Shown here: positions 1 through 64,000 of the stretch, one piece after another
Layout: every line of letters begins with the position of its first letter
Numbering within the stretch: the first letter of the stretch is position 1
Origin: Candidatus Methylumidiphilus alinenensis
Lineage (GTDB): Bacteria; Pseudomonadota; Gammaproteobacteria; Methylococcales; Methylococcaceae
Assembly: GCA_003242955.1 (NCBI GenBank)
Contig: QJPH01000334.1
Span: 1 to 64,000, forward strand
Direction: 5' to 3'
DNA: 64,000 bases
Notes under the pieces: generated by a model
Told to the model about the DNA's origin: nothing
Databases searched by the model: none
The model's input: the letters and a program-made list of their open reading frames with translations, nothing else
Translations under genes and position numbers: made by a program

Positions 1-91
1 TTTCACCATCGACAAACTGGTGACGCTCGGTCGATGCCCGCTCAAAGGCAAGGTAGTCGGCAACGGTGGTTTTGGCTTGAGGTGCGTTCAT
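1..91 (-). CDS. Uma2/DUF820-family protein, N-terminal part only (runs off left edge)
   Basis: Minus-strand translation MNAPQAKTTVADYLAFERASTERHQFVDGE resembles the Uma2 N-terminal motif DYLxxExxSxxRHEFVDGE. Confidence 0.6.
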   Translation of the reverse strand, partial: MNAPQAKTTVADYLAFERASTERHQFVDGE

Positions 92-328
92 GGCAAGTCA
101 TTATCTGTTTATTAAGTTTTAAATTGTATGTGTGAACACATGGAAACGCTATAATTTTGATAGTTTGACGAGACTTTGGAATTGCTCGGCAACAGTGGCT
201 TGGACGAATCGTCTCTAATAATAACAGGGGAGAATCATAGGCTGTTCGACCCGGCTTCCCTTGCCGTCATGAACGCTGCGGTGTTGCGAAACGCAAGGCA
301 AGCCTTGCACTCCGGATAGGCCAATCCC

Positions 329-934
329 TCAACTTAGCAATTCCGCAACATCCACGCTGGCATCAGGAAATAGGGCAGGGGACAATTGCCCCTCGGTGAC
401 GGTTCGGCAGTCGGCATAATGGCCTAGTGCGGATTCTGGCATCGTATAGACTTCGATGTGCCGATCCGATTGGTTGATGATCCAGTATTCAGGAATGTTG
501 TGGCGGGCGTATAGCGGGATTTTGATTCTGCGGTCATAGTTCAGCGTGGAATCGGCGATTTCCACCAATAACAGAACGTCCTCGCTGGTGGGGAGCCTGC
601 TTTTGTAGCGGTCTAGCCGGTAACGTAGCAAAACGAAGTCCGGCTGCGGTTCCGATCCCGGACCTAGGTGGATAGGGTTTTGCACACTGGCGATGGCCCT
701 ACCCCAAGTTCGGTAGGCCAACATTTCAACCAGTGTGTTTGCCAAGCCAGAATGCCATGGGCCTATCGGTGTCATTTGGATTAATTCCCCTTCGATCAGT
801 TCGACGCGGTCATCTTCATGAAAAATACCTGCCTCGGCCATGCGGTGATAGTCTTCCACCGTCAATTTCCAGTGCGGGGCCATAATCGGGTCTGCTTCGT
901 TCACAACGGTTTGCATCGGTTTCCTCGTTTTCAA
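329..934 (-). CDS. Uma2 family endonuclease-like protein (DUF820)
   Basis: VEDYHRMAEAGIFHEDDRVELIEGELIQMTPIGPWHS...QPDFVLLR...LLVEIADSTLNYDRRIKIPLYARHNIPEYWIIN is typical Uma2. Confidence 0.9.
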   Translation of the reverse strand: MKTRKPMQTVVNEADPIMAPHWKLTVEDYHRMAEAGIFHEDDRVELIEGELIQMTPIGPWHSGLANTLVEMLAYRTWGRAIASVQNPIHLGPGSEPQPDFVLLRYRLDRYKSRLPTSEDVLLLVEIADSTLNYDRRIKIPLYARHNIPEYWIINQSDRHIEVYTMPESALGHYADCRTVTEGQLSPALFPDASVDVAELLS

Positions 935-1020
935 GCTTTACAGTGAACACAGTCTATCAATTTTCTTGCAGTGCACCCAAGGGAGGCTGGGCGGCCAGCA
1001 ATTCTCAGTTTGGCTCAAAG

Positions 1021-1067
1021 CCCCGTCATTTCGGCATGGATGCCGAAAACCAGGCCAAGGACGGTAA
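1021..1067 (+). repeat. REP-like palindromic intergenic repeat (cgtcatttcggcatggatgccgaaa.ccaggcc.aggacgg)
   Basis: Same core also at 4325-4372, 4464-4512 (inverted) and 18091-18140. Confidence 0.75.
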
Positions 1068-1338
1068 TTTGCCGCCGCTAACATGCTTGAATAAGGTGAA
1101 GCGGGGCGGGATTTGCAATCCCGCCCCGGACGTTTTTGATCAGTGTTCGCCATCCTTGTCACGGTACAAAACGTTGTGGACGGGATGCATATCCCGTCCG
1201 GCATTATTACACTGAGATATTAAGCGGGTCGGGATTTGCAATCACGTCTAGCATGTCCCCCTAGCCCCCCTTGGCAAAGGGGGGTAAAATGCAGGCCGGC
1301 TATCAATTCAATTACCTTAAACACTCTTTGTCAATATT

Positions 1339-2520
1339 ATGAGCATTCAACTTTCCGACCGCGTCCAGTCCATCAAACCCTCTCCAACCCTCGCCGTCAC
1401 CGCCCGCGCCGCCGCCATGCGGGCCGCAGGCAAAGATATTATCGGCCTAGGTGCCGGCGAGCCGGATTTCGACACCCCGGATTTCATCAAACAGGCTGCA
1501 ATCAAAGCCATCAACGACGGCTTCACCAAGTACACGGCAGTGGACGGCACCCCTGGCCTGAAAAAAGCCATTGTGGCGAAATTCAAGCGTGACAACGGAC
1601 TGGATTACGAGCCTAAGCAAGTATTGGTGTCTTGCGGCGGCAAGCAAAGTTTCTACAACTTGGCCCAAGCCCTGCTCAATCCGGGTGACGAGGTCATCAT
1701 CCCTGCGCCTTACTGGGTTTCGTATCCAGACATGGTGTTGCTGGCTGGTGGTGTGCCGGTGATCGTCGCCGCGTCGCAGGACCAAGGCTTCAAGTTGGCC
1801 GCCGTGCAGTTGCGTGCAGCGTTGACACCCAAGACCCGGCTGTTTGTCATCAACAGCCCCTCCAATCCGACGGGCGTTTCCTATACCTTGGACGAACTCA
1901 AGGCGTTGGGGGATGTGCTAAAAGATTACCCGGATGTCATCATCGCCACCGACGATATGTACGAACACATCGTGTGGGAAGATGGCAGCTTCGTCAACAT
2001 TTTGAATGCCGCCCCGGAACTCTATGACCGCACCATGGTGCTAAATGGCGTATCGAAGGCTTACGCGATGACGGGCTGGCGCATCGGCTATTGCGCCGGG
2101 CCGGTCAAGCTGATTGAGGCAATGACCAACATCCAGTCGCAAAGCACCTCCAACCCGACCTCGATTTCCCAAGTGGCGGCGGAAACCGGCTTGAACGGCG
2201 ATCAAAGCTTCATTCGCGAGATGGTCAAGGCATTCAAAGAACGCCATGATTATGTGCTGGCGGAATTGAACGGCATCCCCGGTGTGTCCTGCCTGCCTGC
2301 CGACGGCGCGTTTTACCTGTTTCCCAATGCACAGGGAGCGATAGACAAGCTAGGCTTGGCCGATGACGTCGCCTTGTCCGAATACCTGATCGAAAACGCT
2401 GGCGTAGCCTTGGTGCCCGGCTCGGCTTTCGGTGCCCCCGGTCATGTGCGGCTGTCGATTGCCACCAGCATGGCGAATTTGCAGAAGGCGATAGAGCGGT
2501 TGCGGGTGGGGTTGGCTTAA
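1339..2520 (+). CDS. aspC: Pyridoxal-phosphate aspartate aminotransferase (class I/II)
   Basis: GAGEPDFDTPDFIK, NSPSNPTG, NGVSKAYAMTGWRIGY (PLP lysine) motifs. Confidence 0.93.
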   Translation: MSIQLSDRVQSIKPSPTLAVTARAAAMRAAGKDIIGLGAGEPDFDTPDFIKQAAIKAINDGFTKYTAVDGTPGLKKAIVAKFKRDNGLDYEPKQVLVSCGGKQSFYNLAQALLNPGDEVIIPAPYWVSYPDMVLLAGGVPVIVAASQDQGFKLAAVQLRAALTPKTRLFVINSPSNPTGVSYTLDELKALGDVLKDYPDVIIATDDMYEHIVWEDGSFVNILNAAPELYDRTMVLNGVSKAYAMTGWRIGYCAGPVKLIEAMTNIQSQSTSNPTSISQVAAETGLNGDQSFIREMVKAFKERHDYVLAELNGIPGVSCLPADGAFYLFPNAQGAIDKLGLADDVALSEYLIENAGVALVPGSAFGAPGHVRLSIATSMANLQKAIERLRVGLA

Positions 2521-2574
2521 GGAATCAGTGCCAAATAAGCAGCACAGTTCGATTGGCATATATTAAAAGAAAGC

Positions 2575-2633
2575 CTCACGCAAAGGCGCAAAGAAAAACT
2601 CTCAACGTTGCGCCTTTGCGAGCTTTGCGTGAG
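2575..2633. repeat. Inverted intergenic repeat (ctcacgcaaaggcgcaa...ttgcgcctttgcg..tttgcgtgag)
   Basis: Related sequence near 2690-2735, 4586-4624 and 19787-19921. Confidence 0.7.
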
Positions 2634-2877
2634 ACTAAAAATCTTAGCCCATTGAATGACATGCCGCATTGGGAGAAAGGCACAAAGAAGGTTTCACGCA
2701 ACGGCGCAACTTAAAAGCGCAAGTGATGGGTGATATTGCTCGTTCCCAAGCTCCCGCTTGGGAATGGGGTTTTTAAAGCTCCAGCTTTCCGAAGAACGGT
2801 CAAGCAGGGGGCTTGCAAGATAAAGGTTCCCAAGCCGGAGCTTGGGAACCAGCCTAAAACTTATATTCTTTGAGACC

Positions 2878-4179
2878 ATGACCGACCATTTCGACGTATT
2901 TTTATCCCACAACAGCCACGACAAACCGGCGGTCATTGCATTGGCGAGAAAGCTCAAAGCGCACGGGCTTAAGGTTTGGCTGGATGCGTGGGAATTGCGC
3001 CCCGGCCAGCCGTGGCAGGAAGCTTTGGAGCAAATCATCGAGACGACCCAAACGGCGGCGGTGCTGGTGGGCAACGATGGTTTTGGCCCGTGGCAAAGCC
3101 GGGAAATGCGTGGATGCCTTAGCGAATTTGCCGAACATGGCAAAGCGGTCGTACCCGTCTTGTTGCCTTCGTGTCCAACAGACGTACCCAAACTGCCCTT
3201 TTTTTTGAAACAATTAACGTGGGTGGATTTGCGCGATGGTAAAGAAGAGCAAGGTTTTTATCATCTGATTTGGGGGATTACCGGGAAAAAGCCTAAGGAA
3301 CTGGAAGACGCGGAAGAAGAAAACCTTATCGTTCCCGCGATCCAAACCCTGATCGTTCCCACGCAAGAAGCGAGGGAACGAGAGCCAATCCCGCACATCC
3401 ACGGCTGGCCCAGTGACAAAGTGCAAGCCTTGCAGCGCGACACCGCACAATCACTTGGGCTTGCAACGACTTTCCGCGATGCCTTGCAATCCGGTGGCGA
3501 AGGGCCGTTGCTGGCGGTAATCCCCGCCGGTTCCTATCTGATGGGTTCGCCCGACGACGAACCGGAACGATACGACGACGAAGGCCCCCGGCATACCGTC
3601 AGTTTCTCCAAACCTTTCGCCATTGGGGTGTATGCTGTCACGTTTGACGAATACGACCGCTATTGCAAAGCGGTTAAAAAATCCTTGGTCCGCGATCAAG
3701 CTTGGGGGCGTGGGCGGCAACCCGTCATCAATGTCAGTTGGGAGGATGCAGCGGCTTACTGCGCTTGGCTGACCGGGCAGACCGGCAAACAGTACCGCTT
3801 GCCTACCGAAGCAGAATGGGAATACGCCTGTCGGGCCGGGACAGACACGCCGTTTTACTTCGGTACTACCATTTCGGCTCAACAGGCCAATTTTAACCGC
3901 GACACTGGAAGTACCGTGTCGGTTGATAAGTTCCAGCCCAATGCCTTTGGCCTTTATCAAATGCATGGCAATGTCTGGGAGTGGTGCGAGGATGGCAAGA
4001 GGAAGTACAGCGAAGAAACGCAGATTGACCCGGTTGGCCCCACTGGCGCGGCCCGTGTGGTTCGCGGCGGGTCCTGGTTCAACCTCGCGAGGGACTGCCG
4101 TTCTGCGTACCGTCGCAACTTCGCCCCCGACGACCGCGACTACGACACTGGCTTTTGTTGCGCCCGAGTTCAGTCGTGA
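2878..4179 (+). CDS. TIR-domain protein fused to a formylglycine-generating-enzyme (SUMF1/FGE, C-type-lectin fold) domain; candidate DGR target
   Basis: N-term MTDHFDVFLSHNSHDKPAVIALARKLKAHGLKVWLDAWEL (TIR); C-term IPAGSYLMGSPDDE...YRLPTEAEWEYACRAG...NAFGLYQMHGNVWEWCED...RVVRGGSWF (FGE). ATG at 2878 preferred over the 2842 ORF start. Confidence 0.92.
   Translation: MTDHFDVFLSHNSHDKPAVIALARKLKAHGLKVWLDAWELRPGQPWQEALEQIIETTQTAAVLVGNDGFGPWQSREMRGCLSEFAEHGKAVVPVLLPSCPTDVPKLPFFLKQLTWVDLRDGKEEQGFYHLIWGITGKKPKELEDAEEENLIVPAIQTLIVPTQEAREREPIPHIHGWPSDKVQALQRDTAQSLGLATTFRDALQSGGEGPLLAVIPAGSYLMGSPDDEPERYDDEGPRHTVSFSKPFAIGVYAVTFDEYDRYCKAVKKSLVRDQAWGRGRQPVINVSWEDAAAYCAWLTGQTGKQYRLPTEAEWEYACRAGTDTPFYFGTTISAQQANFNRDTGSTVSVDKFQPNAFGLYQMHGNVWEWCEDGKRKYSEETQIDPVGPTGAARVVRGGSWFNLARDCRSAYRRNFAPDDRDYDTGFCCARVQS
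4078..4176 (+). other. Putative DGR variable region (4078-4146) plus IMH-like conserved end (4147-4173)
   Basis: Codons TTC AAC CTC gcg agg GAC tgc cgt tct gcg TAC cgt CGC AAC TTC GCC CCC GAC GAC CGC GAC TAC GAC, then act ggc ttt tgt tgc gcc cga gtt cag; NNC pattern expected from adenine mutagenesis of AAC-rich template. Confidence 0.75.
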
Positions 4180-4196
4180 GCCAGGCCAAGCAGGTC

Positions 4197-4270
4197 CGGC
4201 GCGGAGCGCCGCGAAACCGGGGGGCGGCCCGGCCGCGGAGCGGACAGGGCCGGGCCGCCCCCCGGTTTCG
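4197..4270. repeat. Two hairpins just 3' of the putative DGR variable region
   Basis: 4197-4211 cggcgc-gga-gcgccg (6-bp stem, 3-nt loop); 4212-4234 cgaaaccggggggcggcccggcc is the perfect reverse complement of 4248-4270, with a 13-nt loop. Confidence 0.9.
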
Positions 4271-4394
4271 TGATTTTTGGCTGGTTCCCAAGTTCCGGCT
4301 CTCATCGTTATACACAAGTGTTGGAGGCCCGTCTTTTCGGCAGGGATGCCGAAATCCAGCGTCCAGGGATGGCAACACTGAGGCACAACAGATG

Positions 4395-4560
4395 CCCTTC
4401 AATCCACGGACGGGAAACTGCGGGTTGGCAAGTCGCCTGAATCAGGCACTTGCACTGTCGGATGGTTACCGTCCATGGCCTAGATATCGGCATCCATGCC
4501 GATATGACGGTGTTTTCCAGTTTGTTGGCACTTGTGAATAACGATGAGCGCTGGAGCGTG
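4395..4560 (-). repeat. Member of a ~150-bp intergenic repeat family
   Basis: Reverse complement shares cgttat.cacaagtg...cgtcat.tcggcatggatgccga...tccatggacggtaac...gattcagg..acttgccaac.cg.agttt with 18068-18195. Confidence 0.65.
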
Positions 4561-4696
4561 GGAACAAGCAACATCTCACAATGTTTCGCTCTTAACGTTG
4601 CGTCGTTGCGCCTTTGCGTGAGACCTTTTTTTGTTCCTCGCCGATCCGAAAACGCTCGAAGCGGTTGGCGACTGGCATTATTGGGCTGGATAACAA

Positions 4697-4727
4697 GACC
4701 GACTCGGTTTTAAAAACCGAGTCGGTC
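4697..4727. repeat. Perfect 15-bp palindrome with 1-nt centre
   Basis: gaccgactcggtttt a aaaaccgagtcggtc. Confidence 0.85.
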
Positions 4728-4916
4728 TGGCCGTAGCCCGGATAAACCGCAGTTTAGTCTGGGTTTTTTACTCACGCTCTCCCGGATTACGCCGTAGGGG
4801 CGACCGGACGGTCGCCCCTACTCCACCGGGCTATCTAATTCCTCAGCATTCAATAAGGGGTGCAGGGGGATTTGCCCGGTATATAATATGACGGTTGTCA
4901 TAAACCAGGGATCACC

Positions 4917-6269
4917 ATGAACCGCCAACAACGCCGAGCGTTGGAAAAACAAAACCGCCAAGGGCGAAGCAGCAGCCTTTTATACGATGTGCTGAACCAA
5001 GCCATTAAAACGCATCAGGAAGGCAATTTGGCCGCAGCGGAGAAAATGTATCGCTCGGTTTTGCGATCCATTCCGAACCAACCCGATGCCTGCCACTACT
5101 TAGGCGTGTTGTTCCATCAATGCGGCCGTAGCGGTGAGGCCATCGCTTCCATCAATCGGGCGATAATGGTCAGTCCAAATTATACAGATGCCTATAATAA
5201 TCTTGGAAATGTCTACAAAGAAACTGGCGATTTGGAGAAGGCGACCAATGCCTATCGCAAAGTCATCGAGCTTTCGCCCAATCACCCAGCGGCACTGAAT
5301 AATTGGGGCGTTGTGCTGAAGGACCTAGGCGAATATGCAGAAGCCATAGCCGTCATACAAAAAGCCATTGAACTGGAACCAACCAAGGCGGATTATTTTC
5401 AAAATCTTGGCAACGTCTTCCGCTTGCAGGGCGATTTGAAAAAGTCCGCCGAGGCTTGCCGCCAATCCATCGCCCTGCAGCCTTATCAAGCAGATGCCTA
5501 TATAGGTCTGTGGAGTACGCTCTATCTCGACTGCGATTTTGATGAGGCCGCCAAGGTATTATTGCAATGGTTGGCATTCGACCCCGAAAATGCCATCGCC
5601 AAACATACCTATGCCGCTTTTAAGGGCGGGGAACTGGTGCCTGAACGCGCTTCGGATGACTACGTGCAACAAACCTTCGACGATTTTGCCGGCAGTTTTG
5701 ACCAAGTACTTAAACGTTTGGATTACCGGGCACCGGATCTGGTTGCGCAGGCAGTGAGCCGAGTCTATCCAACCCCGTGCAAGGATTTGGCGGTATTGGA
5801 CGCAGGCTGTGGGACTGGGCTTTGCGGCCCGTTGTTAAGTCCCTACGCGGCGAGCTTGGTCGGCGTCGATCTTTCCCCCAAAATGTTGGCCAAAGCGGAG
5901 GGCAGGGGGGTTTATGACGAACTGACTGCGGCGGAATTGGTCCGCTATCTGGGGCAGCGTCCGGTTAATTTTGATCTGATCGTCTCTGCCGATACCTTAG
6001 TTTATTTTGGTGAATTGGGTACATTCATACAAGCCGCCAAAAACGCACTGAGGCCGGGGGGGCATTTGGTTTTTACTTTGGAAAAAGGCGACTGTGACGA
6101 GGGTTTCAAACTCAATATCCATGGGCGCTATAGCCATAAACAGGAATATGTGGAAAGTCTTATAATCAGTTCAGGAATGCAAATTAGTGCCATTGAAAAT
6201 GAAAAGCTGCGGAATGAAGGGGGGGTTCCCGTCCTGGGTATTTTGGTGACGGCGGGTTTGATTTTATAA
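4917..6269 (+). CDS. TPR-repeat protein with C-terminal SAM-dependent methyltransferase domain
   Basis: Tandem TPR units ([35 protein letters not shown]), then [18 protein letters not shown] motif I. Confidence 0.9.
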
Positions 6270-6414
6270 GGAAACTCATCGACAGGTTTGTGGGCGATAT
6301 GCAACAATGGAAATCACAGGAGGAAGCCATTACCCAATAACAGGACATCTGACTGACACGTCAGATATCAAACGTGAAATTCCCGAACAACTTATAACCA
6401 ATTGGAGAAGCCTC

Positions 6415-6849
6415 ATGCATGTCACACACGAACAATCAGAACAAGCGTTGCAAGCTGCGATTCTGAAGGCAAAAGAACTGGGTACGCAAATGTGCATTGC
6501 GGTGGTGGACTCAGGCGCAGACTTGAAGCTATTTGTCAGAATGGATGATGCGTGGGTGGGCAGTGTCGATATCGCCATCAAGAAAGCCAAAACCGCGTGT
6601 TTTTTTGGCATGCGCACCGGGCAAATTGGGCAACTGTCCCAACCGGGCGGACCACTTTATGGAATTGAGCATTCCAACGACGGACTGATCACTTTTCCAG
6701 GGGGTGTCCCTATTGTCACCAAAGAAGGTGTGCTGATAGGCGCAATCGGGGTCAGCGGCAGTTCGGTGGAAAACGACGACGCGGTTGCCAAAGCCGGGGC
6801 CGAGGAAATAGGGGTTTCCGATCTGCCCGACCACCCTTGGCGTACTTAA
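6415..6849 (+). CDS. GlcG/HbpS-family heme-binding protein (DUF336)
   Basis: [32 protein letters not shown]...[18 protein letters not shown]...GAIGVSG. Confidence 0.88.
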
Positions 6850-7739
6850 TCGCAATGAGGCAAACCAAGGGCAAGGTTTGGATAGCGCAAAACCACGCCT
6901 AATTCTTCCAACATTCGTTTATTGTCCAGGCGTTTGGACTCTTCCAGAAATGACAAAATGCCTGGGCCAAGGGTGTTTTTGGCCTCTTCCATCGAAATGA
7001 CGGGTGGGCGGGGCAGGCCGAGAAAATCCGCAACCCGGTTGAAATAATCCGTCATTGTAGTCGGGTTGCCGTCGCTGATATTGTAAATCCCTGCTGCGCC
7101 GCGACGATGCCCCGCTAGGAAACACGCTTGCGCCAGATCATCCGCATGGATGCGGTTGCTCCATGGCGAATCCTCCAATCGCACCACAGGAACAGCCCGC
7201 CGGATGCGTTCGGAGGGCAGCCTGCCGGGACCGTAGATGCCTGGAACGCGAAGAATCACGCTTTCCATCCCTTCCCCCGCACACCATTCAACGAGATGCT
7301 TTTCCGCCGCCGCACGTCGCCTTGCCCGGTCCGATCTAGGACTGACCGCACTATCCTCGTTCACCCATTCGCCCCCGCAATCGCCGTATACTCCGCTGGT
7401 GCTGATATAAACCACCCGGCGTGGCAAGGCTTGTTTGCCCAAGGCGTTGACAAAAGCCGCCAGCCTAGAGTCGTCCCCACCTGTCGCCGGTGGTGGGGCA
7501 AAATAATATAACACCGTCAGTTCGGTGGGTAGGTCATACAGTGTTTTCAGTTGATCCAAGTCACCTTGGATGGATTTGATCCCGTGTTGGGAAAGATTAT
7601 GAGCGGATGATTCTGATCGCGCCAAGGCCACCACAGTTTGCCCCGAGGCTTGTTCCAATGCAGCCACCCTAAGGCCAATATCGCCACAACCCACGATCAT
7701 GATGCAAGCTTTGGGGTCAAATTCTAGTTTCTGGATCAT
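6846..7739 (-). CDS. NAD(P)-dependent epimerase/dehydratase (YeeZ-like SDR)
   Basis: [14 protein letters not shown] ... [18 protein letters not shown] ... [12 protein letters not shown]. Confidence 0.88.
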
Positions 7740-7863
7740 GAATACAGCGTTTTTAATATCATGTAATTACTTGTTCAAGCCATGTGCAAACAGGCCAAAA
7801 GAAGGCCAGCAACTCTCATTTTGAACAGAACCGGGCGGGTTTGGAACCCGCCCTTATTAATAT

Positions 7864-8011
7864 CTGATGTTACGCAGTTGTGTAAGCCGTAGCCCGGATG
7901 GAGCCGCTTGCGGCGCAATCCGGGTTGTAGCCAGATTCTCCCGGATTACGCCGCAAGCGGCTCCATCCGGGCTACAATGCTCAAATCCAATGGTACGGTG
8001 CGTAACATCAG
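7864..8011. mobile_element. MITE-like nested inverted-repeat element with possible 7-bp TSD (TTAATAT at 7857-7863 and 8012-8018)
   Basis: Outer 13-bp perfect IRs ctgatgttacgca (7864-7876) / tgcgtaacatcag (7999-8011); inner long hairpin gtagcccggatggagccgcttgcggcg.../...cgccgcaagcggctccatccgggctac (7889-7975). Confidence 0.55.
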
Positions 8012-8118
8012 TTAATATTTGCCAAAATGATGATTGCTGAAAGAAGGCCGACAAGACTGTCGGCGCTCCATAAACGGTTGGCTACGTTTTTACCTTGATT
8101 TGCGGAAGTAGGGGTAAT

Positions 8119-10302
8119 TCACTTCTCACGAATGAAGTCGTAGATGTTCAAATAATCCTGCCCAGGGTTTTTCCATGAATAATCGCTACGCATGGCGTTT
8201 TTGAGCGTTTCCCGGAAATGCTCGGGGAATTCGTAATAGCAACTGATCGCCCTGCCCAAGGCAGATTCCAAACCCGCTTCGTCGTAGTCCCTGAACACAA
8301 AGCCATTGCGTTCATGCAGCGGCCGCCAAGAAAAATCCTTGTCGATGACAGTGTCTGCCAGCCCCCCAACCTCACGGACGACAGGAACCGTCCCGTAACG
8401 CATGGCGATCAATTGTGCCAAACCGCAAGGCTCAAAACGGCTGGGTACGATCATCATGTCGGCGCCAGCGTAAATCAAATGGGACAATTCCTCGTTGAAG
8501 CCGATTTCAATATGGCAATCGGGATTGTCATTGAGTTGATGTTTAAGGCTCCAGAAATAATTATTGATCTGGGCTTCGGGGCTGGAGCCTAGCAACACGA
8601 ATTGCCCACCCCTGCTCAAGGTGTAGAAGATGGCATGGCGAATCAGTTCAAGCCCCTTTTGTGGGTCTAGCCGGCCGACAAAGGCAACAATGGGTTTTTG
8701 GTTGTCGGATAACATCAACCGTTGGCGCAAAGCCCGTTTGTCATCATACTTTCCGTCAATATTATCGACAGTGTAATGCACCGGAATCAGAGGGTCGATT
8801 TCCGGATTCCAGACCGAGTAATCGACACCATTGACTACTCCGCCGAATTTGCGGTGATGGATATGCAAGGTTGGCTCAAGATCAAACCCCTGGCCCTGGT
8901 CCTTGGCTTCCAGCGCATGGTGGGGGGATACGGTGGTGATGAAATTGGAATAGACCACCCCGGCCTTCATCAGGTTTAGGGCCTGCGGGACTTGGTTATC
9001 TCTGAGACGGTCGTAGTGATAGTAGTATTCTGGCCGGTTCAACCCGGTAGCCTGCAAAATCTGTCCTCCTGTCCTTCCTTGATGCTTGAAGTTGTGAATG
9101 GTAAAGCAGACTCTTGGATGCCGCATTCCCAAATGTTGGTAAATCTCAAATAAAAACACGGGTGCCAATGCCGTCTGCCAATCATGGCAATGGATAATGT
9201 CGGGATTCTTTCCCGATTTCCAGATGAACTCCATGGCAGCACGGGTGAAGAATGCAAAGCGCATGACATCGTCTTTGAAACCATAGACGGAACCCCGATT
9301 GAAGAAATTATCCTGTGAGTGCGGTTCGATGAAAAAACACTTCCGCCCATGGACAAAGCCAAAATACACCGTGCAGTGAATCGATCCATCGAACCAAGGC
9401 ACCCAAAGGTCTTTGAAGGTTTCGCATAACCCCCAGATTTGGTCATAACGCAGGCAATCATATTTGGGCAGGATAATTTCGACGCTGTTGCCACGAATCT
9501 CCAATTCGTTGCACAACCCGTACACCACGTCCGCCAAACCGCCCACTTTCGCAACCGGGGACAATTCGGGGGAAATCTGTATGATTGACAAATGAGGTAT
9601 GGACGGGCCTTCATACCTGTGTTCCGGTTCCGGGGCATGATAGTATTCGTTCACGGATTCAGACTCGGTTGTATTGTTCCAAGACGGCTCAACGGCTGGT
9701 TCAACCTTGCTCTCGGACTCAGGCAATGGGGCGGCAACCGCATCTTCAATCGCTTCGTTTGCACCAAGGAATAATTCAAACTGAGCCTCCACATCCCGAA
9801 GCAACTCACGTTTCGTGATTTCGTCATCATTGGTATCGGTAGGCAAAGGGGCTAGGCCCGCTACGAAATCGACCTCAGATGGAAGGGGCCGTTGTTGGTT
9901 GGGGAGAGCCAGTGGATCTTTGGCCAATGGCTTCACAACTGGAGGTTGTGCAGGCAAATCAATTTTGGCAAGGGGGTCCGTCGGTATCGGTTTTGCCGGG
10001 GAATTCCCGTGTTTGGCCTCTACAGTAGAGGTGGGGCCAGCCACGTGTACCGTATCGGCAGGGAATTTTGGCATTTTCGACGGGGTGGAAGTTTTTTCAT
10101 CCTCGGTTGTTGCGGCGGGTGATGCGGGGGGCTTAGTTTCTTTAGTTGCCGTCACACCCGGGGCCGTTGGCTTGTTTACCTCGCTTTGTTTGCTCGCGGA
10201 CACGGCCGTTGCGTTAGCGTCCGCATCTTTTTTGCCCCCCAAATCCGGGGACTTTGTGTTATTTTGCAGCGTTTCTGTACTTGGTGATTTCTTATTGGCC
10301 AT
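8119..10302 (-). CDS. glgA: Glycogen/starch synthase (GT5) with long low-complexity N-terminal extension
   Basis: IIQISPELSPVAKVGGLADVVYGL, HNFKHQGRTGGQ, AGADMMIVPSRFEPCGLAQLIAMRYGTVPVVREVGGLADTV; ~230 aa Pro/Ala/Thr/Lys-rich extension precedes. Confidence 0.93.
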   Translation of the reverse strand: MANKKSPSTETLQNNTKSPDLGGKKDADANATAVSASKQSEVNKPTAPGVTATKETKPPASPAATTEDEKTSTPSKMPKFPADTVHVAGPTSTVEAKHGNSPAKPIPTDPLAKIDLPAQPPVVKPLAKDPLALPNQQRPLPSEVDFVAGLAPLPTDTNDDEITKRELLRDVEAQFELFLGANEAIEDAVAAPLPESESKVEPAVEPSWNNTTESESVNEYYHAPEPEHRYEGPSIPHLSIIQISPELSPVAKVGGLADVVYGLCNELEIRGNSVEIILPKYDCLRYDQIWGLCETFKDLWVPWFDGSIHCTVYFGFVHGRKCFFIEPHSQDNFFNRGSVYGFKDDVMRFAFFTRAAMEFIWKSGKNPDIIHCHDWQTALAPVFLFEIYQHLGMRHPRVCFTIHNFKHQGRTGGQILQATGLNRPEYYYHYDRLRDNQVPQALNLMKAGVVYSNFITTVSPHHALEAKDQGQGFDLEPTLHIHHRKFGGVVNGVDYSVWNPEIDPLIPVHYTVDNIDGKYDDKRALRQRLMLSDNQKPIVAFVGRLDPQKGLELIRHAIFYTLSRGGQFVLLGSSPEAQINNYFWSLKHQLNDNPDCHIEIGFNEELSHLIYAGADMMIVPSRFEPCGLAQLIAMRYGTVPVVREVGGLADTVIDKDFSWRPLHERNGFVFRDYDEAGLESALGRAISCYYEFPEHFRETLKNAMRSDYSWKNPGQDYLNIYDFIREK

Positions 10303-10383
10303 GTCTATTCCAGTTTATAAGGGGAATTAAAATGTTGGCGGTAGTTTAAGGCATCTTCCCGCCGCTGCAAGAGCGAAATAATT

Positions 10384-13038
10384 TTACGCCAAACTCTTGG
10401 TTGCCACTTCATATACATCCGTGGAAATTCCTGCGCTTTGGGCAATACGGTGCAACTGTTCCCGCATAAGATTTTGACGTCCTTCGTCATACCGCCGCCA
10501 ATGGGTCAGCGCCCCCACCATGCGTGCGGCTATTTGCGGGTTTATGCCGTCGAGAGCGATGGCATGATCGCCAAGAAAACGGTAGCCATCCCCATCACGG
10601 GAATGGAAGTGGACTGGGTTATGCTGAGTGAATGCGCCAATCACAGACCGCACCCGGTTGGGGCTATCCAGTTCAAAGGCGGGGTGTGTCAGCAGGGTTT
10701 GCACTGCGGCCAAAGCCCCAGGCAAATGGCAGGATGCCTGCAACCTGAACCATTTGTCGATGACCAGATCCTCTTTTTCCCATTGATTGTAGAAAGCATC
10801 TAAGCATTTTTTCTTTTCAGGGTTATGGCTGTCGACTATGCAAGATAATGCGCCGATTTGGTCGGTCATGTTACGCGCTTCTCGAAACTGGCGCACGCAA
10901 AGTTCATGCATCGCTTCCGTATCCAGCGAGGACAGAAACCTAAGGCAGAGATTTTTCAGCCTCCGCCGTCCAATCGCAGCGGCTTCAAAGTTTCCCGATT
11001 CATCCCTGTGGTTGTTTTCGTAGAGGGCTAGAAGCTCGTTTTTCAAGTTTGTCGCTACATCATGCTCAAGATTTCGTAACGCCATATGCATCGCATCCGG
11101 GTCGATGACCTTCATTAACGCGCTGGCATATTCCTCGGAGGGCAGGGTAAGCAACAGTGCCAGGTAGGACAGATCGTCCCATTTTTGGGCCAGCACCACG
11201 CGATAGGCTTCAACCAAATGGGGGGTGGGTTTAATCGGGTGCATGCCTGCTGCGATTTGCTCAACCAGATTGTGGACAATGCGATTGGCAAGGGTCTGCC
11301 CCGCATCCCAGCGGTTGAATGGGTCACTGTCATGGGCTAGCAGGAAGGCCAATTCGTCATAGCTATAGTTAAGATGCAAGCGAACCGGGGACGAAAACCC
11401 ACGTAGTGCAGAAACCACCGGTTTGTCAGGCAGGTTGATGAAGCGGAAATGTTGCTGGGAATCTTTTATCTCTAAGACGCGGGTTGTGGCTCTTGGCTCT
11501 GATTCACCCTCAAGCTGTAGAGGACAATCCAAGCCATCCCCCCCAATCAACCCTAAGGCCAAGGGAATGTGCAGGGGTAGCTTGACGGATTGCCCCGGCG
11601 TAGTCGGACAGCTTTGCCTGACTTTTAAATCAAGGCAGTGTTTTACTGCGTTATATTCACTATCAATAAACAAATCCGGTGTGCCTGCTTGGCTATACCA
11701 GAGGCGAAATTGGCCTAGATCAATGCCATTTGCTTCTTCCATGGCGTGGACGAAATCGTCGCATGTCACGGCTTGGCCGTCATAGAGATGGAAATAGTTA
11801 TCCATGCCTTTGCGAAACCCTTCCTTGCCGAGCAGAGTCTGTATCATACGCACAACTTCCGCACCCTTTTCATAGACTGTCAAGGTATAAAAATTATTGA
11901 TCTCGATGTAGGAGTCAGGACGCACGGGATGTGCCATGGGGCCTGAATCCTCGGCAAACTGTCGGGTGCGCAGGACATCCACATCGTTAATTCGCTTGAC
12001 TGGCTTGGAGGTGCGGTCGGCGGTGAACTCCTGGTCGCGGAATACGGTCAACCCCTCTTTAAGGCTCAATTGGAACCAGTCGCGGCAGGTAATGCGGTTG
12101 CCTGTCCAATTGTGAAAATACTCATGGGCGATGACACCCTCGACATTTTCATAATCGTCATCAGTGGCGGTGTCAGGTCGGGCCAAAACATATTTGGTAT
12201 TGAATAGGTTAAGCCCTTTGTTTTCCATCGCTCCCATGTTGAAGTGGCTCACGGCAACGATCATATACAAGTCAAGATCATATTCCCGCCCGTAGATTGT
12301 TTCGTCCCAGGCCATGGCATGTTTAAGCGATTGCATGGCGTGGCCGCATTTGTCAACGTCATGGTGTTCCACGAAAATCTGCAACTTAGCTTTCCTCCCC
12401 GATGCAGTCGTATAGGTATCCTCGACGCATTCTAACTGCCCTGCCACCAAGGCAAACAAATAGCTGGGTTTGGGAAAGGGATCTTCCCATTTTACCCAAT
12501 GGCGGTTGTTTTTCAGTTCTCCAACGGCAATTTTATTTCCGTTTGACAACATCACAGGGTAGCGTGATTTGTCACCGATGAGTAGTACAGAAAATTTCGC
12601 CATCACGTCCGGGCGATCCGGGTAATAGGTGATTCTGCGGAAACCTTGGGCCTCGCATTGTGTGCACAGCATGCCTTTCGACAGATAGAGCCCATCCAAT
12701 GCAGTGTTGGCTTTAGGGTTGACGCGGGTTTGGATTTCCAAGGTGAACACTTCCACTTTGGGTGCTGCGGGAATGGTCAGGCTTACGGGCGAGACTTCAT
12801 ACAGGCTTTCCGCCAGTGTCTGTCCGTTGATTTTTACAGACTCCAGTGTTAATTCCTCTCCATCCAACACCAACGGTGCATTGTCATTGGGACTGGCCCG
12901 GTTTTTTTGCAATGTCAGACGCGAAGTGACGCAAGTTTCCTCTTCGCTCAGCGTAAAAGTCAGATCTATTTGACCTACAATATATTCCGGCTGTGCATAG
13001 TCTTTAAGATATACTGTCTTTGGCGTGGATTCGCGCAT
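10384..13038 (-). CDS. pepN: Aminopeptidase N (M1 family)
   Basis: GAMENKGLNLFN, VIAHEYFHNWTGNRITCRDWFQLSLKEGLTVFRDQEF. Confidence 0.96.
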   Translation of the reverse strand: MRESTPKTVYLKDYAQPEYIVGQIDLTFTLSEEETCVTSRLTLQKNRASPNDNAPLVLDGEELTLESVKINGQTLAESLYEVSPVSLTIPAAPKVEVFTLEIQTRVNPKANTALDGLYLSKGMLCTQCEAQGFRRITYYPDRPDVMAKFSVLLIGDKSRYPVMLSNGNKIAVGELKNNRHWVKWEDPFPKPSYLFALVAGQLECVEDTYTTASGRKAKLQIFVEHHDVDKCGHAMQSLKHAMAWDETIYGREYDLDLYMIVAVSHFNMGAMENKGLNLFNTKYVLARPDTATDDDYENVEGVIAHEYFHNWTGNRITCRDWFQLSLKEGLTVFRDQEFTADRTSKPVKRINDVDVLRTRQFAEDSGPMAHPVRPDSYIEINNFYTLTVYEKGAEVVRMIQTLLGKEGFRKGMDNYFHLYDGQAVTCDDFVHAMEEANGIDLGQFRLWYSQAGTPDLFIDSEYNAVKHCLDLKVRQSCPTTPGQSVKLPLHIPLALGLIGGDGLDCPLQLEGESEPRATTRVLEIKDSQQHFRFINLPDKPVVSALRGFSSPVRLHLNYSYDELAFLLAHDSDPFNRWDAGQTLANRIVHNLVEQIAAGMHPIKPTPHLVEAYRVVLAQKWDDLSYLALLLTLPSEEYASALMKVIDPDAMHMALRNLEHDVATNLKNELLALYENNHRDESGNFEAAAIGRRRLKNLCLRFLSSLDTEAMHELCVRQFREARNMTDQIGALSCIVDSHNPEKKKCLDAFYNQWEKEDLVIDKWFRLQASCHLPGALAAVQTLLTHPAFELDSPNRVRSVIGAFTQHNPVHFHSRDGDGYRFLGDHAIALDGINPQIAARMVGALTHWRRYDEGRQNLMREQLHRIAQSAGISTDVYEVATKSLA

Positions 13039-13437
13039 TATTTTGTACCACAAGTCGTTAAGTTTGGTGTCGCTCGAATTAAAGAGTGTTAGTTTACCAA
13101 GTGGTAAGGCAAAAAATCATAAAACTGTCCGGTTTGCAGCAATTCTCATTTTGGCAATGGCGCGTAGGTCGGCTTAGGCGAACACACAAGTAAGGGTGAC
13201 CGGCCGGTCGCCCCTGCCATGTGCGCCGTAACCCGACAAAGGGGGCTGCTTGGCGGGTTACGGTGCGCATCAGGCCAAAGCAGGCGGCAAGTTTAGCCGG
13301 AGCGCACCTAACCCGCCCCCTACGCCGGACGGTGTTTTTGGTTTAGCTGAACAACTTGCTAATCATGTGGCATTTTAACCCGGATGTAACAAAATCGTCA
13401 TAACATCGAAGCTTTAGTTTTACTATGAGAATCAAAA

Positions 13438-14130
13438 ATGCCCGAAATCAATGTACTCGTGGTGGAGGATGAAGAGGCAATTCGCGAGATGCTAACGATG
13501 GTGTTAGAGCAGGCGGACTTTACCGTTCATGCGGCGGCTGACGCGCAGATGGCAACGGTACTGCTGGAAGATATCACGCCTGACCTTATCCTTTTGGACT
13601 GGATGCTCCCTGGCATCAGCGGTGTGGAATGGGCAAGGCGCTTGAAAAAGGGTGATGCCTATGGTGAGATACCGATAATATTGGTTACCGCGCGAGGCGA
13701 GGAGGAAGACAAGGTCCGGGGGCTTGATGTCGGTGCAGACGACTATATCACCAAGCCCTTTTCGCCACGCGAACTTGTTGCCCGCATCCGTGCCGTGTTG
13801 CGGCGGACTGGTAAATTCAGCAAGGGCGGAAAAATCGAAATGGGAGGAATCTCGCTCGACATTGAACAGCATCGCGTCAGCATAGGGGGAGTCGAACTTG
13901 CAGTGAGCCCCACCGAATACCGGCTGCTCGAGTTCTTCCTGACCCATCCAGGAAGAGTTTATAGCCGCACTCAGTTACTCGACCAGGTTTGGGGGCGCAG
14001 CACTTACATAGAGGAGCGCACGGTGGATGTGCATATCCGGCGTTTGCGCAAGATTCTAGCCGAACACAAACGCGAGGAATTGATCCAGACCGTGCGTGGT
14101 TTTGGTTACCGCTTTTCAGATACCCCCTGA
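13438..14130 (+). CDS. phoB: Phosphate regulon response regulator
   Basis: REC domain (NVLVVEDEEAIREML...LILLDWMLPG...) plus winged helix; followed directly by phoR. Confidence 0.93.
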   Translation: MPEINVLVVEDEEAIREMLTMVLEQADFTVHAAADAQMATVLLEDITPDLILLDWMLPGISGVEWARRLKKGDAYGEIPIILVTARGEEEDKVRGLDVGADDYITKPFSPRELVARIRAVLRRTGKFSKGGKIEMGGISLDIEQHRVSIGGVELAVSPTEYRLLEFFLTHPGRVYSRTQLLDQVWGRSTYIEERTVDVHIRRLRKILAEHKREELIQTVRGFGYRFSDTP

Positions 14131-14134
14131 CACT

Positions 14135-15430
14135 ATGGATTTAATGGGTAGCTCTTGGCGCTCAGAGTTTTTCTGGCTACTGGTGATCGCCATTGCCGGT
14201 CTGTCCGTTGGCAAAGTCACCGGATTTTATTTTTTTAGCTTGTTCCTCTGTGTCGTGGCCTACCTAATCCGGCATATTTATTACATCAACCGGATCGCGC
14301 AGTGGTTGCGCAATGGCGGTAAGATTCCGCAAAGCAGCGGCATCTGGGATGAAATCTACTATCTCATCTATCGCTTACGCCGCCGCAACAAAAGCCGTAA
14401 AAAACGGCTTCTTGCCATGCTGGAGCGTTTTCGCACGGCAACGGCGGCGCTTCCCGATGCCACCGTAGTGCTGGGTCCGGGGGATGAAATAGACTGGTTC
14501 AATGAGGCTGCAGAACGGTTGTTAGGATTGCGCAAAGGCGATATTGGCCAGCAAATTGGCAATTTGTTACGCAATCCCAAGTTTGGCGAATTCTTGGGCG
14601 GATCAAATTACGAAGCCACGGTGAACATTCCTTCCCCGGTGCTGGACAAGGGGCAATTGGAAATACGCATAGTGTCCTATGGTGGAGATTTGCGGTTGTT
14701 AATCGCACAGGATGTCACTCGCGTCCGTTTCATGGAAAAGGTGCGTAGCGATTTCGTTTCTAATGTCTCCCATGAGTTGCGCACCCCGCTCACGGTATTA
14801 AGGGGTTACTTGGAGACCCTTGGAGACGCCGGGGATGAATTGCCCATGCACTATCAAAAGATCATCCGCCGCATGGACGAACAAACCACAAGGATGCAAA
14901 GACTGATTGACGGGCTGCTTTCACTGACCAAGCTTGAAACGGGGACATTGGCGCCAAGCAAAAAGGTGGGCAGCGCGATGTTTGTCAACAGCGTTTGCGA
15001 CGAGGCACGCCTATTGACCGAAGGCGGACAAATCCTAAATGTTTACTTGGAGTCCAGCGCCGATTTGCTGGGGGCCGAGTCGGAATTGCGCAGCGCATTA
15101 TCCAATTTGGTCCTAAATGCATTAAAATATACTCAAGGCAACGGGATTATATCTGTGCGTTGGCGTGATGAAGCAGGCGGCGCCGTGCTAGAGGTCGAAG
15201 ACAACGGTCCTGGAATCGCAGCAGAACACCTGCCCCGCCTGACCGAACGTTTTTACCGGGCGGAACCGGGAAAACGCGACGGCAACAAAGGGATAGGATT
15301 GGGTTTGGCGATAGTCAAGCATGTGATGACTCGACATGAGGGGGAACTGAAGGTCACCAGTGTCCTAGGCGTAGGAAGTTGTTTTAGCTGTAGATTTCCT
15401 GAAAAGCGCTTGTTAAGGATGCAGTCTTGA
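14135..15430 (+). CDS. phoR: Phosphate regulon sensor histidine kinase
   Basis: PAS-like region, FVSNVSHELRTPLTVLRGYLETL H-box, HATPase DNGPGI..GLGLAIVKHV. Confidence 0.93.
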   Translation: MDLMGSSWRSEFFWLLVIAIAGLSVGKVTGFYFFSLFLCVVAYLIRHIYYINRIAQWLRNGGKIPQSSGIWDEIYYLIYRLRRRNKSRKKRLLAMLERFRTATAALPDATVVLGPGDEIDWFNEAAERLLGLRKGDIGQQIGNLLRNPKFGEFLGGSNYEATVNIPSPVLDKGQLEIRIVSYGGDLRLLIAQDVTRVRFMEKVRSDFVSNVSHELRTPLTVLRGYLETLGDAGDELPMHYQKIIRRMDEQTTRMQRLIDGLLSLTKLETGTLAPSKKVGSAMFVNSVCDEARLLTEGGQILNVYLESSADLLGAESELRSALSNLVLNALKYTQGNGIISVRWRDEAGGAVLEVEDNGPGIAAEHLPRLTERFYRAEPGKRDGNKGIGLGLAIVKHVMTRHEGELKVTSVLGVGSCFSCRFPEKRLLRMQS

Positions 15431-15581
15431 GCATTTTAAGCGATTGAAGAAGATAGTTTAATTCTTTTTTTTGCAGATAAATTGTCACAAGGGGTTTGCA
15501 ATGTCGGCCTAATCGCTATATCATTCAGACTGTTGTTATTTGCGTTAAATATTGTTGCTATTTCGTTACAGGAGCACGAGC

Positions 15582-16760
15582 ATGAATAGAAAACATTTTT
15601 TTGCATTGGCCTTAACCGGGCTTGCGGCATTCACCACCGCACAGGCGGCTGATGAATTTCTGGATGATCGGTTCTATGCCGCGCCCTTCGGAACTTATGT
15701 CCATGGGGGGGGTGACCGAAACTCATTTGACGGATGGGGCGGGGGCTTGGGGATCGGCAAGATACTCAATGAAAACTTTAACGTCGAAGTAAAGGGTTTC
15801 TGGCAGTCATTCAGTGGCAGGCCAAACACTGTGTTGGGGCCAGCGAATCAGGATATGTCCCGCTATAACGCCGACTTCACCGGCGGTACGATAGACGTGC
15901 AATACTTCTTTTTCCGCGATGCCTTCTCCCCGTATGTTGTTGCTGGCGTAGGCGGCATGAACACCAGTCTGCGTTTCCCAGGGGGTACGCGCAATTTTAT
16001 CGGGTCGACTACGGGTAATGGGAACCTTCCGGGTGGGTCCACCGCATCGTTCATCTTTGAAACAGGTGTAGGTGCCACCTACGAAGTGTTGGACAACTTC
16101 CTATTGCGTGCCGACGTGCGTTACCGTTTGGACACTTCGCCAAGCAACGCCGCCAACGACCATTTTTATGGCAACGTATTCAATGGAAATGGTTTCTATA
16201 ACAATAGAAGACCCGACGTGTTCAACGACCTGCTAGTCAATGTGGGTTTCGTCGTTCCGTTCGGTGACAAGCCACAGAGAATGGCGCCAGTTGTAGCCCC
16301 GGTAGTTGCCGATTGCTCCACACGCGACAGCGACCATGACGGTGTCAACGATTGCGACGACAAGTGCCCAGGCACCGCCAAGGGAACCAAGGTTGATGAA
16401 TATGGTTGCCCAATCCGCATTGAGTTGAAAGGCGTCAATTTCTTGTTTGACTCCCCCGAATTGACGGAAACCGCCAAGTCCATTCTAACCAAGGTGGCCG
16501 GCGACCTGAGCGTCTATCCGTTGAAGAAAACCATCGAAGTCAGAGGCCACGCCAGCTTGGAAAAGGTAGAGCAAGAAGCCCACAACCAGCGTCTGTCCGA
16601 GCGCCGCTCGCAATCGGTGGCTGATTACCTGAAGTCTAAGGGTGTCGCCAATAAGCTGGTCGCCAAAGGATTCGGTACCGCATATCCGGTAGCCGACAAC
16701 TCCACCGAAGCGGGCCGGGTCAAGAACCGCCGCGTCGAGTTGGTTTGGATTGGCGAATAA
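15582..16760 (+). CDS. OmpA-family outer membrane protein (beta-barrel, thrombospondin-3-type linker, OmpA C-terminal domain)
   Basis: DSDHDGVNDCDDKCPGTAKGTKVDEYGCP, then IEVRGHAS...LSERRSQSVADYL...RVKNRRVELV. Confidence 0.92.
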   Translation: MNRKHFFALALTGLAAFTTAQAADEFLDDRFYAAPFGTYVHGGGDRNSFDGWGGGLGIGKILNENFNVEVKGFWQSFSGRPNTVLGPANQDMSRYNADFTGGTIDVQYFFFRDAFSPYVVAGVGGMNTSLRFPGGTRNFIGSTTGNGNLPGGSTASFIFETGVGATYEVLDNFLLRADVRYRLDTSPSNAANDHFYGNVFNGNGFYNNRRPDVFNDLLVNVGFVVPFGDKPQRMAPVVAPVVADCSTRDSDHDGVNDCDDKCPGTAKGTKVDEYGCPIRIELKGVNFLFDSPELTETAKSILTKVAGDLSVYPLKKTIEVRGHASLEKVEQEAHNQRLSERRSQSVADYLKSKGVANKLVAKGFGTAYPVADNSTEAGRVKNRRVELVWIGE

Positions 16761-16804
16761 CCCGTCAATCTTTGGCGGATGAACCCGCCGATTAAGCTTT
16801 AATA

Positions 16805-16832
16805 AACGCAAACCCGCTCAAGTAGCGGGTTT
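16805..16832 (+). terminator. Possible intrinsic terminator after ompA-family gene
   Basis: caaacccgctcaagtagcgggtttg hairpin, weak U tract. Confidence 0.5.
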
Positions 16833-16932
16833 GTCGTTATTAGCGCCCGCTTTTTGAAAAAGGGGGTCATTATTGCTTCCCCCTTTGGAAAAGGGGGATT
16901 GAGGGGGATTTTCTAAATATGAGGAAAAACTG

Positions 16933-17997
16933 ATGAACAAAAGACTTTTGCCCGGTGCGGCTGCGGCCATGCTGTCCACCCTGTTAATTGCCGGTACTGC
17001 ACTGGCCGATGGACCGAGGAATTACTTGTACATTGTTGGGTCAACCACCATAGCACCGTTCTCAGAAGAAGTGGCCAGTAGAATTGCAAAAAGTGCCAAG
17101 TTCAAACACCCTTTGCTCGAATCCAATGGGACCAGTGGTGGCTTTACGATGTTTTGTGAAGGAACGGGCATGGATTACCCGGATATCATAGATGCCTCCC
17201 GACCGATCAAGAAATCGGAATTCACGACTTGCCAGAAGAATGGGGTAGGCGACATTGTGGAAGTTAAAATTGGATATGACGGAATAGTGATCGCCAGTAG
17301 CAAAAAGGCCAAGCCGATGGAATTGACTAGGAAGGATCTTTACCTAGCCTTGGCCAAATCGGTGCCGGATACCGTCTGCAAAGAAACCTGTGACAAGCTG
17401 ATTCCCAACCCCTACAAAACTTGGAAACAGGTCAACCCTAGCTTGCCGGACGTGAAAATCGACGTGTATGGCCCTCCGTTCAATTCAGGGAGCAGCGAAG
17501 TCTTTTCCGAGGCCGTGTTAGAATCGGGTTGCAACATCTTCCCTTGGCTACGTGCGATGAGAACCAAAAATGAGAAGGAATACTATAGAAATTGCCATAA
17601 TTTCCGTGAGGACGGGGTTTATACCCAGGAATCTGGGGAGTTGATACCGTCCCGGCTGGATGACAACTTGGATTCCGTTGGCATTATCAATTTTAACCGA
17701 CTGAAAGAAAACGCCTCCCATTTAAAGGCGGCAAAACTGGAAGGGGTGGCTCCAAGCTATGAAAGCATTGCCTCGCAGAATTATGCAATCGCCCGCCCCT
17801 TGTTTTTTTATGTGAAAAAAGCGCATGTAGACAGATTGCCCGGTTTTAGAAACTACCTCGCTGAATTCACTAGCGAGAAAGCTTCGGGGCCAAATGGATA
17901 CCTGCTAGCCAAAGGGCTAGTCGGCATGTCGCCACAAGAACTGAAAGCCTACGCAGCGGATGTCAAAGAGCTTAAACCGATGGTGCCGCCGAACTAG
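16933..17997 (+). CDS. PstS-like phosphate-binding periplasmic protein
   Basis: Signal peptide; IVGSTTIAPFSEEVASRIAK...SNGTSGGFTMFCEG...DIIDASRPIK...YDGIVIASSKKA; no pstCAB downstream. Confidence 0.85.
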   Translation: MNKRLLPGAAAAMLSTLLIAGTALADGPRNYLYIVGSTTIAPFSEEVASRIAKSAKFKHPLLESNGTSGGFTMFCEGTGMDYPDIIDASRPIKKSEFTTCQKNGVGDIVEVKIGYDGIVIASSKKAKPMELTRKDLYLALAKSVPDTVCKETCDKLIPNPYKTWKQVNPSLPDVKIDVYGPPFNSGSSEVFSEAVLESGCNIFPWLRAMRTKNEKEYYRNCHNFREDGVYTQESGELIPSRLDDNLDSVGIINFNRLKENASHLKAAKLEGVAPSYESIASQNYAIARPLFFYVKKAHVDRLPGFRNYLAEFTSEKASGPNGYLLAKGLVGMSPQELKAYAADVKELKPMVPPN

Positions 17998-18208
17998 CAG
18001 TGGCTAGTGGTTAGGATATGGTCGAAAATAACTTCCTTGTTGCTCGTTCCCAAGCCCCTGCTTTCAACGTTATACACAGAAGTGTTGAAAAGGCCCGTCA
18101 TTTCGGCATGGATGCCGAAGTCCAGGCCATGGACGGTAACCAGTTTGTTGTGCAAACGCTTGACTCAGGTAACATGCCAACTCGTAGTTTCATGTTTTCG
18201 GTTGCAGA

Positions 18209-18295
18209 CCAAGGGCGCAATAGCGGTACTCCGCGTATTGCGCCGAATGCAAAGTTTAATCATGCGGCGCAATACGCTTCGCTATTGCGCCCTTG
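18209..18295 (+). repeat. 87-bp palindromic repeat, copy 1
   Basis: ccaagggcgcaatagcggtactc[c]gcgtattgcgccgaatgcaaagtttaatcatgcggcgcaatacgcttcgctattgcgcccttg; 1 mismatch to 21877-21963. Confidence 0.9.
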
Positions 18296-18445
18296 CGCTG
18301 CGTTAACCGCTCCGATCCCTGGTAATTCCTTCACCGCAGTGCTGATAACCGCCTCACAACCTGCACAGTGCATGCCGCTAACGGGAAACGAAATGGTGCG
18401 TTGAGTCATATTAGAATATGGAGGCGGCTTACGCGATTTTGTCAT
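18260..18445 (-). pseudogene. Truncated heavy-metal-associated (HMA) domain gene, 3' end replaced by repeat sequence
   Basis: MTQRTISFPVSGMHCAGCEAVISTAVKELPGIGAVNAA then reads into the 87-bp palindromic repeat. Confidence 0.75.
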
Positions 18446-18954
18446 TTGTGCATTTGATGATTTGGATGTCCTGGAACGGCATGACGAGCATGATCGCTTA
18501 ACTGAGCGTTAAACCATTTATGAATAGCATTTATAAGGACTGGTACTTCAGTTGAATAACTAATTTCTGCTCCGTTAGGTAATTCTTTATATAAAATAGT
18601 AATTTGATTTGGCTTTGCCTTACGCAATTCGTCTAAACCGGGCATGGTGTCACCATGAATTTTCGCTGGATTTGAGAAATCACCGTGCTGAAATTCAATG
18701 GAGATCTTTGTTAAATGTTCGCGTATTAGTTTAATTTGCTCGACGTTGGCTGGATCTTTGACAATGACCCGTTGCTCACCTCCTGTCGCTGTTTTTGAAA
18801 AAACATGTGTGGTTTGTTCTAAATTAAAAGGCATCACATGAGAGCCACGCTGTGCTATTTCATCTAATCGTTGTTCGCTGGCTTTTTCCGCTGCATAACC
18901 GGGAGTTGTTACCAATAGAGCAATTAACAGAGATGTTGCGATAACGTATTTCAT
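18442..18954 (-). CDS. Hypothetical exported protein
   Basis: Signal peptide MKYVIATSLLIALLVTTPGYAAEK; stop overlaps the HMA remnant start codon (ATGA). Confidence 0.8.
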   Translation of the reverse strand: MKYVIATSLLIALLVTTPGYAAEKASEQRLDEIAQRGSHVMPFNLEQTTHVFSKTATGGEQRVIVKDPANVEQIKLIREHLTKISIEFQHGDFSNPAKIHGDTMPGLDELRKAKPNQITILYKELPNGAEISYSTEVPVLINAIHKWFNAQLSDHARHAVPGHPNHQMHK

Positions 18955-19234
18955 GAATTATTTCCTTGTTTTAGGATGGCGTGACCGAAAATGGTGTGGA
19001 AGTGCCGCACTGAATTTTCACACAAAGGCCGTGGGCGTGAAACGGCGACTTGAAAGGATTGGACAGTTTGAGACATTTTGTCTAGTTTGTGAAAGACAAC
19101 CCATTGATTTTAATGGCTTTGCGGGACATCAAAACACCCGAAAACTAGACAAAAAGATTGACTGCCGTTTTTTCCTGCCTCATCATTGAACCATGCACCG
19201 CCGCCAGTGGCAACCACCAACCGAGAGTGAACCC

Positions 19235-19444
19235 ATGCCAAACGACGAGGAAATCAAACAAAACCTCTTTGATGTTAAGAACGCCGTTGCCCAACAGAGG
19301 CTTGAAAGGCTAATGCCATCCCTTGACGTTGTGACCGACCTTGAACGCGCCGCCTATGGCGAAATCACCATAAGCGAGGTTATCGCCAACATCAGCATGA
19401 GGCACAGGGATGAACAAATACGCGGGCAACGACCACTACCTTGA
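19235..19444 (+). CDS. VbhA-like antitoxin
   Basis: MPNDEEIKQNLFDVKNAVAQQRLERLMPSLDVVTDLERAAYGEITISEVIANISMRHRDEQIRG; xGEITxxExI motif. Confidence 0.6.
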   Translation: MPNDEEIKQNLFDVKNAVAQQRLERLMPSLDVVTDLERAAYGEITISEVIANISMRHRDEQIRGQRPLP

Positions 19445-19508
19445 TAACGGCGTTTTCAAGAACAAGCTCAGATTGACCTTGAAAACATGCATATCGTCTA
19501 CTAAATAG
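19410..19508 (+). pseudogene. N-terminal remnant of a Fic/cell-filamentation-type toxin
   Basis: MNKYAGNDHYLDNGVFKNKLRLTLKTCISSTK* overlaps the antitoxin 3' end; resembles Fic N-termini (NKYAGxDxYxDxxxGVLKNxL), then stops. Confidence 0.6.
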
Positions 19509-19947
19509 CACCGTAGAACGTGCTGAGAATTGAATATTTTCGTGCTTTTTGTGTTTTTCGTGGACAAATTGTCTTTTGACTTGCCTTGAAAAGCGGAAAC
19601 CTCCAAAATGCCCATTGAGGGACACTGGAGTTAGTTAAATAACTGAGGTTACGCGCGTTGGTAGGCAGCAATTCCCACTAGGCGTAAACCGTAGGGACAA
19701 GGTTGCTCCGAATGCATGCAGCGTCCAAGCTACATGGAGCTTGTCGAAGGGGATGGCAAGCTGGCGGGTCTTGTAGATTCTGTTTTGCTCTTAACGTTGC
19801 GTCTTTGCGCCGTTGCGTGAGACAAAAATCTTTGCCGATTGAGTGACATGCCGCATTGCGAGAAAGGCAAAAGAAGGTCTCACGCAACGGCGCAACGACG
19901 CAACGTAAAAGCGCAAGTGATGGCAAAAGTTTGAAGAGAACATTATT

Positions 19948-20172
19948 ATGAACATTGAAACCCTTCGTAACGAAGCACTATCCCTGTGTGCGCAAGAACG
20001 TGCGCAACTCGCCGAACAATTGCTGGTCAGCCTTGATGGCTTATCGGAAGAAGAGACCGAGCAATGGTGGTTTCAAGAAGCAGCCCGCCGCGCTGCCGAA
20101 ATAGATCAAGGATTAGTTCAGCGTGTCCCTGCGGATGAAGTCAGGCGGGAGGCTCTAGCACTTCTCAAATGA
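19948..20172 (+). CDS. Addiction-module antitoxin component (short, DUF-type antidote)
   Basis: EALSLCAQERAQLAEQLLVSLDGLSEEETEQWWFQEAARRAAEIDQGLVQRVPADEVRREA. Confidence 0.82.
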   Translation: MNIETLRNEALSLCAQERAQLAEQLLVSLDGLSEEETEQWWFQEAARRAAEIDQGLVQRVPADEVRREALALLK

Positions 20173-20471
20173 GCTATTTCTTCAACCCAGCAGCGAGAGC
20201 CGAACACCTTGAGCATGTAGCTTATTACGAATCCCAACGACCTGGGCTTGGTGTACGGTATCTTGTCGCTTTTGATGCGGCCATGTCTAAAATTTGTCAT
20301 ACTCCGCAAAGCTATAAGATAGAATTCCCTCCTGATATTCGTCGCTGTCGCATCGTTGGATTCCCTTACAATATCCTTTTCCGGCAAGTGGGCGACGAGG
20401 TTGAGGTTTTGGTTATTGCCCCACATCGGCGCAAACCGGGTTATTGGCTTGGTAGACTGCACCGCCCGTAG
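20169..20471 (+). CDS. RelE/ParE family toxin
   Basis: FFNPAARAEHLEHVAYYESQRPGLGVRYLVAFDAAM...RRCRIVGFPYNILFRQVGDEVEVLVIAPHRRKPGYW; ATGA overlap with antitoxin. Confidence 0.88.
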   Translation: MSYFFNPAARAEHLEHVAYYESQRPGLGVRYLVAFDAAMSKICHTPQSYKIEFPPDIRRCRIVGFPYNILFRQVGDEVEVLVIAPHRRKPGYWLGRLHRP

Positions 20472-20561
20472 CGAGTCAAGGCAGTGGATCAGTTCTGTCC
20501 ACTGACTGGCCGTGCCGCTGGCAATGTCAGTGAAGATGTATTCACAGCCCACATTTTTCAT
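20466..20561 (-). pseudogene. Possible serine recombinase (resolvase) fragment
   Basis: MKNVGCEYIFTDIASGTASQWTELIHCLDSLRA resembles resolvase xxGCexIFtDxASGxxxxRpxLxxxLdxLR. Confidence 0.35.
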
Positions 20562-20634
20562 GGCGGCAATCTACTTTTAGACAGTTCCTTACTGATGTTG
20601 ATAAAGGCATAAAATGCCGCTGTTGCGAGGTGCT

Positions 20635-20922
20635 TTAGTTCGTTTTTGCGCTGCCGTTTTTTTCGAGGTCATCAAGCAGTTCTTGGGCGGTATGGAAACG
20701 GGCTTGCGTTATCGACCGGGCCTCTTCCATAGCTGCAATGGTCGTTGCATTCGGCGCTTTCACCTCAAATGGCAAACCGCGTTGCGTGACAACCTGCCTT
20801 AAAAATAAGCGAATGCCGTCGCTCATGCTCAGTCCGCATTCGGCCAGAAGCATGGAAGCGGCTTCTTTTAACTCTGGCTCAATGCGTGTCCTGACATCGG
20901 TGGTTTTGATCGAATTTAGCAT
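20635..20922 (-). CDS. RelB/DinJ family antitoxin (no adjacent toxin seen)
   Basis: VRTRIEPELKEAASMLLAECGLSMSDGIRLFLRQVVTQRGLPFEVKAPNATTIAAMEEAR. Confidence 0.88.
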   Translation of the reverse strand: MLNSIKTTDVRTRIEPELKEAASMLLAECGLSMSDGIRLFLRQVVTQRGLPFEVKAPNATTIAAMEEARSITQARFHTAQELLDDLEKNGSAKTN

Positions 20923-21005
20923 AATGTGTCTCGAATGTAGCTACCATTACCACTGTAACACGTCCTGAAAACAACCCACAAGGCGTAAGCCGCTCAGTGT
21001 CCAAG

Positions 21006-21030
21006 CCCCACCCCACCCCACCCCACCCCA
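21006..21030. repeat. (CCCCA)x5 tandem repeat
   Basis: ccccaccccaccccaccccacccca. Confidence 0.9.
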
Positions 21031-21155
21031 TCGCATTCCATGCCACCGTTCTTAGATGAAATTTTTGGACGCGCAAAACGTTGATTTTATGGGCTTCTTT
21101 TTTGCCTAATAAACCTTCGTTTTTTTAGTCAGTTCGTTATTGCTATTTTTGTTTT

Positions 21156-21551
21156 CTAGGTTGGCTTGGCGTGTTGTAGCGCACGCCACACGCCTTCTGG
21201 GTCGTGGGCGATAACTGTTAAATATGCCCGTGCTGGTTGATCGGGTTCTGTACGCCCTTGCTCCCAATCGCGTAAAGTTCCAAGCGGTACATGATACCGC
21301 GCCGCAAACTCTTCTTGCGTGATACCCAAAGCGCGGCGCATGGTTCTGACACGGGGAACACGCCGCGCGGTTTGTAATTCGTCTTTTGTCATGGGTCGTG
21401 CGTCAAAATCAGCTTTTGCCGCTGTATGTATTTCTTCGTTGGTCATAGAGCGCATAGGCGTATCTGTGAATGGGCGTTCGTCCCCATCATCCAACACCTC
21501 AACAATTGATCCATTAGATAGAATTTTCGCTGTAGTAATAGTTTTGTTCAT
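21156..21551 (-). CDS. HTH-type antitoxin of a BrnT module (BrnA-like with XRE-type HTH)
   Basis: MTNEEIHTAAKADFDARPMTKDELQTARRVPRVRTMRRALGITQEEFAARYHVPLGTLRDWEQGRTEPDQPARAYL. Confidence 0.85.
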   Translation of the reverse strand: MNKTITTAKILSNGSIVEVLDDGDERPFTDTPMRSMTNEEIHTAAKADFDARPMTKDELQTARRVPRVRTMRRALGITQEEFAARYHVPLGTLRDWEQGRTEPDQPARAYLTVIAHDPEGVWRALQHAKPT

Positions 21552-21801
21552 GTTTTTCTGCCCGTCTGGCCGATATGAGTCTAATGCGGTCACCACGCTC
21601 CGTGTATGTCACATGGAGAAGAACGCCATTACACATGCCGAGTAAGTTTACCCGCTCTTCGTCGTAATTTTCGCGGTCATCTATCCATTCAACCGCGAAA
21701 AGGTCACGAAACGCTTTAACCGCATAAGAAAAGGCTACGCCGTGATTGCGCCAATTTATAGCGGCTTTGGTATCGTCCCATTCAAATAAATTATCTTGCA
21801 T
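21514..21801 (-). CDS. brnT: BrnT family toxin
   Basis: FEWDDTKAAINWRNHGVAFSYAVKAFRD...GVLLHVTYTERGDRIRLISARRAEKHEQ. Confidence 0.9.
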   Translation of the reverse strand: MQDNLFEWDDTKAAINWRNHGVAFSYAVKAFRDLFAVEWIDDRENYDEERVNLLGMCNGVLLHVTYTERGDRIRLISARRAEKHEQNYYYSENSI

Positions 21802-21876
21802 GTTTATTTGTACTGACTATCAGTAGTTTTGTCAATACTCTTCCAAGACAGGCACAAGGCATTCAAGAACTTAGGG

Positions 21877-21963
21877 CCAAGGGCGCAATAGCGGTACTCG
21901 GCGTATTGCGCCGAATGCAAAGTTTAATCATGCGGCGCAATACGCTTCGCTATTGCGCCCTTG
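21877..21963 (+). repeat. 87-bp palindromic repeat, copy 2
   Basis: 86/87 identical to 18209-18295, same orientation. Confidence 0.9.
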
Positions 21964-21994
21964 GGCTTTGGCTCGAAATGAGTATTGCTGGGGG

Positions 21995-22765
21995 TTAGCC
22001 ACTAGCGCTATTGTAATACCGATAGTGATACCACCATCTGCCCAGCAATTCATGCCAAGCCAAGCAGGTCGTTTGCAACGCGGACGCACTGGGCAAAAAG
22101 CGATGGCTGATCGATTTTGGCAGTGGCTCCGTCATTCCAGTCGGTGCTGGGATGACCCGCATTCCCGCTTTCTCGAATGCCTCCACCGCCCGTTGCATGT
22201 GAAAGCCATGGGTAACCAGCACAATTTCGCCAATCCCCATCCCCTTTAATATCCGGCTCGAATTCATGGCGTTTTCGTAGGTGTTTCGACTGTTGCCTTC
22301 CAGCCATCGCGCCTCCAAGCCGAATTCTTTCAGTGCCGCGCCCATCAATTCAGCTTCAGGCGTTTCGTCATCTTGACGGGCTAACCCGCCACTGGTCAAA
22401 ATTGGCAAGCCAGTCGTTTTGCCCAACCTAGCTGCGTAGCGCAGCCTTTCCAAGCCCGAACCATTCATGGTGTCGCCGCCGCCGTATTCTTTGGCCTCAC
22501 GATGACGGTCAGAACCCAGTACCACGATAGCTTCGGCGGCAATCTTTTCCAGTGAAACGGGAGGGAAAACCTCCAGACGGCCCATCAGCCAATTGGAAGT
22601 GACGGGAATACTGCACAAGTATAAGCTGACCAAACCCAGAATCAGGAAAAGCCTGCGTGAACCCGGACGACGCGAAAGCAAGGCAAAAATTAGCAGGGCA
22701 ATCGACGGCCCCGGCGGAAGCGCGAAAGCCTCTAAAATAGCGGGTAATAAATCATTTTGTGGCAT
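21995..22765 (-). CDS. YdcF/ElyC family protein (DUF218)
   Basis: AEAIVVLGSDRHREAKEYGG...RLRYAARLGKTTGLPILTSGG...EGNSRNTYENAMNS...IVLVTHGFHMQRA. Confidence 0.9.
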   Translation of the reverse strand: MPQNDLLPAILEAFALPPGPSIALLIFALLSRRPGSRRLFLILGLVSLYLCSIPVTSNWLMGRLEVFPPVSLEKIAAEAIVVLGSDRHREAKEYGGGDTMNGSGLERLRYAARLGKTTGLPILTSGGLARQDDETPEAELMGAALKEFGLEARWLEGNSRNTYENAMNSSRILKGMGIGEIVLVTHGFHMQRAVEAFEKAGMRVIPAPTGMTEPLPKSISHRFLPSASALQTTCLAWHELLGRWWYHYRYYNSASG

Positions 22766-22781
22766 GGAGGGAGCATCGCTT

Positions 22782-23675
22782 TCAAGTTATTTCGGCCAGA
22801 AGCCGGGATATCATATTTTCGGCTTGGACGAGATAACCGCCGCCAAAAAGATTAAGATGATTGATGATGTGATATAGGTTATAAAGCGTTTTGCGGGTTT
22901 GGTATCCCTCATCCAGTGGATAGGCATTACTATAGGCTAGCTTAAATTCTCTGCCGAACCCGCCAAAAAGCTCAGTCATGGCTATATCTGCCTCGCGGTC
23001 GCCATAATAGCAGGCCGGGTCGAAAATTACAGGTTGCCCGGTATTGTCTGCTGCGTAATTTCCCCCCCATAAATCTCCATGCAATAATGATAGTTTTGGG
23101 GTGTAAGTGGCAAAAAAAGCCGGCAGGCAATCCATTAGTTTTTCGCCTTCCCGTTGCAGCTTTCCACCAAACCCGTGGGTTTCAGCCAGCTTTAATTGGA
23201 ATCCTAAGCGATGCCGGGCGAAGAATTCGATCCAATCCGAGAGTCGGGTATTGGGTTGCCGGGTGGAGCCTATAGTGTTGTCCCGATGCCAACCGAAATA
23301 AGCTTGGGTAATTTTATGCATGGCTGCGAGCTTTTGTCCAAGTAGGCGGTCGCAGGTTCCTTCCGTAGGGCGTAACTCCAAGTATTCCAATGCTAGATAC
23401 GACTTGTCACCGCAAACGCCATGACAGATCGGCAAAGGCACTCGTACCGTCCCGGTTGCTGCGAGCTCATGCAAACCGATGGCTTCGGCTTCGAACATGG
23501 GCAACTGTTCTTTCAGGTTAATTTTGATGAAATAGGCCCCTCTATCGCCTTCCAGTCGGTAGGCAGAGTTAATGCATCCGCCACCGACTGAAACCCCCTT
23601 ATGCAGGGCAAATGCCTTGCCTGTGGCCTCTCTAATTTGCTGCGCAATGGCCTTGAAAATATCGTCGGTTGTCAT
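22782..23675 (-). CDS. Fructosamine kinase family protein
   Basis: GGGCINSAYRL...FIKIN...MFEAEAIGLHEL...LLHGDLWGGNYA...PVIFDPACYYGDREADIAMTELFGGF. Confidence 0.92.
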   Translation of the reverse strand: MTTDDIFKAIAQQIREATGKAFALHKGVSVGGGCINSAYRLEGDRGAYFIKINLKEQLPMFEAEAIGLHELAATGTVRVPLPICHGVCGDKSYLALEYLELRPTEGTCDRLLGQKLAAMHKITQAYFGWHRDNTIGSTRQPNTRLSDWIEFFARHRLGFQLKLAETHGFGGKLQREGEKLMDCLPAFFATYTPKLSLLHGDLWGGNYAADNTGQPVIFDPACYYGDREADIAMTELFGGFGREFKLAYSNAYPLDEGYQTRKTLYNLYHIINHLNLFGGGYLVQAENMISRLLAEIT

Positions 23676-23676
23676 T

Positions 23677-24042
23677 TTATTGTGTTAATTGCGCTGGGCA
23701 TGGAGTTTCCCTTGCGCCGGACGAGCTATCCAATTTGGCAAATCCCAACTTAAACGCTTGCGCGGCATTTTTTTGCGGAATTTCAAAAATGTTGATTGCC
23801 CCGGTAGGCGTACCACACAGCATCGGGTGCATTCTGCCATCTTCGCCGCAAGCGACGGAAATAACCTCTATACCGGCTTTTACCAGTTCGTTGCGCATAA
23901 TTTCCGGCGGGGTACCAGATTTTTGATCGCATTGGATTGCACCCCGGTACTTCAATACCTTGACACTTGGTTCGCGAGAGGCAGTTTCAGTATACGCGGT
24001 TGCAAAGGTGAATAGGGTAATGATAAATATTAAACTTCTCAT
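23677..24042 (-). CDS. Hypothetical exported protein
   Basis: Signal-peptide-like N-terminus; paired cysteines (QCDQKSG, VACGEDGR, MLCGTPTG). Confidence 0.7.
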   Translation of the reverse strand: MRSLIFIITLFTFATAYTETASREPSVKVLKYRGAIQCDQKSGTPPEIMRNELVKAGIEVISVACGEDGRMHPMLCGTPTGAINIFEIPQKNAAQAFKLGFAKLDSSSGARETPCPAQLTQ

Positions 24043-24057
24043 GTTATAATCCTATAT

Positions 24058-24384
24058 TTATTCTTCGTGTTCTTCATCATCCAAAATGTCTTCTAAGGAC
24101 ATATCGTCTAAATCCCGACCATGCCGATCAGGGTCGGAATATCCCATGTCGTCTATTTCAACATGGTCAAAAGGTGCGCTCCAGTCTTCCGGGGGTTCGA
24201 TTGGATAAAAGGAGGAGTCTTCCCAAGTTGCGGTTTCATATTCCCCGAGGTCGCCATTGAGGTACTGCACCTCGATGGAGTCATTATCGACATCTATGGC
24301 TACGACACGGAATATGCGGTCAGCGTCGGCATCTTTATACCAGTTTTCCAGTATAGGGTCTGCAAGGCTCATAATTTTCTCCAA
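24058..24384 (-). CDS. Small acidic conserved hypothetical protein (DUF6763-like)
   Basis: DPILENWYKDADADRIFRVVAIDVDNDSIEVQYLNGDLGEYETATW. Confidence 0.75.
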   Translation of the reverse strand: MEKIMSLADPILENWYKDADADRIFRVVAIDVDNDSIEVQYLNGDLGEYETATWEDSSFYPIEPPEDWSAPFDHVEIDDMGYSDPDRHGRDLDDMSLEDILDDEEHEE

Positions 24385-24409
24385 AATGGTTTGTTAATAG
24401 ATGTTCGGT

Positions 24410-27082
24410 TCAACTTTCCCCTACGAATTCGATTAGTGCGTTGCGCAACTGAACCTTGAGTGTGTCGTCCGTTAGCGGTTGGTCTTTTGTGTCAGTGACC
24501 CGGAAAATGTCCTCGGCACGGGAACCGATGGTGGATATTCGGGCATCGCGTAGGCGGACACCCGCCTTGCCGAAAGCTTGGCCGACTTTGGAAAGCAGAC
24601 CAGGCCGGTCAGTGGCGATCAATTCCACAATGGTATCCCTGTTTTGAGGATCGACATGGAAATACACTTGAGTGGGCACCGAAAAATGCCGGGCTTGACG
24701 CGGCTCCCTTCTTTGCACTTGGATCGGTGCAACGGTTATATTAAGCAGGCACTGCCGGAGGCGCGAACAAATTTCGATTTGCTGGCGCTGGTCCGTGATA
24801 GGCTCGCCAGCTTGTTGAAGCACATGGTAGCTGTTCAGTACATAGCCGTTGGCTGAGGTGATGATTTTGGCATCGAGAATAGTCAACCCGAGTTGGTCCA
24901 ACACGGCAGTGCTATGCGCAAAGATGAAGTCTTGGTTGCGGGCGTGGATGAAAACTTCCGCGCTGCCGCGCTGGCTGGTGGGGCGCAGCAAGACCAAAGG
25001 CAATTCGTCGGGTCCGCAAGTTGCGATGGCAAGGGTGTGCCAGGCGATTTCCCCTGGTTGGCAACGCATAAAGTAATCGTCGGAAATCATGCCCCAGATT
25101 TGTTCGACGGCATCTGCCGTCATCCCTAGGCGAATAAGCAATTTTAGTGTGTCCGCTTTAGTCGAACGGACCCTGCCTCTCATGTCGGCGGGTTTTTCCA
25201 ACCCACTGCGGAAGGCTCGGCGCGTGGAGACGAACAGTTCTTGCAGCAATGCGCTTTTCCAAATGTTCCATAGGCTGGGGTTGGTTGCACGGATATCAGC
25301 CACGGTGAGCAGATACAGGCAGTTCAAGCGGTCGGGGTCCCCGACTAGGGTTGCAAATTCATGGATGATTTCAGGGTCGCTGATATCCTTGCGCTGAGCG
25401 GTCATCGACATCAGCAGGTGGTGGCGCACCAGCCATTGCACCAATTCGGTGTCACGGTGGTCCAATCCGTGGCGTTGGCAGAAGCTGCGGGCGATTTTTT
25501 CGCCTATTTCAGAGTGGTCGCCGCCGCTGCCCTTGGCTATGTCGTGCATCAGGGCCGCGATGTAAAGTAACTCTGGTTTTTCGATGAGAGGGAAGATTTC
25601 GTTGCAGAACGGATGTTCATTGCGGTATCTGTCGAGGGTGAATCGCCGCAGGTTGCGTATCACGAACATGGTATGCTCGTCCACCGTGTAAACGTGGAAC
25701 AAATCGTACTGCATCCTGCCCACCACGTTGGCGAAAGCAGGCAGATAAGCAGCCAATATGCCATAGCGGTTCATCCGGCGCAATTGGTGAGTGACACCGC
25801 CGGGTTTTCGGAGGATTTCCATAAACAGGCCACAAGCCTTGGGGTTGTTACGGAAGTTGTCATCAATTTGGCTAAGATGCTGGCGGATTAGCCTGACTGT
25901 CGCTGCACGGATGCCTTGCAATTCGGTGTTCTGCTGCAAAATAAGGAATATTTCCAATAAAGCCAAGGGGTTGTCCTTGAATACCCGTGAGTGTCTGGCT
26001 TCGATGTAGTTGTTGACTGATTGGAAGGACGGACTGAGTGGTATGACTAGAGGTTCTTGATTGTTGTGCAGTATGATTTCGGCGAACAGTTGCATCACCA
26101 TTTCATTCAGGCGCTCAAGCCCAACAACGACGCGGAAATAGCCTTGCATGAACTGTTCGACCGCAGCGTTTGGTTCGTCTCCGCTGTAGCCGAAGTTGCT
26201 GGCCAATTCCCTCTGGTAGTCGAATAAAAGCCGGTCTTCTCGACGCCCGGTCAACGTATGCAAGGCGAAGCGGACGCGCCAGAGGTATTCCTGGGCGTTC
26301 ATAAGTTCGGTGAATTCCTCTTCGGTCAGCCAACCTTGGACGATCAGGTCGCGTAGGTCGGATGACTTGTGAAGGCGCTTGACTATCCAGCCGATGATCT
26401 GGATGTCCCGCAATCCACCAGGGCCCTCCTTGACGTTGGGTTCCAAGTTGTAGGCGGTGTCGTGGTACTTGGCGTATCGGGCTTGTTGCTCCTCAATTTT
26501 GACGTTAAAGAACTGGTTGATGGGCCAAATATGCTCTGGTCCTATCCTAGCCATGAGTGCGTCAAAAAGTTGATTTGACCCGGCCAAATAGCGAGCTTCC
26601 ATCAGGTTTGTGATAATGGTTTGGTCGTTTCGGGCAGCGTCTAGGCATTCGATCAGCGTGCGGACGCTGTATCCGACCGTAAGCCCGATATCCATCAAGA
26701 ATTGGAAAAAGCTTGTGACGGCTTGCTCATAGGGTTGTTCGCCAGCCCAATCGCCTTCATGCCCTTGTTCGTTGAGCAGGAATAGAATGTCAATGTCGGA
26801 ATAGGGGTGCAATTCACGGCGACCATAGCCACCTACGGCAACCAAGGCGTGGGTGTCCGCAAATTCGCCGACCAAGTTGTGCCAGGCGGCGACTAGCAAG
26901 CCATCGATGAAGTCTGCCCGGTCGCGAATTAGGTTCGCTATAGGTTCTTCCGCTTGGAATCGTTGGACCAGTTCGGCAGTGTGGGCCTGTATGCGCTGCT
27001 TGTGGTCTTTGATGCTCACGGCATGGGAAAAACCATTAAATTTTGCGGACTGAGATGGCGAAGCCGAAGTTAGGCTATTCAA
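24410..27082 (-). CDS. glnD: [Protein-PII] uridylyltransferase
   Basis: VGGYGRRELHPYSDIDILFL NTase motif, HD domain MHDIAKGSGGDHSE, C-terminal ACT domains. Confidence 0.96.
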   Translation of the reverse strand: MNSLTSASPSQSAKFNGFSHAVSIKDHKQRIQAHTAELVQRFQAEEPIANLIRDRADFIDGLLVAAWHNLVGEFADTHALVAVGGYGRRELHPYSDIDILFLLNEQGHEGDWAGEQPYEQAVTSFFQFLMDIGLTVGYSVRTLIECLDAARNDQTIITNLMEARYLAGSNQLFDALMARIGPEHIWPINQFFNVKIEEQQARYAKYHDTAYNLEPNVKEGPGGLRDIQIIGWIVKRLHKSSDLRDLIVQGWLTEEEFTELMNAQEYLWRVRFALHTLTGRREDRLLFDYQRELASNFGYSGDEPNAAVEQFMQGYFRVVVGLERLNEMVMQLFAEIILHNNQEPLVIPLSPSFQSVNNYIEARHSRVFKDNPLALLEIFLILQQNTELQGIRAATVRLIRQHLSQIDDNFRNNPKACGLFMEILRKPGGVTHQLRRMNRYGILAAYLPAFANVVGRMQYDLFHVYTVDEHTMFVIRNLRRFTLDRYRNEHPFCNEIFPLIEKPELLYIAALMHDIAKGSGGDHSEIGEKIARSFCQRHGLDHRDTELVQWLVRHHLLMSMTAQRKDISDPEIIHEFATLVGDPDRLNCLYLLTVADIRATNPSLWNIWKSALLQELFVSTRRAFRSGLEKPADMRGRVRSTKADTLKLLIRLGMTADAVEQIWGMISDDYFMRCQPGEIAWHTLAIATCGPDELPLVLLRPTSQRGSAEVFIHARNQDFIFAHSTAVLDQLGLTILDAKIITSANGYVLNSYHVLQQAGEPITDQRQQIEICSRLRQCLLNITVAPIQVQRREPRQARHFSVPTQVYFHVDPQNRDTIVELIATDRPGLLSKVGQAFGKAGVRLRDARISTIGSRAEDIFRVTDTKDQPLTDDTLKVQLRNALIEFVGES

Positions 27083-27845
27083 ACGATTCTTCCTGGCGTA
27101 GGGTCAAAATTTCATAACCAACGGGCGTCACTAGGATGGTGTGCTCGAATTGGGCGGACAGGCTATGATCCTTGGTGACGGCGGTCCATCCGTCAGGCAA
27201 GACTTTAACATAACGCTTGCCTTGGTTAATCATGGGCTCAATGGTAAAGATCATCCCCGCTTTGATTTCTTCGCCTGCCCCCGGCTTTCCATAGTGCAGG
27301 ACTTGGGGATCCTCGTGAAAGTTCCGTCCGATGCCGTGGCCGCAAAATTCTTGCACCACCGAAAATCCGTTGGACTCGGCATATTTCTGAATGGCGTGGC
27401 CGATATCGCCTAAATGTGCCCCCGGTGCGACTTCTTTGATTCCCAAGTATAGGCATTCCTGGGTGACTTTCACCAGACGCTTGGCTTTGATCGTTGCTTC
27501 GCCCACGAAAAACATTTTGCTGGTGTCGCCATGGTAGGAGTCTTTGATGACCGTAATGTCGATATTGACGATATCGCCGTTCTTGAGCTTTTTCGGGCTT
27601 GGAATTCCATGGCAGACCTGATGGTTCACCGAAGTGCAAATGGACTTTGGGAACCCACGGTAATTTAAAGGTGCCGGGACGACCTTTTGCTTTTCTACCA
27701 TGTACTCATGGCAGATGCGATCCAACTCTTCGGTGCTGATGCCTGGTACGACGTGTTCTTCAATCATATCCAAAACTTCGGCGGCAAGGCGGCCAGCCAC
27801 TCGCATTTTTTCGATTTCTACAGGTGTTTTGATGGTAATGCTCAT
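27075..27845 (-). CDS. map: Methionine aminopeptidase type I
   Basis: MSITIKTPVEIEKMRVAGRLAAEVLDMI...NHQVCHGIPSPKKLKNGDIVNIDITV...GHGIGRNFHEDPQVLHY. Confidence 0.95.
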   Translation of the reverse strand: MSITIKTPVEIEKMRVAGRLAAEVLDMIEEHVVPGISTEELDRICHEYMVEKQKVVPAPLNYRGFPKSICTSVNHQVCHGIPSPKKLKNGDIVNIDITVIKDSYHGDTSKMFFVGEATIKAKRLVKVTQECLYLGIKEVAPGAHLGDIGHAIQKYAESNGFSVVQEFCGHGIGRNFHEDPQVLHYGKPGAGEEIKAGMIFTIEPMINQGKRYVKVLPDGWTAVTKDHSLSAQFEHTILVTPVGYEILTLRQEESFE

Positions 27846-27949
27846 GGTTACGTTACGTGTTGTTCGCCGACTTCTCTCGCCGAAAGGCAAAAACAGTTGC
27901 GTGGATTGTTGAATTTATCGGTTCATGGTATAAAGGTCTGCTTAATTTG

Positions 27950-28094
27950 GCAACATCACACACTTGCCGTCACATCTTGCGGGGTGCCCAAGGGGAACTT
28001 ATCGTCCCCTAAGGTCGCCGGATGGGGCAGGTGGAGGCTCAACCCAACGAGGCGGCACTTGTTCCGTCTCCCAACAAGATCAGGAGTTTTTTGA
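27950..28094 (+). promoter_or_regulatory. Possible structured rpsB 5' leader
   Basis: ~180-nt untranslated gap with ggggtgcccaaggggaacttatcgtcccctaagg before rpsB; structure inferred by eye only. Confidence 0.35.
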
Positions 28095-28871
28095 ATGTCG
28101 ATTGTAACCATGCGTCAAATGCTTGAAGCAGGTGTTCACTTTGGTCACCAGACGCGGTACTGGAACCCCAAAATGGCGCCTTACATTTTTGGTGAGCGCA
28201 GCAACATCCATATTGTAAATCTTGAAAAGACTTTGCCTTTGTTCAATGATGCCATGCGTTATCTGGAACAGGTAGCGGCCAATCGTGGCAAGATTTTATT
28301 CGTGGGTACCAAAAAAACCACCCGCAAAGTCATAGAAGAGGATGCGGCTCGTTGCGACATGCCGTTCGTCAACCACCGTTGGTTGGGAGGCATGCTGACT
28401 AATTTCAAGACCATCAAGCAGTCTGTCTCGCGTATGAAGGAATTGGAAGCCATGCGCGATGATGGCCGATTGCATCGCTTTAGCAAGAAAGAGGCTTTGG
28501 GCATGATGAGGGAACTCGACAAATTGACCCTTAGCCTAGGCGGAATCCGCGATATGGAAAAATTGCCGGATGTGCTGTTCATCATGGATGTGGGTTACGA
28601 AAAGAATGCGGTCAGCGAAGCTCAAAAACTGGGCATTCCTGTGGTCGGAATTGTTGACACCAATAACAACCCAATTGGCATCGACTATATCATCCCTGGT
28701 AATGATGACTCCATCCGTGCGGTGCAGTTGTATGCGCAAAGTGCCGCCACCGCAATTCTGCAAGGCAAGTCCAACGGCGTCAATTTTGCTGAAGGCAATG
28801 AGGACGAATTTGTCGAAATGGATTCTGTAGTACCCCAGGAAGGCGAAGAAAACGCCTACGTCGAGGAATAA
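28095..28871 (+). CDS. rpsB: 30S ribosomal protein S2
   Basis: [42 protein letters not shown]. Confidence 0.98.
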
Positions 28872-28984
28872 AATCGCGGAATGAGCACCCAAGTGGGCTC
28901 GGAAGCGCCTCCTCATTGGGGGCGTTTTCTTTAAATTGAATTAAGTAGAATCGTTATTTTATTTTTTATTGGAGAATTTGGAGA

Positions 28985-29869
28985 ATGAATATTTCAGCAG
29001 CGTTGGTTAAAGACCTGCGCGAACGCACCGGGTCCGGCATGATGGAGTGCAAAAAAGCTTTGGTCGAGGCCGGTGGAGATATAGAAGCGGCTGTCGAAAT
29101 CATGCGCAAGTCGGGATTGGCGAAGGCTGACAAAAAATCCAGCCGTACCGCTGCCGAAGGGCGCATATCGGTGAAAACCAGTGCGGACAGTAAAATTGCC
29201 GTGGTGCTGGAAATCAACTGCGAGACCGACTTTGTGGCAAAAAACGATGATTTTATCGCCTTTGCCGATGCGGTTGCGGAATCCTTGCTGGTGTCTGACG
29301 CAGTCACCTTGGACGATGCCTTGGCCTTGTCGTTGGTTGACGGTAATGGCAGCATTGAAGAAAGACGCAGGGAACTTATTGCCAAACTGGGCGAAAACAT
29401 CAACGTGCGCCGTTTCGAACGTTACGAATCCTCTAATGGATTGATTGCCAGCTACCTTCACGGAACCCGGATCGGCGTTCTTGTGGAAATAATTGGCGGG
29501 GACATTGCGTTGGGAAGAGATATTGCCATGCATGTGGCGGCCAGCAAGCCGGTTTGTGTAGACGAATCGGGTGTATCAGCCGAACTCATCGCCAAAGAGA
29601 AGGATATCTATTCGGCCCAGGCGGCGGAAAGCGGAAAGCCTGCCGATATTATTGAAAAGATGGTTGGCGGACGAATCAAAAAGTTCTTCGGCGAAATCAC
29701 TTTGTTAGGCCAGCCTTTTGTCAAAGACCCCGATCAAACCGTAGGTGCTTTGCTCAAGGCTAAGGGTGCCTCCGTGCTTTGCTTCTCCCGTTTGGAGGTT
29801 GGAGAGGGTATCGAAAAGGAGGTCAGCGATTTTGCGGAAGAAGTGATGAGTCAAGCCGGATTGCGATAA
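28985..29869 (+). CDS. tsf: Elongation factor Ts
   Basis: [42 protein letters not shown]. Confidence 0.98.
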
Positions 29870-29957
29870 AGCAAGTTATCATTTAAAACACATAAGACCT
29901 CGGGGCGGTGGAATCTTCGTTCATCGCATCAACACGACAACGGAGCGTACAATCACA

Positions 29958-30686
29958 ATGAGCGAGCCAAAATACAAGAGAATCCTCCTCAAGTTGAGCG
30001 GGGAAGCGTTGATGGGCGATCAGCAGGGCGGCATAGATGCCGACACTATTCACCGCCTTGCCGCGGAGATAGACGATCTCTGCCGTGCCGGGGTTGAAGT
30101 GGGTTTGGTGATTGGTGGCGGTAACATCATACGTGGGGCGGAAAAAGCTTCCCAAGGGCTGGACCGGGTGACTGGAGACCACATGGGAATGCTGGCCACT
30201 GTAATCAATGCGTTGGCAATGCAGGATGCCTTGGAACATCTGGGGCGGCAGGTGCGTGTCATGTCGGCGCTGAAGATCAACCAAGTTTGCGAAGATTACA
30301 TTCGGCGTCGAGCCGTTCGCCATCTTGAAAAAGGGCGTGTGCCGATTTTCGCCGCAGGCACCGGTAATCCATTTTTCACCACCGATTCCGCGGCGAGCCT
30401 GCGTGCGGTGGAAATCGGGGCTGATATTCTTATCAAGGCGACCAAGGTTGCAGGAGTGTATTCGGACGATCCGTTAAAAAATCCAGCGGCGGTTTTTTAT
30501 CCCCGCTTGACTTATGATGAAGCCCTGGATCAACGGCTGAATGTCATGGATGCGACCGCTTTGGTCCTTTGCCGCGACCACAATATGCCCCTTCGGGTGA
30601 TGAACGTATTCTTGCCCGGCGCTATCATGCGTTTGGTGCAAGGCGAGGAAATTGGCTCTCTGATAGTGACAGGATACTCAACATGA
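29958..30686 (+). CDS. pyrH: UMP kinase
   Basis: [22 protein letters not shown]...GGGNIIRG...[20 protein letters not shown]. Confidence 0.97.
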
Positions 30687-31240
30687 ATGCAGATATTCAA
30701 CTGCGCACTACCGAGCGCATGAAAAAATCCATTGAAGCCCTCAAGCATGAGTTTGCAAAGATTAGGACGGGTAGGGCGCACCCCAGTTTGCTTGAGCATG
30801 TGCATGTCAATTATTACGGCAACGATGTGCCTTTGTCCCAAGTCGCCAATATCAATGCTGAGGATTCCAGGACTCTGGCCATCACGCCTTGGGAAAGGAA
30901 TATGGTTCCGGCGGTAGAAAAGGCGATACTGACTTCCGACCTTGGTCTTAATCCCAGTACATCGGGTGTGGTTATTCGTGTGCCGCTGCCTCCGTTGACC
31001 GAGCAGCGCAGGAAGGATCTTATCAAGGTTGTTCGACATGAGGCCGAAAATGGACGCGTGGCCGTGCGTAACATCCGCCGCGATGCAAACGCCGAGCTTA
31101 AGTCGGCCCTGAAAGACAAGCAATTGTCCGAAGATGATGAAAAACGTGGCGAGGAGCAGATTCAGAAATTGACGGATCAGTACATCAAGGAAATTGATGC
31201 CTTGCTAGAGGAAAAGGAAGCCGATCTTTTGGCTATCTAA
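30683..31240 (+). CDS. frr: Ribosome recycling factor
   Basis: [36 protein letters not shown] overlap with pyrH. Confidence 0.97.
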
Positions 31241-31302
31241 CTCAGTGGCTTAATGCCTACTCACAATATTTAGATGCAACTTGGTTAATCCGACCTCAAA
31301 AC

Positions 31303-32076
31303 ATGGAATCTGAAGTAAAGCCCTTTTATGGGGTGCAGTTACCGCGCCATATTGCAATTATTATGGACGGCAATGGCCGTTGGGCAAAAAACCGTTTTTT
31401 GCCACGCACAGCAGGTCATCATGCCGGTGTAAGTTCTGTGCGCAAGGTGATTGAATATTGTGGGTCAGTGGGCGTAAAAGCATTGACCCTCTTCGCGTTT
31501 TCCAGTGAGAATTGGCGTAGGCCGCAACAAGAAGTTTCGGTCCTTATGGGGCTGTTTCTGGCAACACTGGAAAAGGAGACCGCAAAACTACATAAAAATA
31601 ACATGCGACTTCGGGTCATTGGTGACAGAACGGCATTTGGCTTCGAATTGCAGGAAAAAATTGCCTCTGCGGAACACTTGACCTTTGACAATACCGGACT
31701 CAATGTCGTCATCGCGGCCAATTACGGTGGGCGTTGGGAAATAACCGATGCGGTGCGTCGCTTGGCATCGCAAGTGGTTGATGGAACGATAAATCCTGAA
31801 GAAATCACCACTGAAGTTTTTGCGTCAAATTTGAATTTGGCAGACCTGCCCGAGCCTGATCTGTTCATCCGCACGGGCGGGGAAAAGCGCATCAGCAATT
31901 TCCTGCTCTGGCAATTGGCCTATACCGAGCTTTACTTCACTGACACTTTATGGCCTGACTTCGACGAAACCGAGTTGGAAGAAGCGATCAAGGATTATTC
32001 CGGTCGCCAGCGTCGCTTCGGATACACTGGCGAGCAGGTGGAAAAGTTTTTTATTCATAACGACGGCCTGCGCTGA
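31303..32076 (+). CDS. uppS: Isoprenyl (undecaprenyl) diphosphate synthase
   Basis: PRHIAIIMDGNGRWAKNRFLPRTAGHHAG...FAFSSENWRRP. Confidence 0.97.
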   Translation: MESEVKPFYGVQLPRHIAIIMDGNGRWAKNRFLPRTAGHHAGVSSVRKVIEYCGSVGVKALTLFAFSSENWRRPQQEVSVLMGLFLATLEKETAKLHKNNMRLRVIGDRTAFGFELQEKIASAEHLTFDNTGLNVVIAANYGGRWEITDAVRRLASQVVDGTINPEEITTEVFASNLNLADLPEPDLFIRTGGEKRISNFLLWQLAYTELYFTDTLWPDFDETELEEAIKDYSGRQRRFGYTGEQVEKFFIHNDGLR

Positions 32077-32107
32077 AACAGGCCCGCCAGCCCTAATAAG
32101 AAAAAAT

Positions 32108-32962
32108 ATGCTGAAAAATCGCATCTTAACGGCCTTGGTCCTTGCACCGTTGGCTATTGCTGGAATTTTGTACCTGCCCGACCGGTGGTTTGCCCTGCTT
32201 TGGGGAGTGGCCATCGCAGTATGCGCTTGGGAATGGTCAAACTTGGCCGGATTGACAACGATACCAACCCGTGCCGGGTTTCTGACGGTCTGTGTGGGGT
32301 TCATGACATCGTTTCAACAATGGGCAGGCGAAATGGAGTTGTGGGAATGGCTGGCCTGGCCGATGGTTGCATTTTGGTTTGTGTTGAGTATCCTGTTGCG
32401 AGAAATGCCGACTAAATTGTTGGTAATAAAATACCCTATTGCTGTCAAGCTACTTGTCGGTTTTTTCGTGTTAGTAAGTGCTTGGATATTGATGGTTTGG
32501 ACTCGAATCAATCTTGGAGGTTCAGCGCAGGTGCTGTACCTGTTCATGTTGGTTTGGGTTGCTGACATTGCCGCTTACTTTGTGGGCAAACGCTGGGGCT
32601 TGACGAAGCTGGCACCGGAAATCAGTCCCGGTAAAACTGCCGAAGGCTTGTATGGCGCACTCGTTGTCATTGTCTTATTTTCCTTGGCGGTAGCCGCTGT
32701 TCTGTACCAGACGGAATCGGGTTCGTTCATTTCATTCAGTTGGGTAAAACTGGGGTATTTTATCCTGCTGTCAGTTGTCACCGTTCTGTTTTCCGTGGTT
32801 GGGGACTTATTCGAGAGCTTGGTCAAGCGTGTCGGTGGTGTAAAGGACAGCGGGGCCATATTACCGGGTCATGGGGGCTTTCTTGATCGTCTTGACAGCC
32901 TGATCGCGGCAGTGTCGGTTTTTTACGCAGGTTCTAAGCTGTTGGAGATTTACTTTCAATGA
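32108..32962 (+). CDS. cdsA: Phosphatidate cytidylyltransferase
   Basis: [28 protein letters not shown]...[34 protein letters not shown]. Confidence 0.96.
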
Positions 32963-34143
32963 AAGGTATATGCGTCCTTGGTTCCACAGGTTCAATCGGT
33001 GTCAACACGTTAGATGTTGTAAGCAGGCATCCCGACAGCTATCGCGTCGTTGCGTTGACTGCAAATAACAATGTTGATCTCCTTTTCGAGCAATGCAAAG
33101 CCCATCGGCCAGCCTACGCCGTGTTACTTGATGAGAAAAAATCCGGGATATTCCGCGAAAGGATTAAATCGGCCGGCTTGTCAACCGAGGTTCTATGCGG
33201 TGTTGCCGCCTTGGAAGAGGTTGCATCCTTGCCCGAGGTGGATAGCGTCATGGCGGCCATCGTCGGCGGAGCCGGGTTGTTGCCCACGTTGGCCGCTGCC
33301 AAGGCCGGCAAGAACGTGTTGCTTGCCAACAAGGAGGCTCTTGTCATGTCTGGCGCACTGTTTATGAGCGAGGTCGCCAAGTCTGGGGCTGTGCTTCTAC
33401 CCATCGACAGCGAACACAATGCCATCTTCCAGTGTATGCCTGCCAATTACCACGCCGGTCGTAACGCACCGGAAGTGCGCAGGATTTTGCTAACCGCTTC
33501 CGGTGGGCCATTTCTGAATAAAGAACTCAACGACTTGCACGATGTCACGCCAGATCAGGCTTGTGCGCATCCTAATTGGGTCATGGGCAGGAAGATTTCA
33601 GTGGATTCGGCCACCATGATGAACAAGGGTTTGGAAGTCATCGAGGCCTGTCTTCTGTTCAATCTGCCACCCGAACAACTTCATGTGGTGGTGCATCCAC
33701 AAAGCGTCATCCATTCCATGGTCGATTACGTTGACGGCACTGTATTGGCGCAAATGGGCAACCCTGACATGCGCATACCCATCGCCCATGCGCTGGCTTG
33801 GCCTGGGCGATTTGATTCGGGGGCGGAACCCTTGGACTTGTTTGCTGTCCGACAATTGAATTTCATGGCACCGGATTTTAAGCGTTTTCCCAATTTGCGC
33901 TTGGCTTACGAAGCAGTGCGTATGGGAGGGCTGATGCCTGCGGTATTGAATGCCGCCAATGAAATTGCAGTTGCATCGTTTCTTGAAGAGCGAATCCGCT
34001 TTACCTCCATTCCTGACATAATTGAACATTGTATGCAAAACATCCCGTTGCGACCTGCCGAGTCAATTGAAGCCGTGCTGGAAGCGGACCGTGAATCCCG
34101 ATCCGTGGCGCAAGCCTATATTGCCAAACGGCACAGCCATTGA
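32959..34143 (+). CDS. dxr: 1-deoxy-D-xylulose-5-phosphate reductoisomerase
   Basis: [21 protein letters not shown]...NKEALVMSG...[10 protein letters not shown]. Confidence 0.97.
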
Positions 34144-34148
34144 CATCC

Positions 34149-35513
34149 ATGCAATCTTTTTCGCTGATCCATACGGTTTTTTATTTTTTGTTGGCACTTG
34201 TGGTGCTGGTCGCCTTTCACGAGTTTGGTCATTTCTATGCTTGCAGAAAGTTGGGCGTGAAAGTGAAACGGTTTTCCATAGGGATAGGCAAGCCAGTCTG
34301 GAGTTACCGCAAAACGCCTGATGACACCGAATTTGCGATTGGCCTTCTGCCTTTGGGCGGCTATGTGAAAATGGTGGATGAGCGGGAGGGCGAAGTATCG
34401 ACTTATGATTTGCCTTACGCCTTTAACCGGCAGCGGCTGGCCGTCCGTGCTGCCATCGTATTTGCCGGACCGCTTGCCAATTTTTTGCTTGCAGTCTTGC
34501 TCTATTGGATTGTCTTCATGGTTGGCGAAACCGGCTTGCGTCCTGTAATGGGGAGCATCGCCAATGGCACTTTGGCAGAACAGGCCGGTTTTTTGGAAGG
34601 CGATGAAATTTTAGCGGTGGGTGATACCCAAACCCCAACTTGGGGCTTGGCGATGGGAGAAGTCATTGAGCAGGCAATGGACAACGGGAGTGTGACCGTA
34701 GAAGTCAAGACGAACCGGGACGCTATTGTAAAACGTGTATTGACGATTCCTTCCGATGTTGTCGAAAAACCGGAGATGCTACATGATCGGCTTGGGTTGC
34801 AACCGATGGAGCCTTCCATCCCGCCAATTGTCGATAAAATAGAGCCGAAAAGTGCAGCCGAGGCGGCGGGCTTGACAACGGGTGACCGGCTGTTGGTCGC
34901 CGATGGCAAGACAGTGAAAGATTGGCGGCAATGGGTTGAGTATGTCAGGGCCAACCCGGAAAAGGAAATAGATGTGAAAGTATTGCGCGCAGGGGGTGAA
35001 TTTTCCTTAAGCATAAGGCCGGTCAAGGTGGGATCGGCGCAGGGTGCAGTAGGCAAAATCGGTGCATCTGTGCTGGTTCCCGAAGAGTTGATCAATGCCA
35101 TGCAAGTGAAATACCGTTTGGGGGTTATTCCGGCGTTGTTCGCCGCAGTGGAAAAGACATGGGATTATTCTACCATGACCCTAAAAATGATAGGGCGGAT
35201 GATAATAGGGAAGGCTTCGGTGGATAATCTTAGCGGACCCATCAGCATAGCCCAGTATGCGGGGCAATCGGCAAGCATGGGTTTGGTCCAGTTTCTTAAA
35301 TTCATTGCGATTGTCAGCGTCAGCCTAGGTGTCCTCAATCTCCTGCCTATACCGGTGTTGGATGGCGGACATTTAATGTTTTATGGTTTGGAAGCTGCGA
35401 TGGGAAAGCCCATTCCTGAAAGCCTACAAATCATGTTTCAAAATATAGGCATTGTGATTCTATTTTCTTTGATGTTTTTTAGTTTCTATTTGGATATATT
35501 TAGGCATCAATAG
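34149..35513 (+). CDS. rseP: RIP metalloprotease (site-2 protease)
   Basis: HEFGHFYACRKLGVKVKRFSIG, two PDZ regions, NLLPIPVLDGGHLMFY. Confidence 0.96.
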   Translation: MQSFSLIHTVFYFLLALVVLVAFHEFGHFYACRKLGVKVKRFSIGIGKPVWSYRKTPDDTEFAIGLLPLGGYVKMVDEREGEVSTYDLPYAFNRQRLAVRAAIVFAGPLANFLLAVLLYWIVFMVGETGLRPVMGSIANGTLAEQAGFLEGDEILAVGDTQTPTWGLAMGEVIEQAMDNGSVTVEVKTNRDAIVKRVLTIPSDVVEKPEMLHDRLGLQPMEPSIPPIVDKIEPKSAAEAAGLTTGDRLLVADGKTVKDWRQWVEYVRANPEKEIDVKVLRAGGEFSLSIRPVKVGSAQGAVGKIGASVLVPEELINAMQVKYRLGVIPALFAAVEKTWDYSTMTLKMIGRMIIGKASVDNLSGPISIAQYAGQSASMGLVQFLKFIAIVSVSLGVLNLLPIPVLDGGHLMFYGLEAAMGKPIPESLQIMFQNIGIVILFSLMFFSFYLDIFRHQ

Positions 35514-35550
35514 ACTTTATCGGAAACCTTCTACTTTTGTGAATCCAGCG

Positions 35551-36396
35551 ATGAAAAAACTACTGTTTAGCTTGTTTATGGGTGCTTTTCTATGCCTTTC
35601 GCACCCCCTTCTTGCCGAAGAGAATCCCGGCAATGCCATAGAAGAAGCGCTGAATAAAATAGCGCCTGGATTGTCTCCAAGTTCGATCAAGCCTTCCAAG
35701 GTTGCAGGTCTTTATGAAGTGGTTGCCGGCTCAAAAACATTTTACATGAGCAAGGATGGAAAATATTTGGTCGAGGGCAGGGTGACGGATATGAATGCCA
35801 ACAAACGGGCAACGGAGATACCGGGGATATACGAGTTTGTGTCTGGACCGAAAATTTATTATGTAACCGAGGATGGGGGTTATTTGATTGAAGGTAGCCT
35901 GATTGATGTCAAGGCCAACAAGGACCTTACCGAAGCCCGTCTAGGTGAGGCTAGGATTGCGCAGTTGGACAAGATTGGCTTGAACAATATGATCGTGTTC
36001 AAGCCAAAAAAGACGATACATGCTGTCTATGTATTCACTGATATTGATTGTGGCTATTGCCGGAAGCTTCATAGCGAGATGGACCAATATTTGAATCTCG
36101 GCATTGAGGTGCGTTATCTGTTTTTCCCCCGCGCCGGTGTTGACTCAGACTCTTACAATAAGGCCGTTGCGGTATGGTGCGCCAAGGATCGCAATGCGGC
36201 ACTAACCAAGGCGAAAAAGGGCGAAGGCATGGAAATGAAGCAATGTGATAACCCGGTCAAGGCTCATATGCGGTTGGGTGAGGAATTTGGAGCCTCGGGA
36301 ACCCCGATGATTGTGACCGATAAGGGCAACATCATACCCGGTTACGTCAATGCCATGAGTTTGGCGCTAGGCTTGGACAAAGAAGCGAAAAAATAG
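35551..36396 (+). CDS. dsbC: Thiol:disulfide interchange protein DsbC-like, with duplicated N-terminal module
   Basis: FTDIDCGYCRKLHSEM CxxC active site; two copies of GxYExVxGxKxxYxxxDGxYLxEGxxxDxxANKxxTE. Confidence 0.9.
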   Translation: MKKLLFSLFMGAFLCLSHPLLAEENPGNAIEEALNKIAPGLSPSSIKPSKVAGLYEVVAGSKTFYMSKDGKYLVEGRVTDMNANKRATEIPGIYEFVSGPKIYYVTEDGGYLIEGSLIDVKANKDLTEARLGEARIAQLDKIGLNNMIVFKPKKTIHAVYVFTDIDCGYCRKLHSEMDQYLNLGIEVRYLFFPRAGVDSDSYNKAVAVWCAKDRNAALTKAKKGEGMEMKQCDNPVKAHMRLGEEFGASGTPMIVTDKGNIIPGYVNAMSLALGLDKEAKK

Positions 36397-36441
36397 ACCA
36401 AATGAACCGAAAAGACTTTGTCATTTCAGCTCGAAACAACC

Positions 36442-37065
36442 TCAAATATGAAAACGCCCTAGCATTCCCGCCCGTTCGATAAACTCTATGATTTCATCCA
36501 GCCCAAACTGGGTTTTCAAGTTGGAGAACACAAAAGGCCGCTCGCCGCGCATTTTACGGGCATCACGGTCCATGACCTCCAATGATGCACCTACATAAGG
36601 GGCTAGGTCGATCTTGTTGATGACCAATAAGTCTGAGCGGGTGATGCCGGGTCCGCCCTTGCGGGGGATTTTATCACCCGCAGACACGTCGATGACGTAG
36701 ATCGTCAAATCGGCCAATTCAGGGCTAAAGGTCGCACTGAGGTTGTCCCCGCCGCTTTCCACCAACACTAAATCCAAATCCGCAAAGCGTTCGCACAAAT
36801 CGTCAACTGCGGCAAGGTTCATTGATGCATCCTCTCGGATAGCGGTATGTGGGCAACCGCCGGTTTCCACGCCAACGATGCGCTCCTCCGGCAACGCGCG
36901 ACTGCGGATTAAAAATTGTTGGTCTTCCTTGGTGTAGATATCGTTGGTGACGACTGCCATGCAATATCGACCACTCATGGACTTGCACAGTGCGTCCACC
37001 AAGGCGGTCTTGCCAGAACCCACCGGCCCTCCTACGCCTATGCGCAATACTGTATTTTTACTCAT
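36442..37065 (-). CDS. ureG: Urease accessory GTPase UreG
   Basis: [21 protein letters not shown]...[15 protein letters not shown]...[19 protein letters not shown]. Confidence 0.97.
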
Positions 37066-38021
37066 GCCTTCCTCTTGGGGTTATTGATTGTCAGAACCTT
37101 TTCTACGACTAAAGCGATGGCGGCACTGCGAGTTGCGACGCCCAACTTTTCAAAGATATGCTCCATGTGCTTATTCACCGTCCTTGGGCTATTGCCTAGG
37201 ATAAGGCCAATTTCACGGTTGGTTTTTCCTCGTGATATCCACATTAAGACCTCGGCTTCTTTAAAAGTTAGTCCCAAACTGCCTTTTAGCGATTCCAAAT
37301 CCCAGTCGCCCGGCTGGTTTTGCAAGAAAATGAGAAACTCCCTACGATCATGACAGGGAGAAATGCTGGCTGACAATACACAGCCTCCGTGGTTGAAGGT
37401 AAAGTTGTCGGATTCAAGTGGGCTTTTTGCTTGGATAAACAACAAGGTCCAGGACAACAGCGGCTTTGGCAATATGGGCATCTCCTTGTCATTCGCGTTT
37501 ATAGTGTCGGCAACCTCAGCCAACCAAGCGGAAGCCGATGGAGTCAGCCAAGTAATCTGTGCCGAGCGGTTGATGGCCAGTGCGGCAAGCCCGCTATTGG
37601 CCAAGGCCTGTTCAGTCCGTCGGACAAGACGGGCTTGGTTTAAGTGGGTTTTGACGCGTGCCAGAACCTCTTCATGCCGAAACGGTTTGACAATATAATC
37701 GACAGCACCTTCATCGAACCCCCTTAGCAAGTCGTCCAACTCGCCCAGTGCTGTCATGAAAAGTATCGGAATGGCTTGGGTTTTCGGATTAGCCTTGATC
37801 ATGCGGCAGGTTTCGAATCCATCCAAGCCCGGCATCATGCCATCCAACAAGATGATGTCCGGCGCGACGTATTGCAACTGTTCCAAAGCGGAATATCCAT
37901 CGGTTGCCACCAATACCCGGTAGCCCGCATCTTCCAAGGCATCGGATAGAAGTGCCAAATTACCTGGGGCATCGTCAACGATCAGCACCGTTCCCTGGGA
38001 TTCCAGAAGTTTGGCATTCAT
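37062..38021 (-). CDS. REC-LuxR response regulator
   Basis: [18 protein letters not shown]...[14 protein letters not shown]...[12 protein letters not shown]-term [45 protein letters not shown]. Confidence 0.93.
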
Positions 38022-38022
38022 T

Positions 38023-41000
38023 TCAAGACCTGCCTAGCAACAAGCGTTTGATATCCCCAAGCTTGAATTCCTTGGATAAGGTTTGCAAATGGGCTGCAAA
38101 GGGGATGTAATTGAAATCGTCAGTGGCGAGTTGTTTTAACCGTTCCGTCAAGCCACGGAGGTCGCCAATTTTAGCAAACTCAGCGAGTTCGGCCAGTTGC
38201 TCGGCGGGCGGCACAATCAAGGGGGGGCTATTGTCCAATATGTCCAAGTATTTTGGATGTTCATTATGTGCATAAATCCAATCTAAGCCGAGATGGAATT
38301 TTATTTTTCGCAACACTTCGGCAATTTGGATGGGCTTGGCGATAAAGTTGTCGCAGTCGGCATCAACAGCCAGCCTACGGTCGCTTGGGTAGGCATTGGC
38401 GCTGATGATGATGATGGAGGACTGGCAGCCGGATTGTCGCAAACGGGTCGCCACCTGGATTCCGCTAATCCCGCCCATCAGCACATCCAACAAAATCATG
38501 TCCGGCTTTTCCTCCATCGCCATGGACAGACATTCTTCCCCTGATTCGGCCTGTGCCAGGGCAAAGCCTAATGGCTCCAATATCGACATGAGCAGGGAGC
38601 GGTGGTCCTCATGATCGTCCGCGATCAGGATTTTCCGTCTACGGCCGGCATAGCCGATGATGCCTTCCTGTTCATCCTCTTCGGCGACATGGCCATGCAG
38701 TTTGGGTAGGAATAATTTCAAGGTAAATGCCGTCCCTTCATTGTCCCTCCCCGAGACGCTCAGTTCGCCTCCCATGATTTCAGTGAATATCTTGCTGATG
38801 GTCAGCCCCAAGCCACTGCCGGCGGTGGCGTTGCCCCGGTTGCCGCCTAGGCGGTTAAAAGGGAGGAAAATGTCTTCGCGCTGGTCTGCGGGGATGCCTA
38901 TTCCAGTGTCAATGACCTGAAAAACCGCAACTTCCCCGCTATAGCCGATGCGGAAAATAATTTCGCCCTTATCGGTGAATTTCACTGCATTGCTGAGCAG
39001 ATTGATAATAATTTGACCAACCCTTTTTTCGTCTCCCCGAACAAATTCGGGAAGGTTATCGAGTATTTGGCAACGGAAAATCAGTCCCTTGGTCTCAGCT
39101 TGCGATTTAAACAAGCGCAGCATCTGCCCTACGAAACCGGGGAAATCGATGGCGGCATTTTTTAATTCGAACTTGCGAGCTTCAATGCGTGCAATATCCA
39201 GGATGTCGTCAATCAACCGGGACAGATGCTCACCGCTGCGCTCGATGATTTCCAATGCTTGTAATCGGTGGGCTGGAATCGTGGGGTCTTTCCGCAGCAG
39301 TTGCGAGTATCCTAGGATGCTATTGAGCGGTGTGCGAATCTCATGGCTCATGTCACTGAGAAAGCGACTTTTGGCTGTATTGGCCCGGTCGGCGGCATTC
39401 TTGGCCTTTTTTAGCTTGGCATCTGTCATTCGATGATCCTCAACCTCACGCAGCAGACGCTTGGTTTGCCGGTTGGTTTCCTCTTGTGCGACCTGTCGGC
39501 TTTCGTTGTTGAGAACCAGCCACCAACTTCCCAGCCCCAAAAAGACCAGCAAGGACGAATACACTTTGACGAAACTGCGCGACAGGATTTGCCTAGGCAG
39601 GTCGCCTTCAAGGCTACGGTTGGTGAGCCAGTCTTGATAGTAAATGACACCGATGAAAATGCTGGTGACACCGGCCAGCAGCAAGTAGAGCAAAGTGAAC
39701 TGGAACAAGCGAAGTTTTAGCTGGGGGGAGAAACTGCGAGGCAAACACCGATCCGCCAGACTTTGCAGTTGATCGTTCAGGCTGGCTTTCGGTTTGCAGG
39801 CATCACGGCAGCGCGCATCTAGTGTGCAGCAAAGGGAGCAGATGGCCCCTTCGTAGACCGGGCAATACGCTTTGTCCTCAGTCTCGAAATCGTTTTGGCA
39901 AATGCAACATTTGTCCTTCGGGTTGGCTTTGGCCCAATCAAAGCGGCGAATTACGCGATAGTAACGCCCCCCGGTAGCCCAGGCGATTAGCGGTGCCATA
40001 AAGAAGGCCACGCCCAATGCCAGATAGGCGGAAAAGGCTTGCGGCCAACTTCCCAACAATCCCAAATAGGCCGCGATGGCAATGGCCGAGGCGCATACCG
40101 TTGACAACACCCCTACCGGGTTGATGTCATGTAGATAGGCCCTTCTGAACTCCACTTCGGGTGGGCTCAGCCCCAGCGGTTTGTTGACAGTCAAATCGGC
40201 TACTAATGCGCCTATCCAGGCAATCGCCACATTGGAAAACAGGCCCAGAACCCTCTCCAATGCGCCGAATACGCCCAATTCCATCAGCAACAAGGCGATT
40301 AACACATTGAAAACCAGCCACACCACCCTGCCAGGATGGCTATGAGTCAGGCGGGAAAAAAAATTTGACCAGGCCAGCGAGCCGGCGTAGGCATTCGTCA
40401 CATTGATCTTGATTTGCGAGATCACCACGAAGAGGGTGACGGTGGCAAAGCCTAGCTTTGGATTAGTGAAAATATACTGGTAAGCGACCCTATACATTTG
40501 GGTCGGTTCATAAGCGTGCTCGCTTTCCACGCCATGTTGAATGGCGAGGTAAGCCAATAATGCCCCGCCCAATTGTCGGGCCATGCCGAGAATAATCCAG
40601 CCTGGCCCCGCGATAATCACCGCAGCCCACCAACGCTTGCTGCTTTCATGGGTTTTTTCGGGTAAAAAGCGAAGAAAATCGACTTGTTCGCCAATTTGCG
40701 CCACCATTGAAAACGCCACGGTGCTGGCCGCGCCAAAACTCATCCAGTCGAATCCAGCTTGTGCATGTCCGGCAAAGCCTGACAAACCGGCTATCGCGCC
40801 TGGTTCGCGGACTAGCACTGCGACATAGGGTACGATCAAAAGAACTAGCCAAACCGGTTGGGTCCATAATTGCAGCCGGTTGATATTGGTGATGCCGTAG
40901 GTGACCAAGGGAATGACGGCAAGGGCACTGACCAAATGAGCATAGGCAATCGGTATCTCAAAATAGAGTTCAAGCGCCAAAGACATTATAGAAGCTTCCA

Positions 41001-41427
41001 GCGCGAATAAGGTGAAGGTGAAGGCAGCGTAAATCAGCGAGGTCATCGTCGAACCAATATACCCAAAGCCCGCGCCACGAGTCAGCAAGTCCATGTCGAT
41101 ATTGTATCGGGCGGCATAATAGGTTATCGGCAAGCCAGTTAGGAAGATGATTAAACCGACGCTCAGGATGGCCCAAAAGGCATTGGTAAATCCGTAATTG
41201 ATGGTTAGCGCACCGCCAATGGCTTCAAGCACCAAGAAAGAAATCGAACCGAAGGCGGTGTTGGCGACTCGGAACTCGGACCATTTGCGGAACGACCGGG
41301 GGGCAAAACGCAGGGCGTAATCCTCCATGGTCTCATCGGCCACCCAGGCGTTATAGTCTCTTCGCACTTTGGCGATACTTTGTTGGCTAAATTCCCCCAT
41401 CTGCATCTTATCCCCTAAGTTAAGCAC
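38023..41427 (-). CDS. NCS1-type permease domain fused to hybrid histidine kinase (transporter-like sensor)
   Basis: N-term NCS1-like multi-TM region (RFAPRSFRKWSEFRVANTAFGSISFLVLEAIGGALTINYG), Cys-rich linker, FLSDMSHEIRTPLNSILGYSQLL, HATPase GSGLGLTISKIFTEIMGG, REC KILIADDHEDHRSLL...DMILLDVLMGG. Confidence 0.92.
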   Translation of the reverse strand: MLNLGDKMQMGEFSQQSIAKVRRDYNAWVADETMEDYALRFAPRSFRKWSEFRVANTAFGSISFLVLEAIGGALTINYGFTNAFWAILSVGLIIFLTGLPITYYAARYNIDMDLLTRGAGFGYIGSTMTSLIYAAFTFTLFALEASIMSLALELYFEIPIAYAHLVSALAVIPLVTYGITNINRLQLWTQPVWLVLLIVPYVAVLVREPGAIAGLSGFAGHAQAGFDWMSFGAASTVAFSMVAQIGEQVDFLRFLPEKTHESSKRWWAAVIIAGPGWIILGMARQLGGALLAYLAIQHGVESEHAYEPTQMYRVAYQYIFTNPKLGFATVTLFVVISQIKINVTNAYAGSLAWSNFFSRLTHSHPGRVVWLVFNVLIALLLMELGVFGALERVLGLFSNVAIAWIGALVADLTVNKPLGLSPPEVEFRRAYLHDINPVGVLSTVCASAIAIAAYLGLLGSWPQAFSAYLALGVAFFMAPLIAWATGGRYYRVIRRFDWAKANPKDKCCICQNDFETEDKAYCPVYEGAICSLCCTLDARCRDACKPKASLNDQLQSLADRCLPRSFSPQLKLRLFQFTLLYLLLAGVTSIFIGVIYYQDWLTNRSLEGDLPRQILSRSFVKVYSSLLVFLGLGSWWLVLNNESRQVAQEETNRQTKRLLREVEDHRMTDAKLKKAKNAADRANTAKSRFLSDMSHEIRTPLNSILGYSQLLRKDPTIPAHRLQALEIIERSGEHLSRLIDDILDIARIEARKFELKNAAIDFPGFVGQMLRLFKSQAETKGLIFRCQILDNLPEFVRGDEKRVGQIIINLLSNAVKFTDKGEIIFRIGYSGEVAVFQVIDTGIGIPADQREDIFLPFNRLGGNRGNATAGSGLGLTISKIFTEIMGGELSVSGRDNEGTAFTLKLFLPKLHGHVAEEDEQEGIIGYAGRRRKILIADDHEDHRSLLMSILEPLGFALAQAESGEECLSMAMEEKPDMILLDVLMGGISGIQVATRLRQSGCQSSIIIISANAYPSDRRLAVDADCDNFIAKPIQIAEVLRKIKFHLGLDWIYAHNEHPKYLDILDNSPPLIVPPAEQLAELAEFAKIGDLRGLTERLKQLATDDFNYIPFAAHLQTLSKEFKLGDIKRLLLGRS

Positions 41428-41512
41428 CGATTCGGTTGGAAACTAGCCCAGCCAACATTGAGCATGCCATTGTTGGCTGTTTACTGGCAAATAACAGGCC
41501 GTGACCGCTAGG

Positions 41513-42340
41513 TTACTGCCGCTCGTAACCAAACTCAAGTATCACCGGAGTCCCTAGGTTACGGATGATAAGTTGTTTGTGTTTATCCTCCGCGTCAATC
41601 GCTGGTTCGGTTGTGGCGGGTGTATTCCCGGAAGTGTTAGCCAGTGGTTTCTCAGGCGTTGTTGCATCGTCATGCGCAATGGGTTTGGCAGGCGGAGGTC
41701 TTGGGTCGGTAGCAAGGGGTTTGTCCCTGATTTCAATATCCACTGCGGGCTTCCATGGCATATTGGGCCCTACCGGGGCGGTTTTGGGTATTTTAAGTTC
41801 GGTGAGAAGATTCAGGCAAACTGTGGCAATGCTGTCTGCATAGAAACTCGGCGGGATGGGTTTTATTGTACCCATCAAGTCGTCAAGCCCTGGGGGCAGG
41901 CTGAACTTCCCGGTTAATTTGATAGGTTCTTCAGTTTTATTCAGTGAGCGCAAAATGCAAGCCACCGGTAGGACGTCTGTCTTTTGAAAATCGAGGGCGC
42001 GAGGGTCTGAATTGCCAAAATACAATGACAATCCCGGTGGCGTGGTTGTCTTTTCAAGCTTGCCAACTTGCCCTTCAAGCGTATGGGTAAACGCCTCATT
42101 TTGTAATACGGCAGATTTTACCGGATACCCCCAAGAGTTCAAATGACGGCTGATTTCTTCTGCCATCTGTGTGGTTTGGTTTGTGATGGCAATCTTTGCA
42201 AGATTATCGGTTGAGATGACGAATTTTATGGCCGTCACCCGCTCCGGGTTGGACAAGTTTGCCCTTGGCTTACTGTCAATGGCGCAAGCAGCCAATGTGA
42301 ATAGTGAAATGGCCACCAGAATTGCAAATCGCATAAGCAC
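41513..42340 (-). CDS. Hypothetical lipoprotein
   Basis: Lipobox-like LFTLAACA; no family recognised. Confidence 0.75.
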   Translation of the reverse strand: MLMRFAILVAISLFTLAACAIDSKPRANLSNPERVTAIKFVISTDNLAKIAITNQTTQMAEEISRHLNSWGYPVKSAVLQNEAFTHTLEGQVGKLEKTTTPPGLSLYFGNSDPRALDFQKTDVLPVACILRSLNKTEEPIKLTGKFSLPPGLDDLMGTIKPIPPSFYADSIATVCLNLLTELKIPKTAPVGPNMPWKPAVDIEIRDKPLATDPRPPPAKPIAHDDATTPEKPLANTSGNTPATTEPAIDAEDKHKQLIIRNLGTPVILEFGYERQ

Positions 42341-42403
42341 TCCCGTGATTGATTATCGGCCATAAATCGGCCTGTGGTGTCGAGTTTCGCCAATGGGGTT
42401 TTT

Positions 42404-42447
42404 CCACTGCCGTTCACCTTCGATAGGTTCTGGGTGAACGGCAGTGG
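42404..42447. repeat. 15-bp perfect inverted repeat in divergent promoter region
   Basis: ccactgccgttcacc (42404-42418) / ggtgaacggcagtgg (42433-42447). Confidence 0.85.
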
Positions 42448-42604
42448 TAGTCGTTTCTGCGTAAGTCTTACCCAAACCCTATTAGACACCGCTGAGGAAA
42501 TGCTTGGCATACGTCATTTGACGTATTGAGGCATTTTTCATTGGGCATTTTAATTTAAGCCGAAGATAAGACCGATTCAATCCAAACGATAAAGGGGTTT
42601 TGCA

Positions 42605-43855
42605 ATGAAAAATAGACTCATAGTCAAGGCTTCGTGCCGTTGCCTTGCTGCGGCAAAATGGCTGCTACCTGCATTGATGGTGTTTAGCTATGTACCCGAG
42701 GCTTCCGCGGGGGCTACTTTTAAGATAGACGACACCAAATGGCTCAGCATCGGGGCTGGGCTTAGAACGGCCTTTTACGCGCAAGAGAAAGGGGCTGCCA
42801 ACGGTTCCGGCTGGTCCAACAATTTTTATTTGGACAACATGCGTCTTTATGTGAATGGACAAATCCATAAATATATAAAGATGGAGTTTAACACCGAAGT
42901 CAAGGCAGGCACCAACACGGGTGATTCCATCCGGGTTCTGGATGCCATCGGCAAGTTTGAGTTTGAGCCATGGTTGAACATTTGGGGTGGGCGGATGCTG
43001 GTGCCTGCGGAAAGGCGGGAGTTGAACGGTCCTTTCTATAGTGCGGTTTACGATATTTTTGCCACGGGAACCCCATTCGAATCGTCGGACTTCAATATTG
43101 AATTCAAAAACAATGGCACCTCGGCGGGTGCGTACGGTCGCGACCAAGGCGTGACCATTTGGGGTTCGGTCTTTGACGGTGGTCGCTTTCAATATGCGGT
43201 AGGTGCTTTCCAAGGCTTGGTGAACGGTGCCAACCAAAATGACGACTTACTGTATGCGCAACGCGTCTCATATAATTTCTGGGAAGTTGAAAAAAACCCA
43301 GGTTACTATACCTCGGGCACTTATTTTGGAAAAGGCGGCGATATTCTGACGGTCGGCGCGTCGAATCAATACCAGTATCACGGGGCCGGAACGGTGAATG
43401 ATCCGGGTTCGTTCCGGGGTACTGCGGTGGATGTGCTAATGGAGAAGGCACTGCCTAACAATTCCGGTGTCATCACGTTTAATGGCGAGTATAAAAACTA
43501 TGGCGTTACCGGTTTCGGGATGGCAAGCAGAAGGCTTGTCCAATCAGGTGCGGTATTAGGTTTCGCTATGTTTGAAGGTCAGGCCTATGATGTCAGCCTG
43601 ATGTATCTACTCCCAAACAAGGTCGCTATAGGTCAATTCCAGCCTTATCTTCGTTATGTCGAAGTCATGCCTATTGACAGTTCTAACCGGAATAATTATG
43701 AAGCCGGATTAAACTATATCATCGATGGGCATAATGCCAAGATATCTTTGAATTATAACTACGGCGACCTTATGACCAAGGGATTGAATTACACCAATAC
43801 CGTCACCGGCGACCATGTCAGTGCCGTCAGACTTGCTTTCCAATTACAGATTTAA
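42605..43855 (+). CDS. Outer membrane porin (FmdC-like candidate urea/amide porin)
   Basis: FKIDDTKWLSIGAGLRTAFYAQEKG...FYLDNMRLYVNGQIHKYIKMEFNTE, beta-barrel ending VSAVRLAFQLQI; adjacent to urtA. Confidence 0.8.
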   Translation: MKNRLIVKASCRCLAAAKWLLPALMVFSYVPEASAGATFKIDDTKWLSIGAGLRTAFYAQEKGAANGSGWSNNFYLDNMRLYVNGQIHKYIKMEFNTEVKAGTNTGDSIRVLDAIGKFEFEPWLNIWGGRMLVPAERRELNGPFYSAVYDIFATGTPFESSDFNIEFKNNGTSAGAYGRDQGVTIWGSVFDGGRFQYAVGAFQGLVNGANQNDDLLYAQRVSYNFWEVEKNPGYYTSGTYFGKGGDILTVGASNQYQYHGAGTVNDPGSFRGTAVDVLMEKALPNNSGVITFNGEYKNYGVTGFGMASRRLVQSGAVLGFAMFEGQAYDVSLMYLLPNKVAIGQFQPYLRYVEVMPIDSSNRNNYEAGLNYIIDGHNAKISLNYNYGDLMTKGLNYTNTVTGDHVSAVRLAFQLQI

Positions 43856-43884
43856 ACCACACCCATCAAGACGGAGTACCTAGA

Positions 43885-45183
43885 ATGAAACCTTTGCGAA
43901 ACTTACAGACTATTATCGCTTTGATAGCCTTTCTATCACTATCGTTGCTTTATACAGCGAACTTACGGGCTGAGGACACCATTAAAGTCGGCATTTTGCA
44001 TTCGCTGTCCGGCACGATGGCCATTAGTGAGACCACGTTGAAGGACACTATGTTGATGTTGATTGAGGAACAGAACAAGAAGGGTGGCTTGCTGGGAAAG
44101 AAACTGGAAGCCGTCGTGGTCGATCCCGCTTCCAACTGGCCGTTGTTTGCAGAAAAGGCTCGTGAATTGCTCCAGAAGCAAAAAGTGGCGGCGATATTTG
44201 GTTGCTGGACTTCAGTATCGCGCAAATCGGTGTTGCCGGTCGTGGAGGAATTGAACGGCCTGTTGTTCTACCCAGTCCAGTACGAGGGGGAGGAGTCTTC
44301 CAAAAACGTGTTTTACACAGGTGCCGCACCGAACCAGCAGGCAATTCCGGCGGTGGATTATCTGATGAACGACTTGGGGGTGAAGCGATGGGTGCTGGCG
44401 GGAACCGATTACGTCTACCCACGCACCACTAACAAAATTCTTGAAGCGTACCTGAAATCCAAGGGTGTTAAAGAAAAGGACATACTAATCAATTACACGC
44501 CCTTCGGGCATTCCGATTGGCAAAGCATTGTCGCGGATATCAAGAAGTTTGGTTCCACGGGCAAAAAAACAGCAGTTGTTTCCACCATTAATGGCGATGC
44601 CAATGTTCCATTTTACAAGGAGTTGGGCAACCAGGGCATCACCGCCGACAAGCTTCCTGTGGTCGCTTTCTCCGTTGGGGAAGAAGAACTCTCTGGCATC
44701 GATACCAAACCCCTAGTTGGTCATTTGGCAGCGTGGAATTATTTCATGAGCGTGGATACTAAGGAGAACGCAGAATTTATCAAGAAATGGCACACCTTCA
44801 TAAAAAACCCGAAGCGCGTTACCAACGACCCAATGGAGGCTCATTATATTGGCTTTAACATGTGGGTGAAAGCGGTGGAAAAGGCTGGCACTACGGATAC
44901 AGACGCGGTCGCCAAAGCACTAGTCGGCATGGAATATCCTAACCTCACCGGGGGCTTGGCTAAAATGAACAAGGCCCATCATTTATCGAAACCAGTATTG
45001 ATCGGCGAAATCCAAGACGACGGACAGTTCCAAACGGTATGGCAAACCAAGGGGCTGGTTGATGGCGACGCTTGGTCGGATTATCTGCCAGAGAGCAAAC
45101 CGATCATCGCCGATTGGACACCGCCAATCAATTGCGGCAATTACAACACCAAAACCAAAAAGTGCTCTGGGCAGAAATATTGA
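43885..45183 (+). CDS. urtA: Urea ABC transporter substrate-binding protein
   Basis: IKVGILHSLSGTMAISETTLKDTMLMLIEEQNKKGGLLGKKLEAVVVDPASNWPLFAEKA...LFYPVQYEGEE. Confidence 0.96.
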   Translation: MKPLRNLQTIIALIAFLSLSLLYTANLRAEDTIKVGILHSLSGTMAISETTLKDTMLMLIEEQNKKGGLLGKKLEAVVVDPASNWPLFAEKARELLQKQKVAAIFGCWTSVSRKSVLPVVEELNGLLFYPVQYEGEESSKNVFYTGAAPNQQAIPAVDYLMNDLGVKRWVLAGTDYVYPRTTNKILEAYLKSKGVKEKDILINYTPFGHSDWQSIVADIKKFGSTGKKTAVVSTINGDANVPFYKELGNQGITADKLPVVAFSVGEEELSGIDTKPLVGHLAAWNYFMSVDTKENAEFIKKWHTFIKNPKRVTNDPMEAHYIGFNMWVKAVEKAGTTDTDAVAKALVGMEYPNLTGGLAKMNKAHHLSKPVLIGEIQDDGQFQTVWQTKGLVDGDAWSDYLPESKPIIADWTPPINCGNYNTKTKKCSGQKY

Positions 45184-45237
45184 ACGATGCGCCCACCCCT
45201 CATTAAAGTGAGTATGCGGAAACGAGGCAATAAAACC

Positions 45238-46917
45238 ATGAAAATTATCATGTTGAAGCCAAGTGAAGCCACCAAACCCGTCAGCCTGTGGAAGCCTTGG
45301 TCACTGCTGACATCCGGCCTTTGGGTGTTTGCACTGATATTGACCGGTTTTACTCCGGCCCATGCCGATGGTTTTGCCGATGAAGTTAACCGATTGCCCA
45401 CCGTTCCCATGGCTGAAATGGAGCAAACCATAGGACGGTTGGCGCATGTTCAAAACCCTAAAGTGGCGGAAATGTTGCAAGCCATGCACGATGGCCGTCT
45501 TTTCTATGTCAAGGCAAGTGGGCGCATGGTGTTTGCCGACACGAAAGACGACGGTTTCAAACTTACTGATGCCCTCAGTGGCGAAGCCTTGGGTGTGGCA
45601 GACCGGTTTGAGATTAAAAAAATCGCCGTCACTAATGCCTTACGAACAGTCTTGGACCGCGAGATTGCCTTGCTTGAATTGAACAGCACCGATGTGCGGC
45701 TACGTATGAAATCGGTTAAGTCTGTCATCCAAAATCCAACTCCCGAGGCAATGGCTTTGCTGGCAAAGCAAAGGGAGATCGAAAAGGATGGCGGTGTGCT
45801 TGAAGCCATTAACGTCGCCTTGGCCTTGGCAGACTTGTCTGGCAAGGACAAGGCATTGCGCGGCAAAGCCATTCGTTTGTTGGAGGGTAATTTGAATCAG
45901 GATGTGCGCAACCGACTTTCCGCCTTGCAAGAGAAAACCGACACGGGAGAGTACGTCGAAGGGGACAGCGAAATCCGCAATCTTGCCGCGGTCGCATTGA
46001 AGAAAATCGAATACAAGCTGGAATTGAACCATCTGGCTGAAACCCTTTTCTTTGGGCTAAGCCTAGGTGCGGTGCTAGTGCTTGCTGCCATCGGACTTGC
46101 CATCACCTTCGGAGTGATGGGTGTCATTAACATGGCCCACGGCGAGTTGATGATGCTTGGTGCATACACAACTTATGTGGTGCAACTGATGATGCCTAAT
46201 GCCATAGATTATTCTCTGTTTGTGGCAATCCCCGCTGCCTTTGTCATCACCGCGTTAGTCGGCATTGGCATCGAACGTGGCATTATCCGTTTTCTTTACG
46301 GCAGGCCGCTGGAAACCCTGCTGGCCACTTTCGGCCTGAGCTTGATATTGCAGCAACTGGTGCGCTCCATTTTCTCGCCGTTGAACCGAAGCGTATCCAC
46401 GCCGACATGGATGAGCGGCTCCTTGGAAATCAACAGTGCTTTGACGCTGACCTTGAACCGGTTCTACATCATTCTATTCGGTCTGTTGGTTTTTTGGGGA
46501 TTACTGATGGTTTTGAAAAGAACCCGGCTGGGTTTGGAAGTGCGTGCGGTGGCACAAAACCGGGCAATGGCCAAGGCAATGGGTATCCGCACCGACTGGG
46601 TGGACGCGATGACGTTTGGCCTAGGTTCCGGCATTGCCGGTGTCGCCGGTGTCGCGTTGAGCCAACTCACCAATGTTGGGCCTAACTTGGGGCAAGCCTA
46701 TATCGTCGATTCATTTATGGTGGTCGTGTTCGGCGGAGTGGGCAATCTGTGGGGAACCTTAGTCGGGGGCTTGACGTTGGGGGTGGCAGACAAGATTTTA
46801 GAACCTTATGCAGGAACAGTGCTGGCAAAAATACTCATGCTATTGTTCATCATTCTGTTTATCCAAAAACGCCCACGCGGTCTATTCCCGCAAAAGGGCA
46901 GGGCAGCGGAGGGTTAG
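45238..46917 (+). CDS. urtB: Urea ABC transporter permease UrtB
   Basis: LAITFGVMGVINMAHGELMMLGAYTTYVVQ...SPTWMSG-like region...VDSFMVVVFGGVGNLWGTLVGGLTLG. Confidence 0.96.
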   Translation: MKIIMLKPSEATKPVSLWKPWSLLTSGLWVFALILTGFTPAHADGFADEVNRLPTVPMAEMEQTIGRLAHVQNPKVAEMLQAMHDGRLFYVKASGRMVFADTKDDGFKLTDALSGEALGVADRFEIKKIAVTNALRTVLDREIALLELNSTDVRLRMKSVKSVIQNPTPEAMALLAKQREIEKDGGVLEAINVALALADLSGKDKALRGKAIRLLEGNLNQDVRNRLSALQEKTDTGEYVEGDSEIRNLAAVALKKIEYKLELNHLAETLFFGLSLGAVLVLAAIGLAITFGVMGVINMAHGELMMLGAYTTYVVQLMMPNAIDYSLFVAIPAAFVITALVGIGIERGIIRFLYGRPLETLLATFGLSLILQQLVRSIFSPLNRSVSTPTWMSGSLEINSALTLTLNRFYIILFGLLVFWGLLMVLKRTRLGLEVRAVAQNRAMAKAMGIRTDWVDAMTFGLGSGIAGVAGVALSQLTNVGPNLGQAYIVDSFMVVVFGGVGNLWGTLVGGLTLGVADKILEPYAGTVLAKILMLLFIILFIQKRPRGLFPQKGRAAEG

Positions 46918-46920
46918 ACG

Positions 46921-48045
46921 ATGGACATTGCAAACCTGTTGGCACAGGATCGAGTGGGCAAGCTGTTTTTGATGGTACTGGCATTGATGGCGATTGCTAT
47001 TTCTGCCCTGAATTTGCTGGTACCAGATTCTTCTGCCATGCATCTCAGCACGTTTACAGTCACCGTGGTCGGCAAGTACTTGACCTATGCCTTGCTCGCC
47101 CTTGCCGTCGACTTGGTGTGGGGTTATTGCGGCATCCTTAGCCTAGGCCACGGTGCCTTTTTTGCCCTGGGTGGCTATGCCATGGGTATTTACATGATGC
47201 GTCAGATCGGTGATCGGGGTGTCTATGGCAACGCCCTGCTGCCTGATTTCATGGTGTTTCTCAACTGGAAGGAATTGCCTTGGTATTGGCAGGGCTTCGA
47301 CCAGTTCTGGTTTGCTTCGCTGATGGTGGTCTTAGTGCCTGGTATCCTAGCCTGTTTATTCGGCTGGTTGGCCTTCCGTTCAAGGGTCACTGGGGTCTAC
47401 CTCTCCATCATCACCCAAGCTTTGACTTATGCGTTGATGCTGGCCTTTTTCCGCAACGAAATGGGGTTTGGCGGCAATAACGGACTTACTGATTTCAAGG
47501 AAATTCTCGGTTATAACTTACAAAAAGATGGTACGCGGGTGACAATTTTTCTACTGACAGCCCTGTTGCTAGGCTTGGGCTACATTGCCTCGCGCTTCGT
47601 GGTTGAGTCAAAAATGGGCCGGGTGGTGACGGCTATCCGTGATGCTGAATCCCGCACTCGATTCATTGGTTACAAAGTGGAGCATTTCAAACTATGGGTC
47701 TTTGTATTCTCCGCAGTCTTGGCAGGCATCGCAGGGGCCCTATATGTCCCGCAAGTCGGAATCATCAACCCCAGCGAGTTTTCCCCGTTGAATTCGCTAG
47801 AACTGGTCATTTGGGTTGCCGTGGGCGGACGGGGCACTCTCTACGGGGCGGTGCTGGGTGCAATCCTGGTGAACTACGCCAAGACAGTGTTCACCGGGAT
47901 ACTGCCTGAAGTATGGTTATTCGCCTTAGGTGGTTTGTTTGTCTCTGTTACCTTATTCATGCCGGATGGTCTGGTTGGCATGGCGCGTAAGCTGGCTAGT
48001 GTGAGGGGGCTGGGACTTAAGCTTAACCAAAGGAGTAAATTATGA
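46921..48045 (+). CDS. urtC: Urea ABC transporter permease UrtC
   Basis: YALLALAVDLVWGYCGILSLGHGAFFALGGYAMGIYMM. Confidence 0.96.
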   Translation: MDIANLLAQDRVGKLFLMVLALMAIAISALNLLVPDSSAMHLSTFTVTVVGKYLTYALLALAVDLVWGYCGILSLGHGAFFALGGYAMGIYMMRQIGDRGVYGNALLPDFMVFLNWKELPWYWQGFDQFWFASLMVVLVPGILACLFGWLAFRSRVTGVYLSIITQALTYALMLAFFRNEMGFGGNNGLTDFKEILGYNLQKDGTRVTIFLLTALLLGLGYIASRFVVESKMGRVVTAIRDAESRTRFIGYKVEHFKLWVFVFSAVLAGIAGALYVPQVGIINPSEFSPLNSLELVIWVAVGGRGTLYGAVLGAILVNYAKTVFTGILPEVWLFALGGLFVSVTLFMPDGLVGMARKLASVRGLGLKLNQRSKL

Positions 48046-48854
48046 ACCGGGTCGTCCGCTTCCATGAAACAATTGATGACACAGACGGCATTGCTTCACC
48101 CCAACTTGACACCGCTCACGGGCCAATTCTTTACTTGGAGGATGTGACTGTCAGCTTCGATGGGTTTCGCGCACTGAATGTCTTATCGCTTTACATTGAC
48201 GATGGCGAACTGCGTTGCATCATCGGCCCGAATGGTGCTGGCAAGACCACAATGATGGACGTTATCACCGGCAAGACCCGGCCCGACGCGGGTACGGTGT
48301 TTTTCGGCCAGACTATTGACCTGCTGCAAATGGACGAACCCTCCATCGCCCAGGCCGGTATCGGCAGGAAATTTCAAAAACCCAGCGTGTTCGAACAACT
48401 CAACGTTTTTGAAAACTTAGAATTAGCCATGCATACCGACAAACGGGTATGGTCTACATTGTTTGCCCGGTTAAAACCATTTGAAAAAGAAGGCATTGAA
48501 GAGGTGTTGGAAATTGTCGGCTTGACCGGACAGCGTCAAGACCGGGCGGGGTCGCTATCCCATGGACAGAAACAGTGGTTGGAGATCGGCATGCTACTGA
48601 TGCAAAAACCCAAGCTCTTGCTAGTAGACGAGCCTGTGGCCGGCATGACTCACCAAGAAACCGAGCGCACCGCCGAATTGTTGTTGTCCTTGGCGGGCAA
48701 GCATTCCGTAGTTGTAGTGGAACACGATATGGCTTTCGTCCGCTCAATTGCCCGAAAAGTCACCGTGCTGCACGAAGGCTCGGTGTTGACCGAAGGCAGT
48801 ATGGATGAAGTGCAGAACCATCCTCGTGTCATAGAAGTGTATTTGGGGGCATAA
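48042..48854 (+). CDS. urtD: Urea ABC transporter ATP-binding protein UrtD
   Basis: LRCIIGPNGAGKTTMMDVITGKTRPD...LSHGQKQWLEIGMLLMQKPKLLLVDEPVAGMT. Confidence 0.96.
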   Translation: MNRVVRFHETIDDTDGIASPQLDTAHGPILYLEDVTVSFDGFRALNVLSLYIDDGELRCIIGPNGAGKTTMMDVITGKTRPDAGTVFFGQTIDLLQMDEPSIAQAGIGRKFQKPSVFEQLNVFENLELAMHTDKRVWSTLFARLKPFEKEGIEEVLEIVGLTGQRQDRAGSLSHGQKQWLEIGMLLMQKPKLLLVDEPVAGMTHQETERTAELLLSLAGKHSVVVVEHDMAFVRSIARKVTVLHEGSVLTEGSMDEVQNHPRVIEVYLGA

Positions 48855-49549
48855 TGCTGAAACTATCAGGAATCAACCAATTTTACGGCGAAAGCCATAT
48901 TCTGTGGGATTTGGATATGGTCCTGGAAGAAGGGCAATGCACCTGCTTAATGGGCCGCAATGGCGTGGGCAAAACCACCTTGCTCAAGTGCATTATGGGG
49001 TTGTTGCCGGTAAAGACCGGTAAAATCGAATTGCAGGGCAAAAATATAACCCTACTGAAAGCGGAAAAACGAGCCGGCCTGCGCGTCGGTTATGTGCCGC
49101 AAGGCAGGGAAATCTTTCCGTTGATGACCGTCGAGGAGAATTTGAAAACTGGCTTAGGGGCGCGGGCAGACCGCCTGAAAAAAATACCCGAACACATTTA
49201 TGAAATTTTCCCGGTGCTGAAATCCATGCTGCATAGGCGGGGAGGTGACTTGTCCGGCGGTCAGCAGCAACAACTCGCCATAGGCCGCGCCCTAGTCCTA
49301 GACCCGCAATTGCTGATTTTGGACGAGCCGACCGAAGGCATACAGCCCAATATCGTGCATGAAATCGGCGATGTCATCCTACGCTTGAATAAGGAGATGG
49401 GTGTCACGGTGCTATTGGTCGAGCAAAAGCTTCCCTTTGCCCGACGGGTTGGCGACCGTTTTTTCATCATGGAAAAGGGCCGGGGCGTGGCTTCGGGTAA
49501 AGTAGGGGAATTGGACGATGATATAGTAAAGCGGTATTTGTCGGTTTAG
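48854..49549 (+). CDS. urtE: Urea ABC transporter ATP-binding protein UrtE
   Basis: INQFYGESHILWDLDM...MGRNGVGKTTLLKCIMG...LSGGQQQQLAIGRALVLDPQLLILDEPTEGIQPNIV. Confidence 0.96.
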   Translation: MLKLSGINQFYGESHILWDLDMVLEEGQCTCLMGRNGVGKTTLLKCIMGLLPVKTGKIELQGKNITLLKAEKRAGLRVGYVPQGREIFPLMTVEENLKTGLGARADRLKKIPEHIYEIFPVLKSMLHRRGGDLSGGQQQQLAIGRALVLDPQLLILDEPTEGIQPNIVHEIGDVILRLNKEMGVTVLLVEQKLPFARRVGDRFFIMEKGRGVASGKVGELDDDIVKRYLSV

Positions 49550-49645
49550 CAATCCGCATTTCGCTTATGCTCCCTGCGGATTGCTCATTATTAAAATGGA
49601 AATAATATTTCTGACAGCGACTCACGGTCTGAATTTTGTAATATA

Positions 49646-50467
49646 GTGAATAGAAGAAATTTTCCCGTCGCTTGGCGAGCAGAATTAGCGCTCAGGTTTG
49701 CACAACGCAACGGCAAAACCATCCTCGCCGAACGCCGACAACTTGGCCCTCTTACCGTTCAACGGGCATTTTACCCGGAGGGCGAGTTGGCACATGTGTA
49801 TATTCTGCACCCTCCCGGCGGCGTGGTCGGTGGGGATGAATTGGCTATTCAAGTCCATTGTGCCGGTGGAGCTAAAGCCTTGGTGACTACGCCGGCGGCG
49901 GGAAAATTTTACCGTAGCGAGGGGGTGTTGGCACGGCAAACCGTCGGCTTGCAAATCGACGAAGGCTCTAGCTTGGAATGGCTACCGCAGGAAACTCTGC
50001 TATTCAGCGGGGCGCAGGTAGATTTGAGGCTACAGGTCGAATTGGGGTTAAACTCCCGCTTCATCGGCTGGGATATGGTTTGCCTAGGGATGCCCGAATG
50101 CGGTGACGTTTTCGAGCGAGGGTCGGCCCTGTTACGGGTGCGCATCAATCGGCAAGGCCAGCCACTGTTAATCGAAAACCTTAAAGCTGGGCATGAATTT
50201 AGCCAGTCAGCTTGGGGTTTGCGTGGGAATGCGGTGTTAGGTGCATTGTATGCCTATCCATTTCCCCTATCCGACATGGATGCCGTCCGTGAATTGTGGG
50301 AAAATCGACCAGAATTTGCCGCAACCTTGCTGGATGATTTATTGGTTTGCCGGGGTGTTGCTCGACAAACCGCCGAATTGCGGATCGAATTTGAGCGCGT
50401 TTGGCGGTTAGTCAGGCCAGTTGTCATTGGGTGCCGAGCGTGTCCGCCAAGAGTCTGGGCCACTTGA
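49646..50467 (+). CDS. ureD: Urease accessory protein UreD (GTG start)
   Basis: FYPEG..AHVYILHPPGGVVGGDELAIQVHCAGGAKALVTTPAAGKFYRS; C-term ACPPRVWAT. Confidence 0.95.
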   Translation: MNRRNFPVAWRAELALRFAQRNGKTILAERRQLGPLTVQRAFYPEGELAHVYILHPPGGVVGGDELAIQVHCAGGAKALVTTPAAGKFYRSEGVLARQTVGLQIDEGSSLEWLPQETLLFSGAQVDLRLQVELGLNSRFIGWDMVCLGMPECGDVFERGSALLRVRINRQGQPLLIENLKAGHEFSQSAWGLRGNAVLGALYAYPFPLSDMDAVRELWENRPEFAATLLDDLLVCRGVARQTAELRIEFERVWRLVRPVVIGCRACPPRVWAT

Positions 50468-50684
50468 AAATTAATTTTTTGCACAAGCTTGTAGTTAGCG
50501 GTATGTGGCCCGTATGGAGTAAGGGCGACCGGCTGGTCGCTCCTAAGGCACAATCCGGGATAACTTGGCAAAAAAATACCCGGATTACGCCGCTAGCGGC
50601 TCCATCCGGGCTACCACACTATAAGTTAGAAATCGCGCTTAGAAAGCGCTCCCACGATAATACTTAACGTGCTGAGATAAAACC

Positions 50685-50987
50685 ATGCAATTGACCCCCA
50701 GGGAAAAAGACAAATTATTGTTGTTCACTGCCGCCCTGCTCGCCGAACGGCGCAAGGCGCGAGGATTGAAGTTGAATCACCCGGAGGCCGTCGCATTCAT
50801 CAGTGCGGCGATCATGGAAGGGGCGCGGGACGGCCAGACAGTGGCTGAACTGATGGGCTACGGGCGTGCCCTGCTCACCCGCGAAGACGTGATGGAGGGA
50901 GTGCCGGAAATGATCCCCGACGTGCAGGTTGAAGCCACGTTCCCTGATGGCACCAAGCTCGTTACCGTCCATGATCCCATAGTCTAA
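50685..50987 (+). CDS. ureA: Urease gamma subunit
   Basis: [50 protein letters not shown]. Confidence 0.98.
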
Positions 50988-51037
50988 ATTTATTAATCTG
51001 GTATGAGCGTACAAAACCAAGAAGAGGAGGAGAGAAT

Positions 51038-51355
51038 ATGATACCAGGTGAATTGATCGTAGCAGAAGGCAATATCGAACTCAATGAAGGCCGCAAGTCC
51101 ATCAACTTGCGCGTCGCCAATACGGGTGACCGGCCTATTCAAGTCGGCTCGCATTACCACTTTTATGAAACCAATGATGCCTTGCATTTCAACCGCGAGG
51201 CTACAAAAGGTTTCCGGCTGGACATTCCTGCCGGCACAGCGGTGCGCTTTGAGCCTGGGCAGGCACGGGAAGTCACCCTCGTCGAGTTAGCGGGTAAGCG
51301 CGAGGTGTACGGATTCCAACAAAAGATCATGGGTTCCTTGGAGGCAGACGAATGA
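51038..51355 (+). CDS. ureB: Urease beta subunit
   Basis: [46 protein letters not shown]. Confidence 0.98.
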
Positions 51356-53115
51356 GCCGCATATCGCGTATTGCCTACGCCGAAATGTTCGGACCCACCA
51401 CAGGCGATAAAGTTCGACTGGGAGACACCGAATTATTCATAGCCGTCGAAGCCGATTACACCACCTATGGCGAAGAAGTGAAATTCGGTGGCGGCAAAGT
51501 CATCCGCGATGGCATGGGCCAGAGCCAAGCGAGCAATGCCGATGGCGCGGCAGACACGGTCATTACCAATGCTTTGATCCTCGACTATTGGGGCATCGTC
51601 AAAGCCGATATCGGCATTCGCGCAGGACGCATCAGCGGCATAGGCAAGGCGGGCAACCCCGATGTTCAGCCCAACGTGACCATCATAATCGGGCCCGGGA
51701 CAGAAATCATTGCTGGCGAAGGCCATATCATCACCGCCGGCGGGGTCGATTCACACATTCATTTCATCTGTCCGCAGCAAGTGGAAGAAGCCTTGATGTC
51801 TGGCATTACCACGATGATAGGCGGAGGCACTGGACCTGCGACCGGAACAAACGCCACCACTTGCACACCCGGCCCATGGAACCTGCATCGACTATTGCAA
51901 GCCGTTGACGAAATGCCGATGAATATTGGCCTATTGGGCAAAGGCAACGCCAGCCTGCCGAAAGCCTTGACCGAGCAAGTCGAAGCCGGGGCCATGGGTT
52001 TGAAATTGCACGAAGATTGGGGAACTACACCCGCTGCCATTGACTGCTGCCTTGCAGTGGCCGACGATTACGATGTGCAAGTCGCCATCCACACCGATAC
52101 GTTAAACGAATCCGGCTTCGTCGAAGACACCTTTGCTGCATTTAAAGGCCGCGCCATTCATACCTACCATACCGAAGGCGCAGGCGGTGGCCACGCCCCG
52201 GACATTATCAAAGCTTGTGGGCAGCCAAACGTCTTGCCTTCTTCCACTAACCCGACTCGGCCTTACACCGTCAACACGGTGGACGAACATCTGGACATGT
52301 TAATGGTTTGCCATCATTTACATGCTTCCATTCCTGAAGACATTGCCTTCGCCGAATCCCGCATCCGCCGCGAGACCATCGCCGCCGAAGACATCTTGCA
52401 CGATCTCGGCGCGTTTTCGATGATTTCCTCCGACTCCCAAGCCATGGGCCGGGTCGGCGAAGTCATCATCCGCACTTGGCAGACGGCGCATAAGATGAAA
52501 GTGCAGCGCGGTCATTTATCAGCGGGGAAAGAGGTTGGGGGTTCTTCGCTCCCCTCGCCCTTTGGGGGAGAGGGGCTGGGGGAGAGGGGTAATAACGACA
52601 ACTTCCGCGCCAAACGCTACATCGCCAAATACACCATCAACCCCGCCATCACCCATGGCATCGCCCATGAAATCGGCTCGGTTGAAGTCGGCAAACTGGC
52701 CGATTTGGTGTTATGGAACCCGGCTTTCTTTGCAGTGAAACCCAGCTTGATTATCAAGGGTGGACTGATTGCCGCCGCCCCGATGGGCGACATCAACGGC
52801 TCCATCCCCACCCCACAGCCGGTGCATTACCGTCCAATGTTTGCAGCCTATGGTAAAGCTTGCCAAGCCACTTCGATGACGTTCTTGTCCAAAGCAGCGG
52901 CGGAATCCGGCGTAGCCGACAAAATAGGCTTAAAAAAGCTAATCGGTGTGGTAGCCAATACCCGAACCATCGGCAAAAAGGATTTGCTGCATAATACCTA
53001 TCAACCGCATATAGAAGTCGATGCACAAACCTATCAAGTCCGTGCCGATGGGGAGTTATTAGTCTGCGAACCGGCGGAAGTGTTACCCTTGGCGCAGAGG
53101 TATTTTTTGTTTTGA
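51352..53115 (+). CDS. ureC: Urease alpha subunit with in-frame repeat-derived insertion (~52525-52592)
   Basis: [65 protein letters not shown] preceded by extra [23 protein letters not shown]. Confidence 0.97.
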
Positions 53116-53117
53116 TG

Positions 53118-54329
53118 TTATCTAAATAACCGAATAATGAATCTTTCGCCATCTTCGACAAGTTCAGGCTTGGTGCTGTTATGATTCCACATGGCCTTCA
53201 CAATTTTTCTGGGTATTCCCATACCAGAATGCTCAAGGTAACGGTAATCTCTCATTACATCTTTGATAAGCTGATTACGAGCAGCACGGCAACCAGTCAG
53301 CATCCTATCTGGCGTAATGCCATTTGGCAAACGACCCGGAGATATTACTTCCAATCTGTCATCATAAATCGTTAGCTCAATATCCGTACTGGATAACAAA
53401 TAATCACGATGAATAAGCGCATTCACGATCGCCTCGCGAATGGCTTCTGGTGGATAGCTTGGTTTTTCATTGCGTCTGGCACCTCCCTCTTCGATTTGTC
53501 CGGCGACAACGGTATTGCGCTGGACAAAGGCAAGAGCCTGTTCGACCAAGCCAGACTCAACAATCTCGTCATTCTCGTTAAGAAGTGGAGTCATTGGCCC
53601 ACGCAATGTGCTACGTTCGTGCGCAGCGTAATCTTTGGCATTTCCAACGAAGGCTGTCGCATCAATACCGGCTTGTGGTAAAAACCGATTTGGATTGCGA
53701 CCAAACAAGAGTATTCCCGAAACGGTTATACCATCTTCAACCATGATTTCTGTGTTAAACAGCAAATTTTGCCAACCGGTTTCATCATCGTCTGCCGGAA
53801 CATCCTGTTGCCGGACGTGCGCAAAATAATTTTTCAGTCGACGCTGATCGAGATCAGTCATCGTTGCGCCGGAAACAGGCTGCAATTCTACACGAAAGCT
53901 ACCGCGCTGCTGGAATAGCCGGCCAAGCTCTTCGGGCGTTGGCTCTCGGCTTTGTGTGCCGACACGGATATAGTAAGCATTTTTGTTTTTATGCCAGACA
54001 GTATGAACATCAAACCCACGAGATACCCGCACGACCGCAATATCCTTTCCAAGCTCAACCTCCTTGAATAGCTCATAGAAAGGAATGATTGCCGGTCTGA
54101 TTTTGTCTCGGCAAGCGGTCATTACCCATTCCTCTAGCTTATCTCGGGTGATTCCACTGATACTGCCATCATCCTCGACACCCAACAAAACCATGCCGCC
54201 GACAAAATTGGCAAAGGCGACAAGCTCTTTCGCCAAGTCGTAATTTTCAATGACATCCCGTTTAAATTCTATACCTGAATTCTCGCCGTTACGAATAATC
54301 TCAAGAAGTTCTGTACGGGTAATGGTCAT
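53118..54329 (-). CDS. AlbA_2 (schlafen-like) DNA-binding domain plus HATPase_c_4 ATP-binding protein
   Basis: NGENSGIEFKRDVIENYDLAKELVAFANFVGGMVLLGVEDDGSISG ... PPEAIREAIVNALIHRDYLLSSTDIELTIYDDRLEVISPGRLPNGIT. Confidence 0.9.
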   Translation of the reverse strand: MTITRTELLEIIRNGENSGIEFKRDVIENYDLAKELVAFANFVGGMVLLGVEDDGSISGITRDKLEEWVMTACRDKIRPAIIPFYELFKEVELGKDIAVVRVSRGFDVHTVWHKNKNAYYIRVGTQSREPTPEELGRLFQQRGSFRVELQPVSGATMTDLDQRRLKNYFAHVRQQDVPADDDETGWQNLLFNTEIMVEDGITVSGILLFGRNPNRFLPQAGIDATAFVGNAKDYAAHERSTLRGPMTPLLNENDEIVESGLVEQALAFVQRNTVVAGQIEEGGARRNEKPSYPPEAIREAIVNALIHRDYLLSSTDIELTIYDDRLEVISPGRLPNGITPDRMLTGCRAARNQLIKDVMRDYRYLEHSGMGIPRKIVKAMWNHNSTKPELVEDGERFIIRLFR

Positions 54330-54331
54330 AT

Positions 54332-57034
54332 TTAGAATCCATATTTTTGACGGCGCATCTCAAACGCTGCTTTACCGCCTTCAAGGATTTTTTCAACCAT
54401 TTCCCTGACGGGTTGAATATCGATTGATCCCATATGGCGCTCACTGACACGTCCCTGAACGATGTCGTTCTGACTGCCAGTGGATAACCCTATAATCAGT
54501 TCAGCATCGCCTAATACCGGAATGTTTGCGTTGTGAGTCGAAAAAATAAATTGCCGCTTGCGCTTTTCGTCTTCCATCGTTGGGACGATGCCATCCGTAA
54601 TAAAGCGGTTATCGAGATCGTCTTCCGGCTGATCGACAACCAGAGGAGCCGCAGACTCAAGCAATAACAGCAAAAGCACCGCCGTTGCCTTTTGACCGGT
54701 AGACAGGTCTTTAAGTGTCTGCCATGTCGGTGGTTCGCTTTCGCGCGCGGTGTTTAATTCAATTTTGGTTGTCGCCGGTAGTTCCACTTCTTCGATCTTC
54801 ATGAACACATCAGTTCCAGCCATTGCCAAGTGCTCGGCTGCCATAGGTGGGAAACGGTAATGAGTTACCAGAGCCTCCTTGCCTTCACGACAACGATCCG
54901 CTAAATCCCGCAATGACAAGCTGTCACGACTTTTCAGACGGTCAATTAGCGCGGCAAGATTACCGCCGATCTCATCGCGCAATAGTCGCTCTAGCGGTTC
55001 GCGGTTGCCGCCCATGTTGACTTTGGCTTGTACCCGTTCATTGAGCTTCTTAGTTACCTTTTTAGCGGCTCTTTCCAAAGCCCGGTATTCAGAAGATTGG
55101 AGATTTTCCCATTCATCAATCAGTTTCCGCCGATTGGCTTGATGAGTGGCAAGATCGCGGGTGAGTGCATCTTTTCTCTCACGCAATGGTCTCAACTCTT
55201 CAATTTGCTGCCGCAGATCGATGAATTCCTTACCATCAATTTTCTCTTTGTGCAGTTCGCGCAACAGGCTTTGATAGGTGGCATCCACCGCTTGCTGGCG
55301 CTCGTCCCAACGAGCGCGTAACACTGAAAGTTCGTTATCAGCGTTGGCAAGTAGAGTTACGACCTGGTTAGCGACCGTTTGAAGCTGGCTGTTAAGCTTT
55401 TCGAGAATCGCCCCACCCTCAATCAGCAGACCGCTGTTTGGCAATCCTTCGAGTGCTTTTTCGGACAGGAAGGCGGTATCGATAGGTAATAACTCGGACA
55501 ATTCTTGCTGTACGGCGGCAATGGGGGTTAACCGTTCCTTTACCGTGTTCAAAATGCGCTCCTCGCGCACCAGAAGGCTTTTCTCTTTGAGACGTTCCTC
55601 TAGTCCGGCGTTTTGGAATCGTTTCTGAGTTTCTTCCAAACTGGGTAATATCGAGAGCCGCTCGTCGATGAGCTTTATTTCCCGTTGCACATCGGTAATC
55701 CGACTCCGTGACCGCGCCAATTCCAAGCGCAACTTGGCTTTTTGTGCGCCTGCACTAGGCTCGCGTTCGACAAAACGCTCAAGCAACTGCGTTTGTTTTT
55801 CAGGACTGTTGGCTAGCTCGGAAATCTCGTGCTGACCAAAAACCTCGACACCGGGAATTACATCGCACGGGGACAGGTTTAACACATTACCGATTTCGTC
55901 CTTGACAACCGGGGGGTTTGGAACGGTGCGTTCAATGGTGTAATGATGTCTTGCCGGGTGGTGAGACCGCACCAATAGCGAAATCTTGGTGCCGCTTTTT
56001 AGGACATTTTTGACAACACCTTCATGCGCTTTGCGAGCCTCTTCGCCCAAGGGTTCGAGAGCCATGGCATAGCGAATGCTTTCAATGATAGTCGATTTTC
56101 CAGTGCCTCTGCCACCGATCAATACATTAAGATTACTGTTGAACTGGATTCTGCATCCATCAAGAAAGTCGCCGCCCTCCCAAGCCATGGCAACAAATTC
56201 GGTATGAGGCTCAGGTGTTGGCTCTTTATTAAGCCGAATACGGGATTTAGGGGCTAGGAATGCTTGGCGCAAACCCTCGACTGACAAGGCCGACATTTTA
56301 ATCAAGCAGGTCGAGCTTGGCTCGGCAATATCCTCCGGGCTATATACGTCGGAAGCATTAATGACAGCAACAGGCGGCTCGCGATGATAATCGCAGTTCT
56401 TGTTCTTTAGGATGGGCTGGATGTTTGGCGGAGCCTCGTCGATTGGGCCGGGCAAAGCGCAAGCATATAGGTTGGAAGATTTCCAGGCATTCATGCGAGG
56501 CTGACCATCAAGCGTCGTCAGCAAGCCATTATCGGCGGCAACATGAGCAGCAATTGCTATTCCTCCTTGGTTGCGAACACATTCCAACAGATCAAGACAA
56601 TCTTTGTCCCCATTAGGAGATAAGGCATTATGGTCGTGAATGCCAAATTGACCGATAAATCTTTCCAAGCTTTGATCCTTGTCGGAGTCATAGAGGCAAA
56701 GAAAATGTACCCCGTCCTTGGATGAAGCCTCGAAACCTCCGAAAACGACAATGCCGTTTGCGCGAGCCTCATGGATTAACTTCCATGAATCGGCTACCCG
56801 GTAATGGTCGGTAACCGCAATTGCCTCAATTTCTTTTTCTTTGCAAGCTGCCACGATAGCGGCATTGTATTCAGCTTCGTTATTGAAAGTCGTCTGCTTG
56901 GAATGACGCCCGTGATAGGCAAATGGGTTAATTTGGAGGGCGCAACGATAAAACCGTGCGCCGTTTGGTTGCTTCAACGCCTCTTTCAATGGCTGTGATG
57001 CGGTTTTGTTATCTTCCATTGGTGATTTCCTCAA
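54332..57034 (-). CDS. PHP-domain plus SMC/AAA-like ATPase (TrlF family; similar architecture to the Ppl defence protein)
   Basis: N-term PHP-like (EAIAVTDHYRVADS...GGIAIAAHV); Walker A NVLIGGRGTGKSTIIESIRYA; STGQKATAVLLLLLLESAAPLVVDQPEDDLDNRFI; FIFSTHNANIPVLGDAE. Confidence 0.87.
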   Translation of the reverse strand: MRKSPMEDNKTASQPLKEALKQPNGARFYRCALQINPFAYHGRHSKQTTFNNEAEYNAAIVAACKEKEIEAIAVTDHYRVADSWKLIHEARANGIVVFGGFEASSKDGVHFLCLYDSDKDQSLERFIGQFGIHDHNALSPNGDKDCLDLLECVRNQGGIAIAAHVAADNGLLTTLDGQPRMNAWKSSNLYACALPGPIDEAPPNIQPILKNKNCDYHREPPVAVINASDVYSPEDIAEPSSTCLIKMSALSVEGLRQAFLAPKSRIRLNKEPTPEPHTEFVAMAWEGGDFLDGCRIQFNSNLNVLIGGRGTGKSTIIESIRYAMALEPLGEEARKAHEGVVKNVLKSGTKISLLVRSHHPARHHYTIERTVPNPPVVKDEIGNVLNLSPCDVIPGVEVFGQHEISELANSPEKQTQLLERFVEREPSAGAQKAKLRLELARSRSRITDVQREIKLIDERLSILPSLEETQKRFQNAGLEERLKEKSLLVREERILNTVKERLTPIAAVQQELSELLPIDTAFLSEKALEGLPNSGLLIEGGAILEKLNSQLQTVANQVVTLLANADNELSVLRARWDERQQAVDATYQSLLRELHKEKIDGKEFIDLRQQIEELRPLRERKDALTRDLATHQANRRKLIDEWENLQSSEYRALERAAKKVTKKLNERVQAKVNMGGNREPLERLLRDEIGGNLAALIDRLKSRDSLSLRDLADRCREGKEALVTHYRFPPMAAEHLAMAGTDVFMKIEEVELPATTKIELNTARESEPPTWQTLKDLSTGQKATAVLLLLLLESAAPLVVDQPEDDLDNRFITDGIVPTMEDEKRKRQFIFSTHNANIPVLGDAELIIGLSTGSQNDIVQGRVSERHMGSIDIQPVREMVEKILEGGKAAFEMRRQKYGF

Positions 57035-57113
57035 CTATCCAACCCATGAATCCAATTTATTGCATAAATGTTATTATACCAAGCCCTATTCAAACTCCGA
57101 AAGCCATTCAAAC

Positions 57114-57542
57114 ATGCCCAAACTCACCGAATTCGCTCCGCCCGGCACTGAACCTACCCGCACCTTGACCCTGTCTTACCAATCCCGCACCAAAAGCCGC
57201 TTGCTCGCCAAGCTAGACAATGGCGAAGACGTAGGGCTATTTTTGGAACGTGGCAGGGTTTTGCGCGGTGGGGATGTGTTGACCGGGCAGGAAGGCTTGG
57301 GGGTGTTAATCATAGCCGCTGAGGAGATGGTTTCCGTAGCGCGAACGGATGACAGGCTACTGCTGGCCCGTGCCTGCTATCACTTGGGCAACCGCCATGT
57401 CGCCCTGCAAATCGAACCGGGTGAGTTGCGTTACCTGACAGACCATGTGCTGGATGACATGGTGCGAGGCTTGGGGCTTGTTGTATATCATGAATCCGCG
57501 CCCTTCGAGCCGGAAAGTGGGGCCTATGACCATGGACACTGA
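57114..57542 (+). CDS. ureE: Urease accessory protein UreE
   Basis: LFLERGRVLRGGDVLTGQEGLGVLIIAAEEMVSVARTDDRLLLARACYHLGNRHVALQIEPGELRYLTDHVLDDMVRGLG. Confidence 0.95.
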   Translation: MPKLTEFAPPGTEPTRTLTLSYQSRTKSRLLAKLDNGEDVGLFLERGRVLRGGDVLTGQEGLGVLIIAAEEMVSVARTDDRLLLARACYHLGNRHVALQIEPGELRYLTDHVLDDMVRGLGLVVYHESAPFEPESGAYDHGH

Positions 57543-58206
57543 TTTGGCTTTGCTGCGACTGTTGCAACTGGTTAGCCCGTCGCTGCCAGTCGGCATGTAC
57601 AGCTATTCCCAAGGTATGGAGCAAGCGGTGGAAAACGGATGGATCAAGAACGAGGCGCAAACAAGGGACTGGCTTGCTGGCCTGTTGCGGCACAGTCTGG
57701 CTCGGCTAGATGCGGCCCTGTTGGTGCAGCTTTACGATGCCTGGGCGCGGAATGATGCGGACGCGGTAGTTCGCTGGAGCATGGAACTGACGGCAATGCG
57801 CGAGACGGAGGAATTGCGTACGGAAGATCGGCAAACCGGGCAAGCCTTGGCTCGCTTGTTGGACGGGCTAGGGGTGGAGCGGGCCAAGGGTTGGGTGCGC
57901 CATCCCCACGCCACCTTTGCCACGATGTTTACATTGGCGGCGGTGGAGTGGGACATTTCCAAAGCGCAAACCATCGCCGGGTATCTTTGGAGTTGGCTGG
58001 AAAACCAAGCCCTATGTGCAGTAAAATTAGTGCCTCTAGGCCAGTTGGCCGGACAAAGGCTATTGTATGGCTTGGCTATGGAAATACCAGGACTAGTGGA
58101 AGCGGCCTTGGATTTGCCTGACGATGAGATAGGCTCAAGTTGCTTTGCGTTGACCTTGGCTTCCAGTCGCCATGAAAGGCAGTATTCGCGGTTGTTCCGT
58201 TCCTAA
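57526..58206 (+). CDS. ureF: Urease accessory protein UreF
   Basis: LLRLLQLVSPSLPVGMYSYSQGMEQAVENGWI...ETEELRTEDRQTGQALARLL. Confidence 0.95.
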   Translation: MTMDTDLALLRLLQLVSPSLPVGMYSYSQGMEQAVENGWIKNEAQTRDWLAGLLRHSLARLDAALLVQLYDAWARNDADAVVRWSMELTAMRETEELRTEDRQTGQALARLLDGLGVERAKGWVRHPHATFATMFTLAAVEWDISKAQTIAGYLWSWLENQALCAVKLVPLGQLAGQRLLYGLAMEIPGLVEAALDLPDDEIGSSCFALTLASSRHERQYSRLFRS

Positions 58207-58308
58207 ATTCCCCATCGTTGGATGGGGGGCTTTTCCAGGAGTCCAGTAACCAGGCTAGGCCTGAGCCAAAGATGCCCAAGACGATGGAAGCCAGAGTGCG
58301 CAGGTCCA

Positions 58309-59004
58309 CTAACGGGACATGCGCATCCCCATGAAGCGCGCCACCAGGCCAGACACCAAGATAGCCATGTAAAACTGCCCGGTGATCATCTCAAAATATG
58401 CGAGGGTTCGCAGCAATGGGTTCAAGGGCGTGATGTCCCCGTAACCCACCGTGGTGAGCGTGACAAAGCTGAAATATAGGAAACTGTCAAACTGTATCGT
58501 CTTGCTGTCAAACGCAATTCCTTGGAAAGCCCCCTGCGGCCAGTAAAACGCGAACATGGTGTAAAACATCGCAAAAATCAACCCTAAGAGCAAGTATACG
58601 CACACCGCACCGATTAGGCTGTTGGCATCGGTGTCTCGCCAACTGAATACATGGCGTCCGGCGATGAAGCAACTTAGCATCGAAAAGAGTATCACGCTCA
58701 AAAAGACGATCCACTCAAAGGAAAAGCTGAGGATTGTTTGGCTGTGAAAGAATAGCGCAACCACGGCGGAGGTGTTCAGCAGGGCCAAGGCAAGGCCAAT
58801 AAGGAAAATCCATCGATTTTGGTACAAGCTCCAAACGCTCATTAAGGCGAATAGGCTAAATCCCATCAACATTAATGCCCGTTGAATATCCACATCAACC
58901 TTGTCCGCGACGAATAGGCGCAAGCAAGGCGGCAGGATGAACAGCAGTAACAAGCCAACCATAAGAAATGCAAAATTGTTGCGCGGGGGTGTTATCGATA
59001 GCAT
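58309..59004 (-). CDS. Two-pore-type potassium channel family protein (Ion_trans_2)
   Basis: FVTLTTVGYGDITPLNPLLRTLAYFEMITGQFYMAILVSGLVARFMG; start chosen at MLSITPPRNN. Confidence 0.88.
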   Translation of the reverse strand: MLSITPPRNNFAFLMVGLLLLFILPPCLRLFVADKVDVDIQRALMLMGFSLFALMSVWSLYQNRWIFLIGLALALLNTSAVVALFFHSQTILSFSFEWIVFLSVILFSMLSCFIAGRHVFSWRDTDANSLIGAVCVYLLLGLIFAMFYTMFAFYWPQGAFQGIAFDSKTIQFDSFLYFSFVTLTTVGYGDITPLNPLLRTLAYFEMITGQFYMAILVSGLVARFMGMRMSR

Positions 59005-59046
59005 TGGACTTGGCTCCTCTACCTTCTCACTGACATTGCCTTTTTT

Positions 59047-59215
59047 GGCTACCAACTTAAGGCGGGACAGTTCAAGGCCGTTCGTGGTGAGTCCTGAGCT
59101 TGTCGAAGGGTCGAACCATGAACGTCTCAACCGTCCACCCTTCGACTGCTCGACAGGCTCGCAGCTCAGGGCGAACGGTTAAGCTTTGCGCCTGTCCCGC
59201 CTTAAGCTGATAGCC
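59047..59215. repeat. ~170-bp palindromic intergenic repeat
   Basis: ggctaccaacttaaggcgggacag...ctgtcccgccttaagctgatagcc; partial second copy at 62619-62745. Confidence 0.8.
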
Positions 59216-59227
59216 CCTTTTTTAGGT

Positions 59228-60307
59228 TTATGCTGCTTGGTACGCAGGATAATCGACATACCCCTCTGGCCCGAATGAATACCAGCCTGACATGTCGGAA
59301 AAGTCGTTCAAGGGCCAGCCGTTGGTAAAGCGCTCCACCAAATCGGGGTTGGTGATATACGGGCGGCCAAAGGCGATCAGGTCGGCATCCCCCGCTTGGA
59401 TGAGGGCTTCCGCCGACTCCTGCGTATGTCCGCAGTTGCCAATCAGCGGGCCTTCGTAGACCTTGCGGAATTCGGCCAGTGTCATTGGTTCGCCTAGGCC
59501 ATGGAAGCCGAAGGCCAAGCCATCCATCACATGCAAATAGCCAAGCCCATAAGCGTTCAATTGTCCTGCGGCATAGAGGAAGGTTTCCCGGTAATCAGCG
59601 GAACCCATGTCATTGAAAACACCATTCGGCGAGAATCTTACGCCGATGCGGTTGGCCGGAAAAACGGTCAACACGGCATCGAGAATCTCCTTTAGAAACC
59701 GCAAGCGGTTTTCCAAGCTTCCGCCGTAGCGGTCTTCCCGGTGGTTGGTTTTGGATTGCAGGAACTCGTCTAGCAAATAGCCATTGGCCGAATGGATTTC
59801 GATGCCGTCGAAACCGGCGCGCTGGGCGTACTGCGCCGCCTGCCGGTAATTTTCGACGATGCCGGGTATTTCATCGGTTTCCAGCGCCCTAGGTGTTTCG
59901 TAAGCTTCTTTGCCATTCGGAGTGTGAATCATGTCGCCTTCAAGCTTGATTGCGGAAGGGGCGACCGGAAGCTCGCCATTATGGAAACTACTGTGCGAGG
60001 CACGCCCACAATGCCAAAATTGCATGAAAATGGGGGTTTCTTGCGCATGGACAGCCTCGACGACTTGCCGCCAAGCGATGGATTGTTCGTCAGAATAGAT
60101 GCCGGGGGTGTTGGGCCAGCCTATGCCTTGTTCTGAAACGACGGTAGCTTCGGTGATGATGAGTCCGGCTGATGAGCGTTGCGTATAGTATTCGGCCATC
60201 AAGGCATTCGGCAAACGCTCCTCGCCGGCCCTAGCTCGGGTCATGGGGGCTAATGCCACACGGTTCTTTAGGTTCAAATCGCCTAATTGGAAAGATTCAA
60301 GCAGCAT
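59228..60307 (-). CDS. Old yellow enzyme family alkene reductase (NemA-like)
   Basis: LGDLNLKNRVALAPMTRARA...ITEATVVSEQGIGWPNTPGIYSDEQ...GFDGIEIHSANGYLLDEFLQSKTNHREDRYGGSLENR. Confidence 0.95.
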   Translation of the reverse strand: MLLESFQLGDLNLKNRVALAPMTRARAGEERLPNALMAEYYTQRSSAGLIITEATVVSEQGIGWPNTPGIYSDEQSIAWRQVVEAVHAQETPIFMQFWHCGRASHSSFHNGELPVAPSAIKLEGDMIHTPNGKEAYETPRALETDEIPGIVENYRQAAQYAQRAGFDGIEIHSANGYLLDEFLQSKTNHREDRYGGSLENRLRFLKEILDAVLTVFPANRIGVRFSPNGVFNDMGSADYRETFLYAAGQLNAYGLGYLHVMDGLAFGFHGLGEPMTLAEFRKVYEGPLIGNCGHTQESAEALIQAGDADLIAFGRPYITNPDLVERFTNGWPLNDFSDMSGWYSFGPEGYVDYPAYQAA

Positions 60308-60547
60308 AATTACCTCGAAAAAAGTAGAACAACTGTTGGGCGGATCACGACTCTAGCGTATTATCCAAGAAAAAACGGGAACAAACCCCCTGATGTATGC
60401 AAAAAATAAAAAACAGTGAATTAAGGATAAGCCCCTAACGGCAATGCCATTAAGTTAAAGAAAAAACCGTCATTCCGGCGGGGATGCTATCCGTTCCCGA
60501 TTGGGGCATAATTGCATTAAGACAAAATAGCCAATTCAGGAAACTCC

Positions 60548-61957
60548 ATGCAAATATTCCGCGTCAAACGAAGCTTGCCCGATGATTTCGAAGAAAGCGG
60601 GTTACGCCGCTGCCTAAGTGCCGTCGATCTTACCCTGCTCGGCATTGGAGCGATCATTGGCACTGGCATTTTCGTGTTGACCGGCATCGCTGCGGCAACC
60701 TTGGCGGGTCCAGCCGTGGTGATATCGTTTGTCTTTGCCGGGCTCGCTTGCGCTTTCGCTGCCCTGTCTTATGCAGAGTTGGCCTCCAGCGTGGGCGGAT
60801 GCGGCAGTGCCTACGGCTATAGCTATGCGGCTTTTGGCGAATTGGCGGCCTGGATCATCGGCTGGGACTTGATCTTAGAATATGGCATTTCCGTAGCCGC
60901 TGTGGCCAACGGTTGGTCTGGTTATTTTAATAATGCATTGGAGGCTATCGGGATTGCCCTGCCTTTCTCGCTAACCCACGCACCCTCGGTGGGCGGCTAC
61001 ATCAATCTTCCTGCGACCGGCATTATCCTCGTCCTGATGGGTTTGTTGATTATCGGCGTGAAGGAAAGCGCCAGGCTCAACACGGTGATGGTGAGCATCA
61101 AACTATTGACGATAAGCATCTTCGTCGGGCTGGCGTTTTTCAACATCCATTCAGAGAACTGGACGCCTTTCATGCCTTTCGGCTGGTTTGACCACGCCCC
61201 ATCTGGCAAACCGATTGGGGTTTTGGCCGGGTCTTCCATTGTCTTTTTCGCCTATGTCGGTTTTGACGCGGTTTCCACGGCGGCGGAAGAGGCGCATAAC
61301 CCAAAACGCGATTTGCCCATCGGTATCATCGCCTCCCTTGGCTTCTGCACCTTGGTCTACATTTTGGTGGCGGGCCTGTTGACCGCCGTTGTTCCCTATA
61401 CCGAATTGAATGTGTCCTCCCCGGTGGCCCACGCCCTCAAACTGCTGGGTTTGAATTGGGCCTCGGCGTTGGTGGCAACGGGGGTGATAGCCGGGCTGAC
61501 CACGGTGATGCTAGTGCTGTATTACGGCCTGACACGGATAATCTTCGCCATGTCGCGGGACGGATTACTGACGCCAAGCTTTTCCAAAGTCAACCAGAAG
61601 ACCCAAACCCCGGTTCGCGTGATTGTGATTTGTGGGCTGGTCATGGCCTTGGTGGCCGGCATGATTCCCTTGGGCGAATTGGCTGAACTGGTCAATATCG
61701 GAACCTTATTCGCCTTCGTGCTAGTTTGTTTGGGGGTGATTGTACTGCGCTACACTGACCCGGACATGCACAGACCCTTTAAAACAGCGGCTAACCCGTT
61801 GTTCCCAGTGTTGGGGATACTATCCTGCTCGGCTTTAATGATGTTTCTTCCTGTCATGACGTGGTATCGGTTCATTGTATGGCTTTTGATTGGTTTGGTG
61901 GTTTATTTCACCTATTCCTGCCACCATAGCAAGTTGGCGACAGTAAACCTTGATTGA
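60548..61957 (+). CDS. APC superfamily amino acid permease (CAT-like)
   Basis: GIGAIIGTGIFVLTGIAAATLAGPAVVISFVFAG...FFAYVGFDAVSTAAEEAHNPKRDLPIGI. Confidence 0.95.
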   Translation: MQIFRVKRSLPDDFEESGLRRCLSAVDLTLLGIGAIIGTGIFVLTGIAAATLAGPAVVISFVFAGLACAFAALSYAELASSVGGCGSAYGYSYAAFGELAAWIIGWDLILEYGISVAAVANGWSGYFNNALEAIGIALPFSLTHAPSVGGYINLPATGIILVLMGLLIIGVKESARLNTVMVSIKLLTISIFVGLAFFNIHSENWTPFMPFGWFDHAPSGKPIGVLAGSSIVFFAYVGFDAVSTAAEEAHNPKRDLPIGIIASLGFCTLVYILVAGLLTAVVPYTELNVSSPVAHALKLLGLNWASALVATGVIAGLTTVMLVLYYGLTRIIFAMSRDGLLTPSFSKVNQKTQTPVRVIVICGLVMALVAGMIPLGELAELVNIGTLFAFVLVCLGVIVLRYTDPDMHRPFKTAANPLFPVLGILSCSALMMFLPVMTWYRFIVWLLIGLVVYFTYSCHHSKLATVNLD

Positions 61958-62004
61958 CCATCAATGAACCTGATTAATAAGATGTTTCAGCTAAACCTAA
62001 AACG

Positions 62005-62106
62005 CCGTCATTCCGGCAGGGAGCGCCGGAATCTAGGCTCCATGGACGGCAGGGTTTGTGGGCATCCCTGCAATCTGGATTCCGGCGATCCCTGCCGGAA
62101 TGACGG
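62005..62106. repeat. Palindromic intergenic repeat with 18-bp terminal inverted repeats
   Basis: ccgtcattccggcaggga ... tccctgccggaatgacgg. Confidence 0.85.
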
Positions 62107-62130
62107 AATAGCTGAAGCATCTTCCTAATC

Positions 62131-62287
62131 ATGTCAACGAATACCCAAGACATTCGTTGGCAGCAACGTTTTAGCCAGTATCGTTAACGAAAATATCGCC
62201 ATTGCAGTGGAACAAAAAATACGGAATAAGTATTTCCCGTGTTTACAGCAACTCTATCTTGGCTTTAAAGCCAAAATAAGCGAATAG
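62131..62287 (+). pseudogene. Internally deleted HEPN (HI0074-like nucleotidyltransferase substrate-binding) gene
   Basis: Frame a: MSTNTQDIRWQQRFSQYR*; frame b after it: VNENIAIAVEQKIRNKYFPCLQQLYLGFKAKISE*; look like the N- and C-terminal ends of the same family. Confidence 0.65.
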
Positions 62288-62290
62288 GCC

Positions 62291-62611
62291 ATGCCTTATG
62301 GCTTACAAGACAGAGACCTGAAGCACATCATTGATTCAGTCCGAGCCTTCCCGGAAATCGACTCAGTGGTGTTATTTGGTTCACGGGCAAAAGGCACACA
62401 AAAAATCGCTTCCGATGTGGATTTGTCGATCAAAGGAGCGTCCGTCACCTATGCAACGGCAGTTAGGTTGGCTGACATGCTGAATGAGGAAAAACCGCTG
62501 CCTTATTTTTTTGACGTGCTACATTACGAAAGCATCAACGAGCCAAGGCTGGTGGAGCATATCGACCGGGCTGGGGTTGTTATTTTTGCCAGGGAAGCCC
62601 GACAAGTTTAA
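62291..62611 (+). CDS. Minimal nucleotidyltransferase (MNT/MntA-like antitoxin)
   Basis: IDSVVLFGSRAKGTQKIASDVDLSIKG (GSRAKGxxxxxSDxDL motif). Confidence 0.9.
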   Translation: MPYGLQDRDLKHIIDSVRAFPEIDSVVLFGSRAKGTQKIASDVDLSIKGASVTYATAVRLADMLNEEKPLPYFFDVLHYESINEPRLVEHIDRAGVVIFAREARQV

Positions 62612-62843
62612 CATTTACGGCTACCAACTTAAGGCGGGACAGTTCAAGGTTAAGCCGTTCGTGGTGAGTCCTGAGCCTGTCGAAGGGTCTAACCATTAAC
62701 GGCTTAACCCCCCACCCTTCGACGGGCTCAGGGCGAATAGGGAAATCCTTAATTCAACAGTATTGGGGTAAACGCTTACGATTATGTCGTACGGCACTTA
62801 TTTATTGGCCGATTTTTTTTCGCCACCGTCGTAGCGGCAGTTT

Positions 62844-63155
62844 TTACCGTATTGATTCTTGTGCCAAAAAAATAGCTAGCCTGGTGGAGATTTCCTTGGA
62901 AAAATCTTTAGGATATCCTTTTTCCACTAACTTCCAAAGCAATCTATTGGTTAAAATAGCCAACTTGACACCACCCCATCCATGCTGGCGTTTTTCTGCC
63001 TTGGCATAAATGAGCATATCGCGAAACCCCGACTCGACCAACCTAGGGTTGTGCCTTTTGTCTGTAGGCACATGGCGCAAAAACATCCCGGCAAGTGTGT
63101 CAGAAGCGGCATTGATCTTATCCAAGTCGAAAAGCCGAGTCAGCCAGTATCCCAT
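62844..63155 (-). CDS. Hypothetical protein
   Basis: MGYWLTRLFDLDKINAASDTLAGMFLRHVP...; ATG at 63155 preferred; no family recognised. Confidence 0.65.
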   Translation of the reverse strand: MGYWLTRLFDLDKINAASDTLAGMFLRHVPTDKRHNPRLVESGFRDMLIYAKAEKRQHGWGGVKLAILTNRLLWKLVEKGYPKDFSKEISTRLAIFLAQESIR

Positions 63156-63251
63156 ATAAATCTCTCCAAAAAATTGTGTTAGTAAAGTGAGAATGAAGTG
63201 TTGCAAGTTATCGATAATTGTACAATTCAAAAGAGCGTCTAAGGAAACATT

Positions 63252-64000
63252 ATGAAATTGATAGCCCTTGTCATGATTGTGCCACTCGTATTTGTGCTGC
63301 TTCTAATCGTAAAACGGGTTAAACATTCCAAGCTAATGGCTAAGGGCAACCTAGAACCCGAGAATTATAAGACTGGAATTGAACATTATAATGCCGGTAG
63401 AATGCTAGAAGCTGAATACGCATTTCGCGAAACGATTCGGATCAGTCCGGGCTTTGCCGATGCACACTTCAAACTGGGTAATTTGCTGACCGAACGAAGT
63501 CAATTTGAAGAAGCCAAGAATGCGTACCTGCAGGCACTGCGTTTGAAGCCAGATTACCATCAGGCCTACAATAATTTGGGTAATCTCCTGCGGTTCAATG
63601 GTCAACATCAGGAGGCCAATGCCGCCTTTCGCAGTGCCATCGACATTAAACCGGATTTCCCCGAGGCACTTAACAACTTAGGCATTTTGTTGATTGAGTC
63701 CGGTGATCTGGAGGAAGCGGAAAATGTTTTTCGGCAGTCAGTGCGGATCGGCACGGGCAGTTTCGACGTGCTTTATAACCTTGCCATGCTACTGGAAGAC
63801 CGTGGAAAGTTGGATGAAGCAGAAACCACTTATCATCAAGTGTTGGGGATCAACCCGGATTTTTCACCGGCAGCAAACGCCTTGGGTTTGTTACTGGCTA
63901 TAAACGGTCGCCCACAGGAAGCGGAATCCTACTTCAGGGATGTTGTCAGGCTTAACCCCGATGTTCCCTTTGCTTACAAGAATTTGGGGCTTGCGCTCAA
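63252..64000 (+). CDS. TPR-repeat membrane-anchored protein, truncated by window end
   Basis: MKLIALVMIVPLVFVLLLIVKRVKHSK TM, then tandem TPRs (YHQAYNNLGNLLRFNGQHQEANAAFRSAIDIKPDFPEALNNLG); open to window end. Confidence 0.88.
   Translation, partial: MKLIALVMIVPLVFVLLLIVKRVKHSKLMAKGNLEPENYKTGIEHYNAGRMLEAEYAFRETIRISPGFADAHFKLGNLLTERSQFEEAKNAYLQALRLKPDYHQAYNNLGNLLRFNGQHQEANAAFRSAIDIKPDFPEALNNLGILLIESGDLEEAENVFRQSVRIGTGSFDVLYNLAMLLEDRGKLDEAETTYHQVLGINPDFSPAANALGLLLAINGRPQEAESYFRDVVRLNPDVPFAYKNLGLAL

Follow-up and report, generated by a model that had tools for sequence, protein, structure and literature searches.

The window analyzed here, a 64-kb (64,000-nucleotide) stretch of DNA from Candidatus Methylumidiphilus alinenensis, carries a urease operon that is interrupted by two genes on the opposite strand, raising the questions of how this pair came to lie there and what it does. 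The genes ureD-ureA-ureB-ureC (49646 to 53115) precede the pair and ureE-ureF (57114 to 58206) follow it, all on the forward strand (Table 1). A preliminary description had given this gene order and the coordinates of ureC, the pair, and ureE, and these were confirmed on the sequence. The Schlafen gene ends at 53118, against 53115 for ureC, and lies 2 bp downstream of the TrlF gene, the stop codon of which occupies 54332 to 54334. The latter gene had been described as encoding a 900-aa PHP and SMC-like ATPase from a start at 57034; its end stood, but its extent did not, as the ATG at 57019 (895 aa) was preferred over the TTG because a GAGG Shine-Dalgarno sequence is present 9 nt upstream and the orthologue in a congener (G006) has no TTG extension. 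The sequence TGNTATAAT had two matches across the 64-kb window, and a consensus scan upstream of the TrlF gene did not find a full sigma-70 site.

Table 1. Features at the interruption of the urease operon in the window
Feature	Coordinates	Strand	Basis or remark
ureC	51352..53115	+	Left flank of insertion
Schlafen/AlbA_2 plus GHKL-type ATPase (HATPase_c_4) partner, 403 aa	53118..54329	-	Pfam matches, AF2 model, triad conservation, alignment to 5yd0
TrlF-family ATPase, 895 aa: remodeled PHP domain (residues ~20-265) and ABC/SMC-like ATPase head interrupted by a coiled coil	54332..57019	-	NF045780 profile, AF2 model, ABC motifs
Extended -10 promoter-like site TGGTATAAT, upstream of TrlF gene	57073..57081	-	Spotted by eye; kept in congener G001 (L061)
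ureE	57114..57542	+	Right flank of insertion

The G+C content across the pair is 0.44 to 0.52 (approximately 0.48), compared with 0.54 to 0.58 (approximately 0.55) in the flanking ure genes. In other genera of the same family and order, ureC-ureE-ureF was found without an insert at 19 of 22 ureC loci, with ureE a few bases after ureC (at the other three, the 1.5 kb fetched contained no ureE). The junction in relatives therefore represents an empty site, which, together with the dip in G+C, supports the earlier proposal of a horizontal insertion between ureC and ureE. The urease genes of the window have further peculiarities. The ureG gene lies at 36454 to 37065, approximately 13 kb upstream of ureD and on the opposite strand, whereas relatives have it after ureF. 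At 52537 to 52590, ureC contains an in-frame insert with two copies of GGGGAGAGG that resembles a dispersed palindromic repeat; ureCs of the family are approximately 10 to 20 residues shorter than that of the window.

Pairs of the window type were identified in three of the seven genomes of the genus, namely, that of the window (G000) and those of G001 and G006, in which the proteins share 85 to 96% identity with those of the window pair. In G001, the pair lies near ureC, behind a flavodoxin gene, and is flanked by a 59- to 66-bp copy of the 3' end of ureC and, on the other side, by approximately 35 bp of the 5' end of ureE; in a further congener (G003) the same interval has no pair. These remnants of ureC and ureE show that the ancestor of the G001 copy lay, as in the window, in a ureC-cassette-ureE arrangement. 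The G006 pair sits beside kdsB, and neither ureC nor ureE was detected in that genome. Between G000 and G001, the dS of the cassette (0.35 to 0.36) is lower than for any of the ure genes (0.53 to 1.08 for ureA to ureF), favoring transfer after the lineages split. Judged from these comparisons, the cassette probably moved horizontally. No close copy was found in the rest of the family, and, of the collection scanned, Burkholderiales, Acidiphilium, and Lautropia MAGs gave the best matches beyond the genus (74 to 76%). A mobile-element mechanism for the insertion was rejected for want of direct repeats of at least 8 bp and of an adjoining transposase, a single 8-bp inverted match being present between the cassette ends; illegitimate recombination is our guess as to how it took place.

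Assignment of the larger protein to the TrlF family was borne out by the TrlF_fam_ATP profile (NF045780), which matched residues 19 to 894 with 531.5 bits against a cut-off of 350. Its ABC motifs are GGRGTGKST (Walker A), LSTGQK (signature), and VVDQPED (Walker B), and among 76 aligned TrlFs the Walker A, the LSTGQK signature, the Walker B DQPED, and the H-loop THN are conserved. The AF2 model (pLDDT 87) matched the heads of SMC, RecN, Rad50, and Wadjet JetC, and omega values of 0.16 to 0.19 indicate purifying selection. Motif I of the PHP domain is Q29-I30-N31 in place of HxH, with QxN in nearly all of the 76 aligned proteins, where the final His of motif IV is replaced by Val or Ile and the PHP-site residues H72, E97, H105, H159, and D224 are nearly invariant. 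TrlFs found without the partner also have QxN; therefore, the loss of HxH does not track partner presence. The preliminary description had equated this protein with Ppl, which acts by its PHP exonuclease (PMC12904381). Membership was rejected, as the match to the Ppl model (NF042955) was 166.6 bits against a cut-off of 1000 and motif I has changed from HxH to QxN, the need of Ppl itself for HxH being deduced from the PHP fold.

For the smaller protein, the proposed AlbA_2 and HATPase domains were both recovered by profile (SLFN_AlbA_2, PF04326, 69 bits, E = 6e-19; HATPase_c_4, 75 bits). Its AF2 model (pLDDT 91.6) has the AlbA_2/Schlafen fold and matched 3lmm (uncharacterized), human SLFN14, SLFN11, SLFN12, SLFN13, and SLFN5, and the SAMD9 tRNase domain, with low TM-scores, as expected for a shared domain. 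In a profile alignment to 5yd0, the acidic residues E16, E21, and D53, kept in 47, 45, and 41 of 47 sequences, respectively, align with SLFN13 E205, E210, and D248, mutation of which lowers cleavage, with mutation of the two Glu residues abolishing it (PMC5862951). With this triad conserved and with matches to SLFN11, SLFN13, SLFN14, and SAMD9, a Schlafen RNase-type domain is a better description than the "DNA-binding" label originally applied. AlbA_2 domains in general have the EFK motif, so its conservation is no proof of catalysis. Omega was 0.07 to 0.08, again indicating purifying selection.

Species genomes were scanned with a TrlF alignment alone, and the best 80 of the 537 candidate loci, which are not phylogenetically independent, span many phyla and include an ANME-1 archaeon. 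Of these 80 loci, 73 had 400 nt or more of sequence on the downstream side, and in 64 of the 73 a Schlafen gene lies directly downstream on the same strand, 54 of the 73 having a complete adjacent Schlafen ORF. Within a class-wide sample, 10 of the 17 TrlF loci above the cut-off (a set that includes the second copy of the window's own genome, on contig C60) were paired, including TrlFs with intact HxH. Distances among the TrlF proteins track those among the Schlafen proteins (r = 0.81, against a maximum of 0.23 in permutations). The TrlF-Schlafen pair is a real unit, linked in other genomes as the idea of a two-gene cassette had implied. The partner is missing at 9 of the 73 loci, and plasmid TrlFs are often alone; given such loci, TrlF may function on its own. 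There are also Schlafen genes without TrlF, and on contig C227 of G001 (L075, 619 to 2724) one of the same type is located after a gene that, inspected by eye, looks TOPRIM-like, which hints at further combinations of partners.

The existence of TrlF-only loci, also on plasmids, fits a single-protein defense system like Ppl, in which TrlF would combine the roles of nuclease and sensor, with the Schlafen gene encoding only a regulator (a COG2865-type "transcriptional regulator"); some metal binding could persist at the nearly invariant PHP-site residues. We consider this unlikely, given QxN in nearly all 76 relatives, the loss of the last His of motif IV, a score of approximately 167 bits where Ppl requires 1000, and a partner that is both widely kept and equipped with an RNase triad.

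The company kept by these genes, frequently restriction, BREX, or Hma genes, bears on their function. When the 94 genes that flank paired loci were compared with PADLOC models, matches at E ≤ 1e-30 were to HmaB (6), MTase_III (4), PglZ (3), DUF499 (2), and BrxL, BrxC, MTase_I, and REase_III (1 each), these being counts per family, not per locus, with overlaps possible; the 43 other genes of the window gave no PADLOC matches. Eight of 10 large upstream genes, picked by hand, were of restriction type. A phmmer search with BREX seeds from the window's own genome found neighbors at 12 of the best 80 of 537 loci, an undercount relative to PADLOC, which was used instead. The second pair in this genome, 25 to 46% identical to that of the window, lies on C60 among BrxC, PglX, BrxHI-type helicase, and PglZ genes, a BREX-like locus (L063, 874 to 17771) with two Schlafen genes around the second TrlF. 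On a Vibrio parahaemolyticus plasmid the order is pglX-TrlF-Schlafen-pglZ-brxL, and on a Klebsiella plasmid brxL-TrlF, with the partner absent. The C60 and Vibrio copies thus lie inside BREX loci; the window copy, in its urease operon, does not, and like further second-type pairs in G001 and G004 it lies among housekeeping genes, not in a defense island.

The matches of TrlF to SMC, RecN, and Rad50 heads, and its annotation in some records as a DNA repair protein, would suit a RecN/Rad50-like role in DNA repair or genome maintenance instead of defense. Such a role appears improbable in light of the patchy distribution, the horizontal movement, and the location within BREX and restriction operons. 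Moreover, Wadjet JetC has the same head fold, yet is a defense protein. Insertion in the ure operon could also mean that the pair is a passenger that was selected because of its place there and whose role relates to urease or nitrogen. In another gammaproteobacterial MAG (L130, 3002 to 9976), ureABC is adjoined, in divergent orientation, by a TrlF-Schlafen pair with 50% identity, probably by coincidence. A urease-related role was rejected, and is highly improbable, as this was the only one of the best 80 of 537 TrlF loci near ure genes, at a different junction; G006 has the pair without detectable ureC or ureE, and relatives have urease without the pair.

A defense role is argued from genomic context and homology. 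That the pair recurs in many phyla, and often within DNA restriction systems, points to a portable antiviral module of two parts. On balance, we favor the pair as a horizontally acquired two-gene anti-phage module in which a TrlF sensor/switch controls a Schlafen tRNase-like effector. TrlF, an SMC/RecN-like ATPase with a remodeled, probably non-nucleolytic PHP domain, would sense infection, the trigger perhaps being abnormal DNA ends or inhibition of a neighboring restriction or BREX system. The Schlafen protein, a predicted E-E-D endoribonuclease that is probably tRNA directed, would be regulated by its own GHKL ATP-binding domain and by a putative interaction with TrlF. Once triggered, TrlF would release or activate this nuclease, stopping translation and aborting the infection, by a logic like that of PARIS or PrrC/RloC. 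More tentatively, TrlF-Schlafen could be a two-component immune system in its own right, widespread and able to move independently, often a backup guarding restriction or BREX, in which the ancestral PHP nuclease of TrlF became a non-cutting sensor (HxH to QxN) and the role of effector passed to a Schlafen tRNase. The model would tie TrlF/Ppl PHP-ATPases and bacterial Schlafens, studied apart, into one portable module, and would give a concrete partner to bacterial Schlafen nucleases, relatives of human antiviral SLFN11, SLFN13, and SLFN14 and of SAMD9. It also predicts functional residues, and in the urease-operon copies such a module would be seen to have moved on its own, still bearing fragments of the flanks it had before.

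A literature search for TrlF as a defense system found nothing relevant, and no description of a TrlF-Schlafen module was found in the literature searched; linkage of Schlafen to BREX is already published. The window protein resembles the TrlF family (NF045780) in its full-length match and in its PHP and coiled-coil ABC ATPase, but the family model is silent on a Schlafen partner and the window clade has QxN for HxH. Ppl, a PHP single-stranded DNA exonuclease that is relieved from NTP inhibition and senses 3' ends (PMC12904381), likewise has PHP fused to an SMC-like ATPase; the window pair differs in falling far below the Ppl cut-off, in having lost PHP motif I, and in having a second protein. 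Linkage to BREX is reported, in 1017 taxa, for genes of a Schlafen RNase with a minimal histidine kinase (PMC12839542), and according to work cited there, tRNA is cut by Schlafen-linked systems during abortive infection. The BREX-linked genes share the architecture of the partner, and some TrlF-Schlafen loci share the BREX context, but the main text of that report mentions neither PHP nor TrlF, and here Schlafen is in a fixed pair with TrlF that is also mobile alone outside BREX. PARIS, an ABC ATPase (AriA) and a TOPRIM tRNase (AriB) beside BREX (PMC12839542), has an ATPase of a different family (the AriA match was weak, at 33 bits) and a TOPRIM protein where the window pair has Schlafen; the likeness lies in an ATPase and nuclease pair near BREX or restriction genes and in the proposed logic.
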